This document shows positions 1 through 64,000 of a stretch of 64,000 nt of DNA, one piece after another. The stretch is from Faecalibacterium taiwanense (GTDB taxonomy: Bacteria > Bacillota > Clostridia > Oscillospirales > Ruminococcaceae). The DNA lies in assembly GCF_036632915.2 (NCBI RefSeq), contig NZ_CP155552.1, forward strand, positions 682,001-746,000. Direction: 5' to 3'. A program made the position numbers and the translations under genes. The notes below the pieces were generated by a model, which saw only the letters and a program-made list of their open reading frames with translations, searched no databases and was not told the DNA's origin. Every line of letters begins with the position of its first letter. The stretch's first letter is position 1.

Positions 1-21
1 CTCCAGATCCAGTTACCGGCG

Positions 22-882
22 TCACTCGTCGTCGGCCGGCTTGAAGCCCTTGCCCCAGTCTCGGCCGGAGCTGTCGGGCTGTTCAGGATCTCGCTGATTT
101 TCTGCACCTTCGTTCACCTCCTCATTGTCCCAGTAGCCGCCGTTGAGCCATGTGCTCGGGTTCGGTATGTAGCGCCCGTTCTCCCGGCGCCACTGGTCGC
201 TCCGCTTCTGAGCGTCGACCGCCTGCATGATCCTCTCGTGGAGCTCAGCGGTGGGCTTGATCTTGTTCCACGCCTTCAGAGCGTACTGCTTGCCGGTCTT
301 TTTCGGGTAGGCTTTCCAGAACTCGAGAAATCTGGCCTCGACGAGCGACTTCGTGCCGCTGTCACTCCCCTCGTCAGAGGGGGAAGGGGGTGTATTACCT
401 TCTCTTGTCTTATCTTCTCTACTCTGGTCTACTCTGCCTCCGGCTTTCTTGCGGCTGTTTGCCGGTCGTCCGGCGGTCGGCGTTGGGTCGTCCGGCGATG
501 CGTCGGCAGACGCCGCAGCAGCGGCCCGACGACTGCGGGAGCGCTCTTTCTCGGCTTGCCGCTGGTCGATCAGCTTGCCGGCGTACTCGTACCAGTCGTG
601 GATCTCGAGCGTCCCATCCTCTTTTTCGTCGATCCAGCCCGCCCGGATCAGCGTTTTCGCCAGCTTTTCGGGGTCTCCGTCCCACTGAGCAGCCCGCGAG
701 ATCATGCGCGGCGTGATGTCGACGAGGCTGCCGGTCGGGGCGTTGTCGAGGGCCCACAGCCAGAACGAGACGAGCAGCCCCATCATGTGCGGCGGCTCGA
801 CTTCGAGCTGGTCAGCAGCGTCGAACAGTTTGCGGTGATCCTTGAGTGTCTGATGCACTTGCAGCCATGCCACGGTCGTCAC
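22..882 (-). CDS. Phage replication initiator / replisome organizer-like protein
   Basis: A 286-residue protein with a helix-rich N-terminal domain of the phage replisome-organizer type (about residues 5-110), a Ser/Ala/Arg-rich low-complexity linker (about 110-175) and a C-terminal block containing FLEFWKAYPKKTGK and YIPNPSTWLNGGYW. That C-terminal pattern recurs in phage replication proteins. It starts at GTG (882), which lies directly behind GGAG of an AAGGAGGTGACG stretch. It follows ssb in the same direction with a 65 bp gap, so it is probably the last gene of the visible recombination/replication block. Inference: it loads the host helicase at the phage origin. The exact family is from memory. 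Confidence 0.72.
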   Translation of the reverse strand: MTTVAWLQVHQTLKDHRKLFDAADQLEVEPPHMMGLLVSFWLWALDNAPTGSLVDITPRMISRAAQWDGDPEKLAKTLIRAGWIDEKEDGTLEIHDWYEYAGKLIDQRQAEKERSRSRRAAAAASADASPDDPTPTAGRPANSRKKAGGRVDQSREDKTREGNTPPSPSDEGSDSGTKSLVEARFLEFWKAYPKKTGKQYALKAWNKIKPTAELHERIMQAVDAQKRSDQWRRENGRYIPNPSTWLNGGYWDNEEVNEGAENQRDPEQPDSSGRDWGKGFKPADDE

Positions 883-947
883 CTCCTTTCTGTGGTCGTT
901 TGTTTGTGGCCTGCTTTTGGTCGTCTGCCGGTCGTCCGGCGGTCAGG

Positions 948-1370
948 TTAAAATGGAAGGTCGCCATTGTCCTCGATCTCCGTGAAGTCGCCGGAGCCCT
1001 CAGAGTAGCCCGGATCGGCGAAGTCGCTGCCAGAGCTCTGGCCGCCGTCCTTCTTGCTGTCGCAGAAGTGGACGGAGTCGACCGTGATCTCGACGGCTTT
1101 GCGGCGGTTTCCGTCCTTGTCCTCGTAGCTGCGGCTCGTGAGCTCGCCCTCGACGAGGACGAGGCGGCCCTTGCTCAGGTACTTGCAGACAAACTCGGCC
1201 TGTGCGCGCCATGCGACGCACTCGATGAAGTTGGTGATCTTCTTGCCGTCCTTGGTCTTGCGGCCGGTGTCGCTGGCGAGGGTGAAGCTGGTGATCGCCG
1301 TGCCCTGCTGCGTGTATCTGAGCTCGGGGTCGGCGGTGAGACGGCCTTGGAGGCCGGTGTGGTTATACAT
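948..1370 (-). CDS. ssb: Single-stranded DNA-binding protein
   Basis: 140 residues with a complete OB-fold: GRLTADPELRYT near the N-terminus, then ITSFTLASD, IECVAWR and GRLVLVEGEL, and the acidic DNGDLPF tail that docks partner proteins. It is a little shorter than chromosomal SSBs because of a short Gly/Ser linker. The ATG overlaps the stop of the upstream erf-like gene (TAATG), which points to translational coupling. Together with the Erf and Gam homologues it forms a phage homologous-recombination set acting on replicating phage DNA. Confidence 0.95.
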   Translation of the reverse strand: MYNHTGLQGRLTADPELRYTQQGTAITSFTLASDTGRKTKDGKKITNFIECVAWRAQAEFVCKYLSKGRLVLVEGELTSRSYEDKDGNRRKAVEITVDSVHFCDSKKDGGQSSGSDFADPGYSEGSGDFTEIEDNGDLPF

Positions 1371-2101
1371 TACGCATTTCCTCCTTGCTGGTTATGCTGT
1401 GCGGCCGCATTGTCGAGGGACGTGCAGATCTCGTCGTACTCTTGGCGGGTCAGGGTGGCCGGATCCTGCTTTTTGTACTTCTCCACGATCCGGGCGTTGG
1501 TGCGCTCCTTGGTCATTCCCGCGGCCTCTGCCTTCTTGTAGAGGCGTGCGAGCTGCGCGTCGCTCAGACGGCCGGAGCTCTGCCCCTGACGGCCCTGTGT
1601 GGCCTGCTGGCGGCCTCCAGCGCCGGATCCTTTGCCCTGCGCGCCGAAGTCACTGTTGTCGGGGTCGTCCTCGCCTTGGTCGACGGTGAACTTCTCGAAA
1701 AGGTAGTATTTCAGGGCGTAGGTGTGGGCTGCGCCCTTGGCCTTGGCGGGGTCATCGTTCCAGCCGACGGCGTGGACGGTGGCCTCGATGGTCTCGTCGT
1801 CGTTGTCGAGGTTCAGCCAGCGGATCGTCAGGTCGGCCTCGTAGAGGAACATTAGCTTGTCGCCGTTGCGGGTCTTGGTCTGCATGGTGATCCAGTAGAC
1901 CGGGTCGCCGTTCTCGGCGTGGCGCGTGGCCTGCTCGCTGATGACGTCGAAGTCGACGCCGAGCTCGTTCATTATGGGGGTGATCTTCTCCCACACGTCG
2001 TAGATCTTGGCGTACTTGTAGCTGACGCCGTCGCTGTGCTGCTTCTTGACGATCTCCGGGCAGGCTTTCCGCATTTCGACGAGCTTCTGCCGGAGCGTCA
2101 G
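1370..2101 (-). CDS. Erf-family single-strand annealing recombinase
   Basis: The conserved part begins TLRQKLVEMRKACP and continues with YKYAKIYDVWEKITPIMNELG and AKGAAHTYALKYYLFEKF, a typical Erf-family annealase core, followed by a Gln/Gly-rich linker and a C-terminal helical segment. Start is a problem. The well-placed ATG with GGAGG (2160) is in another frame and ends at TGA 2098-2100, exactly where this frame offers CTG ACG (CTG at 2101). Either a CTG start coupled through the CTGA overlap is used (243 residues), or one base is missing and residues from 2160 belong to the N-terminus. The open frame further upstream to 2350 is only a shadow of the gam gene. Role: annealing of single strands during phage recombination. 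Confidence 0.82.
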   Translation of the reverse strand: MTLRQKLVEMRKACPEIVKKQHSDGVSYKYAKIYDVWEKITPIMNELGVDFDVISEQATRHAENGDPVYWITMQTKTRNGDKLMFLYEADLTIRWLNLDNDDETIEATVHAVGWNDDPAKAKGAAHTYALKYYLFEKFTVDQGEDDPDNSDFGAQGKGSGAGGRQQATQGRQGQSSGRLSDAQLARLYKKAEAAGMTKERTNARIVEKYKKQDPATLTRQEYDEICTSLDNAAAQHNQQGGNA

Positions 2102-2160
2102 GCAGGCGGCTTCAGGAGGGCCGCAGCAGCGGCCGCCTCGGTTTTCTTGGTTTCTGCCAT
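2098..2160 (-). CDS. Short ORF leading into the Erf gene (20 residues) or its displaced N-terminus
   Basis: ATG at 2160 has an excellent GGAGG 8 bases upstream and encodes MAETKKTEAAAAAALLKPPA before TGA. The peptide resembles the Lys/Ala-rich N-terminal tails of some phage proteins. It is either a coupling leader peptide or the true Erf N-terminus separated by a one-base loss; the sequence cannot decide between them. Confidence 0.4.
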   Translation of the reverse strand: MAETKKTEAAAAAALLKPPA

Positions 2161-2172
2161 GTCGGTGCCTCC

Positions 2173-2805
2173 TTACACGTCGACCGTGAAGATGCCCGGG
2201 GTCTCGTAGACGGTGACGCCCTCCACGATCTCGCCGGTCTCGGTCAGGGTTGCGATGTCGCCGGTGTAGCTGAGCAGCTTCTTCAGATCGGCCCAGCGGG
2301 TCGACTCCTCGACCTTTACGAGCTCGCCGTAGCCGTTGGCCTTGAGCCACGGCACCAGCTTGGTCTCGTCGAGCTTGGTCTTGGTGGTGCCCTTCTTGAA
2401 GGTCAGGGTGCCGGAGAGGAGGCGGTACTTCTCCGTCGTCTTGGTCTCCTTGTGGGGGACGGTGGCGAAGAAGTCGGCCAGACAGCTCGTGAGGTACGAG
2501 GTGCCGTTCTCCATGCGCTTGCGGGCGGCGGCGACTTTCTCGTTGATGGCCGCGATCTGCTCGTCGGCCAGAGCCTTCAGGCGGTCGTACTCGCTGCGCT
2601 CGTCGGCGATCTTGCGGATGGCCCAGTCGGCACAGCGGTCGTCAGTGATACGGAACGGGGCGCGCTCGCCCTCTGCGACGGTGCCGAGGTCGACCTGCTC
2701 CAGCTCGTCCAGCGTGGCAGCAGGCAGCAGCTCGGCCTCCTGCGTGGTGGTGGCCTCTGCGTCTGCCTGCTCGGCAGCGAGGGCCGCGGTGGTCTTATCG
2801 CTCAT
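2173..2805 (-). CDS. Gam-like host-nuclease inhibitor
   Basis: 210 residues with an acidic, low-complexity N-terminus, then DDRCADWAIRKIADERSEYDRLKALAD, a long helical stretch, and the Gam signature VPHKETKTTEKYRL followed by SGTLTFKK. Mu-Gam-type proteins bind double-stranded DNA ends and shield them from host exonucleases. Start ATG 2805 has AAAGGAG in front. It lies just upstream of the Erf gene with 12 bases between them, so Gam, Erf and SSB are likely co-translated. No missing domain is evident. Confidence 0.85.
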   Translation of the reverse strand: MSDKTTAALAAEQADAEATTTQEAELLPAATLDELEQVDLGTVAEGERAPFRITDDRCADWAIRKIADERSEYDRLKALADEQIAAINEKVAAARKRMENGTSYLTSCLADFFATVPHKETKTTEKYRLLSGTLTFKKGTTKTKLDETKLVPWLKANGYGELVKVEESTRWADLKKLLSYTGDIATLTETGEIVEGVTVYETPGIFTVDV

Positions 2806-2844
2806 TGTTGTGCTCCTTTCTTTCGGTGACGTTGAAGGTGAGCA

Positions 2845-2943
2845 TCACGCCGCAGGTGACAGGGTGACGCTCTCGAGCTCGAGGTCGCGGCCGCTGCGGA
2901 GGTGCAGGGTCTCGCCCGGCTTCATTTCGGTGAGGTGTTTCAT
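2845..2943 (-). CDS. Small phage ORF of 32 residues
   Basis: Starts at ATG 2943, which overlaps the stop of the SleB-like gene (ATGA), with AAGGAG a few bases upstream. The product begins MKHLTEMKPGETLHLRSG and is not recognised. The ribosome site and the coupling overlap are the only support. Confidence 0.42.
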   Translation of the reverse strand: MKHLTEMKPGETLHLRSGRDLELESVTLSPAA

Positions 2944-3635
2944 CTGGTACTCCTTTCTGCAAAGAAACGGTGCCCGCCTTCCTCGATGACGAAGATCTGG
3001 CTCTCGTGGAAGGCGCTGGTCACGAGGGCGGGGTTGTAGAAGTAGAGGATCGGCTCGTCCACGACGGTCTCGCCTCGGTCGAACACGGCCGCGACGGCGT
3101 CCTTGACGCGCTGTGTGGGATCCGGCCGGCTCTTGGTGTAGCTGTAAAGGACGACGGCCTCAGAGGGGTCGACGCCGCGCTTCTCGGCTGCGTTGAGGAT
3201 GCACTGAGCGACGAGCATCTGGCCCTCGAAGGACTCCCCGCCTGCCTCGGCCATGACCACGCGCTCGACGACGTCTCGCTCAGCGTCGGTCAGAGGGTAG
3301 CGCAGGACGGGCTCGGTCGGCTCCACGGCCTCAGCGGCCGGGGCGGTGGTGTCCGGGATGTATGCGCCGACGGTGGCGGTCGGCGGCAGGATGTTGGTCT
3401 CCTGCTTGCTGCCGGTCGGGGTGGTGAAGATTGCCACAGAGATGCCGCCCAGCAGAAGGACGGCAGCGGCCAGCGTGGCAGCTCTCAGGGCTTTCCTCTT
3501 GGCACGGCGGCGCCGGCGTGTTATACTTGCGGTGCGGGATCCGTATGCTGGCAGGCTGCTGGATCTTCTCGCATGGGTCGCCCGGTCGCAACGGGCGGCC
3601 CTTTCTTTGTGGTTTCCATTGGTTTCTCCTTTCAC
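2940..3635 (-). CDS. SleB-like cell-wall hydrolase with N-terminal membrane anchor
   Basis: A very basic N-terminus (RRRRRAKRK) precedes one membrane segment (about LAAAVLLLGGISVAIF). A Pro/Thr-rich linker leads to a SleB/CwlJ Hydrolase_2 domain: ERDVVERVVMAEAGGESFEGQ with the catalytic-type Glu, then AQCILNAAEKRG, ILYFYNP and the C-terminal HRFF. Expected role: peptidoglycan cleavage at the membrane face. The GTG at 3635 overlaps the preceding stop but has no ribosome site. A strong AAAGGAG-ATG (3619) lies in a different frame and runs to TAA 3521, where this frame continues with ATA ACA. The true start is therefore unresolved. Confidence 0.78.
   Translation of the reverse strand: MKGETNGNHKERAARCDRATHARRSSSLPAYGSRTASITRRRRRAKRKALRAATLAAAVLLLGGISVAIFTTPTGSKQETNILPPTATVGAYIPDTTAPAAEAVEPTEPVLRYPLTDAERDVVERVVMAEAGGESFEGQMLVAQCILNAAEKRGVDPSEAVVLYSYTKSRPDPTQRVKDAVAAVFDRGETVVDEPILYFYNPALVTSAFHESQIFVIEEGGHRFFAERSTR
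3521..3619 (-). CDS. Short ORF overlapping the SleB-like gene (32 residues)
   Basis: ATG 3619 has AAAGGAG at good spacing and encodes METTKKGPPVATGRPMRE... to TAA. It lies inside the 5' part of the SleB-like frame. Like the short ORF before the Erf gene, it begins M-x-T-K-K and stops exactly where the downstream frame could begin. It could be a coupling leader or a displaced N-terminus. Unrecognised. Confidence 0.35.
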   Translation of the reverse strand: METTKKGPPVATGRPMREDPAACQHTDPAPQV

Positions 3636-3895
3636 TGAGCCCGTGCGACGGTCAGATCACAGAGGGCGTGAGTGAGGTCGCTGAACTCGGTCTCTCGGAC
3701 GGTGTCAGCGGTCAGCAGCACAAGGTAGTCGTTGTCGTAGTAGTCGATCTCGGGGTGCCGCTGCCGGTTTACTTCGTTTTTGTGGCGGGCGTAGGGCTCG
3801 GCACGGTTCCAGACGTCGTCAGGGATCCAGCGGTCGAGGCGATCCTCGACGCGCTCGCGCAGCTCCTCGCTCGTGATCGTGATCTCCGGGCTCAT
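3632..3895 (-). CDS. Hypothetical phage protein, 87 residues
   Basis: Begins MSPEITITSEELRERVEDRLDRWIP with a clear GGAGGTGACAAC ribosome site in front of ATG 3895. The protein is acidic, mostly helical by composition, with a Tyr/Asp-rich centre (EIDYYDNDYLVLL). No family is recognised. It lies between the exonuclease and the SleB-like gene and overlaps the possible GTG start of the latter. Confidence 0.65.
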   Translation of the reverse strand: MSPEITITSEELRERVEDRLDRWIPDDVWNRAEPYARHKNEVNRQRHPEIDYYDNDYLVLLTADTVRETEFSDLTHALCDLTVARAQ

Positions 3896-3899
3896 GTTG

Positions 3900-4610
3900 T
3901 CACCTCCGCGCCACGCGGGCCGGGAGCGTCTGCTCCGGGCGAGTCAGGCCCTTGCTGAAGCTCTGCGGCTCATATCTGACGCCCACGATCCGGCGGCCGC
4001 TGACGCCGTACTTGGGGTTGTAGCCGAACAGGTTGACGTAGCTGCCGAGATCCTCGCGCTCGTCGTCCATCGCCTTCAGTACCTCGAACAGGGCCAGCAC
4101 GTCGTCGATGGCGCGATGGCTGTTCTGCACCTTGCCGGTGAGGTCGTAGGCGATGATCGCGTTGGCGAGCTTGTGCGGGTAGGCCCTGCGGTCTTTGTAG
4201 ACCGTCAGGCTGTCCAGCCAGTCGATCCGGCCGACCTTCTGGCCTCGGAGCAGGCCACGGAGGAAACAGGCGTCGAACTGTGCATTGTGGGCGATCATCA
4301 GGGTCGGGCCGTTCTGCATGAGCTTGGCGATCTGGCCGGCTGCCTTGACCGGCTGCACGCCCTCGGTCTGGAGCCGCTCGTCGGTGATGCCGGTCAGGCT
4401 GACGATGTTCTCCGGGAGGGTCTCGCCCTCGGGCAGCTTGATGAAGGTGTCCATCTTGCCGGCGATCCGTAGGCCGCCGGTGGCCGTGCGCTCCACGCGC
4501 AGGGCGGCGAGCTCGATGATCTGGTCGCTGTCGAAGTCGAGGCCGCTGGTCTCGGTATCAAACACGACGAGGGCCTTGTAGCGGTCGAGCAGGGTGGAGA
4601 GGTTACTCAT
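3900..4610 (-). CDS. DEDDh-type 3'-5' exonuclease
   Basis: 236 residues. Motif ExoI is VVFDTETSGLDF (about residues 15-26), ExoII is IAHNAQFDACFL, and ExoIII is HRAIDDVLALFEV with the His-Asp pair of the DEDDh subclass (DnaQ/PolC epsilon-like). All four acidic metal ligands appear present. Role inferred: proofreading or DNA processing in phage replication. ATG 4610 overlaps the end of the preceding DUF6273-like gene (ATGAGTAA), so translation is coupled. There is a C-terminal extension of about 40 residues after the exonuclease core. Confidence 0.9.
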   Translation of the reverse strand: MSNLSTLLDRYKALVVFDTETSGLDFDSDQIIELAALRVERTATGGLRIAGKMDTFIKLPEGETLPENIVSLTGITDERLQTEGVQPVKAAGQIAKLMQNGPTLMIAHNAQFDACFLRGLLRGQKVGRIDWLDSLTVYKDRRAYPHKLANAIIAYDLTGKVQNSHRAIDDVLALFEVLKAMDDEREDLGSYVNLFGYNPKYGVSGRRIVGVRYEPQSFSKGLTRPEQTLPARVARR

Positions 4611-5307
4611 GCCGGGCCTCCTTCTCGCGGGTAGCTCTCAGGGTGCCGAGCATAAACGAGAGGGCCGTGGTCAGTTGATCCTCGGTGGCGAAGGTGCCGC
4701 CGAACTGCTCGGCCAGCGCCGCGATGATCTCGCCGGCGTGCTCCGGCGTGACGTCGTCTGTGGCTTCGTCGTCCTCGACGGAGATCAGGAGATCGGAGTC
4801 CAGATAACAAGCGGGGCGCAGGCCGTCGCTGCCGCGGCAGGCGCTGTTCCAGTTCAGAGCGCCATCGGAGAAGACGCGGAGGGCGAGTGACTCGTAGCCG
4901 TTAGCCTTCGTGCTGAAGGCGGTAGACAGCCACCACCAGTCGTCTGCATTGGGGATGACGTCGCGGTTGCGCCGGTACTGGTCGACCGTCAGCAGGAAGA
5001 TGGTGGCGGTGCAGGTGCCGTAGTCCTTCAGGCCGTCGTCTGTGGTCAGGTCGAGCTCCGTGGTCAGGAAGGCGTTGGGGCCGTTCACGTCCTCGAGCAG
5101 GTTGTCGAGGTAGGCGCCGTTGAGGTATTCCTTGCTGCTGGCGACGGCGAAGTTGTTGCAGTTGCCCTCGTCAAAGGCTCTGGTCTCGATGATGTCCTTG
5201 CTCAGGCAGAGGGCGCGGCCGTCATCATTCTCCAGCAGGATCCAGCTCTGGCCGGCATAGTCGAAGGCCGTGCCGCGGGTGGCGTTCTTGAGTGCGATCT
5301 TTTTCAT
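4603..5307 (-). CDS. DUF6273-like phage protein
   Basis: 234 residues. The centre carries the pattern I associate with DUF6273: WWWLSTAFS, a SLALRVFSDGALNW block and LRPACYLDSDL. This Trp-rich fold with a closing RPA motif resembles sulfatase-modifying/C-type-lectin-like domains in other phage proteins. About 70 C-terminal residues are acidic and helical. ATG 5307 has AAAGGAG upstream and overlaps the stop of the zinc-ribbon gene. Function unknown; placement in a replication/recombination operon rather than with tail genes is unusual for a lectin-like fold. Family assignment is from memory. Confidence 0.7.
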   Translation of the reverse strand: MKKIALKNATRGTAFDYAGQSWILLENDDGRALCLSKDIIETRAFDEGNCNNFAVASSKEYLNGAYLDNLLEDVNGPNAFLTTELDLTTDDGLKDYGTCTATIFLLTVDQYRRNRDVIPNADDWWWLSTAFSTKANGYESLALRVFSDGALNWNSACRGSDGLRPACYLDSDLLISVEDDEATDDVTPEHAGEIIAALAEQFGGTFATEDQLTTALSFMLGTLRATREKEARHE

Positions 5308-5483
5308 GGGGTTGCTCCTTTCGTCATTTGTGGCCGTTCCTTTCGGTTGGCCTGTATGTCTTTCAGGGTGTAGCCGGAGCGGAGCCGGCTCTCACAGTGC
5401 GGGCAGATGTAGCCGGTGCGGGGGATCTTCTGGTATATGCTGACGTTCCAGTCGAGCCCGCAGCCGACGCACTTGGCTGTCAT
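5304..5483 (-). CDS. Small zinc-ribbon phage protein (59 residues)
   Basis: Begins MTAKCVGCGLDWNVSIYQ and contains two Cys pairs, CVGC and CPHC, about 25 residues apart: a four-Cys zinc ribbon. ATG 5483 overlaps the stop of the previous gene (ATGA) and has GGAGG upstream. A longer open frame to 5594 is only the shadow of that previous gene. No specific function can be assigned. Confidence 0.7.
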   Translation of the reverse strand: MTAKCVGCGLDWNVSIYQKIPRTGYICPHCESRLRSGYTLKDIQANRKERPQMTKGATP

Positions 5484-6210
5484 GGGCCTCCACCTCCTTC
5501 CGCAGCCAGAGCCTCGAAAACGTAGCGCCGGATGCGGTTGCGGTACTTCTTCCGGGTTCTGGCTTTCTTTGCGTGGGCCGCGAGGTGCAGCCACTTCGGC
5601 GGCACTCCGATGGCCCTGACCGATACCTTCCAGAGCTTTTTGAAGGCAGAGAGCACGGCGTTGATGACCGGCTTCATGGCTTCGGCCAGCTTGGCGGCGA
5701 TTTCCCGCAGCGCGTCGGCCAGTCTATCGAGGGCTTCGCGGGCCTGCTGCATCTTCTCGTGATCGGCGAGTGCCATTCTGCCGTCGTAGACGTAGGGCTC
5801 AGCTCGTCATCGCCGCCGTCGGCCAGACGCTCGCAGAACGGGAGGCCGGCAGCTTCGGCAGCCTTGCGGCCCTCCTCGAGGGCGTCCCGGCCTTGCGTGA
5901 CTTCGCAATAGTCCGCGAGGCGGTTGTGGCCGCCTTCGTAGTGCCAGCGGATCCCGGCGGCGATCTCGTCGATGGTCATGCCCTCACCGAAGTGGCCGCA
6001 GTAGTAGCCGTTGACGATGACGGCGTCCGGGTCGGCCTTCAGGATCCCGATGGCGTCGTTGAGGTCGTCGGTCTCCCACTCGCCGTTCCAGATGTCGCTC
6101 CAGATCGTCAGGGCGTTCCACGAGCGGCCGGTGCGATACACGATTGTCCAGCCGATGCCGTCACGGATCTCCGCGGCGAAGTCTCGGGCGATGTCTCTCA
6201 GTGCTGCCAT
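5480..6210 (-). CDS. Hypothetical phage protein, apparently split by a one-base loss
   Basis: The N-terminal part (from ATG 6210) reads MAALRDIARDFAAEIRDGIG, then a WND/GYYCGHFGEG-rich domain to ...GGDDELSP. Just after this (near 5797) the frame runs into nonsense-like residues overlapping a second frame. That second frame reads YVYDGRMALADHEKMQQ... and continues as a basic helical tail to 5480. Adding one C to a CCC tract would join them into about 243 residues. If not an error, the second half would be a separate ORF from ATG 5776, which lacks a convincing ribosome site. Function unknown. Confidence 0.58.
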
Positions 6211-6584
6211 GCTGGTGCCTCCTCTCTGGTGATGTGCACGACGGTGACGAGGTCGTCGATCTCGTGCTTGGTGGTGTATGTGTCCCGCTCGTCGAGCCCG
6301 ATGTGCCGCAGCAGCGTCTCGGGCCCGTCCAGCAGGAAGGCGGTGACGGCCACGGCGTTCAGCCGGTAGACCGTGACCTCCACGGTGCAGCGGGTGCCGT
6401 CCTCGTCCAGCGTGGACGGGAACGAGGCCCGGCAGATGGGGCTCGCCTCGTATCTGAAGGCGGTCGCGCGGTTCTCGCCGGTGATGATGTCCTTCACAAA
6501 CTCCTCGAAGGCTTTGCGGGGGATCGAGTTGCGGTACTTGTCCAGCGTGACGTCGGCGAGCTGCCGGATGGCTTTGGTGTTCAT
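6198..6584 (-). CDS. Hypothetical phage protein, 128 residues
   Basis: ATG 6584 is chosen because GAGGAGGT lies 7 bases upstream; an upstream in-frame ATG at 6635 lacks such a site. The product begins MNTKAIRQLADVTLDKYRNS and is acidic and helix-rich at the N-terminus, with a beta-rich second half (CTVEVTVYRLNAVAVTAFLL). Its end overlaps the start of the next gene by 13 bases. No family recognised. Confidence 0.65.
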   Translation of the reverse strand: MNTKAIRQLADVTLDKYRNSIPRKAFEEFVKDIITGENRATAFRYEASPICRASFPSTLDEDGTRCTVEVTVYRLNAVAVTAFLLDGPETLLRHIGLDERDTYTTKHEIDDLVTVVHITREEAPAWQH

Positions 6585-6597
6585 GTTCCGCACCTCC

Positions 6598-6798
6598 TCA
6601 GCAGGCGTCGCCGTGCGGGCCGACGACCGTGACATGCTTGGTGTTACCGTCTTTGTCCTCGTAGATTTCCTCGACGCTGTTGTCGGCCCAGTTGATCGTC
6701 TCCTTGAGCCGCCAGCACCGAGCGTCGTCCGCAGCTTTGGCGGCTTCGCGCGCTTCTTGCTGGAGCTCCTTCAGGCGTCCGAACTCGCTTAGCGTCAG
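6598..6798 (-). CDS. Hypothetical phage protein with apparent CTG start (66 residues)
   Basis: An open frame reading TLSEFGRLKELQQEAREAAKA... to GPHGDAC, with a coiled-coil-like N-terminus. It has no ATG/GTG/TTG at its 5' end. The first plausible codon is CTG 6798 in CTGACG, whose TGA is the stop of the preceding gene. A one-base loss joining it to that gene is the alternative. Its stop codon merges with the GAGGAGG site of the following gene. Unknown function. Confidence 0.5.
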   Translation of the reverse strand: MTLSEFGRLKELQQEAREAAKAADDARCWRLKETINWADNSVEEIYEDKDGNTKHVTVVGPHGDAC

Positions 6799-7019
6799 GC
6801 TTGCAAAGGTTCGCTCAGCGCGTAGTCGCTGAGGTAGAAGCTGATAAAGCTATGGCTCCAGCCGGCGTTATGCCAGCCGCTCGTTGCTTTTTCGGCGAAG
6901 GCTATGAGCTCGGCGTCGTCCTCGATGGGGCCGCGCTTGCGGTGTTCAAAGATGAACTCGTCGCGGGAAAAGACGGGTTTCCCGTTTACATAGCCGTACA
7001 CATTGGGGTTGTGTGTCAT
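6795..7019 (-). CDS. Hypothetical phage protein, 74 residues
   Basis: ATG 7019 follows AAAGGAG and encodes MTHNPNVYGYVNGKPVFSRDEF..., with a Trp/His-rich centre (GWHNAGWSHSFISFYLSDYAL). Upstream open sequence to 7094 has no ribosome site. No recognised domain. Confidence 0.62.
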   Translation of the reverse strand: MTHNPNVYGYVNGKPVFSRDEFIFEHRKRGPIEDDAELIAFAEKATSGWHNAGWSHSFISFYLSDYALSEPLQA

Positions 7020-7221
7020 GGTGGTCTCCTTTCGTCTTGGCCCGGCCAGAGCCGGGGATCTTAGTGGTGTCGAGTCCCTGAAAAGCAGAAACACGACCGC
7101 CGGATCGCTTCAGAGAGCAGCGCGGAGGGTGCGCAGCTCGTCCATTTTCAGCGTCGGGGTCGTGTGATCGTTTTCATGTTGGGCTCTCCTTTCTTCGGCC
7201 CGGCGCTGCCGGTGTTCTTGG
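7020..7221 (-). other. Gap in prophage operon without a supported gene
   Basis: About 200 bases between the HTH gene and the 74-residue gene. A GAAAGGAG site (near 7190) precedes ATG 7172, but that frame ends after nine codons. A second frame beginning CTG AAA ATG GAC runs only 13 codons. Nothing larger is open with a credible start. Confidence 0.4.
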
Positions 7222-7476
7222 CTACTGTGCGGCCGGTGCTCGTTTACCTCTGCGCTTGAAGCTCTCACGCAGCCGCCTCTCGGCGAGCTCTGCGCTGTAC
7301 CCTTCGCGCTGGTTGGCGTCCAGCGCGCCGGTCGCGCCTCGCTGGAGCTCCTTGTAGATCGTGGTGTGGTGGACGCTCAGGCGGGCCGCGATGTCGACCG
7401 GCCGATCTCCGAGCAGATGCCACGCCTCGATCTTCTTCCTGTCCTCGAAGGTCAGGTAGCGGTACTTTCCCGTCAG
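7222..7476 (-). CDS. IS30-type helix-turn-helix protein
   Basis: The credible protein is 84 residues: TGKYRYLTFEDRKKIEAWHL, then GDRPVDIAARLSVHHTTIYKELQRG, an HTH_38-like domain as in IS30-family transposase N-termini, then a basic tail. No DDE catalytic domain follows, so this is a DNA-binding protein rather than a transposase. GGAGGTGAGA sits directly before CTG ACG (CTG 7476), suggesting a CTG start. The open frame reaching ATG 7623 would cross the hairpin at 7512-7548 and has no ribosome site. It is the first visible gene of the minus-strand operon and may regulate it. Confidence 0.68.
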   Translation of the reverse strand: MTGKYRYLTFEDRKKIEAWHLLGDRPVDIAARLSVHHTTIYKELQRGATGALDANQREGYSAELAERRLRESFKRRGKRAPAAQ

Positions 7477-7511
7477 TCTCACCTCCGTCCTATGGGGGTT
7501 GTAGTAAAGAA

Positions 7512-7548
7512 AAACGCACAGCCGACTCGTTTGAGTCTCTGTGCGTTT
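7512..7548. terminator. Perfect long hairpin at the prophage/chromosome edge
   Basis: AAACGCACAG (7512-7521) pairs with CTGTGCGTTT (7539-7548), and the inner GACTC/GAGTC forms a second stem with a GTTT loop. T-rich flanks on both sides would allow bidirectional termination. It separates the minus-strand phage operon from plus-strand rlmB. Confidence 0.5.
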
Positions 7549-7732
7549 AATGATAATGGATGGCGACGCGGATAAAAAACGGTAATTTGCTGGCAAACAA
7601 GGTTGGCTTATGCTATACTTCAAGATGAGTTATCATCTTCAGATCATACCGGTGCGCGGCCCAGAGTGCGGCGCGCCTTTTGGAGGGTGTGCACAGCACC
7701 TTCCGGTGATACAACGGAAGGAGAAAATCATC

Positions 7733-8542
7733 ATGGAAGAAAAGAACCAGCCGCGCCGTCCGCGCCGCAGCCCGGAAGAGCCGCTGCAGAAGAACGAGAG
7801 CCTTGTTTATGGCAAAAATCCGGTGACCGAACTGCTGAAAAGCGGTTCCGGCGTGGACACCGTACTCATTGCTGAGGGCATGGCTCCGGCCGTGGCGGCT
7901 TACTATACCGCATTGGCAAAGGAAGCGGGTGCCACGGTGAAGCGGGTGCACCCCAACAAGCTGCGCCTGATGACCGGCACCGAGAGCCATCAGGGTGTGG
8001 CGGCATTTGCCAGCGAGATCGAATACGTGACGGTAGACGACCTGATGGCAGCAGCCAAGGACAAGGGCGAGGCACCTTTTCTGGTGCTGAGCGATGGCAT
8101 TGAAGACCCGCACAATCTGGGTGCCGTGATGCGCAGTGCTCTGCTGTGCGGTGCGCATGGCATCGTGATCCCAAAGCGCGGCGGCGCATCGGTCACGCCT
8201 ACCGTCATCAAGTCCAGCGCAGGTGCCGCAGAACGCCTGCCGGTGGCTCGTGTGGCCAACATCGGCGAGACCATCCGCCGCCTGAAGGAGCAGGGTGTGT
8301 TCGTCTACTGCGCCGATATGGACGGCGTGTCTCTGCGCAGGAACAACCTGACCGGCCCCATTGCACTGGTGCTGGGCAGCGAGGGCAGCGGTGTTTCGCA
8401 GCTGGTGAAAAAGCTGTGCGACGGCGTGGTGCGGCTGGATATGGCAGCACCGGGCACCGGTGTGGACAGCTACAACGTGTCGGTGGCTGCGGGCATTATT
8501 CTGTACGAGATCCAGTCCCAGCGCACAGCACAGCAGGCATGA
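7733..8542 (+). CDS. rlmB: 23S rRNA (guanosine-2'-O)-methyltransferase RlmB
   Basis: 269 residues from ATG 7733, chosen for the GGAAGGAG site 9 bases upstream. A basic N-terminal tail precedes the L30e-like substrate domain (YGKNPVTELL, about 26-35). The SpoU catalytic domain carries motif 1 LSDGIEDPHNLGAVMRSA (about 119-136), motif 2 ALVLGSEGSGV (211-221) and motif 3 DSYNVSVAAGIILYE (245-259), the knotted AdoMet site. It methylates a guanosine of 23S rRNA domain V. It is the first chromosomal gene beside the prophage. An open frame extending to 7610 has no ribosome site. Confidence 0.95.
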   Translation: MEEKNQPRRPRRSPEEPLQKNESLVYGKNPVTELLKSGSGVDTVLIAEGMAPAVAAYYTALAKEAGATVKRVHPNKLRLMTGTESHQGVAAFASEIEYVTVDDLMAAAKDKGEAPFLVLSDGIEDPHNLGAVMRSALLCGAHGIVIPKRGGASVTPTVIKSSAGAAERLPVARVANIGETIRRLKEQGVFVYCADMDGVSLRRNNLTGPIALVLGSEGSGVSQLVKKLCDGVVRLDMAAPGTGVDSYNVSVAAGIILYEIQSQRTAQQA

Positions 8543-8590
8543 TCCGGCATTCGGGCCGGAACCTCAATTTGAATTACAGGAGGGACAAGA

Positions 8591-11322
8591 ATGCCGAAAG
8601 ATAAAAATAATGGCCGGGAAATGACCCCGGATGAAAAGTTCCGCTCCTTTTTCAGCACCACGGCGGTGGATATCCCGGAGGAGATGACCCGGAGGGACGA
8701 AAACCAGCCGGAGGAAAAGCCGCAGAAACGGTTTGGCCTGTTTGGCCGTGGTAAGGAAAAGCAGGAGACTGACGAAGCTGCAGCAGAGCAGCCGCAGGAA
8801 ATGCCAACCGGTGAGGTGCGGCTGGGTGAGGATGCGCAGCCGGAACCGGAAGCGGATCTGGAACTGATGCTGAAGCCGGAGGCAGACCCGGAACAGGAAC
8901 TGGCCCCGTGGCCTTTTCTGGAGAAGGAAGCAGAGGATGCACAGCCGGAAGCACCCGCCAAAAAGCCGGAGGAAAAATCTGCACCGCAAACGGCGGACCC
9001 CCGGCGGCAGTGAAGCCGGAAACACCCCGGCAGAGCGCTGTCCCGGCGGCAAGACCCGCAGAGCAGCACAGCACGGCAAAGCCTCTCCGGCACCCCAAGA
9101 ATGCGCCGGAGGTGCTGCTGCCGCAGGAAGAGCAGGAGCAGCAGGAGATGGCACAGCTCAAGGCGATGATCAACGGCCTGAGCGACCAGAAGCCGGAAAA
9201 GCCTGCACCGAGGGCCGAAGCAGCCCCGGCAGCAGAAACTGAACCGGCTGAAAGCAAAAAGAAACCGTCCGGTGCACCGCTGCCCGCGGCTGTGTTTGCA
9301 GCGGTAAAGGAGACGGTACCGGAGCTGCAGCCGGAACCTGTGCCGCAGCCGGAAAAAACGGAGCAGCCGGAAAAGCAGCCGGTGGCCGATTTCTTTGGCA
9401 AGGCGCAGAGCGAGGACGCACCGCAGGCACCTTTGGCCCCGGCAGAGGAGCCTGCCGCAAAAGAGGATACCATGAGTCTGCCGCTGCTGCCGCTGGACGG
9501 TGAAGAGCCGCAGCAGGCACCGGAGAAGGCACCCGCTGCGCCACAGCCGGAACTGAAAGCTGAGGCGGAGGACGCGGTGTCTCCGGAGGAACATGCCGAA
9601 ACGGAGCTGACCGAGCCGGAGGCCACGGCGGATAAGCTGCACCGCATGAACGCAGAGCTGACGCTGCGCTGCGTGCTGGGCGGCATTCTGGCTGTGGTGC
9701 TGCTGCATTTTGGTTTGGTGTCGGATGGGCTGCTGCCCGCCATGGCGGCGCTGGACCCGGACGCTGCCCCGGCGGCATTCTATGGTGCAAACCTGCTGCT
9801 GCTGGCTGCAAGCCTGTGCGTGGGCTTCCCGGTGCTGCGCGACGGCCTGAACGGCCTGCGCGGACGGTCTTCTTCCGAGACGATGCCGGCGCTGGCCGCA
9901 GTAGCAGCGCTGGTGCAGGCGGTTACAGCCATGCTGAACGCAAATGTTTACCGCGGCACCACCGGCATCTCGCTGCTCAGCGGCATGGCCGCGCTGGGGC
10001 TGTTCCTTGCGCTGCTGGGCAGCCGGGTGATGCTGGCTGCTGTCAAGGGCGGCTATGAGCTGGTGACCAATGGTGTGGAGTTCGAGGGCGCTTACCGCGC
10101 CAAGGACAAAGACCTGCTGCGCGCCCTTGCACGGGATCTGGAACAGAAGGACCCCTGGGTGCTGCTGAGCCGCCCGATGAAGGAAGCTGACGGCTTTGTG
10201 GAGCAGAGCTTGAGCGAACGCGCAAGCGAGCGCCGTGCACGCAAAGTTTCGTACATCCTGCTGGGCGTTGCCCTGCTCAGCGGCGTGCTGTTCCTGCTGG
10301 CAGGTGCCGGCTGGAACAAAGCTGCGGCTGCCATGGCAGCTGTGCTGTGCATGGGCGCACCGCTTTCTTCTACCTTGATCGCGGGCGTTGCCTCGCTACG
10401 GCTGCAGCGTGCGGCTGCGGCTGTGGGCGCAGTTGTGCCCGGTTGGCAGGCCATTGAGCAGCTGGGCGGCATTGATACGCTGCAGATCGATGCAGATGAC
10501 CTGTTCACCGCCGACAGCGCACAGCTGGAGGACATCCGCATCTTCAAGGGCGGCCGCATCGACCGCGCCATCCTGTACGCGGCCAGCGTGTTGAACGAGA
10601 GCCACGGCACCCTGAAGGGGCTGTTCCGCCAGATCGTTGAGGAACGCACAGACATCCTGTTCCCGGTCAAGGATCTGGAGCAGCACCATGGGCTGGGCTT
10701 TTCCGCCTGGTGCGATAACAACCGCATCCTCATTGGTACCCGCCGCTATCTGGAGCAGGAGGGCGTGCCACTGCCGGACGAGGAATACGAGATGCAGCAC
10801 TCGAAGAACGGCGAGCTGCAAATTTTGTATCTGGCTGTGTCCGGCAACCTGCACGCTATGTTCGTGCTGAAATATGTGGGCGGGCGCAATGTGGCCCGCG
10901 GCCTTGCCGTGCTGCAAAAGGAGAACATCCGCCTGTTGGTCACATGCCAGGACCCCAGTCTGACTGCACACCACATTACCGAAGCATACCGCCTGCCGGA
11001 AGGCATGATCACCGTGCTGGATCAGGAGCAGTGCAACGCCATCAAGGCCGCACCGGCAGACCCGGAGGACACCTGCTGCATGATCCATCTCAAGGCGTTT
11101 GCCAGCCTGACCGGCGGCCTTCAGGCTGCGGATCAGGCCCAGAACGCCGAGAGCAGCGCCACCACGGTACAGATGGTCTCGGTGCTGTTCTCCATTATCA
11201 TTGCAGCGCTGCTCACCAGTGCGGGCAGCATCTGGGAGCTTTCGGTGGCAACGGTGCTGATGTATCAGGCAGCGTGGAGCGCCCTGAGCATTGCTGTGTG
11301 TGCACTGAAACAGCATAACTGA
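8591..11322 (+). CDS. Degenerate P-type-ATPase-like membrane protein (apparent frameshift)
   Basis: Begins at ATG 8591 behind AGGAGGG with about 300 residues of disordered Glu/Pro/Lys-rich sequence. The frame breaks at a CCCCC tract near 9000; one more C restores it, giving about 910 residues. The rest has the P1-type ATPase layout: several membrane helices, a shortened A-domain region without TGES, a CMGAP in place of CPC, then IDTLQIDADDLFT where DKTGTLT is expected. An N-domain-like GLGFSAWCDNNRILIGTRRYLEQEG and two C-terminal helices follow. The phosphorylated-Asp position survives (codon 10489-10491) but KTGT, TGD and GDGxND are gone. Probably a non-transporting pseudoenzyme; role unknown. 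Confidence 0.75.
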
Positions 11323-11326
11323 GAAA

Positions 11327-11382
11327 TATTCTCAGAATAAATAGGAACTATTCTTGATTTCTCTCAAAAAATATGGTATACT
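11327..11382 (+). promoter_or_regulatory. Rubrerythrin promoter with palindromic operator candidate
   Basis: TTGATT (11354-11359), 17 bases, TATACT (11377-11382). A 13-bp palindrome TATTCTCAGAATA (11327-11339) lies upstream and its TATTCT half recurs at 11349-11354, touching the -35 box. The geometry suits a redox or iron repressor of the Fur/PerR type; that identity is inference. Confidence 0.6.
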
Positions 11383-11487
11383 CTGTTCAGAACCTGAGCC
11401 GCAGGCGAAAAAATTACCGCCGGGCTGAATGATAGAGCCGGGATCGGTCGATCCTGACAGAAGATCCGTTTTTGAAAGGAGAGCATC

Positions 11488-12027
11488 ATGGAACTGAAGG
11501 GTACCAAAACCGAGAAAAATCTGATGGAAGCGTTTGCAGGCGAGAGCCAGGCACGCAACAAGTACACTTTCTTTGCCAGCATGGCAAAAAAAGAAGGCTA
11601 CGAGCAGCTGGCCGCGATCTTTGAGGAGACCGCCGGCAATGAGAAGGAGCACGCAAAGATCTGGTTCAAGCTACTGTGCGGCGGCGCGATCCCCGATACC
11701 CTGACTTGTCTGGACATGGCAGCAGGCGGTGAGCACGACGAGTGGACCGAGATGTACCCCCGCATGGCCAAGGAGGCCAAAGAAGAGGGCTTCCCTCAGA
11801 TCGCAGCACTGTTCACCATGGTGGCACAGATCGAGAAGGAGCACGAGGAGCGCTACCGTGCGCTGGCCGAAAACCTGAAAAACAACAAGGTCTTTGCCCG
11901 CGAGGAGCAGCAGGTATGGCAGTGCCGGAACTGCGGCTACACCTATATCGGCAAGTCCGCACCGCTCAAGTGCCCGGTGTGCGCACATCCGCAGAGCTAC
12001 TTTGAGCTGAAAAAGATCAACTACTAA
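11488..12027 (+). CDS. Rubrerythrin
   Basis: 179 residues with the diiron four-helix domain ([26 protein letters not shown], then [13 protein letters not shown]) carrying paired Glu and ExxH ligands. A C-terminal rubredoxin domain has CRNCGY and CPVC knuckles. It detoxifies hydrogen peroxide in anaerobes with reduced rubredoxin/ferredoxin as electron source. Start ATG 11488 follows GAAAGGAG. It is monocistronic, with its own promoter and a strong terminator behind it. Confidence 0.96.
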
Positions 12028-12051
12028 GCTGAAAATTCAAAAGCAGAACAG

Positions 12052-12089
12052 CGCCGCCGCATCCGGTTTGCCGGGTGCGGCGGCGTTTT
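12052..12089 (+). terminator. Terminator of rubrerythrin
   Basis: A 15-bp GC-rich stem (12052-12066 with 12071-12085, one mismatch) with a TTTG loop, followed by TTTT. Confidence 0.85.
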
Positions 12090-12254
12090 GTACAAAATTG
12101 AAAAGCGGATTTTATTATTCTCCACAAAATAAGGCTCAGCTGCCCGGCAGAATGGGCAAAAAACTTGACCCGGTTTTGCACTGCGTGTAAAATAATACGG
12201 AGACAGGAATATTTAAAGGATCTTGCAGCAAAGCAGGCGGGGAGGGCAAAGCCC

Positions 12255-13196
12255 ATGAAGCAGGGGTTCAAAGCGTGTGTTTGTGCAGTGGTGCTGTGCG
12301 CAGAACTGTTTGCAGCCGGGGCCTTGTCGGCCTATGCTGCGCAGGGGCAGCCGCTGCCGGACAGCGGCATGACATTGGACACTGCCGAACTGACGCTGGA
12401 TATCACCGAAGGAGACCCGGCCCCGGTGGCCTACCTGAATGTGCAGGCACCCAACGACTACTTCTTTCTGATCTGGACTTCCAGTGATCCGGCAGTGGCA
12501 TCGGTGGACGGCACCGGCAGGGTGACCGGCCATGCCGAGGGCACTGCGGCCGTCACGGCCCGCAATGAGCGCGGCGAAAAGACCACCTGTACCATCACGG
12601 TGCGCAAAAGCACAGCCAGCCGCTTGGTGCTGAACACCAGCGATCTGACGCTTACCATTACAGAGCAGGAGCCTGCCCCGACGAAACAGCTGAAGCTGGA
12701 ACAGAACAAAGGCGGGTTTACCTATGTGCGGCAGTGGGTCAGCAGCAACCCGGCGGTGGCATCGGTAAGCACAAACGGTACCGTAAAGGCGCAGGGGTCC
12801 GGCAAGGCCGTCATCAGCGCACTGACCACAGCCGGGCAGGTGCTGCGCTGCACGGTAACGGTCACATCGGAGATCGGACGGGTGCAGATGAGCAAAAATG
12901 CCATGTTGCTGCAGGCAGTGGGAGCCAGTCAGAAGCTGACCGCGCAGGCTGCAGGCACCAAAAACGGAACGATGACATGGCTCAGCAGCAATCCGGGCGT
13001 GGCAACTGTGAGTGCGGATGGCATGGTAACGGGGGTGGGCGACGGTGAAACGATGATCCTTGCCGTTACACCGGAGGGTCGTGCCGATGCCTGCTATGTG
13101 GCCGTGGGAGCGGCGGCGTGGCGGTTCCGCTCGGAGGACGAACTTGCCGAAACGCTGACCCTGACCGGCCAGCTGCCCTATTCGGATGGAAAGTAA
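12255..13196 (+). CDS. Secreted protein with three Big_2 Ig-like domains
   Basis: 313 residues from ATG 12255 (GGAGGG upstream). A signal peptide ends about AYAAQG. Three bacterial Ig-like (Big_2) repeats follow, each with the signature W(T/V/L)SS(D/N)P..A(S/T)V followed by G.V(T/K): near residues 75-95, 165-185 and 240-260. There is no LPxTG motif, membrane anchor or SLH domain. Such repeats usually mediate surface adhesion or act as spacers; here they are the whole protein, so it is probably released or non-covalently attached. No ligand can be named. Confidence 0.82.
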   Translation: MKQGFKACVCAVVLCAELFAAGALSAYAAQGQPLPDSGMTLDTAELTLDITEGDPAPVAYLNVQAPNDYFFLIWTSSDPAVASVDGTGRVTGHAEGTAAVTARNERGEKTTCTITVRKSTASRLVLNTSDLTLTITEQEPAPTKQLKLEQNKGGFTYVRQWVSSNPAVASVSTNGTVKAQGSGKAVISALTTAGQVLRCTVTVTSEIGRVQMSKNAMLLQAVGASQKLTAQAAGTKNGTMTWLSSNPGVATVSADGMVTGVGDGETMILAVTPEGRADACYVAVGAAAWRFRSEDELAETLTLTGQLPYSDGK

Positions 13197-13201
13197 AAAG
13201 A

Positions 13202-13242
13202 AAAATGGGAGCGTTCTGTGCAGCAGGATGCTCCCATTTTTT
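13202..13242 (+). terminator. Terminator after the Big_2 protein
   Basis: AAAATGGGAGC (13202-13212) pairs with GCTCCCATTTT (13230-13240) and runs into T6. A-rich sequence on the other side may let it also stop minus-strand transcription. Confidence 0.8.
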
Positions 13243-13445
13243 CAAAACCCGCTGGGCAGAAAGATCATCGTTCCCCGGGCAGACCACGCCATCCGCTGGG
13301 CCATGCAGCCGGGCGCACCGGCCAGCAGAAACAGGGCCAGTGCGGCGAGCAGAAGCACCCATCCAAGGCCGCTGTGCGGCCTGCCGGAAAAAGGATCCCC
13401 TTTTTGCGTCTCATCCCGCTGCCCCTTTTTGCTGTGCTGGCCCAT
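13242..13445 (-). CDS. Possible small membrane protein (67 residues)
   Basis: An open frame from ATG 13445 encoding a charged N-terminus and one hydrophobic segment (GWVLLLAALALFLLAG). It ends against the shared hairpin at 13202-13240. No convincing ribosome site is visible, so it may be chance. The 13197-13532 interval otherwise holds only the terminator and the rnz promoter. Confidence 0.3.
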   Translation of the reverse strand: MGQHSKKGQRDETQKGDPFSGRPHSGLGWVLLLAALALFLLAGAPGCMAQRMAWSARGTMIFLPSGF

Positions 13446-13466
13446 GCTATGCGCGGCCAGCAGTGA

Positions 13467-13495
13467 TTGTGCAACGTGCTGGGCTGTGGTACAAT
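13467..13495 (+). promoter_or_regulatory. Promoter of rnz-cca
   Basis: TTGTGC (13467-13472), 17-base spacer, TACAAT (13490-13495), about 38 bases before the rnz ATG. Confidence 0.6.
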
Positions 13496-13532
13496 AAAAT
13501 ATCGAAATCTACTGTGCAGGGAGAACGATTTT

Positions 13533-14471
13533 ATGCTGACCATTACACTGCTGGGCACTGCGGCTACCATGCCACTGCCGGACCGGGCACTCTCGGCGGC
13601 GTTTGCTGCCTGCGGCGGCCACGGCCTGCTGTGGGACTGCGGCGAGGGCACTCAGGCAGCGGCACACCGGGCAGGCGTGAACCTGATGCGGGCAGATGCC
13701 ATCTGCCTGACCCACTACCATGGCGACCACATCTTTGGTCTGCCGGGCCTTTTGCAGACTCTGGGGGCGCAGGGCCGCACAAGGCCGCTTGCGCTGCTGG
13801 GTCCGGAGGGCCTGCCGGATATCTGGGCGGCGGTGCGGGCACTGACCGGCCCGCTGCCCTATCCGGTGAAGCCGCAGGTGCTTATGCCGGGCCAGCCGCT
13901 GGCGCTGGATGCGCTGAGCGAGGGCTGGCCTGCCGGTGCGCGGCTGGTGCCGTTTGCCACAAAGCACCGGGTAAAAAGCCTTGGCTACCGGCTGGAGCTG
14001 CCCCGTGCAGGCAAATTCTCGCCGGAGCAGGCCCGGGCGCTGGGGGTGCCGGTGCAGCAATGGAAGCTGCTGCAGAAAGGGCAGAGCGTTGCCGTGGAGG
14101 GCAGAACGGTGCAGCCTGCGCAGGTGCTGGGCGCCCCGCGCAAGGGGTTGAGCGTGGTATTTTCCGGCGATACGGCCCCCTGCACGTATTATTTGCAGGC
14201 GGCGCATGACGCAGACCTGCTGATATGCGATGCCACCTATGCCCTTCCGGAGCAGGAAGACCAGGCCCGTCAGTGGGGGCACAGCACCTTTGGGCAGAGT
14301 GCATCCCTTGCCGCGCAGGCGAGGGCAAAGCGGCTTTGGCTGACCCATTATTCCCCCATGATCACCGACCCGGAGGAGTATGCCGCGCAGGCACAGAGCA
14401 TCTTCCCGGCGGCGGAGTGCGGCTTTGACGGCAAAAGCATCACCCTGCAGTACGAGGAGGCACAGCCATGA
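13533..14471 (+). CDS. rnz: Ribonuclease Z
   Basis: 312 residues from ATG 13533. This is a metallo-beta-lactamase fold with the zinc motif HYHGDH (61-66) after LWDCGEGTQ. Later come GYRLE, SGDTAPC with a metal-bridging Asp, and THYSP near the C-terminus. The length matches the short bacterial RNase Z. It cleaves the 3' trailer of pre-tRNAs lacking encoded CCA. It overlaps cca by ATGA, joining tRNA 3' cleavage and CCA addition in one operon. An upstream in-frame ATG at 13467 would lie in the promoter. Confidence 0.93.
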   Translation: MLTITLLGTAATMPLPDRALSAAFAACGGHGLLWDCGEGTQAAAHRAGVNLMRADAICLTHYHGDHIFGLPGLLQTLGAQGRTRPLALLGPEGLPDIWAAVRALTGPLPYPVKPQVLMPGQPLALDALSEGWPAGARLVPFATKHRVKSLGYRLELPRAGKFSPEQARALGVPVQQWKLLQKGQSVAVEGRTVQPAQVLGAPRKGLSVVFSGDTAPCTYYLQAAHDADLLICDATYALPEQEDQARQWGHSTFGQSASLAAQARAKRLWLTHYSPMITDPEEYAAQAQSIFPAAECGFDGKSITLQYEEAQP

Positions 14472-15898
14472 CCATCCGGATGGACGAGGGTGCGGCAGAG
14501 CTGCTGGACACCCTGCACAGGGCGGGCTATGCAGCCTACGTGGTGGGCGGCTGCGTGCGGGACAGTCTGCTGGGCCTTACACCGCACGACTGGGACCTGT
14601 GCACCAGTGCTCTGCCGCAGCAGGTGATGGAGCTGTTCGGCGCGCAGCGGTGCATCCCCACCGGCCTGCAGCACGGCACGGTAACGGTGAAGCAGAGCGG
14701 TGCCCTTTACGAGATCACCACCTTCCGTACAGAAGGCACCTACACAGATGGCCGCCACCCGGACGAGGTGCACTTTGTGCCGGATGTGCGGGAGGACCTG
14801 GCCCGGCGGGATTTTACCATCAACGCCATGGCCTACAATGAAAAAGAGGGCCTTGTGGACCCCTTTGGCGGGCAGGCCGATCTGCAAAGCGGCATCGTAC
14901 GGGCGGTGGGTGTGCCCCGCCAGCGGTTCACCGAGGACGCGCTGCGCATCCTGCGGCTGTACCGCTTCGCAGCCCGGTTTGGCTTTGCCATCGACCCGCC
15001 CACGGCGCAGGCGGCACAGGAGCTGTGTGCCCATCTGGACTGCGTATCGGTGGAGCGCATCGAGGAAGAGCTTGCAAAACTGCTGGCCGCACCCGCCCCT
15101 GCGGCATATCTTGACAAAAAAATACTGCTTGTTATTCTGCCGGAGCTTTCATCGGAGGCACTGGCGGCGGCAAAGCCGGTGGTGGATGCCTGCCCGGCGG
15201 GGGCGGCTCTGCCCATCCGGCTGGCGGCGCTGCTGCTGAGCCTTGGCGAGGGCGGCACCCGCCGCACCCTCAGGCGCCTGCGCTGCTCCAATGCCTTGAT
15301 TGAAGAGGCTGCGGTGTTGGTGCGGGAAGCCAGAAGGCGTGACGGTAGCTTTCTCTTCGGACACGAGTACGGGTTGCGGCACCCAGCGGATGCTTCGTGC
15401 TTTGAGCAGCACTCGCATCCTGCTGGCCGCTGTCCCAACAGCAACTTCCTGTTTCCGCCACTGGCGGCGGTCGTTGCTGTTGCAGGCCATTCCATCGCCC
15501 GCCCTATTGCCTTCGGCAACAGGGTCCCACCCCAGCGGACGGTCCTCAGAGAAACTACCGTCACACCCGACTTTACTATCTACGCCCGCCGACTACTGGG
15601 CAAATATAACTTGTGTACCGTGCAGCGTTTGGCAGCACTGGGCACAGCCCTGCAGCCGGAACACGCGGCTGATTTTGCTGCACTTTCCGAATTGGCCGAA
15701 CGATTGGATGCGGACGGCGTGTGCTGCCGCGTCAGCCAGCTGGCTGTGAATGGCCGTGATCTGATGGCAGCAGGCATCCCGGCGGGGCCGGGCATCCGCA
15801 AAGTGCTGGAAGCGCTGCTGGACGGTGTGATCCGGGAAGAATATCCCAACGAGCGGCAAGCCCTGCTGGCCGCAGTGCAGCAGCTCGCTGCGTCTTGA
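14468..15898 (+). CDS. cca: CCA tRNA nucleotidyltransferase carrying an in-frame insertion
   Basis: 476 residues; class II nucleotidyltransferase. GGCVRDSLLG (27-36), the metal-binding DWD (41-43), RRDFTINAMAYN and the RFAARFGF block are intact. The C-terminal helical body resumes at DFTIYARRLLGKYNLCTVQR. Between them, residues about 291-366 (GSFLFGHEYGLRHP to LRETTVT) have no place in the family. They are encoded by a MITE-like DNA element with inverted ends. The frame stays open through it, so the enzyme could still be made with a 74-75-residue loop. It adds or repairs the tRNA 3' CCA end. Activity with the insertion is uncertain. Confidence 0.9.
   Translation: MTIRMDEGAAELLDTLHRAGYAAYVVGGCVRDSLLGLTPHDWDLCTSALPQQVMELFGAQRCIPTGLQHGTVTVKQSGALYEITTFRTEGTYTDGRHPDEVHFVPDVREDLARRDFTINAMAYNEKEGLVDPFGGQADLQSGIVRAVGVPRQRFTEDALRILRLYRFAARFGFAIDPPTAQAAQELCAHLDCVSVERIEEELAKLLAAPAPAAYLDKKILLVILPELSSEALAAAKPVVDACPAGAALPIRLAALLLSLGEGGTRRTLRRLRCSNALIEEAAVLVREARRRDGSFLFGHEYGLRHPADASCFEQHSHPAGRCPNSNFLFPPLAAVVAVAGHSIARPIAFGNRVPPQRTVLRETTVTPDFTIYARRLLGKYNLCTVQRLAALGTALQPEHAADFAALSELAERLDADGVCCRVSQLAVNGRDLMAAGIPAGPGIRKVLEALLDGVIREEYPNERQALLAAVQQLAAS
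15339..15564. mobile_element. MITE-like element inside cca
   Basis: About 222-226 bp bounded by imperfect terminal inverted repeats: GTGACGGTAGCTTTCTC (15339-15355) and GAGAAACTACCGTCAC (15549-15564), which differ by one extra base. It encodes no transposase. Codon use inside is unlike the flanks and the translation is foreign to the Cca family. I could not fix a target-site duplication. Confidence 0.7.
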
Positions 15899-15929
15899 CA
15901 AGCTCTTTTTTCAGAGTTACTATTATACT
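15895..15929 (+). promoter_or_regulatory. Possible mnmA promoter
   Basis: TTGACA (15895-15900) overlaps the cca stop. TATTAT (15921) and TATACT (15924-15929) follow at 20-23 bases, longer than ideal, so the assignment is weak. Confidence 0.35.
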
Positions 15930-15966
15930 ACTGTTTTAGTGTGTTGAATGCACCAAAGGAGAACTT

Positions 15967-17070
15967 ATGACCACACAGACCCCTGATTCAAAGCCGCGTG
16001 CCCTCATTGCCATGAGCGGCGGCGTGGACAGCTCGGTGGCGGCATGGCTCATGCAGCAGGCAGGCTATGACTGCACCGGCATCACCATGCGGCTCACCCG
16101 CAACGAAACGCTGGGACAGTCCGGCTTTCACACCTGCTGCTCGGAAAAGGACATCGAGGACGCGGCAGAGGTGGCGTATGCCATGGATATCCCGTACGAG
16201 GTGCTGGATTTCACGGCCGACTTCCGGGAACAGATCATTGAAAAATTCGTCCGCGTGTATGAGGCGGGCGGCACGCCGAACCCCTGCATCGACTGCAATA
16301 AATATATGAAGTTCCGCCATCTGCTGGACTGGGCCCGGGCACACGGCATGGAGTATGTGGTCACGGGCCACTATGCCCGGGTGGAGCAGGACGAGGCCAC
16401 CGGCCGTTTCCTGCTCAAAAAGGGGCTGGACGAGGGCAAGGACCAGAGCTACGTGCTCTACAACCTCACTCAGGAGCAGCTGGCGCATATCCGTCTGCCG
16501 CTGGGCGGCCTGCACAAGACTGAGGTGCGCGAGATCGCGGAGCAGCACAAATTTGTCAATGCCCGCAAGCACGACAGTCAGGACATCTGCTTCGTGCCGG
16601 ATGGCGACTATGCCCGCTTTATGGAGGACTTCACCGGCAAACACTACCCGGCAGGTGATTTTCTGGACGAGAGCGGCAGGGTGGTGGGCACCCACAACGG
16701 CGCGGTGCGGTACACCATCGGCCAGCGCAAGGGGCTGGGCCTTGCCATGGGGGCACCTGTGTACGTCTGCGGCAAGGACATGCAGGCAAACACCGTCACG
16801 GTAGGGCCGGAGGAGATGCTGTTCGACCGCATCGTGTATGCGGACGAGGTGAACTGGATCGCCATTCCGGAGTTGACCGGGCCGCTGCGGGTCACAGCCC
16901 GCACCCGGTACCATCAGGTGGAGCAGGCCGCCACCGTCTACCCGGCGGAGTGCGGCTTCCGGCTGGAATTTGACCAGCCCCAGCGCGCCCCTACGCCCGG
17001 TCAGGCCGTGGTGCTGTATCAGGGCGACACCGTGCTGGGCGGCGGCACCATTACGAGAGTGGAAAAGTAA
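15967..17070 (+). CDS. mnmA: tRNA 2-thiouridine(34) synthase MnmA
   Basis: 367 residues, the usual length. The PP-loop SGGVDSS is at 17-23. The catalytic Cys pair is Cys107 in PNPCIDC and Cys208 in SQDICFV. GHYAR and YTIGQRKGLG follow, with a C-terminal beta-barrel. It adenylates U34 and transfers sulfur for s2U34 in Lys/Glu/Gln tRNAs. Start ATG 15967 has AAAGGAG upstream. It is followed within 13 bases by tcdA, another tRNA-modification gene, so the two are likely co-transcribed. Confidence 0.95.
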   Translation: MTTQTPDSKPRALIAMSGGVDSSVAAWLMQQAGYDCTGITMRLTRNETLGQSGFHTCCSEKDIEDAAEVAYAMDIPYEVLDFTADFREQIIEKFVRVYEAGGTPNPCIDCNKYMKFRHLLDWARAHGMEYVVTGHYARVEQDEATGRFLLKKGLDEGKDQSYVLYNLTQEQLAHIRLPLGGLHKTEVREIAEQHKFVNARKHDSQDICFVPDGDYARFMEDFTGKHYPAGDFLDESGRVVGTHNGAVRYTIGQRKGLGLAMGAPVYVCGKDMQANTVTVGPEEMLFDRIVYADEVNWIAIPELTGPLRVTARTRYHQVEQAATVYPAECGFRLEFDQPQRAPTPGQAVVLYQGDTVLGGGTITRVEK

Positions 17071-17083
17071 CAAGGAGAACAAA

Positions 17084-17854
17084 ATGCAAAATCAGTATTC
17101 CCGCACGCAGTTGCTGCTGGGCGCGGAAGCTATGGAAAAACTGCACAATTCCCGCGTGGCGGTGTTCGGCATCGGCGGCGTGGGCGGCTACACGGTGGAA
17201 GCGCTGGCGCGCAGCGGCGTGGGGGCACTGGATCTGATCGATGATGATAAGGTCTGCCTGACCAACCTCAACCGCCAGATCATCGCCACCCGCAGCACGG
17301 TAGGGCAATATAAGGTAGATGTGGCTGCGCAGCGCATCCACGACATTGACCCGGACATCAGGGTGACCACCCACCGGTGCTTCTTTGGCCCGGAAACACA
17401 GGACCAGTTCGACTTTACCCAGTACGACTATGTGGTGGATGCCATTGACACCGTTACCGGCAAGCTGGCGCTGGTGATGAAGTGCAAGGAGGCAGGCACC
17501 CCCATCATCTGCTCCATGGGCGCAGGCAACAAGATGGACCCGACCCGCTTTGAAGTGACCGATATCTACAAGACCTCGGTCTGCCCGCTGGCCAAGGTGA
17601 TGCGCACCGAGTGCCGCAAGCGCAAAATCAAGCACCTGAAGGTGGTCTACTCCAAGGAGCCTGCCATGACCCCCATCGAGGACGACGCCATCAGCTGCAA
17701 GTATCACTGCATCTGTCCTCCGGGCACCCAGCGCAAGTGCACCCAGCGCCGTTCGGTGCCGGGCTCCAATGCCTTTGTGCCCTCGGTGGCCGGCCTGATC
17801 ATCGGCGGCGAGGTGGTAAAAGACCTTGTGGGCTTTGTGCCGATGAAGGGGTAA
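17084..17854 (+). CDS. tcdA: tRNA threonylcarbamoyladenosine dehydratase TcdA (ThiF family)
   Basis: 256 residues from ATG 17084 (GGAG upstream). An E1-like fold: RVAVFGIGGVGGYTVEALARSG nucleotide loop, LIDDDKVCLTNLNRQ, VDAIDTVTGKL and a late Cys cluster (CICPPGTQRKC). TcdA cyclises t6A37 to ct6A. tsaE and tsaB of the t6A pathway also lie in this window, consistent with the role. Other ThiF-like activators cannot be excluded by motif alone, but length and motifs fit TcdA best. Confidence 0.9.
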   Translation: MQNQYSRTQLLLGAEAMEKLHNSRVAVFGIGGVGGYTVEALARSGVGALDLIDDDKVCLTNLNRQIIATRSTVGQYKVDVAAQRIHDIDPDIRVTTHRCFFGPETQDQFDFTQYDYVVDAIDTVTGKLALVMKCKEAGTPIICSMGAGNKMDPTRFEVTDIYKTSVCPLAKVMRTECRKRKIKHLKVVYSKEPAMTPIEDDAISCKYHCICPPGTQRKCTQRRSVPGSNAFVPSVAGLIIGGEVVKDLVGFVPMKG

Positions 17855-17945
17855 AACAGACCGCAGACTCCTGCTGTGTGGGACGATTTTGAATGCGCTC
17901 CGCGTTGCTTTGCGCATAAGCTAAGGAAATTATATTTTTGATTTT

Positions 17946-17987
17946 GGGGTCCAGAAACGCCTGCGGGTGTTTCTGGACCCCATTTTC
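17946..17987 (+). terminator. Terminator of mnmA-tcdA
   Basis: Perfect 13-bp stem GGGGTCCAGAAAC (17946-17958) with GTTTCTGGACCCC (17969-17981), followed by ATTTTC. Confidence 0.75.
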
Positions 17988-18114
17988 ATGGGCGGGGGTC
18001 GTGGAGGAAAGGCTTGTGCTTGCGGGCAGAACGTTAATTCCGCCGCGTGAATGTTTCCGCAGAAAACCAGCGCGGCAGCTTCCGCTTTCGGTTATGACTC
18101 CTCCCGTGAAAAGG

Positions 18115-18148
18115 CAATTCTGGAAAATCCGCAGATTTTCCAGAATTG
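18115..18148. repeat. Perfect 15-bp hairpin in the 17.99-18.24 kb gap
   Basis: CAATTCTGGAAAATC pairs exactly with GATTTTCCAGAATTG across a CGCA loop. There is no T tract. A second, shorter dyad CCGCTGA/TCAGCGG follows at about 18167-18202. The surrounding 250 bases contain no supported gene. Confidence 0.5.
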
Positions 18149-18246
18149 CGAAATAAAATAATAATTCCGCTGAAAATGGTCAGAGCATCAGCGGAGACCA
18201 TTTAAGATCGCGCTTTTTACGCGCTGCAGCGTTCCATAATATAAAT

Positions 18247-18334
18247 TTGCAATCAATTTGCAATTTGGTATTGCAATTGGAGAGAATATCGTGTATAATC
18301 ATCCCTGTTCAAAAATGCAACCAATTTGCAATTT
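18247..18334 (+). promoter_or_regulatory. Promoter flanked by duplicated TTGCAA operator
   Basis: Promoter TTGCAA (18271-18276), 17 bases, TATAAT (18294-18299). A motif of form TGCAAYCAATTTGCAATTT occurs at 18248-18266, just upstream, and again at 18316-18334, in the transcribed leader. Within each copy the TGCAA half-sites are 11 bp apart, one helical turn. This looks like a repressor-looping arrangement controlling the permease gene. Confidence 0.65.
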
Positions 18335-18374
18335 ACTAAAATGAAGCGACGAACGGTCGTTTTTAGGAGCGTAT

Positions 18375-19262
18375 ATGGAACTGTTTCTGGATGTTCTGGG
18401 CGAATCTCTGGTGGATACCGCCAAGATGCTGCCCTTCCTGTTTTTGGCTTATCTTCTGATCGAGTATATCGAGACCCGCCACGGTGAGCGCATTGAAGCA
18501 CTGCTGGCAGGCGGCGGGCGCTGGGGCGCGATTCCGGGCGCGGTGCTGGGCTGTGTGCCGCAGTGCGGCTTTTCGGCCATTGCGTCCAACTTCTACTCCT
18601 CCCGCGTCATCACGCTGGGCACCCTGATGGCCGTCTACCTTGCCACCAGCGACGAAGCCATCCCGCTGCTGGTATCCATGCCGGCCTACTGGGATAAGCT
18701 GGCTGTGCTCATGGTCATCAAGGTGGTATACGCCATTGTGGTGGGCTTTGTGCTGGATTTTGTGCTGCGCGGCGTGCTGCCCAAATCGCTGCGCGGCGGC
18801 TACACCGGCCATGCCGACGAGGTGGACTGTCACGAGGAGCACAGCGACGAAGAGGGCAAGCCCGCCCCCATCTGGAAAGCGGCCCTGCGCCACACGCTGG
18901 AGATCTTTGTGTTCATTTTTGCGTTCAGTCTGGTGTTCGGCCTGATCGTGGAAGGCGTGGGCGAAGATGTGTTTGCAGACCTTCTGGGCAGCATGGGCTT
19001 CTTCCAGCCGGTAGTGGCTGCGCTGGTGGGCCTGATCCCCAACTGCGCCGCCAGCGTGCTGCTGACCCAGCTGTATGTGGAGGGTGCCCTGCGCTTTTCC
19101 AGTCTGGTGGCGGGCCTTTGCACCGGTGCAGGCGTGGGCCTTGCGGTGCTGTGGCGCACCAATCCTTCGTGGAAGCAGAACCTGTTCATCACCGGCCTGA
19201 CATGGGGTGCAGGCGCATTCCTCGGCGTGGCAATGCAGGTGGTCGTGGCCGTGTTTGCGTGA
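18375..19262 (+). CDS. ArsP_2-type permease (putative manganese/arsenic transporter)
   Basis: 295 residues, about ten hydrophobic segments in two related halves. The repeated signatures GAIPGAVLGCVPQCGFSAIASN and VAALVGLIPNCAASVLLTQ are the conserved pore loops of this family. A His/Asp/Glu-rich cytoplasmic loop (DEVDCHEEHSDEE) separates the halves and could bind metal. The family is annotated variously as arsenic efflux or manganese transporter and the substrate is not established. ATG 18375 follows TAGGAG. Monocistronic, under the duplicated operator just upstream. Confidence 0.8.
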   Translation: MELFLDVLGESLVDTAKMLPFLFLAYLLIEYIETRHGERIEALLAGGGRWGAIPGAVLGCVPQCGFSAIASNFYSSRVITLGTLMAVYLATSDEAIPLLVSMPAYWDKLAVLMVIKVVYAIVVGFVLDFVLRGVLPKSLRGGYTGHADEVDCHEEHSDEEGKPAPIWKAALRHTLEIFVFIFAFSLVFGLIVEGVGEDVFADLLGSMGFFQPVVAALVGLIPNCAASVLLTQLYVEGALRFSSLVAGLCTGAGVGLAVLWRTNPSWKQNLFITGLTWGAGAFLGVAMQVVVAVFA

Positions 19263-19303
19263 TCACGAGAAGAAGCTGCAAAGAAAGCAGCATCGTGAAA
19301 CAA

Positions 19304-19347
19304 AATAAGGCTATTGCATGGAATTCTGTGCAGTAGCCTTATTTTTA
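19304..19347 (+). terminator. Terminator after the permease
   Basis: AATAAGGCTATTGC (19304-19317) pairs with GCAGTAGCCTTATT (19330-19343), one mismatch, then Ts. Confidence 0.85.
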
Positions 19348-19420
19348 TGCCCAAATGCACCCCAATTTTAAAAAAGTATGGTATACTGGTACAAAACTCA
19401 GTTCCATAGGGGAGAATAGA

Positions 19421-20311
19421 ATGCAATATAAGATTCTGGCAAGCGATTACGACAACACACTGGTGCCCTTTGGCGAGGGCAAGCCGCGTCAGAAGGTGGT
19501 AAAAGCCATCAAAAAGCTGCAGGCCGCAGGCGGCAGATTCGTGCTCAGCACCGGACGTGCGTATCCGTGCGTCAACCTCAAAGGCCAGCTGGGCGGCATC
19601 CGGTTCGATTATGCCATCACCTGCAACGGTGCCTGTGTGGTGGACCGCGAGGGCCGCATCGTGGCCGAGCACCCGCTCACCGCTGAGGAAATGTACGCGC
19701 TGGTGGATTTCTGCGAGGATTATAACTATCCGCTGCAGTTCAATTTCAGGGATGCCTGCTACGCCTACTGCGAGTATGAATATCTGCACAGGGGCTACCG
19801 GCAGATGAACAGCATCGGGCTGGACTGTATGGACGGCGAAGATCAGGACCGCCACCTGATCGACATGCCCCACGCCGCTTTTGCGGCAGTGCCGCCGGAG
19901 CACGTGGCAGATTTTGCGGCAAAGTACGGCCATCTGGGCCTGCACTGGATGCAGGTGGGCGCGCAGAATGCCGACGGCCTGTGCTACTACGACATCGTGC
20001 GCGGTGGAATGGACAAAGGCGTGGGCCTTGCCGACCTGTGCGAAAAGATGGGCCTGACACTGGCCGATGCCGTGGCGGCAGGCGATTCTGCCAACGATGT
20101 GGCCATGCTGAAGGCAGCGGGCCTTGGCTGCTGCATGGCAAACGGCACGCCGGACGCAAAGGCTGCCGCCGACCGCATCATTGGCGATGTGCGGGAGGAC
20201 GGCCTTGCCGACCTGATCGATGAGCTGTGGTTCGACGGCCCCAGAGCAGAGCCGTCCGGCCGCGACCTTGGCTCGCCTTGGGATAAAATTGAAAGTGCAG
20301 GCGGACAATGA
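19421..20311 (+). CDS. Cof-type HAD-superfamily phosphatase
   Basis: 296 residues from ATG 19421. HAD motif I is ASDYDNTLVPF, motif II is LSTGR, motif III includes DKGVGL and motif IV is AAGDSANDVAML; the layout is that of type IIB Cof/YbiV sugar-phosphate phosphatases. In motif I the usual DxDGT is DYDNT, still with both Asp. The substrate cannot be predicted. It overlaps the downstream glycosylase gene by ATGA. A TATACT box at 19382-19387 marks the likely promoter. Confidence 0.88.
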   Translation: MQYKILASDYDNTLVPFGEGKPRQKVVKAIKKLQAAGGRFVLSTGRAYPCVNLKGQLGGIRFDYAITCNGACVVDREGRIVAEHPLTAEEMYALVDFCEDYNYPLQFNFRDACYAYCEYEYLHRGYRQMNSIGLDCMDGEDQDRHLIDMPHAAFAAVPPEHVADFAAKYGHLGLHWMQVGAQNADGLCYYDIVRGGMDKGVGLADLCEKMGLTLADAVAAGDSANDVAMLKAAGLGCCMANGTPDAKAAADRIIGDVREDGLADLIDELWFDGPRAEPSGRDLGSPWDKIESAGGQ

Positions 20312-20796
20312 GCTTTGAACCGGTGTATAACGAACACAGCCGGGCGCTGATCCTTGGCACATGGCCCAGCCCCAAAAGCCGGGAGATGGCCTTTTACTAC
20401 GGCCACCCGCAGAACCGCTTCTGGCCCATGATGGCCGCGCTGACCGGTGAGCCGGTGCCTGCCCGTGAGGACATTGAAGCCAAAAAGCAGATCATCCTGC
20501 GCCATGGGCTGGCCCTCTGGGACACGCTGGAACGCTGCACCATCACCGGCGCAGCGGACGCTTCCATCAAGGATGCAGTGCCGAATGATATTGCCGCTCT
20601 GCTGGCAAAGGCACCCATTGAAGCAGTATTCTGCAACGGAGCCACCGCATACCGGATCTATACAAAGTATTTGCAGCCGGTGTCTGGCATTGCAGCGGTA
20701 AAGCTGCCCAGCACCAGCCCGGCAAACGCTGCCTGCCGCCCGGAAAAGCTGCGCGAAATCTGGGGCGCGGCCCTCTTGCCGTGGATCAACAAATGA
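20308..20796 (+). CDS. DNA-deoxyinosine (hypoxanthine) glycosylase, UDG family 6
   Basis: 162 residues. N-terminal ALILGTWPSPKSRE with FYYGHPQNRFWP and C-terminal LPSTSPANA are the UDG-superfamily motifs in the form typical of family 6 enzymes, which remove hypoxanthine from deaminated adenine. FCNGATAYRIY forms the central strand. Translationally coupled to the HAD gene by a 4-base overlap. Confidence 0.88.
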   Translation: MSFEPVYNEHSRALILGTWPSPKSREMAFYYGHPQNRFWPMMAALTGEPVPAREDIEAKKQIILRHGLALWDTLERCTITGAADASIKDAVPNDIAALLAKAPIEAVFCNGATAYRIYTKYLQPVSGIAAVKLPSTSPANAACRPEKLREIWGAALLPWINK

Positions 20797-20826
20797 TGGC
20801 CAGGTTGTAAATTATCCGTGAAAGCC

Positions 20827-20854
20827 TTGCGTTTTTCGCGGGGTGCGGTATTAT
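20827..20854 (+). promoter_or_regulatory. Promoter of the xpaC-telA-lemA-TPM operon
   Basis: TTGCGT (20827-20832), 16 bases, TATTAT (20849-20854), 41 bases before the first ATG. Confidence 0.6.
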
Positions 20855-20895
20855 GGATGACATAAGGGGCAATGCCCCGGACAAGGAGAAGAAAC

Positions 20896-21522
20896 ATGAG
20901 CAAGATCATCCGCACCAGAAAGCCCAGCGTTCTGCCATTTTATGCAATGGCACTGGTCTTTTTGGTATTGTGCGCGGTACTGCCGGTGTATAAGCTGTGG
21001 GCGCTGCTGGCGGCGCTGGGCGGTGCATTTGTGGCCTTTGGTGCGGCACAGAAGGTCTGCCCGCCCCGGGTGGTGGAGCACGAAGTGCCTTTCCACACCG
21101 GTGTGGAGGATGTGGACGCGATGCTGACCGACATCCAGCAGAAACTGGATACCCTGCACACCCTCAACGAGCAGCTGCCGGACCCGCAGCTCTCTGCCGC
21201 CATGACCCGCATGGAAAAGGCGGGCCGCTCCATTGTGGAAGCGGTGGAAGCAAACCCGGAAAAGGCAAAGCAGGTGCGCAGGTTCGCAAACTATTACCTG
21301 CCGGATGCGGTGAACGTTCTGCAGCAGTATGCAAAGCTGGCAAAGCAGGGCGTGCGCGGCGAGAATGCCGCAGCCATCCGTACCGAGGTGGAGCACAATG
21401 CTGCTTCCATTGCCACGGCGTTTGAAAACCAGCTGGATGCCCTGTACGCCGCCGAGAGCATGGACCTTTCTGCAGATATCACGGTGCTGCAGAACATGCT
21501 CAAAGGGCAGGGCCTGAGCTAA
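20896..21522 (+). CDS. XpaC-like 5-bromo-4-chloroindolyl phosphate hydrolysis family protein
   Basis: 208 residues from ATG 20896 (AAGGAG). Two adjacent membrane helices (PFYAMALVFLVLCAVLPVYK and LWALLAALGGAFVAF) precede a helical cytoplasmic domain of about 150 residues (FHTGVEDVDAMLTDIQQKLD to LQNMLKG). The family name comes from a Bacillus phenotype; the biochemical role is unknown. Members are commonly next to telA, as here, suggesting an envelope-associated complex. Confidence 0.8.
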   Translation: MSKIIRTRKPSVLPFYAMALVFLVLCAVLPVYKLWALLAALGGAFVAFGAAQKVCPPRVVEHEVPFHTGVEDVDAMLTDIQQKLDTLHTLNEQLPDPQLSAAMTRMEKAGRSIVEAVEANPEKAKQVRRFANYYLPDAVNVLQQYAKLAKQGVRGENAAAIRTEVEHNAASIATAFENQLDALYAAESMDLSADITVLQNMLKGQGLS

Positions 21523-21561
21523 GAAAAAGGTAAACGGTATTTGGAAAGGAAGGAATCTCTT

Positions 21562-22718
21562 ATGGCTGATAATACATTCAACTTTGACCTCGATGCACCC
21601 GCAGTACCCACCCTGACGCTGGACCCCACCCCGGCAGAAGAGGAAAAGGCAGCACCCGCCCAGCAGGAAGCTGCCGCACCGGAGCAGCCGCAGGTGAACC
21701 TGACCCCGGAAGAACAGGCCATGGTGGATCAGTTTGCTGAAAAGATCGATATTACCAACAGCCAGCAGGTGCTGCAGTACGGCTCCGCCTGTCAGAAGAA
21801 GATCGGCGATTTCTCCGAGGCCGCCCTTTCCAAGGTGGCCACCAAGGATCTGGGCGAAGTGGGCGATATGATTACCAGCCTGATCGGTGAGCTGAAGAGC
21901 TTTGATGCAGGCGAGGAAGAAAAAAGGGCATTCTGGGCTTCTTCAAGAAGAAGGGCGACCAGCTGGATGCCATGAAGATGAAGTACAACAAGGCCGAGAC
22001 CAACGTGGAAAAGATCCAGTCCATGCTGGAGGGCCATCAGGTGCAGCTGCTCAAGGACATCGCCATGCTGGATAAGATGTATGATCTGAACATGGCCTAC
22101 TTCAAGGAGCTGAGCATGTATATCCTTGCCGGCAAAAAGAAGCTGGCCGATGTGCGCGCAAACGAGCTGCAGCAGGCCATGGATAAGGCCAAGGTTTCCG
22201 GCCTGCCGGAGGATGCACAGGCGGCTCGTGATCTGGCCGACCAGTGCGAACGCTTTGAGAAGAAGCTCTATGATCTGGAGCTGACCCGCAACATCAGCCT
22301 GCAGATGGGGCCGCAGATCCGCCTTTTGCAGAACAACAATACCATGATGGCGGAAAAGATCCAGTCCACCATCGTCAACACCATCCCCCTGTGGAAGAAC
22401 CAGATGGTGCTGGCACTGGGTCTGGCCCACAGCCAGCAGGCCATGCAGGCCGAGCGTGCCGTGACCGACATGACCAACGACCTGCTCAAGAAGAACGCCG
22501 AGGCCCTGAAGATGGGTACCATCGAGACCGCAAAGGAGAGCCAGCGCGGTGTGGTGGACATCGAGACCCTGCAGCAGACCAACAAGAGCCTGATCGAGAC
22601 GCTGGACGAGCTGAACAAGATCCAGAGCGAGGGCCGCGCAAAGCGCGCTGCCGCCGAGCAGGAGCTGAACCGCATCGAGGACGAACTGAAAGCAAAAATG
22701 ATGGAGATCCGGAGCTGA
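21562..22718 (+). CDS. TelA-like toxic-anion-resistance family protein (apparent frameshift)
   Basis: ATG 21562 follows GGAAGGA. An acidic Pro/Ala/Glu-rich N-terminus leads into the conserved TelA body. The frame breaks at an A6 run (21920-21925); one further A gives EEEKKGILGFFKKKGDQLD and continues into MKMKYNKAETNVEKIQSML..., about 385 residues, the normal family length. The body is long coiled-coil-like helices ending in ELNRIEDELKAKMMEI. TelA/YceH-type proteins are linked to tellurite and envelope stress. If the break were real the gene would be dead, and the downstream genes would lose coupling. Confidence 0.85.
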
Positions 22719-22719
22719 G

Positions 22720-23478
22720 ATGGCAAACGCAGATTTTTCGCAAAAACAGAACAGCACTTCCGGCGGTTTTGACGCGGGCAGCTACCGCGAACAAAAGCAG
22801 CCGGAGCAGGCCGTGCCGCTGACACCTCTGCAGCAGAAGCTGACAGGGCTGGAAGCAAAGCTGCCCGCAGCCCTTTCCACCCGCGCAGCTGCACTGGCGC
22901 TGAGCGTGGTGGTGATGCTGGCGGCCTTTTTGGGCTTTGGCAGCGCCAAGCTGCGCAGCCGGTACAACGAAGTCCGCAAATGGTACACGGTGGGTGTGGC
23001 GGCAGACAACGGCTATAACCTCAACGAGGAGCTGACCACCCGCATGAACACGGCGGCAAACATCATCACCACCGCCGGCAGCACGCTGGGAGCGGACAGT
23101 GCCGAGGTACAGGCCGCACAGAGCGCGCTGAGCGATTTTACCGCCTGTCTGGAAGCCGTGCAGAACGGCGGCAAAAGTCAGGCACTCACCTCGCTGCCCT
23201 ATTATCAGGGCAGCACGATGCATGCGCTGTATCAGGCCAACGAGGTGCTGGGGTCGCGGATCGATCAGCTCTACGCAAAGCTGCAGGAGCAGGCCGCAGA
23301 CCCCATGAAGATAGGCGCGGTGCAGGGCCAGTACGGCCAGTTCAACAGTGCGGCTACCATTATCGGCACCCTGAAATACAACGATGCCGTTTACGACTAC
23401 CAGAAAGAGACCGGCGGCTTCCCGGCCAGCGTGCTGGGCAGCATTGCCGGTGTAAAGGAGGTTGAACCCTTCGCATGA
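22720..23478 (+). CDS. LemA-like membrane protein
   Basis: 252 residues; ATG is one base after the telA stop. A disordered N-terminus (about 45 residues) and one membrane segment (AALALSVVVMLAAFLGFG) are followed by a LemA-type helical domain: VRKWYTVGVAADNGYN, IGTLKYNDAVYDYQKETGGFPASVLGSIAGVKEVEPF. LemA proteins normally start with the membrane segment, so the cytoplasmic extension is unusual. It overlaps the TPM gene by ATGA, a frequent LemA-TPM pairing. Confidence 0.82.
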   Translation: MANADFSQKQNSTSGGFDAGSYREQKQPEQAVPLTPLQQKLTGLEAKLPAALSTRAAALALSVVVMLAAFLGFGSAKLRSRYNEVRKWYTVGVAADNGYNLNEELTTRMNTAANIITTAGSTLGADSAEVQAAQSALSDFTACLEAVQNGGKSQALTSLPYYQGSTMHALYQANEVLGSRIDQLYAKLQEQAADPMKIGAVQGQYGQFNSAATIIGTLKYNDAVYDYQKETGGFPASVLGSIAGVKEVEPFA

Positions 23479-24505
23479 AAAATTTTGCAAAACGCGTAAG
23501 CGCTCTGGTGCTGGCCCTTGTGGTGGGCGCAGCGGCCCTGTGCCCGGCGGCCCTTGCCGCCGCCAGCCTGCCGGACCTGCCCAAAGACGAATGTGTGGTG
23601 GACGATGCCAACATCCTGAGCGACAGCACTACCCAGACCATCGTTGATCTGAACAACCAGCTGCAGTCCAGCTGCAACGGAGCACAGATCGGCGTACTGA
23701 CTGTAGATTATACGGGTAATTATTCCACTGAGGATTATGCAACACAGGCCCTCAACGCCTGGGGCATCGGCTCGGCTTCCGAGAACAACGGTGTGCTGAT
23801 CCTGCTGGTGATGGAATCGCCCATCTACGAGGACGGCGATTACTACGTGACCTACGGCGACGGCTTCCGCAACACCACGCTGGAAAGTCAGGCCAGTGCC
23901 CTCGCTCAGACCATGGAAGGTGATTTTGTTAACCGCGATTACAGCGATGCAGTAATCACCTGTGCCAACAATGTGGCCGACACCATTGCAAGTGTTTATG
24001 GGGTAAATCTGAACAATGGCAGCTACGACGATGGCAGCTACGCGGAGCCGGACGACGGCCCCACTACCTTTGAGGATGTCGTTCTGGGTATCGTGATCCT
24101 GTTCATGTCCCTGATGGTGATGCTGATCATCGTACTGTTCGTGTTCCGGGTGTTCATTGCACCCATCGGCCACGCAGCAGGCTGGAACTGGGGTCCCTTC
24201 GCATGGGGCTACATGGCAGGTTCGGCCCGCCGGCACCGTCCCGGCCCGCCGCCCCTCCGGGCCCCGGCTTCGGCCCCGGATACGGCCCGGGCTATGGCCC
24301 CGGCCCCCGCAATGACCGGCCCCGCCCGCCCCGGAACAACAACCGGCGTCCGCCCCGTCCTCCCATGGGCGGCGGCTTTGGCGGCGGGTCCTTCGGTGGC
24401 TCCCGCGGAGGTGGCTCCTTTGGGGGCGGCTCGTTCGGCGGCGGCTCCTTCGGTGGAATGGGCGGCGGCGGCAGCCACGGCGGCGGCGGTGGTCGCGGCC
24501 GTTAA
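23475..24505 (+). CDS. TPM-domain (YgcG-type) membrane protein with Gly-rich tail (apparent frameshift)
   Basis: Signal peptide MKNFAKRVSALVLALVVGAA..., then a TPM domain (CVVDDANILSDSTTQTIVDLN, GAQIGVLTVDYTG, YYVTYGDGFRN) and one membrane helix (VLGIVILFMSLMVMLIIVLFVFRVF). At about 24217 the frame must shift by one missing base. The continued frame is GFGPPAPSRPAAPPGPG, a GPGYGPGYGPG/RPPR tract and a GGGSFGGG repeat tail ending GGGGGRGR at 24505. Without repair the ORF runs on in an Ala/Pro-rich nonsense frame to 24632. TPM proteins are implicated in envelope maintenance and PSII repair in plants; the bacterial role is unclear. Confidence 0.82.
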
Positions 24506-24520
24506 AAACACAAAAACACG

Positions 24521-24562
24521 GAGAACTGCTGTGGGCGGTATGCCTGCGGCAGTTCTCTTTTT
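24521..24562 (+). terminator. Terminator of the TPM operon
   Basis: GAGAACTGC (24521-24529) pairs with GCAGTTCTC (24549-24557), followed by T5. Confidence 0.8.
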
Positions 24563-24588
24563 AGGTTTCAGGCGTGAAGGAAATTCAT

Positions 24589-24617
24589 TTGACAAATCAA
24601 CTTTGTTAACCTATACT
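24589..24617 (+). promoter_or_regulatory. Strong promoter of ilvA-ridA
   Basis: Consensus TTGACA (24589-24594), 17-base spacer, TATACT (24612-24617). The 88-base leader before ilvA shows no T-box motif. Confidence 0.8.
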
Positions 24618-24705
24618 GAGAAACATGCATAATAAGCCAGAAATAAAGGCTCTGAGAGCGGAAAAGCCGCAGAGCAGGGAACGATAAAAATAGAGGGAGA
24701 AAACC

Positions 24706-25911
24706 ATGCTGACTCTGGATAAGATCTACCATGCAGCCTTTGTGCTCAAGGATGTTGCCCGCAAGACCGACCTCATCGAGGCACCCAAGCTCTCCAAGGA
24801 CTGCCAACTGTACCTGAAAACCGAAAACCTGCAGGCCACCGGCAGCTTTAAGGTGCGCGGTGCTTACTATAAGATCAGCCAGCTTTCCGAGGAGGAGAGC
24901 GCCAAGGGCGTGATCGCCTGCTCTGCCGGCAACCACGCACAGGGCGTGGCGCTGGCTGCTACCCGCCGCGGCATCAAGAGCATCGTCTGTATGCCGGATG
25001 GTGCCCCCATCATGAAGGTGGAGAATACCAAGAATCTGGGCGCAGAGGTGTGTCTGGTGCCCGGCACCTACGATGATGCCCACGACAAGGCTGTGGAGCT
25101 GCAGGAAGAGACCGGCATGACCTTTATCCACCCCTATGACGATGAGCAGGTCATCGCGGGGCAGGGAACCATTGGTCTGGAAATTCTGGATCAGCTGCCG
25201 GATGTGGATGCGGTCGTTGTGCCGGTGGGCGGCGGCGGCCTGATCTCCGGCGTGGCCTTTGCCATCAAGAGTCTGCGCCCGGAGGTGAAGGTCTATGGCG
25301 TACAGGCCGAGGGTGCACCCAGCATGTACCGCAGCCTGCACGAGCATAAGTACCAGACCCTGAAAGCCGTTTCTACCTTTGCGGACGGCATTCAGGTCAA
25401 AACTCCCGGTGAGCTGACCTACCAGATCTGTGAGCAGTATGTGGACGACATCGTGACCGTGAGCGAGGATGAGACCGCTGCCGCCATCCTTTCGCTGATG
25501 GAGAACCAGAAGCTGGTTGCCGAGGGTGCCGGAGCCGTGCCGGTGGCTGCAGTGCTGTTCCACAAGCTGCCGGTCGAGGGCAAAAAGGTGGCCTGCGTCG
25601 TCTCCGGCGGCAACATCGATGTGAACATCCTCAACCGCGTGATCACCCGTGGTCTGGTCATGAGCGGCCGCAAGGCGAACATGACCATTGCGCTGGAGGA
25701 CAAGCCCGGACAGCTCAAGAAGGTGGCCGAGATCGTGTCCCGCTGCGGCAGCAATGTGGTGTCGGTGCAGCACGATGGCTCCGATCCCAATATGCCCATT
25801 TCCAGCTGCTTCCTCAAGCTCACCCTTGAGACCCGCGATGCCGAGCAGATCGAGCAGATCCGCGCAGAGCTTGCAAAAGAGGGTTTCCAGCTTGTGAGCG
25901 AAAGAGTATAA
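24706..25911 (+). CDS. ilvA: Threonine ammonia-lyase (dehydratase)
   Basis: 401 residues. PLP-lysine motif TGSFKVRGA (about residues 45-53), SAGNHAQGVA, the Gly loop PVGGGGLISG and a C-terminal ACT domain (MTIALEDKPGQLKKVAEIVS to the end). That single-ACT layout matches the IlvA/TdcB-like form of Firmicutes. It converts threonine to 2-oxobutyrate for isoleucine. It is followed 29 bases later by ridA. Whether it is Ile-inhibited cannot be read from sequence; a purely catabolic role is possible, but nearby ilvBNCD favours biosynthesis. Confidence 0.95.
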   Translation: MLTLDKIYHAAFVLKDVARKTDLIEAPKLSKDCQLYLKTENLQATGSFKVRGAYYKISQLSEEESAKGVIACSAGNHAQGVALAATRRGIKSIVCMPDGAPIMKVENTKNLGAEVCLVPGTYDDAHDKAVELQEETGMTFIHPYDDEQVIAGQGTIGLEILDQLPDVDAVVVPVGGGGLISGVAFAIKSLRPEVKVYGVQAEGAPSMYRSLHEHKYQTLKAVSTFADGIQVKTPGELTYQICEQYVDDIVTVSEDETAAAILSLMENQKLVAEGAGAVPVAAVLFHKLPVEGKKVACVVSGGNIDVNILNRVITRGLVMSGRKANMTIALEDKPGQLKKVAEIVSRCGSNVVSVQHDGSDPNMPISSCFLKLTLETRDAEQIEQIRAELAKEGFQLVSERV

Positions 25912-25940
25912 TAGAAGAAAAAAGAAAGGAACGTTTTATC

Positions 25941-26315
25941 ATGAAAGTCGTTTCCACTTCCAACGCACCCGCAGCCATCGGCCCTTACAGCCAGGCGATC
26001 GATCTGGGCAATATGGTGTTTGTTTCCGGCCAGATCCCGGTAGACCCTGCTACCGGCAAGATGGCCGATACGGTTGAAGAGCAGGCTGCACAGAGCCTTG
26101 CAAACCTCAAGGCCATTCTGGCCGAGGCTGGCCTTTCCATGGCAAATGTGGTCAAGACTGTCATTTTTCTGGCCGATATCAACGATTTTGCCGCTGTGAA
26201 TGCCGTGTATGCCAAGGCCTTTGCGGAGCCGTTCCCTGCCCGCAGCTGCGTGCAGGTGGCCGCCATCCCCAAGGGCGCAAAGCTGGAGATCGAGTGCATC
26301 GCCGTGCGCGAATAA
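25941..26315 (+). CDS. ridA: RidA reactive-enamine/imine deaminase
   Basis: 124 residues with the Rid signatures IGPYSQAI near the N-terminus, VFVSGQIPVDP, and ARSCVQVAAIPKGAKLEIECIAV with the catalytic Arg. It hydrolyses 2-aminocrotonate released by IlvA, protecting PLP enzymes, which explains its position directly after ilvA. AAAGGAACG serves as ribosome site. Confidence 0.95.
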   Translation: MKVVSTSNAPAAIGPYSQAIDLGNMVFVSGQIPVDPATGKMADTVEEQAAQSLANLKAILAEAGLSMANVVKTVIFLADINDFAAVNAVYAKAFAEPFPARSCVQVAAIPKGAKLEIECIAVRE

Positions 26316-26329
26316 TCAGGCCTAAACAC

Positions 26330-26361
26330 AAAGGGGCTGTGCCACTGGCACAGCCCCTTTT
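26330..26361 (+). terminator. Terminator of ilvA-ridA (bidirectional)
   Basis: AAAGGGGCTGTGCCA (26330-26344) pairs with TGGCACAGCCCCTTT (26346-26360). Flanking As and Ts allow it to serve the converging SDR gene too. Confidence 0.85.
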
Positions 26362-26390
26362 GCATGTATGAGGAAGAATGAGAATAGCAA

Positions 26391-27191
26391 TTACGGGCGC
26401 AGACCCATGCCGCCCTCCAGCGTGAGGGTCTCGCCGGACAGATACTTGAAGTCCGGCATGGCCAGCTGCACGCATACCCGGCCAATCTCGGTCTCGGGGT
26501 TGGCGTAGTGGCCCATGGGCGGCATCTTGACGTTGGCCTTGAACGCATCCGGGTATGCCTGCTGGAACTGCTCCAGCTTGGCGGTCCAGGCCAGCGGGCA
26601 GATCACGTTGACATTGATGCCATCCTTGCCCCACTCAGTAGCGGCCACGCGGGACAGGCCGCGGATGCCCTCCTTGGCGGCAGCGTAGGAGCACTGGCCA
26701 AAGTTGCCAAACAAGCCTGCACCGGATGCAAAGTTGATCACGCTGCCCTTGGACTTGGCCAGATAGGGATAGCAGGCCTTCATATAGTAAAATGTAGCGT
26801 ACAGGCCGGAATAAAGGGCCAGATCAAACTGCTCGGTGGTGTGCTCTGCCAGCGGCACGCCGGAAGCGGATGCCTGTGCGTTGTTCACCAGCACTTGAAT
26901 GCCACCAAAGGTATCCACAGCCTGATTGACGACATTTTGCACGGTGGCTTCGTTGTCGGTGCCTGCACACACATCTGCCTGCACCGGCAGAACGCGGATG
27001 CCATACTTGGCTTCCAGCTCGTTTTTTGCCTCTTCCAGTTTTTTTACATTGCGGCCAGTGATGACCAGATTTGCGCCCTCTTTTGCAAAGGCGGTGGCAA
27101 TGCCATAGCCGATGGAGCCGCAGCTGCCATCGGAAAGTACGGCGCGGCCTGCGCCGGTGATGATAGCGGTCTTACCCGTTAAAAAGCCCAT
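26391..27191 (-). CDS. Short-chain dehydrogenase/reductase
   Basis: 266 residues. A Rossmann-type glycine region is present as ITGAGRAVLSDGSCGSIGYGIA, where about eight extra residues split the usual TGxxxGxG, suggesting an enlarged cofactor loop. VNNAQAS replaces NNAG. Ser of FASGAG and YAAAK supply the catalytic Ser-Tyr-Lys. The substrate is unknown. Own promoter (27233-27261); converges on the ridA terminator. Confidence 0.85.
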   Translation of the reverse strand: MGFLTGKTAIITGAGRAVLSDGSCGSIGYGIATAFAKEGANLVITGRNVKKLEEAKNELEAKYGIRVLPVQADVCAGTDNEATVQNVVNQAVDTFGGIQVLVNNAQASASGVPLAEHTTEQFDLALYSGLYATFYYMKACYPYLAKSKGSVINFASGAGLFGNFGQCSYAAAKEGIRGLSRVAATEWGKDGINVNVICPLAWTAKLEQFQQAYPDAFKANVKMPPMGHYANPETEIGRVCVQLAMPDFKYLSGETLTLEGGMGLRP

Positions 27192-27232
27192 AGTTGCCCT
27201 CCAGAAGTGCTCAATTGGCTGATGTTGGCCAT

Positions 27233-27261
27233 ATTATAGCCTGAATTTCAATAGAATGCAA
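27233..27261 (-). promoter_or_regulatory. Promoter of the SDR gene
   Basis: On the minus strand: TTGCAT, 17 bases, TATAAT, 42 bases before the ATG at 27191. Confidence 0.7.
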
Positions 27262-27294
27262 GGCTTTTTACCGATAAATAAAAAATAGACAAAG

Positions 27295-27334
27295 AATGCC
27301 GAGAAGGTGAAAAAATTCACGACTTCTCGGCATT
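27295..27334 (-). terminator. Terminator of the DUF815 gene
   Basis: AATGCCGAGAAG (27295-27306) pairs with CTTCTCGGCATT (27323-27334), with an inner GTGAA/TTCAC. Minus-strand T-rich sequence follows. Confidence 0.75.
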
Positions 27335-27383
27335 TTGTGAAAGATTTGTCAGAGATTTTGATGTTAAAATAAAGACAAACTAA

Positions 27384-28601
27384 TTACTTCTGCACGCCCG
27401 CCTCGCACTGCTCAATAAACTGCTTTGCCACGCGGGGACTGCGGCCGCCGGCGCGGATGGCAAAGGCTTCGGCTTTGACCAGCAGCTGATCCATCGGCAT
27501 GTCGATGCCGTGCTGCTTTGCCAGTTCGGCCAGAATGGTCTCAAACCGGGCCTTCTCCGGCCGCTGGAAAGTGACCGTCAGGCCGAACCGGGCGGAAAGG
27601 CTCATCAGCTCCTGCCGGGTATCGGCTTCGTGGATGTCGTCGCCGGTGCGGTCGGTCAGTGTTTCTTTAATAAGGTGGCGGCGGTTGGAGGTGGCATATA
27701 CCGCAATATTCTTGGCCCGGCCGCCTACGCTGCCTTCTAGAATGGCCTTGAGCGCGGCAAAGTTGTCGTCGTTGGCGGTAAAGCTCAGGTCGTCGATGAA
27801 CAGGATGAATTTGAGCGGGTTCGCGGCCAGCTTGTCCATCAGATCCGGGATCTGGTAGAGCTGGTTCTTCTTCACTTCCACCAGCCGCAGGCCTTCAGGT
27901 GCAAACTCATTGGCAATGGCTTTCACCGCACTGGACTTGCCGGTGCCTGCATCGCCGTACAGCAGCACATTGTTGGCGGGCATCCCGGCCAGCAGGGCCT
28001 TTGTGTTGGCAATGACCTTTTCGCGCTCCTTCTCGTAGCCGGGCAGCTCGGAAAGGCGCTGAGGGTCCGGGTATTTCACCGGCACCAGCTGGCCGTTCTC
28101 CACCGTGAACACATGGTGCTTGGCAAACATGCCATAGCCCTTTTTTCCCACCTCGCTCATGCGCTGGGCGTAGGCGGCAGGCAGGTCGATGCCGGAGGTC
28201 TCCCACCGGGGCAGGAAAGCCAGCTCCTGCGCCTGCCCTGTGGCAGAACCGGCAGCGGCCAGCAGCTCGTCCAGCGTCAGGCCGCACAGAGCCTGCAGAA
28301 AAGCCAGTTCACTGTCCAGCGCGGTCTGCAGTGCAGGGGCAAGGGTGCCCGATGCAGCCTGACGCACGCAGACGGTCTCGGCTTCCAGCACAGCGGCGCT
28401 GAGGTAGCTGCCCCAGTTGGTGGTGTGCTCGAACAGTGCGGCTTCAAATTGGGCCACAGCGTCGCACACCGGGCCATAGCCGGGCGCACCGGCTTCCATG
28501 CGGTCGGTCAGGTCCAAAAGCTTTGCCACAACGGGGTCGTCCAGCAGGCTGCGGAAAACAACAAGCCCGTGCAGCCGGGCATTCCATTCTCTCAATTTCA
28601 T
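27384..28601 (-). CDS. DUF815-family AAA+ ATPase
   Basis: 405 residues. N-terminal helical region of about 190 residues, then Walker A GDAGTGKSSAVKAIANE, Walker B FILFIDDLSF, a sensor-1-like AVYATSNRRHLI and a late sensor-2 Arg region (RAGGRSPRVAKQFIEQ). The family is widespread in Clostridia; its clients are unknown. Divergent from the ilvB T-box operon, with its own terminator. Confidence 0.88.
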   Translation of the reverse strand: MKLREWNARLHGLVVFRSLLDDPVVAKLLDLTDRMEAGAPGYGPVCDAVAQFEAALFEHTTNWGSYLSAAVLEAETVCVRQAASGTLAPALQTALDSELAFLQALCGLTLDELLAAAGSATGQAQELAFLPRWETSGIDLPAAYAQRMSEVGKKGYGMFAKHHVFTVENGQLVPVKYPDPQRLSELPGYEKEREKVIANTKALLAGMPANNVLLYGDAGTGKSSAVKAIANEFAPEGLRLVEVKKNQLYQIPDLMDKLAANPLKFILFIDDLSFTANDDNFAALKAILEGSVGGRAKNIAVYATSNRRHLIKETLTDRTGDDIHEADTRQELMSLSARFGLTVTFQRPEKARFETILAELAKQHGIDMPMDQLLVKAEAFAIRAGGRSPRVAKQFIEQCEAGVQK

Positions 28602-28734
28602 ATTCCTGTCCTCTAGTTGGTCTTAAATTAAACGCGCAGGCGCGCATATCAGAAGTATACAGCGCATTGTGCCATGGCGCAAGAGGTGTTCAATTAACTT
28701 CATGTTTGGGGTGATTCAGGTTACAAATTGTCGA

Positions 28735-28762
28735 TTGACAAAAGGCCGATTTATAGTATAAT
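28735..28762 (+). promoter_or_regulatory. Promoter of the ilvBNCD T-box leader
   Basis: Consensus TTGACA (28735-28740), 16 bases, TATAAT (28757-28762). Confidence 0.85.
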
Positions 28763-28768
28763 TTACAT

Positions 28769-29056
28769 CAACAAATGCGCAGATGGGAAAAAGTACCACA
28801 CGATCCCCACTGTTCAGAGAGCTGCCGTCTGGTGCAAGGCAGTCAGTGCTTCGTGCGGAAAATCATCCCGGAGCAGCCTGCCCAACGGGTGCAAAACCCT
28901 TGTAAGCAGCGCCGGTTGCAGCCGTTACCGTGCAGGGCTTTGTTGGAAGCCCGTGAGAGGGTGTGCACAGCACGCCAACGAGAGTGGTACCGCAGAGAGC
29001 TTGATGATCACAAGGTCTTTGTCTCTTGATAACAGGGGACAAAGGCCTTTTCTTTT
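28769..29056 (+). ncRNA. T-box leader, isoleucine type, upstream of ilvB
   Basis: The antiterminator bulge reads AACGAGAGTGGTACCGCAG (28977-28995), the T-box consensus complementary to the tRNA acceptor end. A competing terminator pairs AAGGTCTTTGTCTC (29012-29025) with GGGACAAAGGCCTT (29036-29049) and ends in Ts. Stem I shows the AAAAAGTA loop-E side, the AGAGAGCTG/GGTGCAAGG apical features and GAAAATCAT on the 3' side. There the likely specifier is AUC followed by A, which means Ile. The specifier call rests on manual folding. Confidence 0.88.
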
Positions 29057-29121
29057 AAAAAGAAGCTCCCCGGGAACGTGTAAAAAGTGGAAAAAGGTTA
29101 GGAAAACAGGAGAAACTCACC

Positions 29122-30786
29122 ATGCAGTTGAATGGTTCTCAGATTTTTGTGGAGGTCCTCTGCGAGCAGGGCGTGGACACCCTTTTTGGTTATCCCGGCG
29201 GCGCAGTGCTGAACCTTTACGATGAACTGTACAAAAATTCGGACCGCATCACCCATGTGCTGACGGCACATGAACAGGGCGCGGCCCACGCGGCAGACGG
29301 CTATGCCCGCGCGACCGGCCGCACCGGCGTGGTGCTGGCTACCAGCGGCCCGGGTGCCACCAATCTGGTCACCGGCATTGCCACGGCCTATATGGACTCG
29401 GTGCCCATGGTAGCCTTTACCGGCAACGTGACCACGGACGGGATCGGGAGGGACAGCTTTCAGGAAGCCTACATTGAGGGCATCACAATGCCCATCACCA
29501 AGCACAATTTCACGGTGCGCCGGGTGGAAGAGCTGGCCGATACCATGCGCTCTGCCTTCCGTATTGCACAGAGCGGCCGCAAGGGCCCGGTGCTGGTGGA
29601 TATCCCCAAGGACGTGACAGCGGCGGTATGCGAGTTCACCCCCAAAAAGCCGGAGCCCATCCGCACCGTTACCACCTTCAACGCAGAGCAGGTCAAGTGG
29701 GCAGCGGATCTTATCAATGCGGCCCAGCGCCCGCTGGTCTACTTTGGCGGCGGCGTGCGCAGCGCAGCCTCCTGCCAGCCGCTGCGTGATCTGCTGCACA
29801 AGGCAGAGATCCCGGCCACCTACACCCTGATGGCCGCAGGCGTTGTGCCCTACGGTGACCCGATGAACATTGGCATGGTGGGTATGCACGGCTGTTACAC
29901 CTCCAATCGTGCCGTGGCCGACTGCGACGTGCTGATTGCAGTGGGCACCCGCTTTTCGGACCGTGTGGCCCTGAACCCCAAGACCTTTGCAAAGAACGCC
30001 ACCATCATCCAGATCGACATCGACCCCAGTGAGCTGGGCAAGAATGTGGAGGTCGATCTTTCCATCGTGGGCGATGCCGCTTACGTGCTGAACGCCATGC
30101 TGCCGCAGATCGAGGAAAAGAAGCATCCCGACTGGATGAAGATGATCCGTGAGTGGCAGGCACAGGATTACCACCCGGTGTCCGACCCCACCCGCCTGAT
30201 GCCCCATCAGGTGATCGGCGAGGTGTGCAACCAGTGCGGCCCGGAGGCCGTGTATGTGACCGATGTGGGCCAGCACCAGATGTGGGCGGCACAGTACCTG
30301 CGCCACGCTAAGAGCCGCGGCTTTATCACCAGCGGCGGTCTGGGCACCATGGGCTTTGGCTACGGTGCCGCCATTGGCGCACAGATGGCTCTGGGCCGCG
30401 ACCAGCGGGTGGTCATGTTTACCGGCGACGGCTCCTTCCACATGAACCTGAACGAGGCCTGCACCGCCGTGAGCTATGAGCTGCCCATCATCACCGTGAT
30501 CTTCAACAACTCGGTGCTGGGCATGGTGCGCCAGTGGCAGAACATCTTCTACGAAAAGCGCTACAGCCAGACCGACCCCCACCGCAAGACGGACTTCGTC
30601 AAGCTGGCCGAGGGCTTTGGCCTGAAGGGCTACCGCTGCAGAAACCTGCCGGAGTTTCAGGCTGCCTTTGCCGATGCAATGAAGCAGAAAGGCCCTACTT
30701 GGATCGAGTGCATCATCGATAAGGACGAAAAGGTGCTGCCCATGATCCCCGGCGGCGGCGATATCAACGACATCATCATGGAATAA
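29122..30786 (+). CDS. ilvB: Acetolactate synthase large subunit
   Basis: 554 residues, biosynthetic AHAS. ThDP/FAD enzyme with FGYPGGAVLNLYDEL, catalytic Glu in THVLTAHEQGAAHAADGYAR, TSGPGATNLVTGIATAY, and the ThDP motif GDGSFHMNLNEACTAVSYELPI plus the partner Asn. It condenses pyruvate with pyruvate or 2-oxobutyrate. Start ATG 29122 is at an AGGAGAAACTCACC site after the T-box. ilvN follows after 15 bases. Confidence 0.97.
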   Translation: MQLNGSQIFVEVLCEQGVDTLFGYPGGAVLNLYDELYKNSDRITHVLTAHEQGAAHAADGYARATGRTGVVLATSGPGATNLVTGIATAYMDSVPMVAFTGNVTTDGIGRDSFQEAYIEGITMPITKHNFTVRRVEELADTMRSAFRIAQSGRKGPVLVDIPKDVTAAVCEFTPKKPEPIRTVTTFNAEQVKWAADLINAAQRPLVYFGGGVRSAASCQPLRDLLHKAEIPATYTLMAAGVVPYGDPMNIGMVGMHGCYTSNRAVADCDVLIAVGTRFSDRVALNPKTFAKNATIIQIDIDPSELGKNVEVDLSIVGDAAYVLNAMLPQIEEKKHPDWMKMIREWQAQDYHPVSDPTRLMPHQVIGEVCNQCGPEAVYVTDVGQHQMWAAQYLRHAKSRGFITSGGLGTMGFGYGAAIGAQMALGRDQRVVMFTGDGSFHMNLNEACTAVSYELPIITVIFNNSVLGMVRQWQNIFYEKRYSQTDPHRKTDFVKLAEGFGLKGYRCRNLPEFQAAFADAMKQKGPTWIECIIDKDEKVLPMIPGGGDINDIIME

Positions 30787-30801
30787 GGAGGACACAGCAA
30801 T

Positions 30802-31374
30802 ATGGAATCCAACAAGCGCAGGGTCATCAGCCTGCTGGTGGACAACCAGAGCGGTGTTCTGGCCCGTGTGTCCAGCCTGTTCTGCCGCCGCGGCTTCAAC
30901 ATTGACAGCCTGACCGTTTCGGCTACCAACGACCCGGCGGTCAGCCGCATCACCGTTACCATCACCAGCGACGAAAAGGCACTCAGCCAGCTGGTCCTGC
31001 AGACCGAACGGCTGGAAGTTACCCGTCAGGTGTTCGTGCTGGACGGCGAAAAATCTCTGGAACGGGAACTGCTGCTGCTGAAGGTAGCGTCCGATGTGCA
31101 CAACCGCAGCGAGCTGCGGGAGATCGCCAGTATCTACAAGGCCAAGATCATCGACCTTTCGCCGGACAGCATGGTGTTCGAGCTGATCGGCAAGCCGGAT
31201 AAGATCGATGCCTTCCTGAAAATGTTTACAGATTACAAAATTTTGGAGCAGTGCCGCACCGGTGTTACCGCACTGGAGCGCGGCGGGATGCATCAGCATA
31301 TGCAGAAGCCTCCGCAGGAGGTGCGCGAAGCACAGCTGCCTCTGCCGGGAACCCACTGCCCGGAGAGAAAGTAA
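30802..31374 (+). CDS. ilvN: Acetolactate synthase regulatory subunit
   Basis: 190 residues. N-terminal ACT domain (VISLLVDNQSGVLARVSSLFCRRGFNIDSLTVS) that binds valine/isoleucine-type effectors, then the ALS_ss_C domain (IVDLSPDSMVFELIGKPDKIDAFL). About 25 C-terminal residues beyond the usual length (MHQHMQKPPQEVREAQ...) end just before a palindromic element. AAGGAGGACAC ribosome site. It activates IlvB and confers feedback control. Confidence 0.96.
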   Translation: MESNKRRVISLLVDNQSGVLARVSSLFCRRGFNIDSLTVSATNDPAVSRITVTITSDEKALSQLVLQTERLEVTRQVFVLDGEKSLERELLLLKVASDVHNRSELREIASIYKAKIIDLSPDSMVFELIGKPDKIDAFLKMFTDYKILEQCRTGVTALERGGMHQHMQKPPQEVREAQLPLPGTHCPERK

Positions 31375-31379
31375 GAACG

Positions 31380-31516
31380 AACCCTCTCCGTCACGGCTGC
31401 GCCGTGCCACCTCTCCCGAAGGGCGAGGTTTTATGCATCATCAAAAGAGAAGGTATGATAAAAGCTCCCCCCTCGGGGGAGCTGGCATCGAGCAAAGCGA
31501 GATGACTGAGAGGGTT
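31380..31516. repeat. Palindromic element copy 1 (ilvN-ilvC spacer)
   Basis: 137 bp bounded by AACCCTCTC and GAGAGGGTT. The left half is the type with CCGTCACGGC and a CTCTCCCG hairpin; the right half is the type with AGCTCCCCCC/GGGGGAGCT. Orientation is opposite to copy 2. Confidence 0.75.
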
Positions 31517-31578
31517 AAAACTTCGCTTTTCCGCTCCACAGTGAGCGAAAAAATAAAATGTTTACAATCAGCCACTGA

Positions 31579-32631
<1,053 letters not shown>

Positions 32632-32637
32632 GGGGAA

Positions 32638-32776
32638 AACCCTCTCAGGCCGCCTTTCGGCGGCCAGCTCCCCCGAAAGGGGGAGCTTTTGTTGAAAGTG
32701 AGAACCTTATAGATCCTCCGCAAAAACCTCTCCCCTTCGGGAGAGGTGGCACGGCGCAGCCGTGACGGAGAGGGTT
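32638..32776. repeat. Palindromic element copy 2 (ilvC-ilvD spacer)
   Basis: 139 bp from AACCCTCTC to GAGAGGGTT. Two double-hairpin halves joined by an A/T-rich centre: GGCCGCC/GGCGGCC and AGCTCCCCC/GGGGGAGCT on the left, CCTCTCCC/GGGAGAGG and CACGGC/GCCGTG on the right. It begins six bases after the ilvC stop. Confidence 0.8.
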
Positions 32777-32798
32777 TTGTCAGAAAAGAGGATTTGAA

Positions 32799-34457
32799 AT
32801 GAGAAGTGACAACGTGACCAAGGGTTCGGAGCGCGCCCCGAACCGAAGCCTGTTCTACGCACTGGGCTACACCAAGGAAGAGCTGGAGCGCCCGCTGATC
32901 GGCGTGGTGAGCGCCTACAGCGAGATCGTGCCCGGCCATATGAATCTGGACAAGATCGCCGATGCCGTCAAGGCCGGCGTTGAGATGGCAGGCGGCACCC
33001 CCATCCTGATCCCCGCCATTGGCGTGTGCGACGGCATCGCCATGGGCCATGTGGGCATGAAGTACAGCCTTGCATCCCGTGAGCTGATCTGCGACAGCGT
33101 TGAGACCATGCTCATGGCCCACCAGCTGGACGGTCTGGTGCTGGTGCCCAACTGCGATAAGATCGTGCCCGGCATGGTGATGGCAGCGGTGCGCATGGAT
33201 GTGCCCGCTGTGGTCTGCTCCGGCGGCCCCATGCTGGCCGGTACCTACGGCGGCGAAGAGGTCAGCCTTTCCAAGATGTTCGAGGCTGTGGGTGCCTACA
33301 AGGCCGGTATGATCACCGAGGATCAGCTGGAAGACTGCACCTGCAACTGCTGCCCCAGCTGCGGCAGCTGCTCCGGCATGTACACCGCCAACAGTATGAA
33401 CTGCCTGTGCGAGGCCATCGGCATCGCACTGCCCGGCAACGGCACCATTCCTGCCGTCTACTCCAAGCGTCTGCAGCTGGCAAAGCACGCCGGTATGGCC
33501 ATCATGGATATGGTCAAGAAGGGCATCACCGCACGCCAGATCATCAACGAGCGCTCCATCCGCAACGCTCTGACCTGCGATATGGCTCTGGGCTGCTCCA
33601 CCAACACCGTGCTGCACCTGCTGGCCATCGCTTATGAGGCTGGTGTGCCCATCGACCTGAAGCTGTTCAATGAGATCAGCGCCAAGACCCCGAACCTGTG
33701 CCATCTGGCACCGGCCGGCCCCACCCACATGCCGGACCTGTACGCCGCAGGCGGCATCCCCGCCGTGCAGGCAGAGCTGGCCAAGAAGGGCCTGCTGGAT
33801 CTGGATGTGCCCACCGTTACCGGCAAGACGCTGGGCGAGAACATCAAGGGCGCACACATCCTGAACGACAAGGCCATCCGTCCCATCGACAACCCCTACT
33901 CCCAGACCGGCGGTCTGCAGATCCTGTGGGGCAACATTGCACCGGACGGCTGTGTGGTCAAGCGCAGCGCCGTGGCCCCCGAGATGCAGCAGCATTCCGG
34001 CCCGGCCCGCGTGTTCAACAGCGAGGACGAGGCCATTGCTTCCATCTACGCGGGTAAGATCGTCCCGGGCGATGTGGTGGTCATCCGCTACGAAGGCCCC
34101 AAGGGCGGCCCCGGTATGCGTGAGATGCTGAACCCCACCTCCGCACTGGCCGGCATGAAGCTGGACAAGACCGTGGCCCTCATCACCGACGGCCGCTTCT
34201 CCGGCGCAAGCCGCGGCGCAGCCATCGGCCATGTCAGCCCGGAGGCTGCTTCCGGCGGCCCCATCGGCCTGATCGAGGAGGGAGATACCATCAACATTGA
34301 TATCCCCAATGCCTCCATCACGCTGGAGGTCAGCGACGAAGTCCTGGCCCAGCGCAAGGCAAAGTATATTGCACCCGAACCCAACATCAAGACAGGCTGG
34401 CTCAGCCGCTATGCACGCATGGTCACCAGTGCAAATCTGGGCGCCGTGCTGAAGTAA
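32799..34457 (+). CDS. ilvD: Dihydroxy-acid dehydratase
   Basis: 552 residues, full length. Fe-S ligand regions include [11 protein letters not shown] and [18 protein letters not shown], then [13 protein letters not shown], and a C-terminal [11 protein letters not shown] with the catalytic Ser. It makes 2-oxo-3-methylvalerate and 2-oxoisovalerate. The start overlaps no neighbour; GAGGATTTGAA is a modest ribosome site. Last gene of the ilv operon. Confidence 0.97.
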
Positions 34458-34474
34458 TTTGATGATCTAAGCAA

Positions 34475-34515
34475 AAACAGAGGGACGACCCCGCGTCGTT
34501 CCTCTGTTTTTTGTT
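34475..34515. terminator. Terminator of ilvBNCD
   Basis: AAACAGAGG with inner GAC/GTC pairs with CCTCTGTTT and runs into T6. Confidence 0.85.
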
Positions 34516-34584
34516 TCCTGCAGGCCCATAGATAAAAAAGAAAGCGGCAAAGCAGACAGGCTTTGTCACTTTTCAGGCAAAAAT

Positions 34585-35319
34585 TTATTCTCCGTGGCCG
34601 AACAGCACCGCACGGAAGGTTGCAAAGATGATCTTCCAGTCCACCAGGAAGCTGCGCTCCTTGACATACTTCACATCCAGCGCCATCCACTCCTCAAAGC
34701 TCAGCTGGTTGCGGTGCGGGGCGATCTGCCAGTAGCAGCTCAGGCCCGGTGTCACGTACAGCCGCTGCCATTCATAGGGCGTGTACTGGGCCACCTCACG
34801 GGGCAGAGCCGGGCGCGGGCCCACGATGCTCATATCGCCCTTGAGGATGTTCACCAGCTGAGGCAGCTCGTCGATGCTGGTCTTGCGGATGAAATGGCCC
34901 ACCCGGGTGATGCGGGGATCGTCCTTCATCTTGAACACCGGGCCGTCCATCTCGTTCTCCTGCAGCAGATCGTTGAGCTTGCTCTCAGCGTTCGGGCACA
35001 TGGAACGGAACTTGTACAGCCGGAACAGCTTGCCGTTGCGGCCCACCCGCAGCTGGCTGAACACCGGGCTTGCACCCGGGCTGTCGATCCAGACTGCAAT
35101 GCAGGTGAGGAGCATCAGCGGGGAAAGTGCGATCAGCGCCAGCAGAGAAAAGAAGATATCCTGTGCGCGGCGCACACACCAGTAGGCGCGGTGCTCGTGA
35201 AGATTCGTCTTACGATCGATCGTAATCGGCTTGCGGATGCCAAGCTCTGCGCCGGGTTCCTCCATCCAACCGGTCTGCAGCCAGTATTCCGCTTCTGGCG
35301 CAGTGGTTACAGTTGTCAT
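34585..35319 (-). CDS. Bacterial sugar transferase (polyprenyl-phosphate priming enzyme)
   Basis: 244 residues from ATG 35319. One N-terminal membrane hairpin (IFFSLLALIALSPLMLLTCIAVWI), then PVFSQLRVGRNGKLFRLYKFRSM, DPRITRVGHFIRKTSIDELPQLVNILKGDMSIVGPRPALP and GLSCYWQIAPHR. This is the complete WcaJ/EpsE-type catalytic domain, which transfers a sugar-1-phosphate to undecaprenyl phosphate to begin an extracellular polysaccharide. No other EPS genes are adjacent, so it stands alone here. Confidence 0.93.
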   Translation of the reverse strand: MTTVTTAPEAEYWLQTGWMEEPGAELGIRKPITIDRKTNLHEHRAYWCVRRAQDIFFSLLALIALSPLMLLTCIAVWIDSPGASPVFSQLRVGRNGKLFRLYKFRSMCPNAESKLNDLLQENEMDGPVFKMKDDPRITRVGHFIRKTSIDELPQLVNILKGDMSIVGPRPALPREVAQYTPYEWQRLYVTPGLSCYWQIAPHRNQLSFEEWMALDVKYVKERSFLVDWKIIFATFRAVLFGHGE

Positions 35320-35425
35320 ACTTAGATTCACTCCATTGATCCTATAACATGAAAACAGGAGAGCCCCAAACTCTCCCACACAGTTATTGCATCTATTGCA
35401 CAATAAAACTGCAAACTTCTGTACA

Positions 35426-35454
35426 ATTTTACCATGTGTACAGGCGGATTGCAA
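35426..35454 (-). promoter_or_regulatory. Promoter of the sugar transferase gene
   Basis: Minus strand TTGCAA, 17 bases, TAAAAT. A leader of about 100 bases follows. Confidence 0.6.
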
Positions 35455-35545
35455 GAGAGTTGAACCATTTTTTGTCTGGTATATCAGAAAAAACCGGATC
35501 ACAGAGGTGGAAAGCGATGAACAGACAGACCGGTGCGCCAGAGCC

Positions 35546-36763
35546 TTACCCGAACAGGCTCTTTGTGTTGTGCATATAGACCGACAGCACAAGCCCCACG
35601 CAGATATACAGCATCAGCACCGAGCTGCCGCCCGCAGAATAAAAGGGCAGGGTGACGCCGATGACCGGCAGCACCCGCAGGTTCATGCCTACATTCACGG
35701 CGATCTGAGCCATCAGGGCGCCGCCGATGCCGGCGCAGATATAGCTGCCCAGCAGATCCTCGCTGCGCGCACCGGTGGCAAAGGTCTTGATCACCAGTGC
35801 CAGCAGTGCCCCCAGCACGATGCACAGGCCCACAAAGCCAATGACATTGCCCATCCAGCTGAGAATAAAGTCGTTGTGGGCATTGGGCACGCTGTAGTAC
35901 CGGCCGCTGAACAGGCCGTTGCCGAAGATGCCGCCGGAGCCGATGGCGATCTCGCCGCGCTGCTGCTGATAGATGATGTTTTTCCAGGTGGCTTCGTTGG
36001 GTGCCCAGCCGGTGGAATTCTCCGGGTCGATAACGGCCAGAATGCGGTACCACTGGTAGCCCTTGCCGATCTTATCGCTGAAAAAGGCAAACGCCGCCGC
36101 CACGGCCACAGCTGCTGCCGAGATGGCACCGATGATATACTTCCAGCTCAGGCCCGCTGCAAACATCATGCAGCAGCCGATGATGGCGTAGATGATGGCG
36201 GTGCCGTCGTCGCCCTGAATGTGGATGATAAGGATGGGCACGGCCAGATGCAGCAGAAGCTTTACCAGCTCCTTTGGCTCGTTGATGCGGCTGCGCACAT
36301 TGTTCAGGTGCATGGCAAAGGTAAGGATAAAGCTGATCTTTGCCAGCTCCGTGGGCTGGAAGGTAAAGCCGCCCAGCTTGTACCAGGAGTAGTTGTCGGT
36401 GTCACCGGCGTTGAAGCCGATGGTCAGCGGGCCGATGGCCACATTGCGGATGAACAGCGTGGGCAGCACCAGACCCCATGTCAGGGCTACATGCACCGGC
36501 CACACCTTGACAAGGCTGCGGTAGTCGATGCAGGAGAGCAGCAGCGCAATCACGATGCCAAGCACCGCCGCACCGGCCTGCACCAGCGCGCGGCGGTAAT
36601 CGCCGATGCCGGTAATGGCACCAGTGATCTCGTCCGTGGCAAAACCGTTGCCCTGCTTTGCGGCCCAGGAGGCAAGAGCCACCACCGCCATGGTGCTGCT
36701 GAAGATGCACAGCAGCAGATAGATCTTATCTGTTCGTTTAAAATATTGTCGAATGCTTTCCAA
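35546..36763 (-). CDS. rodA: RodA/FtsW-family (SEDS) cell-wall polymerase
   Basis: 405 residues if it starts at TTG 36763, which is preceded by AAGGTGG at good spacing. The ATG at 36826 lies upstream of that site. About ten membrane segments are present. SEDS signatures: the GGFTFQPTELAKISFIL stretch, HIQGDDGTAIIYA, and PVIGVTLPFYSAGGSSVLMLYICVGLVLS near the C-terminus. It polymerises glycan strands from lipid II for elongation. The soluble loop between the later helices (AVIDPENSTGWAPNEATWKNIIYQQQRGEIAIGSGG) is typical. No paired PBP2 gene is nearby. Confidence 0.9.
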   Translation of the reverse strand: MESIRQYFKRTDKIYLLLCIFSSTMAVVALASWAAKQGNGFATDEITGAITGIGDYRRALVQAGAAVLGIVIALLLSCIDYRSLVKVWPVHVALTWGLVLPTLFIRNVAIGPLTIGFNAGDTDNYSWYKLGGFTFQPTELAKISFILTFAMHLNNVRSRINEPKELVKLLLHLAVPILIIHIQGDDGTAIIYAIIGCCMMFAAGLSWKYIIGAISAAAVAVAAAFAFFSDKIGKGYQWYRILAVIDPENSTGWAPNEATWKNIIYQQQRGEIAIGSGGIFGNGLFSGRYYSVPNAHNDFILSWMGNVIGFVGLCIVLGALLALVIKTFATGARSEDLLGSYICAGIGGALMAQIAVNVGMNLRVLPVIGVTLPFYSAGGSSVLMLYICVGLVLSVYMHNTKSLFG

Positions 36764-36839
36764 GAAAGCACCACCTTTCGTTCCCAGATACACACCGGGT
36801 TTTGCCGCTGCAGCGGGCAATACCAACCCAGTTTATCCT

Positions 36840-36868
36840 ATTATACACAGCCTGCACACCGTTTGCAA
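36840..36868 (-). promoter_or_regulatory. Promoter of rodA
   Basis: Minus strand TTGCAA, 17 bases, TATAAT. Confidence 0.7.
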
Positions 36869-36908
36869 TCCACCGGGTGTGACAGCTTTGCAAAATCCGC
36901 ACGAATGC

Positions 36909-36937
36909 TTGACAAAGCAGACCGCACCATCTACAAT
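36909..36937 (+). promoter_or_regulatory. Promoter of the secreted clan-CD-like gene
   Basis: TTGACA (36909-36914), 17 bases, TACAAT (36932-36937), divergent from rodA. Confidence 0.75.
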
Positions 36938-37059
36938 GAAGGTGCAGCAGAAAGCTCCTTTGCAGAGCGCCTGCCGCGCAAAGAAAATGGCAGGAAGATG
37001 CCTGCTGGGAAAGGGCGGCGTGCCGCATTGGGCGGCAGATATGCCCGGAGGAAATGGGA

Positions 37060-38235
37060 ATGGAACACGATATGCTCCGCCGTTTTGGGTGTGCACTGTG
37101 CGCTCTGGCTTTCGCGCTCACAGCGCTGCCCACAGCGGCTTTTGCACAGCAGCCGGAAGAACAGGCGGCTGTGCAGCAGAGCCTTTCGGCCACAGATGTG
37201 CGCGAGATGCAGCAGGCAGATGCTGCTGTGACCGCACTGACCGGAGGCAGCGACTATGCACAGATGACCGAGGACGAGCGCACAGATGCTGCTTTGCAGC
37301 AGCTGGATGCGCTGACCGCACAGGGCCTTGTGAAGCAGGGGTCTGTCTACACCGATGCCGAAAACGGCATGATCAGCTTTACCTACAGCTGCGGCGCGCT
37401 GGGCGGCATCTTGCTTACCGACCCGGAGGAGGAGAACACCGCAGCCCTGCCGGAGCTGGACAAGAGCCAGCTGCAGGAGCTGGCAGAGAACAAGCGGGTG
37501 GGCACGGCGGCGATCTATTATGCGTTTGACAACACGATCAACAGCACCCGCTACCCGTATTATGCCTACATGCAGACCTATTGGGATTCGGTGGGCCTGC
37601 AGACGGATCTGGATACCACCGTTACCGTATCCGACCTGCGCAGGATGGGCCGCTACGACCTGTGCATCCTGAGCACCCACGGCGCGTACTACACCTATGA
37701 ATACGGCTGGCTGTTCAAAAAGACTACCACGGAACCGCTGATCCTGCTGACCGAGAGATCGGATTTCTGGAGCGATCTGCGCTATGGCTTTGACCTGCTG
37801 GCCCACCGCGTGGTCAAGGTGAACGGTATGTATGCCGTCAACGGCGATTTCTTCCGCAGTGCCTACCGCGGCAATGGCATCGTGCTCAGCGAGACCTGCG
37901 AGTTCTACGGCAAGAACGGCCATGTGGACACCTCTATGGCAGACGGCCTGCTGGCAGGCGGTGCCAAGGCGGTGATGGGCTATGTGAACAATGTCTACTC
38001 GGTGTATTCCCGCAGTATGCTGTGGGCCGCTGTAAACCGGATGATCGAGGGCGAAACGCTGGAACAGGCCGTGGACTATGCCAAGAGCATCTACGGCACC
38101 GATGATATCATCTGGTACAACGAGCAGGGCGGCAGACGGTCCCATGCGGCGGCATCCTATGCGATGCTCAGCGGAGACCGAAGCGCTGCACTGCCCAACC
38201 CCTACACGGCAGCGGATGTGGATGCGGCGGCGTAA
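37060..38235 (+). CDS. Secreted protein with caspase/clostripain-like His-Cys pair
   Basis: ATG 37060 is favoured because GGAGG lies 8 bases upstream; ATG 37054 is too close. Signal peptide to about TAAFAQQ, then an acidic Gln/Ala/Glu-rich region (residues about 30-90). The second half has two hydrophobic-strand motifs: YDLCILSTHGAYY and NGIVLSETCEFYG. A strand followed by HG and, about 80 residues later, a strand ending in Cys is the catalytic arrangement of clan CD cysteine peptidases (clostripain, gingipain, caspase). GGAKAVMGYVNNVYS after it is also common there. The family is not confirmed; a peptidase role is inference. Confidence 0.68.
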   Translation: MEHDMLRRFGCALCALAFALTALPTAAFAQQPEEQAAVQQSLSATDVREMQQADAAVTALTGGSDYAQMTEDERTDAALQQLDALTAQGLVKQGSVYTDAENGMISFTYSCGALGGILLTDPEEENTAALPELDKSQLQELAENKRVGTAAIYYAFDNTINSTRYPYYAYMQTYWDSVGLQTDLDTTVTVSDLRRMGRYDLCILSTHGAYYTYEYGWLFKKTTTEPLILLTERSDFWSDLRYGFDLLAHRVVKVNGMYAVNGDFFRSAYRGNGIVLSETCEFYGKNGHVDTSMADGLLAGGAKAVMGYVNNVYSVYSRSMLWAAVNRMIEGETLEQAVDYAKSIYGTDDIIWYNEQGGRRSHAAASYAMLSGDRSAALPNPYTAADVDAAA

Positions 38236-38280
38236 GCAACACACGGCATTGCACTTTTGCACAAAGTATATTATACTAAA

Positions 38281-38310
38281 GGACGGCAGAGCATTCTGCC
38301 GTCCCTTTTG
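38281..38310 (+). terminator. Terminator after the clan-CD-like gene
   Basis: GGACGGCAGA (38281-38290) pairs with TCTGCCGTCC (38295-38304), then CTTTT. Confidence 0.7.
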
Positions 38311-38333
38311 CTTTATAAAATGAGGTAAGCTTC

Positions 38334-38759
38334 ATGTCAGAATATATCACCCACTCCCGCGCCGAGACGGTGGCGCTGGGTGCCCGTATGGCCGCAGTGC
38401 TGACACCGGGTTCGCTGGTTGCGTTCACCGGCGGGCTGGGCGCGGGCAAGACCGCTTTTACTGAGGGCCTTGCCGAGGGCCTTGGCTGCACCGACCCGGT
38501 GTCCAGCCCAACCTTTGCCATTGTGAACTACTACCGCGGCCCAAAGCCGCTGGCGCACTTTGACCTGTACCGTATTTCCACTGAGAACGACCTGTGTGCT
38601 GCAGGCTTTTACGATTATTTGGATCAGGGGGCCATTGTGGCAGCAGAGTGGAGCGAGAACTTTGCAGACCTGCTGGCACTGGAAAACCCCATCCGGGTGG
38701 ACATCCAGCGCGTGGACGAGAACACCCGCAGAATCACCATTGAGGGGGTAACGCTATGA
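38334..38759 (+). CDS. tsaE: tRNA t6A biosynthesis ATPase TsaE
   Basis: 141 residues. Walker A GGLGAGKTAF (33-42), SSPTFAIVNYY and the DLYR motif (HFDLYRIS), then EWSEN. It regulates the TsaB-TsaD complex in t6A37 formation. Overlaps tsaB by ATGA. Confidence 0.95.
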   Translation: MSEYITHSRAETVALGARMAAVLTPGSLVAFTGGLGAGKTAFTEGLAEGLGCTDPVSSPTFAIVNYYRGPKPLAHFDLYRISTENDLCAAGFYDYLDQGAIVAAEWSENFADLLALENPIRVDIQRVDENTRRITIEGVTL

Positions 38760-39484
38760 ACATCTTAGCTGTGGATACAGCGGGCAAAACGGCTGGTGTG
38801 GCTCTTTCGCAGGGTGACCGCCTGCTGTACGAGGTGTATCTGGACGCAGGCATGACCCACAGCGAAACGCTGATGCCCATGATCGACACCTGCCTGAAGA
38901 TGTGCGGCATGACCTGTGCAGATATTGACTTGTACGGTGTCAACGCAGGCCCCGGCAGTTTTACCGGGCTGCGCATCGGTCTGGCGGCGGTCAAGGGTCT
39001 GGCCTTCCCGCGGGAAACGCTGTGCGCACCGGTCTCCACGCTGGAAGCACTGGCCGCAGCCCACACGGGCGAGGGCACCGTGCTGTGCGCACTGGATGCC
39101 CGCCGTGCGCAGGTATACAGTGCCGCGTTCGACCTTGCCACCCACAGCCGCCTGCTGGAAGACGATGCCCGGGCGGTGGCAGATCTGGCCGATTTTGTAG
39201 AAAATTGCAAAAAGCCCCTGTTTTTTGTTGGTGATGGCACATCTCTGTGCTATAATGAATACGGCAGTGTGCCGGGCGTGCTGCAGGCACCTGCGGCCCT
39301 GCGCGGCGGGCGTGCTGCTGCAGTGGCCCTTGTGGCAAAGCAGATGGCCGAAGCCGGAAAGGCTGTGCTGCCGGAGGCTCTGCTGCCGGACTACCACCGC
39401 CTGAGTCAGGCCGAGCGGGAGCGCGCAGAGCGCCTTGCAGCAGAAGCTGCAGCCAATGCCGCCCAAAACAAGGAGCAGGCATAA
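38756..39484 (+). CDS. tsaB: tRNA t6A biosynthesis protein TsaB
   Basis: 242 residues, ASKHA fold: ILAVDTAGKTAGVALSQGD, THSETLMPMID and VNAGPGSFTGLRIGLAAVKGLAF. No metal-binding HxxxH is present, as expected for TsaB rather than TsaD. It ends with an Ala/Glu-rich helix. tsaD and a RimI-like gene, often next, are absent; rpiB follows instead after 33 bases. Confidence 0.95.
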   Translation: MNILAVDTAGKTAGVALSQGDRLLYEVYLDAGMTHSETLMPMIDTCLKMCGMTCADIDLYGVNAGPGSFTGLRIGLAAVKGLAFPRETLCAPVSTLEALAAAHTGEGTVLCALDARRAQVYSAAFDLATHSRLLEDDARAVADLADFVENCKKPLFFVGDGTSLCYNEYGSVPGVLQAPAALRGGRAAAVALVAKQMAEAGKAVLPEALLPDYHRLSQAERERAERLAAEAAANAAQNKEQA

Positions 39485-39517
39485 AACCCTGCGTGACTGA
39501 GAGAAAGGAACATTTCC

Positions 39518-39964
39518 ATGGCAAAACCCATTGCACTGGCCGCTGACCACGGCGGATTTGAATTGAAAGAAGCTGTCAAGGCGCATCTGAAGGAGCTGGG
39601 GCTGGAATACATCGATTTTGGCACCCATAGCACCGACAGCGTGGATTACCCTGATATGGCCGTGCCCGCCTGCGATGCAGTTGTGAGCGGCGAGTGCAGC
39701 AAGGCACTGCTGTTCTGTGGCACCGGCGTGGGCATCAGCATGGCAGCAAACAAGATCAAGGGCATTCGTGCCTGCTGCTGCTCTGACAGCTTCAGCTGCG
39801 AGTATACCCGCCGCCACAACGATGCCAATGCTCTGTGCATGGGCGGCCGCGTGGTCGGCCCCGGCCTTGCCTGCCAGCTGGTGGATCTCTTCCTGAATAC
39901 GGAGTTTGAGGGCGGCCGCCATCAGCGCCGCATCGACAAGCTGACCGCACTGGAGAACCGCTGA
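39518..39964 (+). CDS. rpiB: Ribose-5-phosphate isomerase B
   Basis: 148 residues. LAADHGGFELK, DFGTHSTDSVDYPD, LLFCGTGVGISMAANKIKGIRA with the catalytic Cys, and HNDANALCMGGR. This is the RpiB/LacAB fold; interconverts ribose-5-P and ribulose-5-P. AGAAAGGAAC ribosome site. Sugar isomerases acting on allose-6-P are an alternative by family. Confidence 0.93.
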   Translation: MAKPIALAADHGGFELKEAVKAHLKELGLEYIDFGTHSTDSVDYPDMAVPACDAVVSGECSKALLFCGTGVGISMAANKIKGIRACCCSDSFSCEYTRRHNDANALCMGGRVVGPGLACQLVDLFLNTEFEGGRHQRRIDKLTALENR

Positions 39965-40049
39965 TCATGGCGAAGCGTATGCGGAGCTGTTTTAAATCGT
40001 AATCTTGGACCCGATAGAGTTATCTATTTAAAATAAGGAGCGTGTTTTT

Positions 40050-40676
40050 ATGACCCCGATGATCGTTGAGCATCCGCTGCTGCAGCACAAGCTGAGCATT
40101 CTGCGCAACAAGCAGACCGGCACCAAGGAGTTCCGTGACCTCGTTGGCGAGATCGCGACCCTGCTGTGCTACGAAGCTACCCGTGACCTGCCTCTGGAAG
40201 AGGTGGAGATCGAGACGCCCATCACCATGGCAAAGACCAAGGTGCTGGCTGGCCGCAAGCTGGCTCTGGTGCCCATCCTGCGCGCAGGCATGGGTATGCT
40301 GGACGGTATGCTGACCCTGTTGCCCGCTGCAAAGGTGGGCTTCATCGGCCTGTACCGCGACGAGGAGACCCTGCAGCCCGTGGAGTACTTCTGCAAGCTG
40401 CCGCAGGATATTGCAGAGCGTGACGTTCTGGTTCTGGACCCGATGCTGGCTACCGGCGGCAGCGCCATCGATGCCATCACCCAGATCAAGAAGCATGGCG
40501 CAAAGCGCATCAAGTTCATCGGCCTGATCGCCGCTCCGGAAGGCATCAAGGCCCTGCACGAGGCACACCCTGATGTGGACATCTACCTCGGCGCAGAGGA
40601 TGACCACCTGAACGAGAACGGCTATATCGTTCCCGGTCTGGGCGACGCAGGCGACCGCATCTACGGCACCAAGTAA
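40050..40676 (+). CDS. upp: Uracil phosphoribosyltransferase
   Basis: 208 residues. [40 protein letters not shown], the PRPP loop [18 protein letters not shown] and a C-terminal [17 protein letters not shown] that binds uracil. Salvages uracil to UMP. TAAGGAG site before the ATG. Monocistronic by the terminator behind it. Confidence 0.97.
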
Positions 40677-40691
40677 GAAACTGTATCACGG

Positions 40692-40721
40692 AAGGGCAGC
40701 TGGGAACAGCTGCTCTTTTTT
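40692..40721 (+). terminator. Terminator of upp
   Basis: GGGCAGCTG pairs with CAGCTGCTC, followed by T6. Confidence 0.8.
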
Positions 40722-40730
40722 GTGCAGACG

Positions 40731-40762
40731 AAAAGGGGAACGACGGCTGTCGTTCCCCTTTG
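40731..40762 (-). terminator. Terminator of the leu operon
   Basis: AAAGGGGAACG (40732-40742) pairs with CGTTCCCCTTT (40751-40761). It lies directly after leuB on the minus strand. Confidence 0.8.
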
Positions 40763-40778
40763 TGCGTTATGGAAAAAC

Positions 40779-41852
40779 TCAGATCTCGGCCAGAATGGCA
40801 TCGCCCATGGCGGTGCAGCCAAGGCAGGTGCAGCCCTCGCTCATGTTGTCGGCGGTGCGCAGGCCCTTGTCCAGCACCTTGTTCACGGCGGTCTCAATGG
40901 CATCGGCCTCCTCGGCCATGCCGAAGGAGTAGCGCAGCATCATGGCGGCAGACAGAATGCAGGCGGTGGGGTTCACGATGTCTTTGCCCGCAATATCTGG
41001 GGCCGAGCCGTGGATGGGCTCGTACAGGCCGCGGGTGCCGTCGCCCAGAGAGGAGGACGGGATCATGCCGATGGAGCCGGTGATCATGGAAGCCTCGTCC
41101 GACAGGATGTCGCCGAACATGTTCTCGGTAACGATCACGTCGAACTGGGCGGGGTTCTTGACGATCTGCATGGCGCAGTTGTCCACGAACATCTCGCTGT
41201 ATTCCACATCCGGGTATTCGGCCTGCAGGCGGTGCATCACACTGCGCCACAGGCGGCTGGTGTCCAAAACGTTTGCCTTGTCCACGCAGCACAGTTTCTT
41301 GCGGCGCTTGCGTGCGGTCTCAAAGCCGATGCGGCCGATGCGCTCGATCTCGTGCTCCGCGTAGGGCATGGAGTCGATGGCCTGCTTCTCACCATTCTCG
41401 AGGGTGTGGGTCTCGTGATTGCCAAAGTATACGCCGCCGATCAGCTCACGCACGATGATGAAATCGATGCCCTGTGCCACGATCTCGGGCTTCAGGGGAC
41501 TGGCAGGAGCCAGCTGGGGCCAGATCTTGGCCGGGCGGTTGTTGGAGTACAGGCCCATGCCTGCACGCAGGCGCAGCAGACCCTTCTCCGGGCGCTGCTC
41601 ACCGGGCAGGCCCTCCCACTTGGGACCGCCCACGGCACCCAGCAGGACGCTGTCCGCGGCAAGGCACTTGTCCAGTTCGTGCTGGGGCAGCGGGTCGCCG
41701 TACTTGTCAATGGCTTCGCCGCCCATGGCAGCGTCGGTGTAGTGGAAGGTGTGGCCGTACTTTTCGGCCACCTTGTCAAGCACGCGGATGGTCTGCTTGA
41801 CGATCTCCGGGCTGGAGCAGTCGCCCCAGATGACAGCAATGTTTTTTTCCAT
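40779..41852 (-). CDS. leuB: 3-isopropylmalate dehydrogenase
   Basis: 357 residues from ATG 41852 (GGAG upstream). VIWGDCSSPEIV at the N-terminus departs from the usual GDGIGPE, retaining only G-D and P-E. The rest is canonical: LLGAVGGPKW, RAGMGLYSNNRPAK, IIVRELIGGVYFG, the catalytic Lys-Ala-Asn (DKANVL) and ITENMFGDILSDEASM-type motif (VTENMFGD). NAD-dependent oxidative decarboxylation in leucine synthesis. Last gene of the leu operon, separated from leuD by a palindromic element. Confidence 0.95.
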   Translation of the reverse strand: MEKNIAVIWGDCSSPEIVKQTIRVLDKVAEKYGHTFHYTDAAMGGEAIDKYGDPLPQHELDKCLAADSVLLGAVGGPKWEGLPGEQRPEKGLLRLRAGMGLYSNNRPAKIWPQLAPASPLKPEIVAQGIDFIIVRELIGGVYFGNHETHTLENGEKQAIDSMPYAEHEIERIGRIGFETARKRRKKLCCVDKANVLDTSRLWRSVMHRLQAEYPDVEYSEMFVDNCAMQIVKNPAQFDVIVTENMFGDILSDEASMITGSIGMIPSSSLGDGTRGLYEPIHGSAPDIAGKDIVNPTACILSAAMMLRYSFGMAEEADAIETAVNKVLDKGLRTADNMSEGCTCLGCTAMGDAILAEI

Positions 41853-41876
41853 TGGGAAACTCCTTCTATCGGTTTG

Positions 41877-42039
41877 AACCCTCTCAGTCAATGCCTGCGG
41901 CATTGCCAGCTCCCCCGAAGGGGGAGCTTTTCAGGCGGGTAAGATATTGTTCGTTGTTTATCCTAGAAGAAAATACATTCGGGAAGATGGCAAAAAGCTC
42001 GCCCTTTGGGAGAGCTGGCGCGAAGCGCCTGAGAGGGTT
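41877..42039. repeat. Palindromic element copy 3 (leuD-leuB spacer)
   Basis: 163 bp from AACCCTCTC to GAGAGGGTT, the longest copy. Both halves are the AGCTCCCCC or AGCTCGCCC type. Its right terminus supplies the first two bases (TT) of TTA at 42038-42040, the reverse complement of the leuD stop. Confidence 0.75.
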
Positions 42040-42529
42040 ACTGCTGCTTCGCCTTGATGGACTTCATCAGTCCACCGGCGGAGATGATCTCCTGAATGAA
42101 CGGCGGGAAGGGCTCGGCATGGAACACCTTGCCGTTGGTCTCGTCGGTAATGACGCCGGTGTCAAAGTCCACGCTCACGGTATCGCCTGCGTTGATGGCA
42201 TCCACAGCCTCCGGGCACTCCATGATGGGCAGACCGATGTTGATGCTGTTGCGGTAGAAGATGCGGGCAAAGCTCTTGGCGATCACGACCGAGATGCCGG
42301 CGGTCTTGATGCACAGCGGTGCGTGCTCACGGGAGGAGCCGCAGCCGAAGTTCCAGCCGCCCACCATGATGTCGCCGTCCTTCACCTTCTTGACGAAGTC
42401 CTTGTCGATGTCCTCCATGCAGTGGCTGGCCAGCTCTTTGGCATCCTGCGTGTTCAGGTGGCGGGCCGGGATGATGACATCGGTATCCACGTTGTCCGGG
42501 TATTTGAAAACAGAACCTTTTGCGTTCAT
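42038..42529 (-). CDS. leuD: 3-isopropylmalate dehydratase small subunit
   Basis: 163 residues, the short archaeal/Clostridia-type Leu[29 protein letters not shown] and [14 protein letters not shown]. Forms the isomerase with LeuC. AAAGGAGCACAACA ribosome site. 18 bases downstream of leuC. The stop codon lies at the edge of a palindromic element, so that insertion may have trimmed the C-terminus. Confidence 0.96.
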
Positions 42530-42547
42530 TGTTGTGCTCCTTTCCGA

Positions 42548-43807
42548 TCAGACCGTGCGGGGGTCGGTGATGCAGCCGGTCAGTGCGCTGGCGGCGGCGG
42601 TGGCGGGAGAAGCAAGGTAGACCTCGCTCTTCACATGGCCCATGCGGCCCACAAAGTTGCGGTTTGTGGTGGAAACGCAGCGCTCGCCCTCGGCCAGAAT
42701 GCCCATGTAGCCGCCCAGACAGGGGCCGCAGGTGGGGGTGGACACGATGCAGCCTGCATCAATAAAGGCGGTGGTCCAGCCGCGCAGGATGCATTCCTTG
42801 TAAACGGCCATGGTGGCGGGGATGATGATGCCGCGCACGCCCTTGGCAATGTGCTTGCCCTTGAGCACGTTGTAGGCGGCTTCCATGTCCTCCAGACGGC
42901 CGTTGGTGCAGCTGCCGATCACTACCTGATCGATCTTGATGTCCTTGCCCTCGCTGGCAAGGTGGGTGTTCTCGGGCAGGTGGGGGTAGCTGACGGTGGG
43001 TTCCAGCTTGTCCAGATCGATCTCAATGGTCTTTTCGTACTCGGCATCCGGGTCGGCCTCAAAGAACACCGGCTCACGCTGGCTGCGGCCCTTGAGGTAG
43101 CTGCGGGTCACATTGTCCACAGGGAAGATGCCGTTCTTGGCACCGGCTTCGATGGCCATGTTGCAGATGCACAGGCGGTCGTCCATCGTCAAGCTGGCAA
43201 CGCCCGGGCCGGTGAACTCCATGGATTTGTACAGCGCACCGTCCACACCGATCATGCCGATGATGTGCAGGATCAGGTCCTTGCCGGAGACGCGGGGGCC
43301 GAACTTGCCCTTGAGCACGAACTTGATGGCAGAGGGCACCTTGAACCATGCCATGCCGGTGGCCATGCCGGCAGCCATATCGGTGGAGCCGACACCGGTG
43401 GAGAAGGCACCCAGTGCACCATAGGTGCAGGTGTGGCTGTCCGCACCGATCACGCAGTCGCCTGCGGTCACGATGCCTTTTTCCGGCAGCAGAGCGTGCT
43501 CAATGCCCATCTGGCCCACATCGTAGAAGTTGAGGATATCGTATTTGTTGGCGAACTCGCGGCACTGCTTGGACTGGGTGGCGCTCTTGATGTCCTTGTT
43601 GGGCACAAAGTGGTCCAGCACAATGGCAATGTGCTCTTTGTCGAACACACCGTCAAAACCGGCCTTTTCAAACTCGTTGATGGCAACCGGGGTGGTGATG
43701 TCGTTGCCCAGCACGATGTCCAGCTTTGCATTGATGAGCTGGCCTGCCTTGACCTCGGCAAGACCGGCATGTGCGGCAAGAATTTTCTGCGTCAGGGTCA
43801 TTCCCAT
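42548..43807 (-). CDS. leuC: 3-isopropylmalate dehydratase large subunit
   Basis: 419 residues, the short type pairing with the 163-residue Leu[51 protein letters not shown] and [16 protein letters not shown] supply the [4Fe-4S] cysteines. Converts 2- to 3-isopropylmalate. AAAAGGAGAG site before ATG 43807. A palindromic element separates it from leuA. Confidence 0.96.
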
Positions 43808-43836
43808 GATGGTACTCTCCTTTTATCTGTTGGTAG

Positions 43837-43968
43837 AACTCCTTCAGGCACGGCTTGCGCCGTTCCAGCTCCCTCAAGGAGGGAGCCTCTGGCGAAACGG
43901 GAAACTTTTCCGCACTGCCAGGGGCCCCATCTCCGAGGGGGCTGTCTGCGAAGCAGACTGGGGGAGTT
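43837..43968. repeat. Palindromic element copy 4 (leuA-leuC spacer)
   Basis: 132 bp, more diverged: ends AACTCCTTCAG and CTGGGGGAGTT, with CAGCTCCCTC/GAGGGAGCC and GTCTGC/GCAGAC hairpins inside. It begins two bases after the leuA stop codon. Confidence 0.65.
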
Positions 43969-43970
43969 CT

Positions 43971-45623
43971 TTATTTATTATTGATGGCGCTCACCAGTGC
44001 CTTGATGCCGGCCACGATGATATCGGTATCCGTACCAGCACCCCATGTGACGGTGTTATCGCCCCAGACAAGGCCGACGTAGGAGGCAGCGCGGGAGGTG
44101 GAGCCTTCGTCCAGACTGTGCTCGGAGTAGGTCTCGAGGTGGAACTCCATGCCGGTGGCGCTCTGGATGGCGTTTGCCACAGCGTCCAGACGGCCATTGC
44201 CCACCGAGGTGACCACCTTGCGCTGACCGTTCAGTTCCAGCGTGACGGTGGCGGTGATGCCACCCACCTGTGCAAAGTGGGCTTCCAGAACGTTGAGCGG
44301 CTTGCAGCGGTTGAGGAAGGCATCCTCGAAGATGTGCAGCACCTCGTTTGCGCTCAGCTCCTTGTGGCTGTGGTCGGAAACGCTCTTGACCTTGTAGCCC
44401 AGCGCCTCGCGCATTTTGGGCGGCAGGTTGTAGCCGAAGTTCTGTTCCAGCACAAAGCCGATGCCGCCCTTGCCGCTCTGGCTGTTGATGCGGATCACAT
44501 CGGCATCGTAGGTGCGGCCGATGTCGTGGGGGTCAACGGGGATGTAGGGGCAGGTCCAGCGGTGTTCGCCATGCTCCTTGCGGTAGGCCATGCCCTTTGC
44601 AATGGCATCCTGATGGCTGCCGGAGAAGGCGGCAAACACCAGCTGACCGGCGTAGGGGGTGCGCTCGTAAATGTGCATCCGGGTCACACGCTCGTAGGTG
44701 GCGCAGATGTCCGGCATATCGGAGAAGTCCAGCTTGGGGTCCACGCCGTGGCTGTACATGTTCATGGCCAGTGTCACGGCATCCACGTTGCCGGTGCGCT
44801 CGCCGTTGCCGAACAGGCAGCACTCCACCCGCTGTGCACCCGCCAGCACGGCCAGCTCTGCGCAGGCCACGCCGGTGCCGCGGTCGTTGTGGGGATGGGT
44901 GGAGATGATCACGCTGTCGCGGTATTTCAGGTGCTTGTCGCAGTACTCGATCTGGTTTGCGTAGACGTGCGGCATGCTCATTTCCACGGTAACGGGCAGG
45001 TTGATGATCATGGGACGGTCCGGGGTGGGCTGCATGATGTCCAGCACGGCGTTGCACACATCCACGGCATAGTCCACCTCGGTGCCGGTAAAGCTCTCAG
45101 GGCTGTACTCGAACAGGAAGTTGCCATCATACTCCTCGCTCAGCTGCTTGACCAGCTTTGCGCCGTCGGTGGCAATCTGCTTGATCTCCTCCTTGCTCTT
45201 GTGGAACACCTGCTCGCGCTGGGCCACAGAGGTGGAATTGTAGAAGTGGATCACCGCGCGGGGTGCGCCCTTGACGGCCTCGAAGGTCTTGCGGATGATG
45301 TGGTCGCGGCACTGGGTCAGCACCTGCACGGTGACATCCTCGGGGATCATGTTCTTCTCGATCAGGGTGCGCAGGAACTCATACTCGGTGTCGCTGGCGG
45401 CAGGGAAGCCCACCTCGATCTCCTTGAAGCCGATCTTTACCAGCATCTGGAAGAACTCCAGCTTTTCCTCAAGGCTCATGGGCACGATCAGGGCCTGATT
45501 GCCGTCGCGCAGGTCCACACTGCACCATGCGGGGGCCTTTTCAATGTGATCCTTCTTTACCCAGCTGTCATAGCCTGCGGGTACCGGGTAGTAACCCGGA
45601 GCGTACTTGGTTGCGTCCATCAT
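43971..45623 (-). CDS. leuA: 2-isopropylmalate synthase (LeuA2 type)
   Basis: 550 residues from ATG 45623, with GGGAGG about 9 bases upstream. CSVDLRDGNQALIVPM holds the metal Asp. KEIEVGFPAAS, the HPHNDRGTGVACAELA metal His motif and LFGNGERTGNVD follow. The C-terminal regulatory domain runs from about residue 430. This is the longer form usual in actinobacteria and many Clostridia. First gene of the leu operon behind a Leu T-box. The reading frame upstream to 45773 enters a palindromic element and is not used. Confidence 0.95.
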   Translation of the reverse strand: MMDATKYAPGYYPVPAGYDSWVKKDHIEKAPAWCSVDLRDGNQALIVPMSLEEKLEFFQMLVKIGFKEIEVGFPAASDTEYEFLRTLIEKNMIPEDVTVQVLTQCRDHIIRKTFEAVKGAPRAVIHFYNSTSVAQREQVFHKSKEEIKQIATDGAKLVKQLSEEYDGNFLFEYSPESFTGTEVDYAVDVCNAVLDIMQPTPDRPMIINLPVTVEMSMPHVYANQIEYCDKHLKYRDSVIISTHPHNDRGTGVACAELAVLAGAQRVECCLFGNGERTGNVDAVTLAMNMYSHGVDPKLDFSDMPDICATYERVTRMHIYERTPYAGQLVFAAFSGSHQDAIAKGMAYRKEHGEHRWTCPYIPVDPHDIGRTYDADVIRINSQSGKGGIGFVLEQNFGYNLPPKMREALGYKVKSVSDHSHKELSANEVLHIFEDAFLNRCKPLNVLEAHFAQVGGITATVTLELNGQRKVVTSVGNGRLDAVANAIQSATGMEFHLETYSEHSLDEGSTSRAASYVGLVWGDNTVTWGAGTDTDIIVAGIKALVSAINNK

Positions 45624-45682
45624 AATGTGCGTCCTCCCAAACGATTTACACTTCTTGCTCCATGCTCTTTGTGAGCGTCCTT

Positions 45683-45814
45683 GCCCTCTCAGTCTCACAT
45701 TCGTTCGACAGCTCCCCCAAAGGGGAGCCCTTGGCAAAACCGAAAACTTTGCCGTACTGCCAAGGCCTCTCACTTTGGGAGAGGTGGCACGGCGTAAGCC
45801 GTGACGGAGAGGGC
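45683..45814. repeat. Palindromic element copy 5 (T-box to leuA)
   Basis: 132 bp from GCCCTCTC to GAGAGGGC. Left half AGCTCCCCC/GGGGAGC; right half CCTCTC/GAGAGG with CACGGC/GCCGTG, as in copy 2. It sits in the leuA 5' untranslated region between the attenuator and the ribosome site. Confidence 0.75.
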
Positions 45815-45842
45815 AAGCCTGCTTCCAAAAGGCAGATATACG

Positions 45843-46154
45843 AAAAGGCTCTCGTCTTTCAAGGCGAAAACCTTGAGAGACGAGAGCCTGTAAAGTTCAA
45901 ACTACAGGGCACCCGTGGTACCACTCTCTTTGCTGCGCCTTTGGGCACAGCCGCTTTGCACGATCGGCTTTTTGCAGCGAATCGCTGTCCTTGTAACGGT
46001 GGACATCCGTCAGAGCCTACTTGTGTGTTCAGCCCTGCCGCTCAGGGGCCAGTAACCGAAACCCTCTGCACCTGCCTTGCACCACCCGGCGGCTCTCTGT
46101 ACGCAGAAGAAAATCGTTTTTTCCCCGTCAACGCATTTGTGCTTTTTTCAAAGT
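45843..46154 (-). ncRNA. T-box leader, leucine type, upstream of leuA
   Basis: On the minus strand GAGAGTGGTACCACGGGTG (antisense of 45909-45927) is the T-box motif. The terminator pairs AGGCTCTCGTCTCTCAAGG with CCTTGAAAGACGAGAGCCT and ends in TTTT. Stem I shows GGGGAAAAAACGA, ACAGAGAGCC and GGTGGTGCAAGG. On its 3' side, just before the CCCC that closes the stem, lies TACTGG, where CUG followed by G reads as a Leu specifier. That call is from manual folding. Confidence 0.87.
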
Positions 46155-46160
46155 GGACTA

Positions 46161-46189
46161 AGTTTAGCATGATTCGCGGGCAGTGTCAA
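46161..46189 (-). promoter_or_regulatory. Promoter of the leu T-box operon
   Basis: Minus strand TTGACA, 17 bases, TAAACT. Confidence 0.8.
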
Positions 46190-46259
46190 GCAATCTGACT
46201 CATTCTCAAAATGAAACAATTTCACAAAATAAGGGGCAGAATTTTCCAAAATTGTGCAC

Positions 46260-46291
46260 CGGTCGATTCGACGCATTTTTCGGTCGATTCG
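46260..46291. repeat. Direct repeat CGGTCGATTCG, two copies 21 bp apart
   Basis: Copies at 46260-46270 and 46281-46291, two helical turns apart, upstream of the secreted-protein gene. Possible operator. Confidence 0.45.
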
Positions 46292-46365
46292 TGTCAAACG
46301 AATGCCCGGGGGTGGGTACGGGTGTATGATAGGCTCAAAGATATAACAGAGGAGGTACACCCTAC

Positions 46366-46790
46366 ATGAAACTACGTACCCGTAAATTCCTTGCCGGGCT
46401 GCTGAGCCTTGGCCTGCTGCTGCAGGCGGCAAGCCCCCTCAGAGCATTGGCGGCGCAGTTGCAGCTGTTATTGTTGGCGGCGCAGCAGTCTGGGGCGGCT
46501 ACGAGATCGCTACCCGGGTGATCCTGCACAACATCCTGCCCGAGGGCGCAGAGATCCCCGCAAACCGCGGCCAGCTGGCACTGCTGGTGTGGAACACCGC
46601 AGGCAGACCTGAACCTGTGAACACCCCGGCTTTTGCGGATGTGGCAGATGCCGACACCGCCAAGGCAGCCCAGTGGTGCGTGGAACAGGGCATCATGGAA
46701 GCCAAGACCGCAGAAACCTTCAAGCCGGAAGGCTGGACCCCCAAGCTCAAGGTCATTGAGGTCTGGAACAAGGCGTTCCCCAAACAGTAA
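46366..46790 (+). CDS. Small secreted protein with one SLH-like domain (apparent frameshift)
   Basis: ATG 46366 follows GGAGG and encodes a signal peptide (MKLRTRKFLAGLLSLGLLLQAA). The frame breaks at a CCCCC tract (near 46434) and would otherwise end at 46519. One added C gives SPPQSIGGAVAAVIVGGAAVWGGYEIATRVILHN, then LPEGAEIPANRGQLALLVWNTAG and FADVADADTAKAAQWCVEQGIM...FKPEGWTP, an SLH-like unit. Total about 141 residues. A single SLH unit suggests weak or multimeric wall binding. Own terminator behind it. Confidence 0.72.
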
Positions 46791-46806
46791 ACCTATACTA
46801 AACCAA

Positions 46807-46835
46807 AGAGAGCGGCTTCGGCTGCTCTCTTTTTG
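46807..46835 (+). terminator. Terminator of the SLH-like gene
   Basis: AGAGAGC pairs with GCTCTCT around a GGCTTCGGCT region, then T5. Confidence 0.8.
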
Positions 46836-46958
46836 TATGCAGAGGGAACCTTTGTTAACAAACTGCTAAGTTTTTGGAAAGTTGTGCTCGAATTGCTGTT
46901 GCGCCCGGTTTTACTGTGCTATACTACTTGCATCAGGAACCAAAGGAGGAATTGCCAC

Positions 46959-48797
46959 ATGAAAGAAGTCAAACCTTCCAAAAAGCCGCTGGCGATTTAC
47001 TACGCCATCGTGCTGGCGGTCCTGCTGCTGCTCAACCTTGTGCTGCTGCCGTGGATGAGCGAGCGTCAGGTGGAGGAAGTGGACTACGGTACCTTTATGA
47101 CCATGACCGAGGAAAAGAACATCGGCCGTGTGGATATCGAATCCAATCAGATCATTTTTACCGATAAAGAGGAAAAGCAGGTCTACAAGACCGGCCTGAT
47201 GAACGACCCGGAGCTTACCCAGCGCCTGTATGATGCCGGAGCACAGTTTTCCAGCGAGATCGTGGAGCAGGGGTCGCCGATGCTCAATTTCCTGATCTGG
47301 TTCCTGCTGCCCATCCTGTTGTTCAGCTTCATCGGCAATCAGATGAACAAAAAGCTGATGGAAAAGGCCGGCGGCGGCCCGGGGTCCATGATGTTCGGCG
47401 GCGTGGGCAAGTCCAACGCCAAGGTCTATGTGCAGTCCACCCACGGCATCCGCTTTGCGGATGTTGCCGGTGAGGATGAAGCTAAGGAAAACCTGCAGGA
47501 GATCGTGGATTACCTGCACGACCCCGGCAAGTACGAGAGCATTGGCGCATCCATGCCCAAGGGCATCCTGCTGGTGGGCCCTCCGGGCACCGGCAAGACC
47601 ATGCTGGCTAAGGCCGTGGCAGGCGAATCCAACGTGCCGTTCTTCTCCATTTCCGGTTCTGAATTCGTGGAGATGTTCGTGGGCATGGGCGCATCCAAGG
47701 TGCGCGACCTGTTCCGACAGGCCAAGGAAAAGGCCCCCTGCATCGTGTTCATCGATGAGATCGATGCCATCGGTCAGAAGCGCAACAGCGGCAATCTCGG
47801 TGGCAACGACGAGCGTGAGCAGACTTTGAACCAGCTGCTCACCGAGATGGACGGCTTTGAGAGCAACACCGGCGTCATCATTCTGGCGGCTACCAACCGC
47901 CCGGATTCGCTGGACCCGGCGCTGACCCGTCCCGGACGTTTTGACCGCCGTGTGCCGGTGGAGCTGCCCGACCTTAAGGGCCGCGAAGAGATTTTGAAAG
48001 TGCACGCCAAAAAGGTGGCGCTGGCCCCGGGCATCGACTTCAACACTGTGGCCCGCATGGCTTCCGGTGCATCCGGTGCGGAACTTGCCAACATCGTCAA
48101 CGAAGCAGCTCTGCGCGCTGTGCGTGCAGGCCGCAAGAGCGTGACGCAGGCCGATCTGGAGGAGAGCATCGAGGTGGTCATTGCAGGCTACCAGAAGAAG
48201 AACTCCATCCTCACCGACAAGGAAAAGTGCATCGTGGCCTACCACGAGATCGGCCATGCACTGGTGGCGGCCAAGCAATCCAACTCTGCCCCTGTGCAGA
48301 AGATCACCATTATCCCCCGCACCTCCGGCGCACTGGGTTACACCATGCAGGTGGACGAGGGCAACCACTACCTGATGAGCAAGGAAGAGCTGGAAAACAA
48401 GATCGCCACCCTTACCGGCGGACGCGCCGCCGAGGAAGTGGTGTTCCGATCCATCACCACCGGTGCCTCCAACGATATCGAGCAGGCCACCAAGCTTGCC
48501 CGCGCCATGCTTACCCGCTACGGCATGAGCAAGGACTTTGACATGGTGGCGCTGGAGACCGTGAACAACCAGTATCTGGGCGGTGACACCTCGCTGGCCT
48601 GCTCGGCGCAGACCCAGCGCGAGATCGACCAGAAGGTGGTGGAGCTGGTCAAGGCCCAGCACGAAAAGGCCATCCGCATCCTGACCGACAACCGCGCCAA
48701 GCTGGACGAGCTGGCACAGTATCTGTACCAGAAGGAGACCATCACCGGCGAGGAGTTCATGGAGATCCTGAACCGGGAACCGGCACAGGCCCAGTGA
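46959..48797 (+). CDS. ftsH: ATP-dependent zinc metalloprotease FtsH
   Basis: 612 residues from ATG 46959 (AAAGGAGG). Two membrane segments (about 11-30 and 108-128) flank an external domain. AAA+ core with Walker A GPPGTGKT (207-214), [12 protein letters not shown] and the [20 protein letters not shown] sensor region. Zinc motif HEIGH (429-433), and a distal Asp ligand in the [14 protein letters not shown] region. Membrane-bound quality-control protease. A TATACT box at 46920-46925 gives the likely promoter. Upstream in-frame ATG at 46833 is within the previous terminator. Confidence 0.97.
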
Positions 48798-48849
48798 CCC
48801 CGGCGGCAGAGCTTCCAAAAAATTTTTTAGCCTGCTGCAATAATCCCGC

Positions 48850-48886
48850 CGCCGCATCCGTTTATAAGACAGATGCGGCGGTTTTG
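48850..48886 (+). terminator. Terminator of ftsH
   Basis: CCGCCGCATC pairs with GATGCGGCGG (48871-48880 region), then TTTTG. Confidence 0.8.
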
Positions 48887-48967
48887 TATTACACCGCATA
48901 GCAGACCATGGTTCTCCATAAAACAAAAATGTGCGGTGCAAAACCGCCGTCAACGGAGGTATTCCAA

Positions 48968-49603
48968 ATGAAACTGAACCATAAATTTGTCCGTACCGTC
49001 ACCACCACCGCTGCAGTGCTGGGTGCTGCCGCCATGCTGAGCGTGGGCGCATTTGCCGCAGAGGCAGACATCAACGACCCTGCTGCCGCAGGCTATCTGC
49101 CCCCGCAGGAGCAGATGGTGCAGGGGGATATCGCCCTGCACAGCGCCGATGTGGCAATCGGCGAAAAGGACCCCACCTACGGCGGCTACGGCGCACCGGA
49201 GGGAAACCCCATTCAGGGCAATATTATGCTGATCTCCGGCGATGAGCTGGCCGCCCCGTCCGCAGATGCAGCGGCGAAAAAGAGCGAGGCCCGTTACACC
49301 GTCAAGGGCCTGTTCGGCAGAGAAGTGCTGTACACTGCCCGCCAGAAGGACAGTGTGCTGACGCTGGATGTGCCCGCCGGTTCTGCCACCTTCCGCACCA
49401 CCGTGCAGGACATGCAGACCCTGCTGAACGAGGGCGTGAGCACGCTGGTGGTCCAGACTGAGAAGGGCTCCACCACCCTGAACCTGTCTCTGCTGGTGGA
49501 GGGCCAGAAGGGCACCGACCGCGTGGTGCTGCGCCGACTGGGCGAAAACACCTTCCTCACCGTGGGCCTGCGCTGCCGCCGCGATTTGATCGTGGGGCGC
49601 TGA
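48968..49603 (+). CDS. Secreted protein of unknown function (211 residues)
   Basis: ATG 48968 behind GGAGG. Signal peptide MKLNHKFVRTVTTTAAVLGAAAMLSVGAFAAEA. The mature part has two short Gly/Pro-rich repeats (GYLPPQEQMVQGDIALHSADVA and GYGAPEGNPIQGNIMLISGDEL share the pattern GY..P....(V/I)QG(D/N)I). A beta-rich domain with VTARQKDSVLTLDV-like strands ends the protein. No recognised family. Own terminator at 49623-49662. Confidence 0.75.
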   Translation: MKLNHKFVRTVTTTAAVLGAAAMLSVGAFAAEADINDPAAAGYLPPQEQMVQGDIALHSADVAIGEKDPTYGGYGAPEGNPIQGNIMLISGDELAAPSADAAAKKSEARYTVKGLFGREVLYTARQKDSVLTLDVPAGSATFRTTVQDMQTLLNEGVSTLVVQTEKGSTTLNLSLLVEGQKGTDRVVLRRLGENTFLTVGLRCRRDLIVGR

Positions 49604-49622
49604 CCGCTGAGATCAAATGATG

Positions 49623-49664
49623 AAAGGGCTGCTGCACGCAGGGATGTGCAGCGGCCCTTTTTGC
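49623..49664 (+). terminator. Terminator of the secreted protein
   Basis: AAAGGGCTGCTGCAC (49623-49637) pairs with GTGCAGCGGCCCTTT (49646-49660), one mismatch, then Ts. Confidence 0.85.
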
Positions 49665-49703
49665 GCTTTTCTGTTAAGTTTTTGAAAATTTGCGCAGATG
49701 TCT

Positions 49704-49732
49704 TTGCAAAGTCTGCCGGGAGATGTTATAGT
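49704..49732 (+). promoter_or_regulatory. Promoter of the ABC exporter operon
   Basis: TTGCAA (49704-49709), 17 bases, TATAGT (49727-49732), 44 bases before the ATG. Confidence 0.65.
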
Positions 49733-49776
49733 TAAATTGAAACAGTATGCATTCCCGATAGAAAGGAAAAAACGCC

Positions 49777-50480
49777 ATGGAGCATTTTGTGGAGTTTGAG
49801 GACGTTTGCAAATATTATCAGACCGGCAGTGTGAAGATCGCCGCCGCAGACCACCTGAATTTCTATGTGGATAAGGGGAGTTCTGCATCATCGTGGGGCC
49901 CTCCGGCGCAGGTAAGACCACCCTGCTGAACATCCTCGGCGGCATGGACAGCTGCGACGAGGGAAATGTCTGGCTGGACGGCCAGAACGTGAGCCATTTT
50001 ACCGCCAGAGAGCTCACCACCTACCGCCGGTACGACGTGGGCTTTGTGTTCCAGTTCTACAACCTTGTGCAGAACCTGACCGCACTGGAGAACGTGGAGC
50101 TGGCCAGCGAGATCTGCCGCGACCCGCTGGACCCCAAAGAGACCCTGCGCAGCGTGGGTCTGGGAGAGCGGCTGAACAACTTCCCGGCTCAGCTTTCCGG
50201 CGGCGAGCAGCAGCGGGTGTCCATTGCCCGCGCACTGGCCAAAAACCCCAAGTTGCTGCTCTGCGACGAGCCCACCGGTGCACTGGATTACAAGACCGGT
50301 AAGCAGGTGCTGGCCCTTTTGCAGGATACCTGCCGCCGCACCGGCCGCACGGTGATCGTTATTACCCACAACACCGCCCTGACGGCGATGGCAGACCGCA
50401 TCATTCAGGTGCGCAGCGGCAAGATCGTCTCCAATCAGGTCAACGAGCACCCTGTGCCGGTGCAGGAGATTGAGTGGTGA
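49777..50480 (+). CDS. MacB/LolD-type ABC transporter ATPase (apparent frameshift)
   Basis: ATG 49777 follows [41 protein letters not shown]. At a GGGG tract (49875-49878) the frame breaks. One more G gives [24 protein letters not shown] with Walker A, continuing to [51 protein letters not shown] and [10 protein letters not shown]. Corrected length about 234. Powers the following FtsX-type permease; overlaps its GTG start. Confidence 0.9.
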
Positions 50481-53400
50481 GAGCTGTGCTGAAAAGTTAT
50501 CGTAAAAACATCCTGCGGGAAATGAAGGACAACCTGAGCCGCATGGTCTCGCTGTTCGGCATCGTAGCGCTGGGCGTGATGATGCTGACCGGCCTGATGA
50601 GTTTTGCGCCCAGCATGCGCATCGCCGGGCAGAAATACTACGTGCAGCAGAACGTGTTCGACCTGCGGGTGCTGTCCACGCTGGGCCTTTCGGAGGAGGA
50701 CATTGCCGCCATTGCCGCCGTGGACGGCGTGGAGGCTGTGCAGCCGGTGAAATATCAGGACGTGGAGGCCCAGTGGCAGGGCCAGAGCGAGACGGCGGTG
50801 GTGCGCCTGCAGCAGCTGCCCGCCGACCCCGGGGCCGACACGGCAGAAAATATGGACCGTCTGGTGCTGCTCTCGGGCCGGATGCCTGAGGCCCCGGACG
50901 AGTGCGTGGTGCATGTGATGGGCTACGGCGACCCGGTGGAACCGGGCACGGTGCTCACCCTGCCGGAGGACACCGAACATGTGAGCCGGAAGCAGTTCAC
51001 GGTAGTGGGCACCGTGCAGGACCCGCAGCATTTTTCCACGGACAAGGAGAGCAGCACCGCCGGTGACGGCCAGCTGGATGATATCGTATTCCTGCCGGAA
51101 GGCAGCCTGACCATGGGTTATTATACGGCGTGCTATCTCAAGGTGAAAAATGCCGACCTGTATGATAATTACTCGGACGCGTATCAGGCAGCAGTGGATG
51201 ACACAGCCGCAAGGGTAAAGGCCATCAGCGGCGCACAGTGCACGGCCCGGCGGGCGGAGCTGATCGAGGATGCCAGTGCAGAGCTGGCCGATGCCCGGGC
51301 CGAGTACAACGACAAAAAAGCCGAAGCAGACCGTCAGTTTGCGGAGGCAGAGCAGCAGCTGGCCGATGCACAGGCACAGCTGGACAGCGCCAAAGCCCAG
51401 CTGGACGCGGGCGAAGCGGAGCTTGCCGCCAACAAAAAGGCCCTGCCGGATACTATGCAGGGCGGTGCGGACGAGCTGGTGAGCGGCGAGGAACAACTGC
51501 TGGAATTTGAGGATCAGCTGCAGCAGATCGAGATGCTGGTGAACCTGAAAAAGGTGGCCGACCCGCTGCTGGGCTATGCCGAAACGGCTCTGAACAATGC
51601 ACAGAAAGCGCTGGACGAGGCCGAGCCCGCCGACGAGGAATACACCGACCTGCGGGACGCCCTGCAGAAGGCGCAGGATGCTTACGACAACATCAGCGGC
51701 CAGCTGAACGGCTATCAGGCTCAGCTGGACGCGGGCAAGCGCCAGATGTATGCACAGGGGCTGATCTCTTCGCCCAGCCTTTCCAACGAGCAGCTGGTGA
51801 CCGAAGCCAAAGCCGCACTGCGCCAGATGAAGGTAAAGCTTCTGCAGGGGCAGCTGCAGCTCACCACCGGCACGGCCACAGCCTACACCCAGTTTGATGC
51901 GGCTCGCACCCGGCTGGACGAAGGCTGGCAGCAGTACAACGACGGCGTGCAGCAGCTGGCCGATTCCCGCGCGGAGTACGAGAGCCAGAAGGCCGATGCC
52001 GAACAGCAGCTGGCCGACGGCCTTGCCCAGCTGAACGATGCCGAGGAGCAGGTGAGCCAGATCAAGAGCGGCGAGTGGTATGTGCTGGACCGCGGCTCCA
52101 CCGTGAGCTTTGTCACCTTTGAGCAGTATGCCGACCGCATGGATGCCATTGCACGGGTGTTCCCGGTGTTCTTCTTCCTGGTGGCGGCGCTGGTGGCCAC
52201 TACCACTATGACCCGCATGGTGGACGAGAACCGCCTGCAGCTGGGCACCCTGAAAGCACTGGGCTACTCCAACGCAAAGATCGCAGGCAAGTATCTGTTC
52301 TATGCCCTCAGCGCCAGCGTGCTGGGCAGCATCGTGGGCATGGTCATCGGTTTTGTGGTGTTCCCGCTCATCATCTGGTATGCTTACCAGATGATCTTCA
52401 GCATGTCCACCTTTACGCTGCACTTTTACCCCGGCATGGCGGCAGCCAGCGTAGCCATCAGCGCGGCCGTCATCGGTTTTGCTACATGGAACGCCTGCCG
52501 TGCCAGCCTGAAGGAAAAGACCGCAGCTTTGCTGCTGCCCCGGGCCCCGGTGGCAGGCAAGCGCATCTTTTTGGAGTACATCACCCCGCTGTGGCAGCAC
52601 ATGAGCTTCTCCCAAAAGACCACAGCCCGCAACCTGTTCCGCTACAAAAAGCGCTTTTTCATGACAGTGCTGGGCGTGGCAGGCTGCACGGCGCTGCTGC
52701 TGATCGGTTTTGGCATTCAGGATTCCATCCTGCCCATCGTGGACAAGCAGTCCGGGCAGCTGACCCACAACGATCTCACCATCTCGCTCAGCGATGAAAA
52801 GGCGCTGACCATGGAGCAGGGCCTTGCCGACACGCTGGACAGCAGCAGTGCGGTCCACAGCTGGGGCGCGTTCTACACAAAGTCCACCACCCTTTATAAT
52901 GAAGAGGGCGGGAGCGCCGATGTCAGCATCGTAGGCGCGGAGGACGATGCCCGGATGACCGAATACTTCACCTTCCGCACTCGGGTGGGCCACGACCCCA
53001 TTCCCTTTGAAGAGGACAGCGTGATCCTGACCGAAAAAACGGCCCTGAATCTGGGGCTGAGCGTAGGCGATACGTTCTATGTGGAGGCAGCAGACGGGAG
53101 CCGCGTGCCGCTGGTGCTGACCGGCATTACCGAGAACTACATGTTCACCCGGCTGTATCTGTCCGGTGCACAGCTGGAGAGCCTGCTGGGCGGCACACCG
53201 GAGTGGAATACTGTGTACGGCCTGACCGGCTGTACCACCGAGGCGGAGTACAACGCCCTGCGCACAAAGCTGCTGGACTGCAACTATGTGAGCAGCGTCA
53301 GCTTCACCGAGGACACCACCTCCATGTTCGGCAGCCTGATCGGCAGCCTGAACTACGTGGTGGTGCTGATCATCGTGTGCGCGGCGGCGCTGGCGGCGGT

Positions 53401-53749
53401 GGTGCTGTACAACCTGATCAGCGTCAACCTTGCCGAGCGCAAAAAGGAGCTTGCCACCATCAAGGTTCTGGGCTTCTATGACAAAGAAGTGTACCGCTAC
53501 ATCTTCCGCGAGATCGAGCTTTTGTCCCTCATCGGCTCCGGCGTGGGCCTGCTGCTGGGCGTGCCGCTGCACCGGTTCATCGTCCTGACCGTGGAAATGG
53601 ATCAGCTGATGTTTATTCGCACCATTGCACCCCACAGTTATCTGCTGGCAGTGGCATTGACGATGCTGTTCACCTTTGTGGTGTGCTTTGCCATGCGGCG
53701 GCATGTGCGGCATATCAGCATGGTGGAAAGCATGAAAGCCCCGGAGTGA
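50474..53749 (+). CDS. FtsX-family ABC permease with long coiled coil
   Basis: 1091 residues from GTG 50474 (or 50477), overlapping the ATPase stop. One N-terminal membrane helix (MVSLFGIVALGVMMLTGLMSF) precedes a large external region. It contains a coiled coil of Ala/Gln/Asp-rich heptads, about residues 255-540 (AELADARAEYNDKKAEADRQ, LADAQAQLDSAKAQLDAGEA). Two FtsX domains follow (first VFFFLVAALVATTTMTRMVDE, second LNYVVVLIIVCAAALAAVVLY with NLAERKKELATIKVLGFY). Such proteins are mechanotransmission or export permeases. No two-component regulator lies nearby, so substrate (antimicrobial peptide, lipoprotein) is open. Confidence 0.9.
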   Translation: MVRAVLKSYRKNILREMKDNLSRMVSLFGIVALGVMMLTGLMSFAPSMRIAGQKYYVQQNVFDLRVLSTLGLSEEDIAAIAAVDGVEAVQPVKYQDVEAQWQGQSETAVVRLQQLPADPGADTAENMDRLVLLSGRMPEAPDECVVHVMGYGDPVEPGTVLTLPEDTEHVSRKQFTVVGTVQDPQHFSTDKESSTAGDGQLDDIVFLPEGSLTMGYYTACYLKVKNADLYDNYSDAYQAAVDDTAARVKAISGAQCTARRAELIEDASAELADARAEYNDKKAEADRQFAEAEQQLADAQAQLDSAKAQLDAGEAELAANKKALPDTMQGGADELVSGEEQLLEFEDQLQQIEMLVNLKKVADPLLGYAETALNNAQKALDEAEPADEEYTDLRDALQKAQDAYDNISGQLNGYQAQLDAGKRQMYAQGLISSPSLSNEQLVTEAKAALRQMKVKLLQGQLQLTTGTATAYTQFDAARTRLDEGWQQYNDGVQQLADSRAEYESQKADAEQQLADGLAQLNDAEEQVSQIKSGEWYVLDRGSTVSFVTFEQYADRMDAIARVFPVFFFLVAALVATTTMTRMVDENRLQLGTLKALGYSNAKIAGKYLFYALSASVLGSIVGMVIGFVVFPLIIWYAYQMIFSMSTFTLHFYPGMAAASVAISAAVIGFATWNACRASLKEKTAALLLPRAPVAGKRIFLEYITPLWQHMSFSQKTTARNLFRYKKRFFMTVLGVAGCTALLLIGFGIQDSILPIVDKQSGQLTHNDLTISLSDEKALTMEQGLADTLDSSSAVHSWGAFYTKSTTLYNEEGGSADVSIVGAEDDARMTEYFTFRTRVGHDPIPFEEDSVILTEKTALNLGLSVGDTFYVEAADGSRVPLVLTGITENYMFTRLYLSGAQLESLLGGTPEWNTVYGLTGCTTEAEYNALRTKLLDCNYVSSVSFTEDTTSMFGSLIGSLNYVVVLIIVCAAALAAVVLYNLISVNLAERKKELATIKVLGFYDKEVYRYIFREIELLSLIGSGVGLLLGVPLHRFIVLTVEMDQLMFIRTIAPHSYLLAVALTMLFTFVVCFAMRRHVRHISMVESMKAPE

Positions 53750-53914
53750 CAGCATGACAGCGGCAAAGAACCGGTAAATTCATAAAAGCTTCATATAAAT
53801 AACATGCTTTCGCAGAAATTCTTTGGTATGATAATGCTACCGACAGGCGGGGCCGCAACCGCCTGAACGGGCAACATGATTCCTCCTTTACCAAACCAAA
53901 TACCGCAAAACAAA

Positions 53915-53957
53915 ACACCGCGCCTTGTCTGATCCGCAGCAGACAGGGCGCGGTGTC
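53915..53957. terminator. Shared terminator between ABC exporter and transglycosylase
   Basis: ACACCGCGCC (53915-53924) pairs with GGCGCGGTGT (53947-53956), with inner GTCTG/CAGAC. The preceding 160 bases (53750-53914) hold no supported gene. Confidence 0.8.
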
Positions 53958-53961
53958 TTGT

Positions 53962-54693
53962 TTAAACCGTTAAGTTTTCAGCATCTGCGGCAATGGCATC
54001 GGCCTGCTGCTGGGTGAGCACGCGGCACTTGACCATCCGCTTGAGCACCACCTGCATCCGCTTGAAGGCAAGCTCTGGGCTGCTGGCGTAGGTGGAAGGC
54101 GCATTGGGCATACCCGCCAGATAGATCGCTTCGGCATCGGTCAGCTGGGCCGGTTCCTTGCCAAAGTAGCCCTCGGCAGCTTCTGCAATGCCATAATACC
54201 CGCTGCCAAAATAGATGGTGTTGGCGTACATCTCAAAGATCTGCTGCTTGGAGTAGGTCTTTTCAAGATCAAAAGCAGCAAGCATCTCGGCAGCCTTGCG
54301 GGCCAGATGCTTGTCCTGCGTGAACAGCTCGTTCTTGGCAAGCTGCTGGGTCAGGGTGCTGCCACCCTCGGCCAGCGAGTGGGTGCGCAGGTCGGCCAGC
54401 AGGGCGCGGGCAATGGCCCCCGGGTCAATGCCCTTGTGGGTCATAAAATGCTCGTCCTCGGTGCAGATGACTGCGTTAATATAGATCTGCGGCAGCGCAT
54501 CGTAGGAAGTATAGCTCCCGCGGGCACAGATGGTGTCGTACATGGAAGCCACTGGGTAACTGCTGGCGGCACTGCGGTACAGCTGCCTGCCCTGATAAAA
54601 GAACCAGCCGCCTGCCAGCAGCCCGCCAAGCAGCAGGATGCAAAGAACAACGAGCAGGCTCTGCTTTAAAAAATGAAAGAAACGATGCAGCAT
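53962..54693 (-). CDS. Monofunctional GT51 peptidoglycan glycosyltransferase
   Basis: 243 residues from ATG 54693 (AAAGGAG). One membrane anchor (SLLVVLCILLLGGLLAGGWFFY), then the GT51 motifs: ICTEDEHFMTHKGIDPGAIARALLADL with the catalytic Glu, EGGSTLTQQLAKNELFTQDK, RKAAEMLAAFDLEKTYSKQQIFEMYANTIYFGSGYYGI and GYFGKEPAQLTDAEAIYLAGMPNAP. No transpeptidase domain follows, so this is an MtgA/SgtB-like single-domain enzyme. Upstream in-frame ATG codons lack ribosome sites. Confidence 0.93.
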   Translation of the reverse strand: MLHRFFHFLKQSLLVVLCILLLGGLLAGGWFFYQGRQLYRSAASSYPVASMYDTICARGSYTSYDALPQIYINAVICTEDEHFMTHKGIDPGAIARALLADLRTHSLAEGGSTLTQQLAKNELFTQDKHLARKAAEMLAAFDLEKTYSKQQIFEMYANTIYFGSGYYGIAEAAEGYFGKEPAQLTDAEAIYLAGMPNAPSTYASSPELAFKRMQVVLKRMVKCRVLTQQQADAIAADAENLTV

Positions 54694-54928
54694 CGAAAAA
54701 ACTCCTTTGATGATAAAAAAGAACGCTACCATAATAAACGATTTGCAGGGCGTTTGCAAGGAATAGCTTTAGTATAACAATAAAATTTTAAGGTTTTATC
54801 AATGGAAAAATAAAAATTTTCGAAGAAGCAGAAGTGTTACTCCTGTTGGAACTGCACAACGGGATGCTGCAAATGCGGGCTGCGCATCGTGCAGAAAACT
54901 CAATTTGAAAAAAACTGGAATTAACCTA

Positions 54929-54957
54929 TTGACAAACTGGGTAAGAGAGAATATAAT
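54929..54957 (+). promoter_or_regulatory. Promoter of the metY leader
   Basis: Consensus TTGACA (54929-54934), 17 bases, TATAAT (54952-54957). Upstream 54760-54928 holds nothing I can support. Confidence 0.85.
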
Positions 54958-55085
54958 GCAAACAATAAATCCACAAACCTAGTGGGAAAAAGAAAGCAAA
55001 GGTTTTGCTTCCCGGTACAGAGCAGATAGAGGCGCCGGTTTGTAGATGAGTGGGAAAGAGTTTTACGGGAAAGGAGGGCACGGAT

Positions 55086-55217
55086 ATGAAGCTGATTTGG
55101 AACGACCTGCTGCATGCAAACTTCCGCTGTGGGCGAATGTGCGGTGACCGGGCAGAACATCTGGCTGTGAACTGTACGATGCCCTCTTGCTGTGCACGAA
55201 TGTGTACCCGAATGTGA
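55086..55217 (+). CDS. Putative Cys/Met-rich leader peptide of metY (43 residues)
   Basis: ATG 55086 has AAAGGAGG with an 8-base spacer. The peptide starts MKLIWNDLLHANFRCGRMCG and ends MPSCCARMCTRM. It has six Cys (15, 19, 30, 35, 36, 40) and five Met (1, 18, 32, 39, 43), 11 of 43 residues, ten of them in the last 29. TGA ends 30 bases before the terminator stem. Cysteine is a direct product and methionine the end product of the pathway served by MetY, so stalling at Cys or Met codons could sense their charged tRNAs. Function is inferred from composition and position only. Confidence 0.62.
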   Translation: MKLIWNDLLHANFRCGRMCGDRAEHLAVNCTMPSCCARMCTRM

Positions 55218-55247
55218 CGTTGACAGAATCGCTTTGAATTGTGTTTG

Positions 55248-55283
55248 CCCGATGCGCTTTTGTATCACGCATCGGGATTTTTT
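55248..55283 (+). terminator. Attenuator terminator before metY
   Basis: CCCGATGCG (55248-55256) pairs perfectly with CGCATCGGG (55268-55276), followed by ATTTTTT. It lies 46 bases before the metY ATG. Confidence 0.85.
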
Positions 55284-55329
55284 GTATCAGAAAATTATAC
55301 TATAAGTACAAATAGAGAGGTAAAATACT

Positions 55330-56619
55330 ATGTCTAACTATAAATTTGAGACCCTGCAGCTTCACGTTGGCCAGGAGCAGGCCGATCCCGCAACCGATTC
55401 CCGTGCAGTGCCTATCTATCAGACCACTTCCTATGTGTTCCGCAACAGCCAGCACGCAGCAGACCGCTTTGGTCTGGCAGATGCCGGCAACATCTACGGC
55501 CGTCTGACCAACTCCACGCAGGACGTGTTCGAGAAGCGCATCGCTGCTCTGGAGGGCGGCGTGGCTGCTCTGGCAACCGCCTCCGGTGCCGCTGCCATCA
55601 CCTACACCATCGAAGCACTGGCACAGGCCGGTGACCACATCGTGGCTCAGAAGACCATCTACGGCGGCAGCTACAACCTGCTGGAGCACACCCTGACCCA
55701 GTTCGGTGTCACCACTACCTTTGTCAATGCACACGATCTGGCTGAGGTGGAGAATGCCATCCAGCTCAACACCAAGGCCGTCTATCTGGAAACTCTGGGC
55801 AACCCCAACAGCGATATCCCCGATATCGATGCCATTGCAGCCATCGCGCACAAGCACGGCCTGCCGCTGGTCATCGATAATACCTTCGGCACCCCGTACC
55901 TGATCCGTCCCATTGAGCACGGCGCAGATATCGTCGTCCATTCCGCCACCAAGTTCATCGGCGGCCACGGCACCACGCTGGGCGGCATCATCGTGGACAG
56001 CGGCAAGTTCGACTGGAAGGCAAGCGGTAAGTTCGGCAACATTGCTGACCCCAACCCCAGCTATCACGGCGTTTCCTTTGCCGATGCAGCAGGCCCCGCA
56101 GCTTTTGTCACCTACATCCGTGCGATCCTGCTGCGTGATACCGGTGCCACCATTTCGCCGTTCAACGCCTTCCTGCTGCTGCAGGGTACCGAGACCCTGA
56201 GCCTGCGCATCGAGCGCCATGTGGAGAACACCAAGAAGGTAGTCGAGTTTCTGGCAAACCACCCGCAGGTGGAGAAGGTCAACCACCCCTCCCTGCCGGA
56301 TCACCCGGATCACGCCCTGTACGAGAAGTACTTTCCCAATGGCGGTGCATCCATCTTTACCTTCAACATCAAGGGCGGCCGCGAGGAAGCATTCAAGTTC
56401 ATCGATAACCTGAAGATCTTCTCCCTGCTGGCAAACGTTGCTGATGTGAAGAGTCTGGTCATCCACCCGGCTTCCACCACCCACAGCCAGCTGAATGACG
56501 AAGAGCTGGCCGAGCAGCAGATCTATCAGAACACCATCCGCCTGTCCATCGGCACTGAGCACATCGACGATATCATTGCTGATCTGGAAGCAGGTTTCGC
56601 AGCCGTCCGCGGCGAGTAA
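55330..56619 (+). CDS. metY: O-acetylhomoserine sulfhydrylase / aminocarboxypropyltransferase
   Basis: 429 residues. N-terminal FETLQLHVGQEQADPATDSRAVPIYQTTSYVF, YGRLTNSTQDVFEKRIAALEGG, the PLP-binding Lys in VHSATKFIGGHG and the substrate Arg region TTHSQLNDEELAEQQI near the C-terminus. This is the 420-430-residue MetY form, longer than MetB/MetC. It makes homocysteine from O-acetylhomoserine and sulfide. AGAGAGGTAAAATACT precedes the ATG. Confidence 0.95.
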   Translation: MSNYKFETLQLHVGQEQADPATDSRAVPIYQTTSYVFRNSQHAADRFGLADAGNIYGRLTNSTQDVFEKRIAALEGGVAALATASGAAAITYTIEALAQAGDHIVAQKTIYGGSYNLLEHTLTQFGVTTTFVNAHDLAEVENAIQLNTKAVYLETLGNPNSDIPDIDAIAAIAHKHGLPLVIDNTFGTPYLIRPIEHGADIVVHSATKFIGGHGTTLGGIIVDSGKFDWKASGKFGNIADPNPSYHGVSFADAAGPAAFVTYIRAILLRDTGATISPFNAFLLLQGTETLSLRIERHVENTKKVVEFLANHPQVEKVNHPSLPDHPDHALYEKYFPNGGASIFTFNIKGGREEAFKFIDNLKIFSLLANVADVKSLVIHPASTTHSQLNDEELAEQQIYQNTIRLSIGTEHIDDIIADLEAGFAAVRGE

Positions 56620-56706
56620 ATCTTATCCCCTTAGAACCTCCGACAGAATGTGTATGCCTTGTTTTTTCTCCTGATCTCTTCCAAAAATTCCTTATATCCT
56701 AAACAC

Positions 56707-56746
56707 AGCAAAAGGGTCCCGGAATTTTCTCCGGGACCCTCTTGCT
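56707..56746. terminator. Bidirectional terminator between metY and the ABC importer
   Basis: AGCAAAAGGGTCCCGG (56707-56722) pairs with CCGGGACCCTCTTGCT (56731-56746), one mismatch. Confidence 0.85.
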
Positions 56747-56764
56747 GTTTGCGGCAAAATGCCG

Positions 56765-57637
56765 TCAGCCTTTCACGCCGCCCAAAGCAACACCGCGGAC
56801 GATGAACTTGGAAAGCAGCAGGTACACGATGATGACGGGCAGAATGGCGATAGCCACCATCATGTAAACCTTGCCCATATCAAACTTGAGGAAGTCTGCA
56901 CTGCGCAGCTGTGCGATCAGGATGGGCAGGGTCTTTTTGTCGGCGCTGTCCAGCACCAGAGCGGGAATGAAGTAGTTGTTCCAGCTGGCCACGAAGGAGA
57001 AAATGGCCTGCACTGCCAGAGCGGGCTTCATAATGGGCAGTACGATCTTGTTGAAGGTGTAGAACTCGCCTGCACCGTCGATGCGGGCAGCCTCTACGAT
57101 CTCCATGGGAAGGGAAGCGTCCAGATACTGCTTCATGAAGAAGAACACGGTGGGCGCTGCAATGCTGGGCAGGATCAGCGGGATAAAGCTGTTCTTCAGG
57201 CCCATCTTGGTGATGAGCTGCAAAAAGCCCAGAGCGGACACCTGCGTGGGCATGGTCATGATCAGCAGGATAATGGCGAACGCGGCCTTTTTGAATTTGA
57301 AGTTATAGGCGTAGATGCCGTAGGCCGTCAAGGCCGAGAAATACACGCTGAACGCCGCCGAGCAGGCGGAGACGATCAGGCTGTTGCGGATGCCGGTGAT
57401 GACAGGGATGTTAGCATCGGCCAGCACGTTCTGGAAGTTGGTGATGAGCGATTTGCCCGGCAGCATCGAGAAGCCTTTCTGGATCTCGAAGTGGGTGCGG
57501 GTGGAGTTGATCACCAGCACATAGAAGAAGAACAGGCACAAAAAGCTGATGAGCACCAGCACCAGATAACACCATGCGCGGCGTGCAGCCAGTGTTGCTT
57601 TTTCCGATTGATTTCTAGGAGTGTGTGCCATAATCAT
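56765..57637 (-). CDS. Sugar ABC transporter permease (MalG type)
   Basis: 290 residues, six membrane segments, EAA loop EAARIDGAGEFYTFNKIVLPIMKPALA. Start ATG 57637 overlaps the stop of the partner permease (ATGA); ATG 57631 has better ribosome spacing. Second permease of a CUT1 importer. The ATPase gene is absent, as usual where a shared MsmK-like ATPase serves several importers. Confidence 0.93.
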   Translation of the reverse strand: MIMAHTPRNQSEKATLAARRAWCYLVLVLISFLCLFFFYVLVINSTRTHFEIQKGFSMLPGKSLITNFQNVLADANIPVITGIRNSLIVSACSAAFSVYFSALTAYGIYAYNFKFKKAAFAIILLIMTMPTQVSALGFLQLITKMGLKNSFIPLILPSIAAPTVFFFMKQYLDASLPMEIVEAARIDGAGEFYTFNKIVLPIMKPALAVQAIFSFVASWNNYFIPALVLDSADKKTLPILIAQLRSADFLKFDMGKVYMMVAIAILPVIIVYLLLSKFIVRGVALGGVKG

Positions 57638-58605
57638 TTCCCTCCTTTTGCTGCCTTTTTGGCGGCGTTCAGTTCTTTGCGCTGGGCGCGGGTCAGGCCG
57701 TCATCCTCCTTGGTAAGGGAGAAGTAGACCACAACGCACAGCACTGCACACACGAGGAACAGCACCACCGAGACTGCACCGGCCATGCCGTAGTTCTTGC
57801 TGAACAGGTGGTTGTTCAGGTACATGATCATGGTGGTGGAGGTGCGGTCCGGGCCGCCCTTGCCGTTGGTCAAAATCTGCGGCACATCGAACATCTGCAG
57901 GCCGCCGATCATGGAGGTGATCATGACGTAAACAAGGATGGGACGGATCAGCGGAATGGTGATCTTCCAGAACATCTGGTTCGGAGTGCAGCCGTCTAGT
58001 TCAGCCGCTTCGTACAGGGTGGGATCCACGCCCATGATCGCAGCCATCAGCATGATGGTAGTGTTGCCGAACCACATCAGGAAGTTCATCAGGCCGATCA
58101 GCCCGCGGTTGCCCCACACGGTGTTCAAAAAGCTGATGGGTTCTTTGATCCAGCCCATGCTCTGCAGCACGGCGTTCACCGGGCCGTTGTCCGAGAACAG
58201 TGCGAAGAACAGCATTGCAAAGGCGGAGGCCATGATCAGGTTGGGCATGTAGATGACCGTCTTGAAGAAGGTCTGGCCCTTCAACTTCAGGCGCAGATCG
58301 GTGAACCATGCTGCCAGCAACAGGGAAATGGCGATCTGCGGGATAAAGCCGATGATCCACAGGATCAGCGTGTTGCCAAAGTACTTGGGCAGATCGGTTG
58401 CGAACAGGGTAATGTAGTTTTTCAGGCCCACAAAGTTCGGGCCAATGATCTTCAGGCCGCTGCGGTAATATTCAAAAAAGCTGTAGTAAATGGTGGATGC
58501 CAGAGGGATCAGCTGGAATACCGCGAAGATGATGAAGAACGGCGCAATGAAGATGTAGCCCCATTTCGCGTAGCTGATCGACCCTTTCTTTTTCTTTTCT
58601 CCCAT
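57634..58605 (-). CDS. Sugar ABC transporter permease (MalF type)
   Basis: 323 residues, six membrane segments, EAA loop EAAELDGCTPNQMFWKITIPLIRPIL. A Lys-rich C-terminal tail (RKELNAAKKAAKGGK) is cytoplasmic. AGGAGGCGATCC ribosome site. Lies between the binding-protein gene and the MalG-type permease in one operon. Confidence 0.94.
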   Translation of the reverse strand: MGEKKKKGSISYAKWGYIFIAPFFIIFAVFQLIPLASTIYYSFFEYYRSGLKIIGPNFVGLKNYITLFATDLPKYFGNTLILWIIGFIPQIAISLLLAAWFTDLRLKLKGQTFFKTVIYMPNLIMASAFAMLFFALFSDNGPVNAVLQSMGWIKEPISFLNTVWGNRGLIGLMNFLMWFGNTTIMLMAAIMGVDPTLYEAAELDGCTPNQMFWKITIPLIRPILVYVMITSMIGGLQMFDVPQILTNGKGGPDRTSTTMIMYLNNHLFSKNYGMAGAVSVVLFLVCAVLCVVVYFSLTKEDDGLTRAQRKELNAAKKAAKGGK

Positions 58606-58637
58606 AGGATCGCCTCCTGATAAATTTGCGGAAAGAA

Positions 58638-58673
58638 CAGGGGCGGGCGGGAACAGCGTCCGGCCCGCCCCTG
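58638..58673 (-). terminator. Hairpin between binding protein and permease genes
   Basis: CAGGGGCGGGC (58638-58648) pairs with GCCCGCCCCTG (58663-58673). There is no strong T tract, so it probably stabilises the upstream mRNA or partly terminates, giving more binding protein than permease. Confidence 0.65.
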
Positions 58674-58707
58674 CGTATTCACTTTTCCGTTTTAGGGTCG
58701 GCTGCTA

Positions 58708-60144
58708 TTATGCGGGCCACACCACGTCGGTCAGCTCAGGATACTTCTCCTTGATAGCGGTCTCGAAGTTTGCCTTTGCGGTATCTTCGTCCACGTTGCC
58801 GGTAAAGTAATCCTTGAATGCATTCTGGAAGCTCTCATTCAGGCCCTGATCGTACGGACCGGCGTTGGACATATCGATCTTGGCTGCAGCCTCTGCAAAC
58901 AGAGCGATGTGGTTCTGGCCGCCCAGGAAAGCGGAGCTGTAATCGCTGTTTGCGATCTCGTTCATAGCCTTCTCGTTGTTGGTGTAGTCCTGCGTATCCA
59001 TGGTGATCTGCTTCATGATGGCTTCATCGCAGGTCAGCTTCTGCATAATATCCTTAATGGTCTCGATGTTGTCGCTGCCGGCTGCGCCGCAGATCCAGGT
59101 GCCGCCCCAGTAGTAGGGCTGAGGGCCTTCGCACACAGCGTAATCGCCGTAGATACCGTTGCCAACTTCTTCCTTGCCGCCCTCAGCGACAGGAGTCTCC
59201 AGAGAGTTGCCCAGCAGGGTGAAGTTGATGCCCCAAGTGGAGTAGAAGAAGCCGAACACCTTACCGGTGGGACCCTGATCGGCTGCCCACTGGCTGTCCC
59301 ACAGGCTGGACTTGTTGTTATAGCCCTTATCGGTGTACTCCTTGGTCTGATCGACCCACTTCATAATGTTCTCATCAACGGTAACGGTAGTGCCGGTGAC
59401 CCACGGAGCTGCCACGTTGTTGGAGAAGGTGCGGTATGCATCATCAAAGCCGGACAGCATCTTGTAGCCCTTGGCGGCTGCCTGTGCAGCTACATCATTG
59501 AACTTATCCCAGTCGGACAGGTAGGTCTGCACTTCGGCGGGATCATCGGTGCCCAGAACATCCTTGGCAATGCTGCGGCGGTATGCAAACAGACCGGGAG
59601 TTGCCTGCCAGGTGGTGCCGCGCTGGCTGCCGTCCACACTAACGATGTCCTTGGTGTACTGGTACTGGCCAGCCAGATCGTCATCGGTCAGGCCGATGTC
59701 CGCCTTGACATCCAGAACGTAATCGGAATCCACATACTTCAGAGCATAATCAGCCTCGATCAGGAAGATGTCGATCTTGTCGTCATCAGCAGCGCTGTCC
59801 TGACTCAGCAGGGCTTCGTCCAGCTTGTTCTGATAGTTGTTGTTCTCGTTGGCATTGATGGTCCACTTCACAACGGTGCCATCCTTCAGGGTGGTGGTGG
59901 ACTTGTCGGCTGCGATCTCGGAAACTTCCGGATAGTAGTCGTTGAAGCGGCTCTGGAACTCATCATTCCAGCACCAGATGTTCAGCACCTTGCCCTGTGC
60001 TGCGGGAGCAGCGGAAGCAGCAGAGGAAGCCGGAGCAGAAGAAGCGGTGCTGGTGGAAGAAGAACCGCCGCAGGCAGCCAGAGCTGCACCAATGGTCACG
60101 GCACCGGAAGCGAGCAGGAAATTACGGCGAGAGATCTTTTTCAT
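58708..60144 (-). CDS. Sugar ABC transporter substrate-binding lipoprotein
   Basis: 478 residues. N-terminus MKKISRRNFLLASGAVTIGAALAACGG has both a twin-arginine motif (SRRNFLL) and a lipobox (LAAC), suggesting Tat export of a lipoprotein. A Ser/Ala linker then leads to an extracellular solute-binding family 1 fold (VLNIWCWNDEFQSRFNDYYPE, TPGLFAYRRSIAKDVLG). Neighbouring cellobiose phosphorylase and LacI gene point to cello-oligosaccharide uptake. AAGGAGG precedes the ATG. Confidence 0.93.
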   Translation of the reverse strand: MKKISRRNFLLASGAVTIGAALAACGGSSSTSTASSAPASSAASAAPAAQGKVLNIWCWNDEFQSRFNDYYPEVSEIAADKSTTTLKDGTVVKWTINANENNNYQNKLDEALLSQDSAADDDKIDIFLIEADYALKYVDSDYVLDVKADIGLTDDDLAGQYQYTKDIVSVDGSQRGTTWQATPGLFAYRRSIAKDVLGTDDPAEVQTYLSDWDKFNDVAAQAAAKGYKMLSGFDDAYRTFSNNVAAPWVTGTTVTVDENIMKWVDQTKEYTDKGYNNKSSLWDSQWAADQGPTGKVFGFFYSTWGINFTLLGNSLETPVAEGGKEEVGNGIYGDYAVCEGPQPYYWGGTWICGAAGSDNIETIKDIMQKLTCDEAIMKQITMDTQDYTNNEKAMNEIANSDYSSAFLGGQNHIALFAEAAAKIDMSNAGPYDQGLNESFQNAFKDYFTGNVDEDTAKANFETAIKEKYPELTDVVWPA

Positions 60145-60229
60145 AAGGGTAAACCTCCTTCATGGTTTTCCATTATTTGCAAAAACTTTCTTCATAAAAG
60201 GTTCCGTAGCAAGAGCCTTTAGAGACATA

Positions 60230-61237
60230 TTAAAGAATGCTGACCGACCCGCCGTCCAGCAATTTGCCGGAAACGCGGATCTGTTCGGGCAGGGTCACTC
60301 TTGGATGCTCGATCAGCTCAATGAGCTTGTCGGCAGCCGTGCGGCCCAGCGCGGCGGTGTTCTGCTGGTAAGTCACCAGCTGAGGCTTGACCACCCGGGA
60401 GAGGTAGATGCCGTCGTAGCCCATCACCGAAACATCCTCCGGGATCGAAAGCCCCTTTTCGCTGATGGCGTTGTAGCCGCCCAGCGCGGAGAAATCGTCC
60501 GGGAAGATGATGCAGGTGGGCGGCTGCGGAAGCTCCAGCAGCGCTTTGGTCTCGGCGGCACAGCGGTCAGCATCATGGTAGATGCCCTCCCGCACATAAG
60601 CTTCCGGGATCTTCAGGCCCAGCTCTTCGCAGGCCTGATAGAAACCTGCAACGCGGTTCTCGGTAACGGCGGTCTTTTCGCCGTGGATAAAGGCGATGCG
60701 GCGGTGGCCGCAGGCCCATGCCTGCCGCACCAGTGCCTTCAGGCCGAAAACGTTATCCGAGAGGATCGCCATGCGGTTATTGAACACATGATCGATCGTG
60801 ACCACCGGCACCTCGCTGTTCACCAGCTCCACCACCTGCGGCTCGTAGAAGTTCACGCAGGCGATCACCACGCCGTCCACATTGCGGTAGCGGCAGTGCT
60901 CAAGGTAGCTCATGCTCTTGCCGCTGATATTGTGGTTGATAAAGGTGATGTCGTAGCCGTGTTTCTCGGCTTCCACCTTGAAGCTGTCCAGCACGGCGGA
61001 AAAGTATTCGTGGGTCAGGCCGCTCTGCCGTTCATCCACGAACAGAACGCCCAGATTGTAAGTACGGTTTGTTTTCAAGGAACGGGCGGCAGCATTGGGC
61101 AGGTAGCCCATACGGTGCGCTGCGGCCCGCACCCGTTCTCGTGTGGCAGGCGAGATATCCGGCTGGTCGTTCAGCGCCTTGCTGACCGTTGCCACCGATA
61201 CGCCGCATTCCTTTGCCAGATCTTTCAGGGACGGCAT
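60230..61237 (-). CDS. LacI-family transcriptional regulator
   Basis: 335 residues. HTH SLKDLAKECGVSVATVSKALN (3-23) and hinge NAAARSLKTNRTYNLGV, then a periplasmic-binding-protein-like effector domain (VDGVVIACVN, PDDFSALGGYNAISEKGLSIPEDVSVMGYDGIYLS). It lies between the importer operon and the divergent phosphorylase gene. Identical 18-bp motifs upstream of both directions are candidate operators, making it the likely local repressor. Confidence 0.94.
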   Translation of the reverse strand: MPSLKDLAKECGVSVATVSKALNDQPDISPATRERVRAAAHRMGYLPNAAARSLKTNRTYNLGVLFVDERQSGLTHEYFSAVLDSFKVEAEKHGYDITFINHNISGKSMSYLEHCRYRNVDGVVIACVNFYEPQVVELVNSEVPVVTIDHVFNNRMAILSDNVFGLKALVRQAWACGHRRIAFIHGEKTAVTENRVAGFYQACEELGLKIPEAYVREGIYHDADRCAAETKALLELPQPPTCIIFPDDFSALGGYNAISEKGLSIPEDVSVMGYDGIYLSRVVKPQLVTYQQNTAALGRTAADKLIELIEHPRVTLPEQIRVSGKLLDGGSVSIL

Positions 61238-61291
61238 CGCTCGTTTGCCTCCTTCCGAAGAACGTTTTACGGGGGATGTTCTCCGTCAAGT

Positions 61292-61309
61292 CCTTAATCG
61301 TTTTCGCAA
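61292..61309. promoter_or_regulatory. Candidate LacI operator, copy 1
   Basis: CCTTAATCGTTTTCGCAA, 55 bases upstream of the regulator's ATG. Exact copy recurs 400 bp away. Contains the GAAAACG half-site common in LacI-family operators. Confidence 0.6.
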
Positions 61310-61633
61310 TTTCATGATAGCGTATTTTGTACGAAAAATCAAGCTCAAAAGAATAACTTTCATTGCTTTTGGCTCAATTTTGGCGTTTTGTTCGTTTCTG
61401 AAGAACCGAAATTGTGCATCTTGGATGGGTTTCGTTACATTTCGGTTAAAATCAAAAGATTTTCGTTGCGGTTTCGTTACGATTTTCGCCGTATATAATA
61501 TTACCTATAAATTGTGTTTCAGCGTTTTCGCTTACAGGAAGCACAAAAAGCGTGCTTGAAATAAATTTTCTGAAAATCATGAAAACATACGTATTTATGA
61601 AAGATACTTTCAGAATTTTTTTAGAAAATCCTC

Positions 61634-61662
61634 TTGCTTTTTTGGCCTGCTTGGGCTATGCT
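61634..61662 (+). promoter_or_regulatory. Promoter of the cellobiose phosphorylase gene
   Basis: TTGCTT (61634-61639), 17 bases, TATGCT (61657-61662). The rest of 61310-61633 is AT-rich with TTTCGTTAC repeated near 61432 and 61473 but has no supported gene. Confidence 0.55.
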
Positions 61663-61691
61663 AGAAGCAAAGAGAATGCTTTGATCGTCTG

Positions 61692-61709
61692 CCTTAATCG
61701 TTTTCGCAA
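61692..61709. promoter_or_regulatory. Candidate LacI operator, copy 2
   Basis: CCTTAATCGTTTTCGCAA, identical to 61292-61309, placed about 30 bases after the -10 box where a bound repressor would block transcription. Confidence 0.6.
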
Positions 61710-61756
61710 AAGCGATGCCGCCGGGGCTGCCGGCAGCTGATAAGGAGGAAGCATTT

Positions 61757-64000
61757 ATGAAATTCGGCCATTTTGATGATGCACGCAAAGAATATGTCAT
61801 CACCACCCCGCGCACGCCTCTGCCCTGGATCAACTACCTTGGCAGCGAGGATTTCTTCAGTCTTGTCTCAAATACGGCGGGCGGCTACAGCTTTTACCGC
61901 GATGCGCGGATGCGCCGCCTGACCCGCTACCGCTATAACAGCTCCCCGCTGGATATGGACGGCCACCACATTTACATCAAGGATGGCGATACCGTCTGGA
62001 ACCCCGGCTGGCAGCCCACCAAGACAGAGCTGGACAGCTACGCCTGCCGCCACGGTCTGGGCTATACCATTCTGGAGGGTGAGAAGAACGGTGTTTCCGC
62101 TGCGCAGGAGCTGTTCGTGCCCACCGGCGATGCCTGTGAGTTGGACCGCCTAACTTTGAAAAATAAGACGGATGCCATAAAAGAGCTGGATGTGTTCAGC
62201 TATGTGGAGTTCTGCCTGTGGGATGCCATTGACGACAGCTCCAACTTCCAGCGCAACTTCTCCACCGGCGAAGTGGAGGTGGAGCCGGCCATCATCTACC
62301 ATAAGACGGAATACCGTGAGCGCCGCAATCACTATGCGGTATTCTGGAGCAATACGCCCGTTACCAGCTTTGATACCACCCGCGATGCCTTCTGCGGTGT
62401 GTATGGCGGCCCTGCAGACCCGCAGGCCGTCCACGCCGGGCACTGCTCCGGCAGCATCGCCCACGGCTGGGCACCGGTGGGCGCGCTGCACATCCATGTC
62501 ACCCTTGCACCGGGTGAGGAAAAGAAGATCCTCTTCGGTCTGGGCTACATCGAGAACCCACAGGAAGAAAAGTTCACGGCTCCCGGTGTCATCAACAAGG
62601 AGCGTGCCCACGCCATGATCGCACGCTATGCCACCGATGCACAGGTGGACGCGGCCCGCAAGGCGCTGGCCGACCACTGGGAAGCTCTGCTCTCCACCTA
62701 CCATCTGGAATCCGGCGAGGAAAAGCTGGACCGTATGGTGAACATCTGGCACCAGTATCAGTGTATGGTCACCTTCAATATGAGCCGCTCGGCCAGCTAC
62801 TTTGAAAGCGGGACCGGCCGCGGCATGGGCTTCCGCGACAGCTGTCAGGATCTGCTGGGCTTTGTACACATCATTCCGTCCCGCGCACGGGAGCGCATTC
62901 TGGATATCGCCGCCACCCAGTTTGAGGATGGCAGCGCCTACCACCAGTACCAGCCTCTGACCAAGAAAGGCAACCGCGATATCGGCACCGGCTTCAACGA
63001 TGACCCGCTGTGGCTCATTGCCGGCACTGCCGCCTATCTGCGCGAGACCGGCGACTGGTCTATTCTGGACGAGCAGGTGCCCTTTGATAATGATGCCAGC
63101 AAGGCACAGAGCCTGATGGAGCATCTGCGCCGCAGCTTCAACTTTACCGTCACCCACCTTGGCCCCCACGGCCTGCCGCTCATTGGCCGCGCCGACTGGA
63201 ACGACTGCCTGAACCTGAACTGTTTCTCGGAGCACCCGGGCGAGAGCTTCCAGATCACCGGTCCCAGCGAAGGCCCTGTGGCCGAAAGCGTGTTCATTGC
63301 GGGCATGTTCGTCAAGTACGGCCACGAGTACGCCGAACTGTGCGACCACCTGAACCTTGCCGATGAAGCCGCTGCGGCCCGCAAGGCCGTGGACGGCGTG
63401 GAACAGGCGGCCCTGACCTCTGGCTGGGACGGCGCATGGTTCCGCCGCGCCTACGATGCTTTTGGCAAGCCTGTTGGCAGCAAGGAGTGCACCGAGGGCC
63501 AGATCTTCATTGAGCCGCAGGGCATGTGCGTTATGGCTGGCATTGGCAAGGAGACCGGTCAGGCCGCGCAGGCATTGAAGAGCGTAGAGGAACGGCTGGA
63601 TACCAAGTACGGTGTGGTTCTGCACCAACCTGCATACACCAGTTATCAGCTCAATCTGGGCGAAATTTCCAGCTATCCTCCGGGATACAAGGAGAACGCC
63701 GGTATCTTCTGCCACAACAATCCGTGGATCAGCTGTGCCGAAGCCGTTCTGGGGCATGGCGACCGGGCCTTTGAGGTGTACCGCAAGACATGCCCGGCCT
63801 ACATCGAGGATATTTCCGAGATCCACCGCACCGAACCCTATGTTTACAGCCAGATGGTGGCCGGTAAGGATGCCCCCACCTTTGGCGAAGCAAAGAACAG
63901 CTGGCTGACCGGCACTGCCGCATGGACCTTCTTCAATGTGAGCCAGTATATCCTTGGCATCCAGCCCACGCTGGACGGCCTGAAGGTAGACCCCTGTATC
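61757..64000 (+). CDS. GH94 cellobiose phosphorylase (cut by window end)
   Basis: 748 codons are visible with no stop; the family is about 810-820 residues. Starts [21 protein letters not shown] at ATG 61757 with AAGGAGG upstream. Typical GH94 segments: [25 protein letters not shown], the (alpha/alpha)6 barrel with [18 protein letters not shown], and [12 protein letters not shown] whose Asp (483) matches the catalytic general acid. It phosphorolyses cellobiose to glucose-1-phosphate and glucose. Regulated by the adjacent LacI protein and fed by the adjacent importer. Related beta-glucobiose phosphorylases remain possible. Confidence 0.94.

Follow-up and report, generated by a model that had tools for sequence, protein, structure and literature searches.

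Putative regulatory elements upstream of metY

How is metY controlled in Faecalibacterium taiwanense? Sulfur amino acids in Firmicutes are thought to be governed mainly by S-box riboswitches, T-boxes and repressors, SAM-I (S-box) riboswitches and T-box leaders controlling methionine and cysteine genes by termination. For the metY gene of the stretch analyzed here (64 kb, hereafter the window), the initial annotation proposed a leader peptide sensing cysteine and methionine, coupled to an attenuator, and on comparison and calculation this is the best-supported reading: the leader is probably a ribosome-mediated transcription attenuator, one that would read the supply of cysteine (and methionine).

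The gene itself (55330..56619, + strand) encodes an O-acetylhomoserine aminocarboxypropyltransferase (TIGR01326, 629.8 bits versus a cut-off of 495.1, E = 1.8e-189), and the gene upstream of its leader is oriented divergently. The promoter annotated ahead of the leader is found on the + strand at 54929..54957, with a -35 box TTGACA and a -10 box TATAAT separated by a 17-nt spacer, matching the consensus at 12 of 12 positions. It is followed, on the same strand, by a leader ORF (uORF) of 43 codons (55086..55217, ATG at 55086 and TGA at 55215-55217), which can be read directly as MKLIWNDLLHANFRCGRMCGDRAEHLAVNCTMPSCCARMCTRM and whose ribosome site, AAAGGAGGGCACGGAT at 55070..55085, is strong; the GAGGGCA within this site, termed segment A, is able to pair with a downstream segment C. 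Direct reading also confirms the six Cys codons (15, 19, 30, 35, 36, 40) and five Met codons (1, 18, 32, 39, 43), that is 11 of 43 codons, ten of them in the last 29. The end of the uORF, CGA ATG TGT ACC CGA ATG TGA (55197..55217, + strand), contains two further CGA-Met units beyond codons 17-18, and the same CGA ATG TGA closes most of the short uORFs ending in GRM-stop that are discussed below. The intrinsic terminator is likewise borne out (55248..55283, + strand): its 9-bp stem, with arms CCCGATGCG (55248-55256) and CGCATCGGG (55268-55276), starts 30 nt past the uORF stop and is followed by T6 (55278-55283).

The 64-kb window has 19 ORFs that start with ATG, span 20-80 codons and follow a Shine-Dalgarno-like sequence, and of these the uORF has the highest share of Cys plus Met (binomial P = 1.3e-4 from six-frame frequencies, uncorrected for the number of ORFs); conservation among relatives is a better control than this chance test. 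A known small-protein family was dropped as an identity for the uORF after seven of the peptides were scanned against NCBIfam and Pfam, which returned nothing relevant (one chance NCBIfam match, E = 0.099).

Conservation of the leader within Faecalibacterium

A MetY with 70% identity or more is encoded in 16 of 31 same-genus genomes (L002-L017, L002 being the window's own), the others having only MetY paralogues of at most 48% identity. The alignment of these leaders that the initial annotation had called for shows the uORF open, and its ribosome site and the terminator kept, in 15 of 16 cases (L002-L015 and L016), and the frameshifts it had named as evidence against translation are seen in none of the 15 intact leaders. 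The exception, L017, has a short ORF ending in KRMCQARM.

Codon conservation, counted in 14 of these peptides with L016 set aside, is uneven. All 14 have Met18, Cys30 and Met39, while 13 have Cys15, 11 have Met43 and 10 have Cys40, so that part of the emphasis on ten late Cys/Met codons stands; Met32, Cys35 and Cys36 (each kept in 4 of 14) and Cys19 (3 of 14) are poorly conserved. The peptides contain between two and six Cys each, and the Cys/Met richness of the window is thus partly confined to a few strains, over a conserved core. The one peptide without Cys15 belongs to a strain of the same species (L005), which has Tyr at both 15 and 19, and we count this strain against the attenuator.

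A leader family with a covarying antiterminator

We surveyed 80 metY loci from public contigs, many of them MAGs whose taxon labels may err, and found that metY is also preceded by related uORFs in records carrying the labels Oscillospiraceae, Lachnospiraceae, Treponema and others; the leader system is thus not peculiar to Faecalibacterium. A test combining a pattern with a ribosome site accepts 75 of 184 leaders, near-duplicates counted, and misses some that are visible by eye (L016, L017, L077, L093, L114). The uORFs fall into three types. Type I encodes MMCCRM..SRA..MAG; in type II, LLRxNFRxGRM is continued either by Cys codons or by the RA block of type I; type III ends in NFRxGRM-stop or nearly so, with no obvious terminator before metY. 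The window's leader is of type II with a type-I attenuator. The MetY proteins of L041-L119, from records labelled Clostridia and Treponema, are 84-92% identical to that of the window, and some of them come with related leader peptides; gene and leader may possibly have been transferred horizontally among these records.

The initial annotation named no antiterminator, and one is found that covaries in relatives. Its 5' strand, segment B (CCGGGCA, 55148..55154, + strand), is defined by covariation and modeling; pairing tests define segment C (TGCCCTC, 55180..55186, + strand) as the complement of the uORF ribosome site; and segment D (TTTGCCCGATGCG, 55244..55256, + strand) contains both TGCCCG (55246-55251), which can pair with B, and the terminator 5' arm. 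In the window the B:D pairing joins CGGGCA (55149-55154) to TGCCCG and comprises 6 bp only. The anatomy shared by the family is usually a Cys two codons before CGA-ATG, then CCGGGC pairing with GCCCGG in the terminator 5' arm: type I and part of type II have CGAATG, eight nucleotides and CCGG(G/A), with the complement in that arm, and a second, inner helix of the attenuator pairs ATGGC with GCCAT. In a table of 33 leaders, chosen by CGAATG and therefore having Arg-Met at codons 0/+1 by construction, Cys stands at codon -2 from CGA in 28, and codon -3 is Met in 17 and Arg in 14. RM peptides without B and D, from Treponema and others, are kept outside the attenuator model.

In 23 leaders from outside Faecalibacterium, 94.8% of the cells of the B:D helices are paired, versus 16-49% when the strands are slid, and six pairs show changes on both sides. 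Each leader's own B:D pairing is stronger than permuted ones (-36.8 versus -32.5 kcal/mol, 0 of 20000 as strong, n=32), as is its own A:C pairing, both overall (-14.3 versus -12.0 kcal/mol, 0 of 20000, n=33) and without Faecalibacterium (-13.3 versus -11.7 kcal/mol, 2 of 20000, n=25); relatedness is not taken into account in these permutations, whose counts should not be read as probabilities. The A:C letters covary in relatives, for example as AGGCGTGA/TCACGCCT in L126, and pair poorly in 4 of 41 leaders (L043, L070, L108, L127).

A covariance model of the same 23 leaders, R1, matches 15 of the 16 leaders of the genus, L017 being missed. It finds the window's at 55119-55283 (23.5 bits, E = 0.0015), the weakest match in the genus having 18.1 bits (E = 0.02) and the best other match 11.7 bits (E = 0.46). 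The simple pattern CGAATGN8CCGGGC occurs within the genus at 21 places, 15 at metY and six elsewhere, the reversed pattern giving seven. Of the six, two represent a single genuine second leader, also matched by R1, and four have no R1 match; in the window's genome the sole place is metY. A repeat CGAATGTG..CGAATGTGA is present in 8 of the 31 genus genomes, with one match each, by coordinates always directly upstream of metY, and is thus not a general motif.

Ribosome position and the proposed mechanism

We masked a 27-nt ribosome codon by codon and computed the probability of B:D pairing once D is made, in 31 leaders (41 minus eight near-duplicates, and minus L016 and L070, whose terminators are unusable). 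From codon -9 to codon -3 relative to CGA the mean probability is 0.80-0.87; it is 0.91 and 0.94 with the A site at codons -2 and -1, 0.83 at CGA and 0.44 at Met. Between +2 and +10 it does not exceed 0.03, and it returns to 0.78-0.90 at +12 to +22. With the stop codon in the A site it is 0.73 (0.27 in the full-length RNA, where the terminator has 0.70), and in the naked RNA 0.82 (0.39 at full length). Full-length values at -2 and -1 are 0.56 and 0.58. The curve for the 31 leaders is a plateau with no sharp peak, and together with the return of B:D once the ribosome is past B, this makes the outcome depend on timing, which lies outside the calculation; the attenuator model requires timing, as do classical attenuators. 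The seven Faecalibacterium leaders have a more distinct maximum at -1 (0.27-0.60 at -9 to -3, then 0.66, 0.80, 0.73 and 0.37, and no more than 0.03 at +2 to +10). In the window itself, once D is out, the probability is 0.05 at the Cys15 codon and 0.78 at -1, followed by 0.31 and 0.42; in its full-length RNA B:D has 0.00 and the terminator 0.92-0.99, so that the antiterminator, losing to the terminator at full length, would have to act kinetically. A placement of the stall codons such that a stalled ribosome frees and a moving one covers the antiterminator is therefore seen for the family, the window's Cys15 giving only the 0.05 noted above.

From the ORF, the promoter, the terminator and the codon positions, together with the pairings kept in relatives and the genes that follow, we infer a course of events in which the uORF would be translated and its ribosome would decide the fate of metY transcription, with cysteine or methionine as the dominant amino acid. 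The ribosome would translate the uORF behind RNA polymerase. Short of Cys- or Met-tRNA, it would wait near codons 15-18 (Cys-Gly-Arg-Met), leaving segment B free to pair with D as soon as D is made; the 5' strand of the terminator would then be taken and metY transcribed. With good supply, the ribosome would be over B while D is made, D would pair with the downstream arm, and transcription would stop. After termination, segment C could cover the uORF's own ribosome site, so that the finished leader would not be retranslated. Judged by its position relative to the antiterminator, the likeliest sensor is the core TGT GGG CGA ATG (Cys15-Gly16-Arg17-Met18, 55128..55139, + strand). The late Cys codons (30-40) are second-line candidates: all the aligned genus peptides have Cys30, and segment B is free again with the ribosome there, the Faecalibacterium B:D values at codons +12 to +21 being 0.42-0.64 once D is out and 0.00-0.14 in the full-length RNA.

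CGA codons and the conserved peptide

The codon preceding the presumed sensing codons is selectively CGA. In 74 uORFs, Arg before Met or Cys is encoded by CGA in 94 of 125 cases, versus 17 of 242 elsewhere, and with the first Arg-Met of each uORF omitted the figure is 29 of 54 (Fisher P = 4e-14, relatedness ignored). Within the first 1200 bases of 80 metY genes the codon accounts for 27 of the 907 Arg codons, and in two genes of the window for none of 59, yet the window's uORF has three. Among the 52 tRNAs scanned out of 63 tRNA places in the genome (the 11 left out being 81-91 nt long), the Arg anticodons are ACG, CCG, TCT and CCT, without TCG, so that CGA is probably decoded by inosine wobble. 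Such decoding is slow, and inhibitory CGA-CGA pairs have reportedly been described in yeast. In the attenuator, CGA ahead of Met or Cys would probably be a slow step that helps ribosome timing.

The peptide is also conserved, which opens a different explanation. Here L-[LVI]-[RH]-x-N-F-R-x-G-R-M would stall the ribosome at or just after Met as a nascent peptide, its ligand would be a metabolite of the Met/Cys pathway, and the hungry codons would be secondary, TnaC behaving in this way toward tryptophan. We consider this rather unlikely as the main principle. In 51 distinct uORFs, chosen with [NSYEC][FYC]Rx[GDH]xM and thus with part of the motif preset, the Arg of NFR is written in six codons and the Gly in four, the peptide (LRxNFRxGRM) being kept while its codons drift, as would be expected of an arrest peptide. 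Outside what the pattern required, position -4 is Leu or Met in 45 of 51, position -2 is Arg, His or Lys in all 51, and Arg precedes Met in 48 (CGA in 44); residues kept beyond the search pattern favor a function for the peptide as such. Between R and G stand F in 18 peptides, C in 17, N in 12, Y in 2, K in 1 and G in 1, hence the Cys position is taken by another residue in 34 of 51 NFRxGxM peptides, which counts against the attenuator. The Tyr at position 15 of the same-species strain speaks for arrest. Moreover, 12 of the 75 uORFs, all upstream of metY (L072, L097, L157, L170, L171, L174, L175, L176, L178, L201, L205, L229), end exactly in GRM-stop (CGAATGTGA or CGAATGTAA; three are near-identical to a fourth); 11 of these have no Cys codon, L157 having two, and no terminator-like hairpin with a T-run is seen by eye in the printed leaders between GRM-stop and metY, a gap of about 55-110 nt. 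What argues against arrest is that the search pattern itself required part of the motif, and that in type-I leaders (MMCCRM..SRA), which have the same attenuator, no conservation of the peptide ahead of MCCRM is visible by eye. TnaC and SpeFL are arrest peptides encoded by short uORFs, and with their conserved ends they resemble this family, in particular the type III leaders with their gap without obvious terminator, although their peptide sequences differ from NFRxGRM. The conserved LRxNFRxGRM, sometimes ending in GRM-stop, suggests that nascent-chain arrest may form a second layer of the attenuator.

Other modes of control

A structured RNA, either a riboswitch or a protein-binding leader in which the ORF would be incidental, is a very improbable explanation, although CGAATG, CCGGGCA and TGCCCTC are conserved at the nucleotide level. 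The Rfam search proposed in the initial annotation gave only three weak matches over 54700-55600, all below threshold and none constituting a riboswitch or T-box, in line with its statement that no S-box or T-box is visible at metY; in 20 relative loci nothing matched over the leader, the matches elsewhere in four of them being a tmRNA, a purine riboswitch, a c-di-GMP-I riboswitch and a tRNA. Riboswitch or T-box control at metY is thus rejected on the Rfam results for the window and these 20 loci. SAM-I and T-box leaders, which work by aptamer or tRNA binding, do exist in the window's genome, only not at metY: the two T-boxes of the whole 64-kb window (28771-29029, + strand, and 45873-46140, - strand), both over the Rfam gathering score, lie far from the gene, and the genome has 15 T-box matches, 8 of them over the cut-off. 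The sole SAM-I found in this genome (L315) precedes a gene that reads as metK. The RNA from 54964 to 55284 folds no better than shuffled sequences (z = 0.02), and the frame is open in 15 of 16 genus leaders with synonymous codon drift. The 'structured 5' domain' suggested as a second input did not hold up either: the RNA 54964-55085 shows no excess stability (z = +0.51, 138 of 200 shuffles as good) and the middle of this region is missing from several relatives. Least probable of all is that the locus is unregulated, with a chance Cys/Met-rich ORF and a terminator serving another purpose, given a leader conserved across genera, its association with Cys/Met genes, and a divergent upstream gene.

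The promoter may be a site of control as well. TTGACA is present in 69 of 75 leaders having such a uORF versus 60 of 109 leaders without, and a palindrome CCTATTGACA..(T/C)(A/G)GG overlaps the -35 box in 35 of the 75 versus 17 of the 109. In the window its imperfect form, ACCTA..TGGGT at 54924..54946 (strand not assigned), emerges from the comparison of leaders as a possible repressor operator. The window's genome encodes three Rrf2-family proteins, and we presume, as a guess, that the palindrome could be a CymR-like operator, with possible CymR-like repression of the same genes.

Genes associated with the leader family

The attenuator form recognized by R1 precedes metY in 19 of the 80 public loci (15 of the 19 being in the training set); among 88 additional metY leaders sampled across the order, 7 have it. 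The pattern CGAATGN5CTCCCGGGCA gives 10 matches in 8 of 391 class genomes and none when reversed; with R1, 9 of 291 class genomes yield 13 matches and 11 of 297 family genomes yield 11, and as these overlapping samples share one place, 23 matches are distinct. The R1 filters are strict and miss the window's own weak copy, so that the lack of a match elsewhere proves no absence. We identified the downstream genes by reading, with NCBIfam run on seven proteins from six loci. Eighteen of the 23 matches precede Cys/Met genes: nine metY, five genes for MetQ/NlpA-like lipoproteins (two scanned, best matches below curated cut-offs), three genes resembling cystathionine gamma-synthase/lyase (one scanned, falling short of equivalog cut-offs), two of which are followed by what reads as a cysteine-synthase-like gene, and one C-terminal piece of cysK on a contig (L122, about 1526-1876). 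The other five precede amino-acid ABC transporters of uncertain substrate; one of the binding proteins matches lysine/arginine/ornithine families best and cystine second, all below cut-off.

Some single loci deserve mention. The L122 leader is well preserved ahead of a partial cysK, which is either a truncated gene or an assembly artefact. Near 1515 in L151, a leader found by R1 only, before an amino-acid ABC transporter, has MCCCISSRT in place of CCRM..SRA; its Cys codons are kept and CGA-ATG is lost. Another Faecalibacterium (G012) has a second leader, of type I (MMMEYGMCCCRM... / MMMEYGMCCCRMSGRRAW..., L245:1486-1642), before an amidohydrolase (TIGR01891, over cut-off), which hints at an enzyme serving sulfur amino acids. 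In L245, CCTATTGACGAAATAGG, which resembles the -35 palindrome, precedes this second leader.

Relation to known systems and significance

As far as the accessible part of the source describes them, the classical trp, his and ilv attenuators combine a short ORF, regulatory codons and mutually exclusive antiterminator and terminator (PMC13236596). All three are shared by the metY leader: the ORF has a ribosome site, an intrinsic terminator precedes the structural gene, and the exclusive antiterminator is found for the family by comparison, the window's own being weak (6 bp). Unlike trp, his and ilv, the family involves two amino acids and a CGA before the regulatory codon, serves several genes per genome in some relatives, and has an ORF end that pairs with its own ribosome site. 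Leader peptides of actinobacterial cys operons, in the portion of the source available, have their Cys codons in runs close to the stop and lack a conserved terminator hairpin (PMC1262725), and a mycobacterial experimental study of Cys leader peptides is cited in the accessible part of PMC13236596. They share with the metY leader the Cys codons ahead of sulfur genes; compared by description rather than by sequence, the metY leader differs in having Cys/Met codons before a defined antiterminator and a terminator, and in Cys codons that are spread instead of forming a run. The uORFC-8-2 motif before cysS in Rhodobacterales, which combines a terminator with a uORF whose tandem Cys codons are conserved, is alike in these two elements as far as its partial description goes, and differs in concerning one aminoacyl-tRNA synthetase gene in another lineage, with no CGA-ATG core mentioned in the accessible part of the source (PMC8632094). 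No description of the leader family was found in the literature searched, a scope outside which most subscription journals, preprints and supplements lie, and the accessible parts of PMC8632094, PMC11109978, PMC2965389, PMC1262725 and PMC13236596 do not name this leader.

With so compact a core (Cys codon, CGA-ATG, CCGGGC/GCCCGG), the attenuator lends itself to searches of any genome, and the preference for CGA ahead of the codons presumed to do the sensing bears on whether slow wobble decoding sets attenuation. More speculatively, and with considerable doubt, gut Clostridia and Treponema might share one sulfur-amino-acid leader family that joins an I:A-wobble CGA before Met or Cys to an arresting NFRxGRM chain, the barest form being GRM-stop with neither Cys codon nor terminator. 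If this two-signal reading were true, the family would include a bacterial peptide that arrests the ribosome in response to methionine or a metabolite derived from it. A leader-peptide family preceding metY, metQ-like, cystathionine synthase/lyase-like and transporter genes would add an overlooked layer to the control of sulfur amino acids in gut Clostridia that are common in the human gut.
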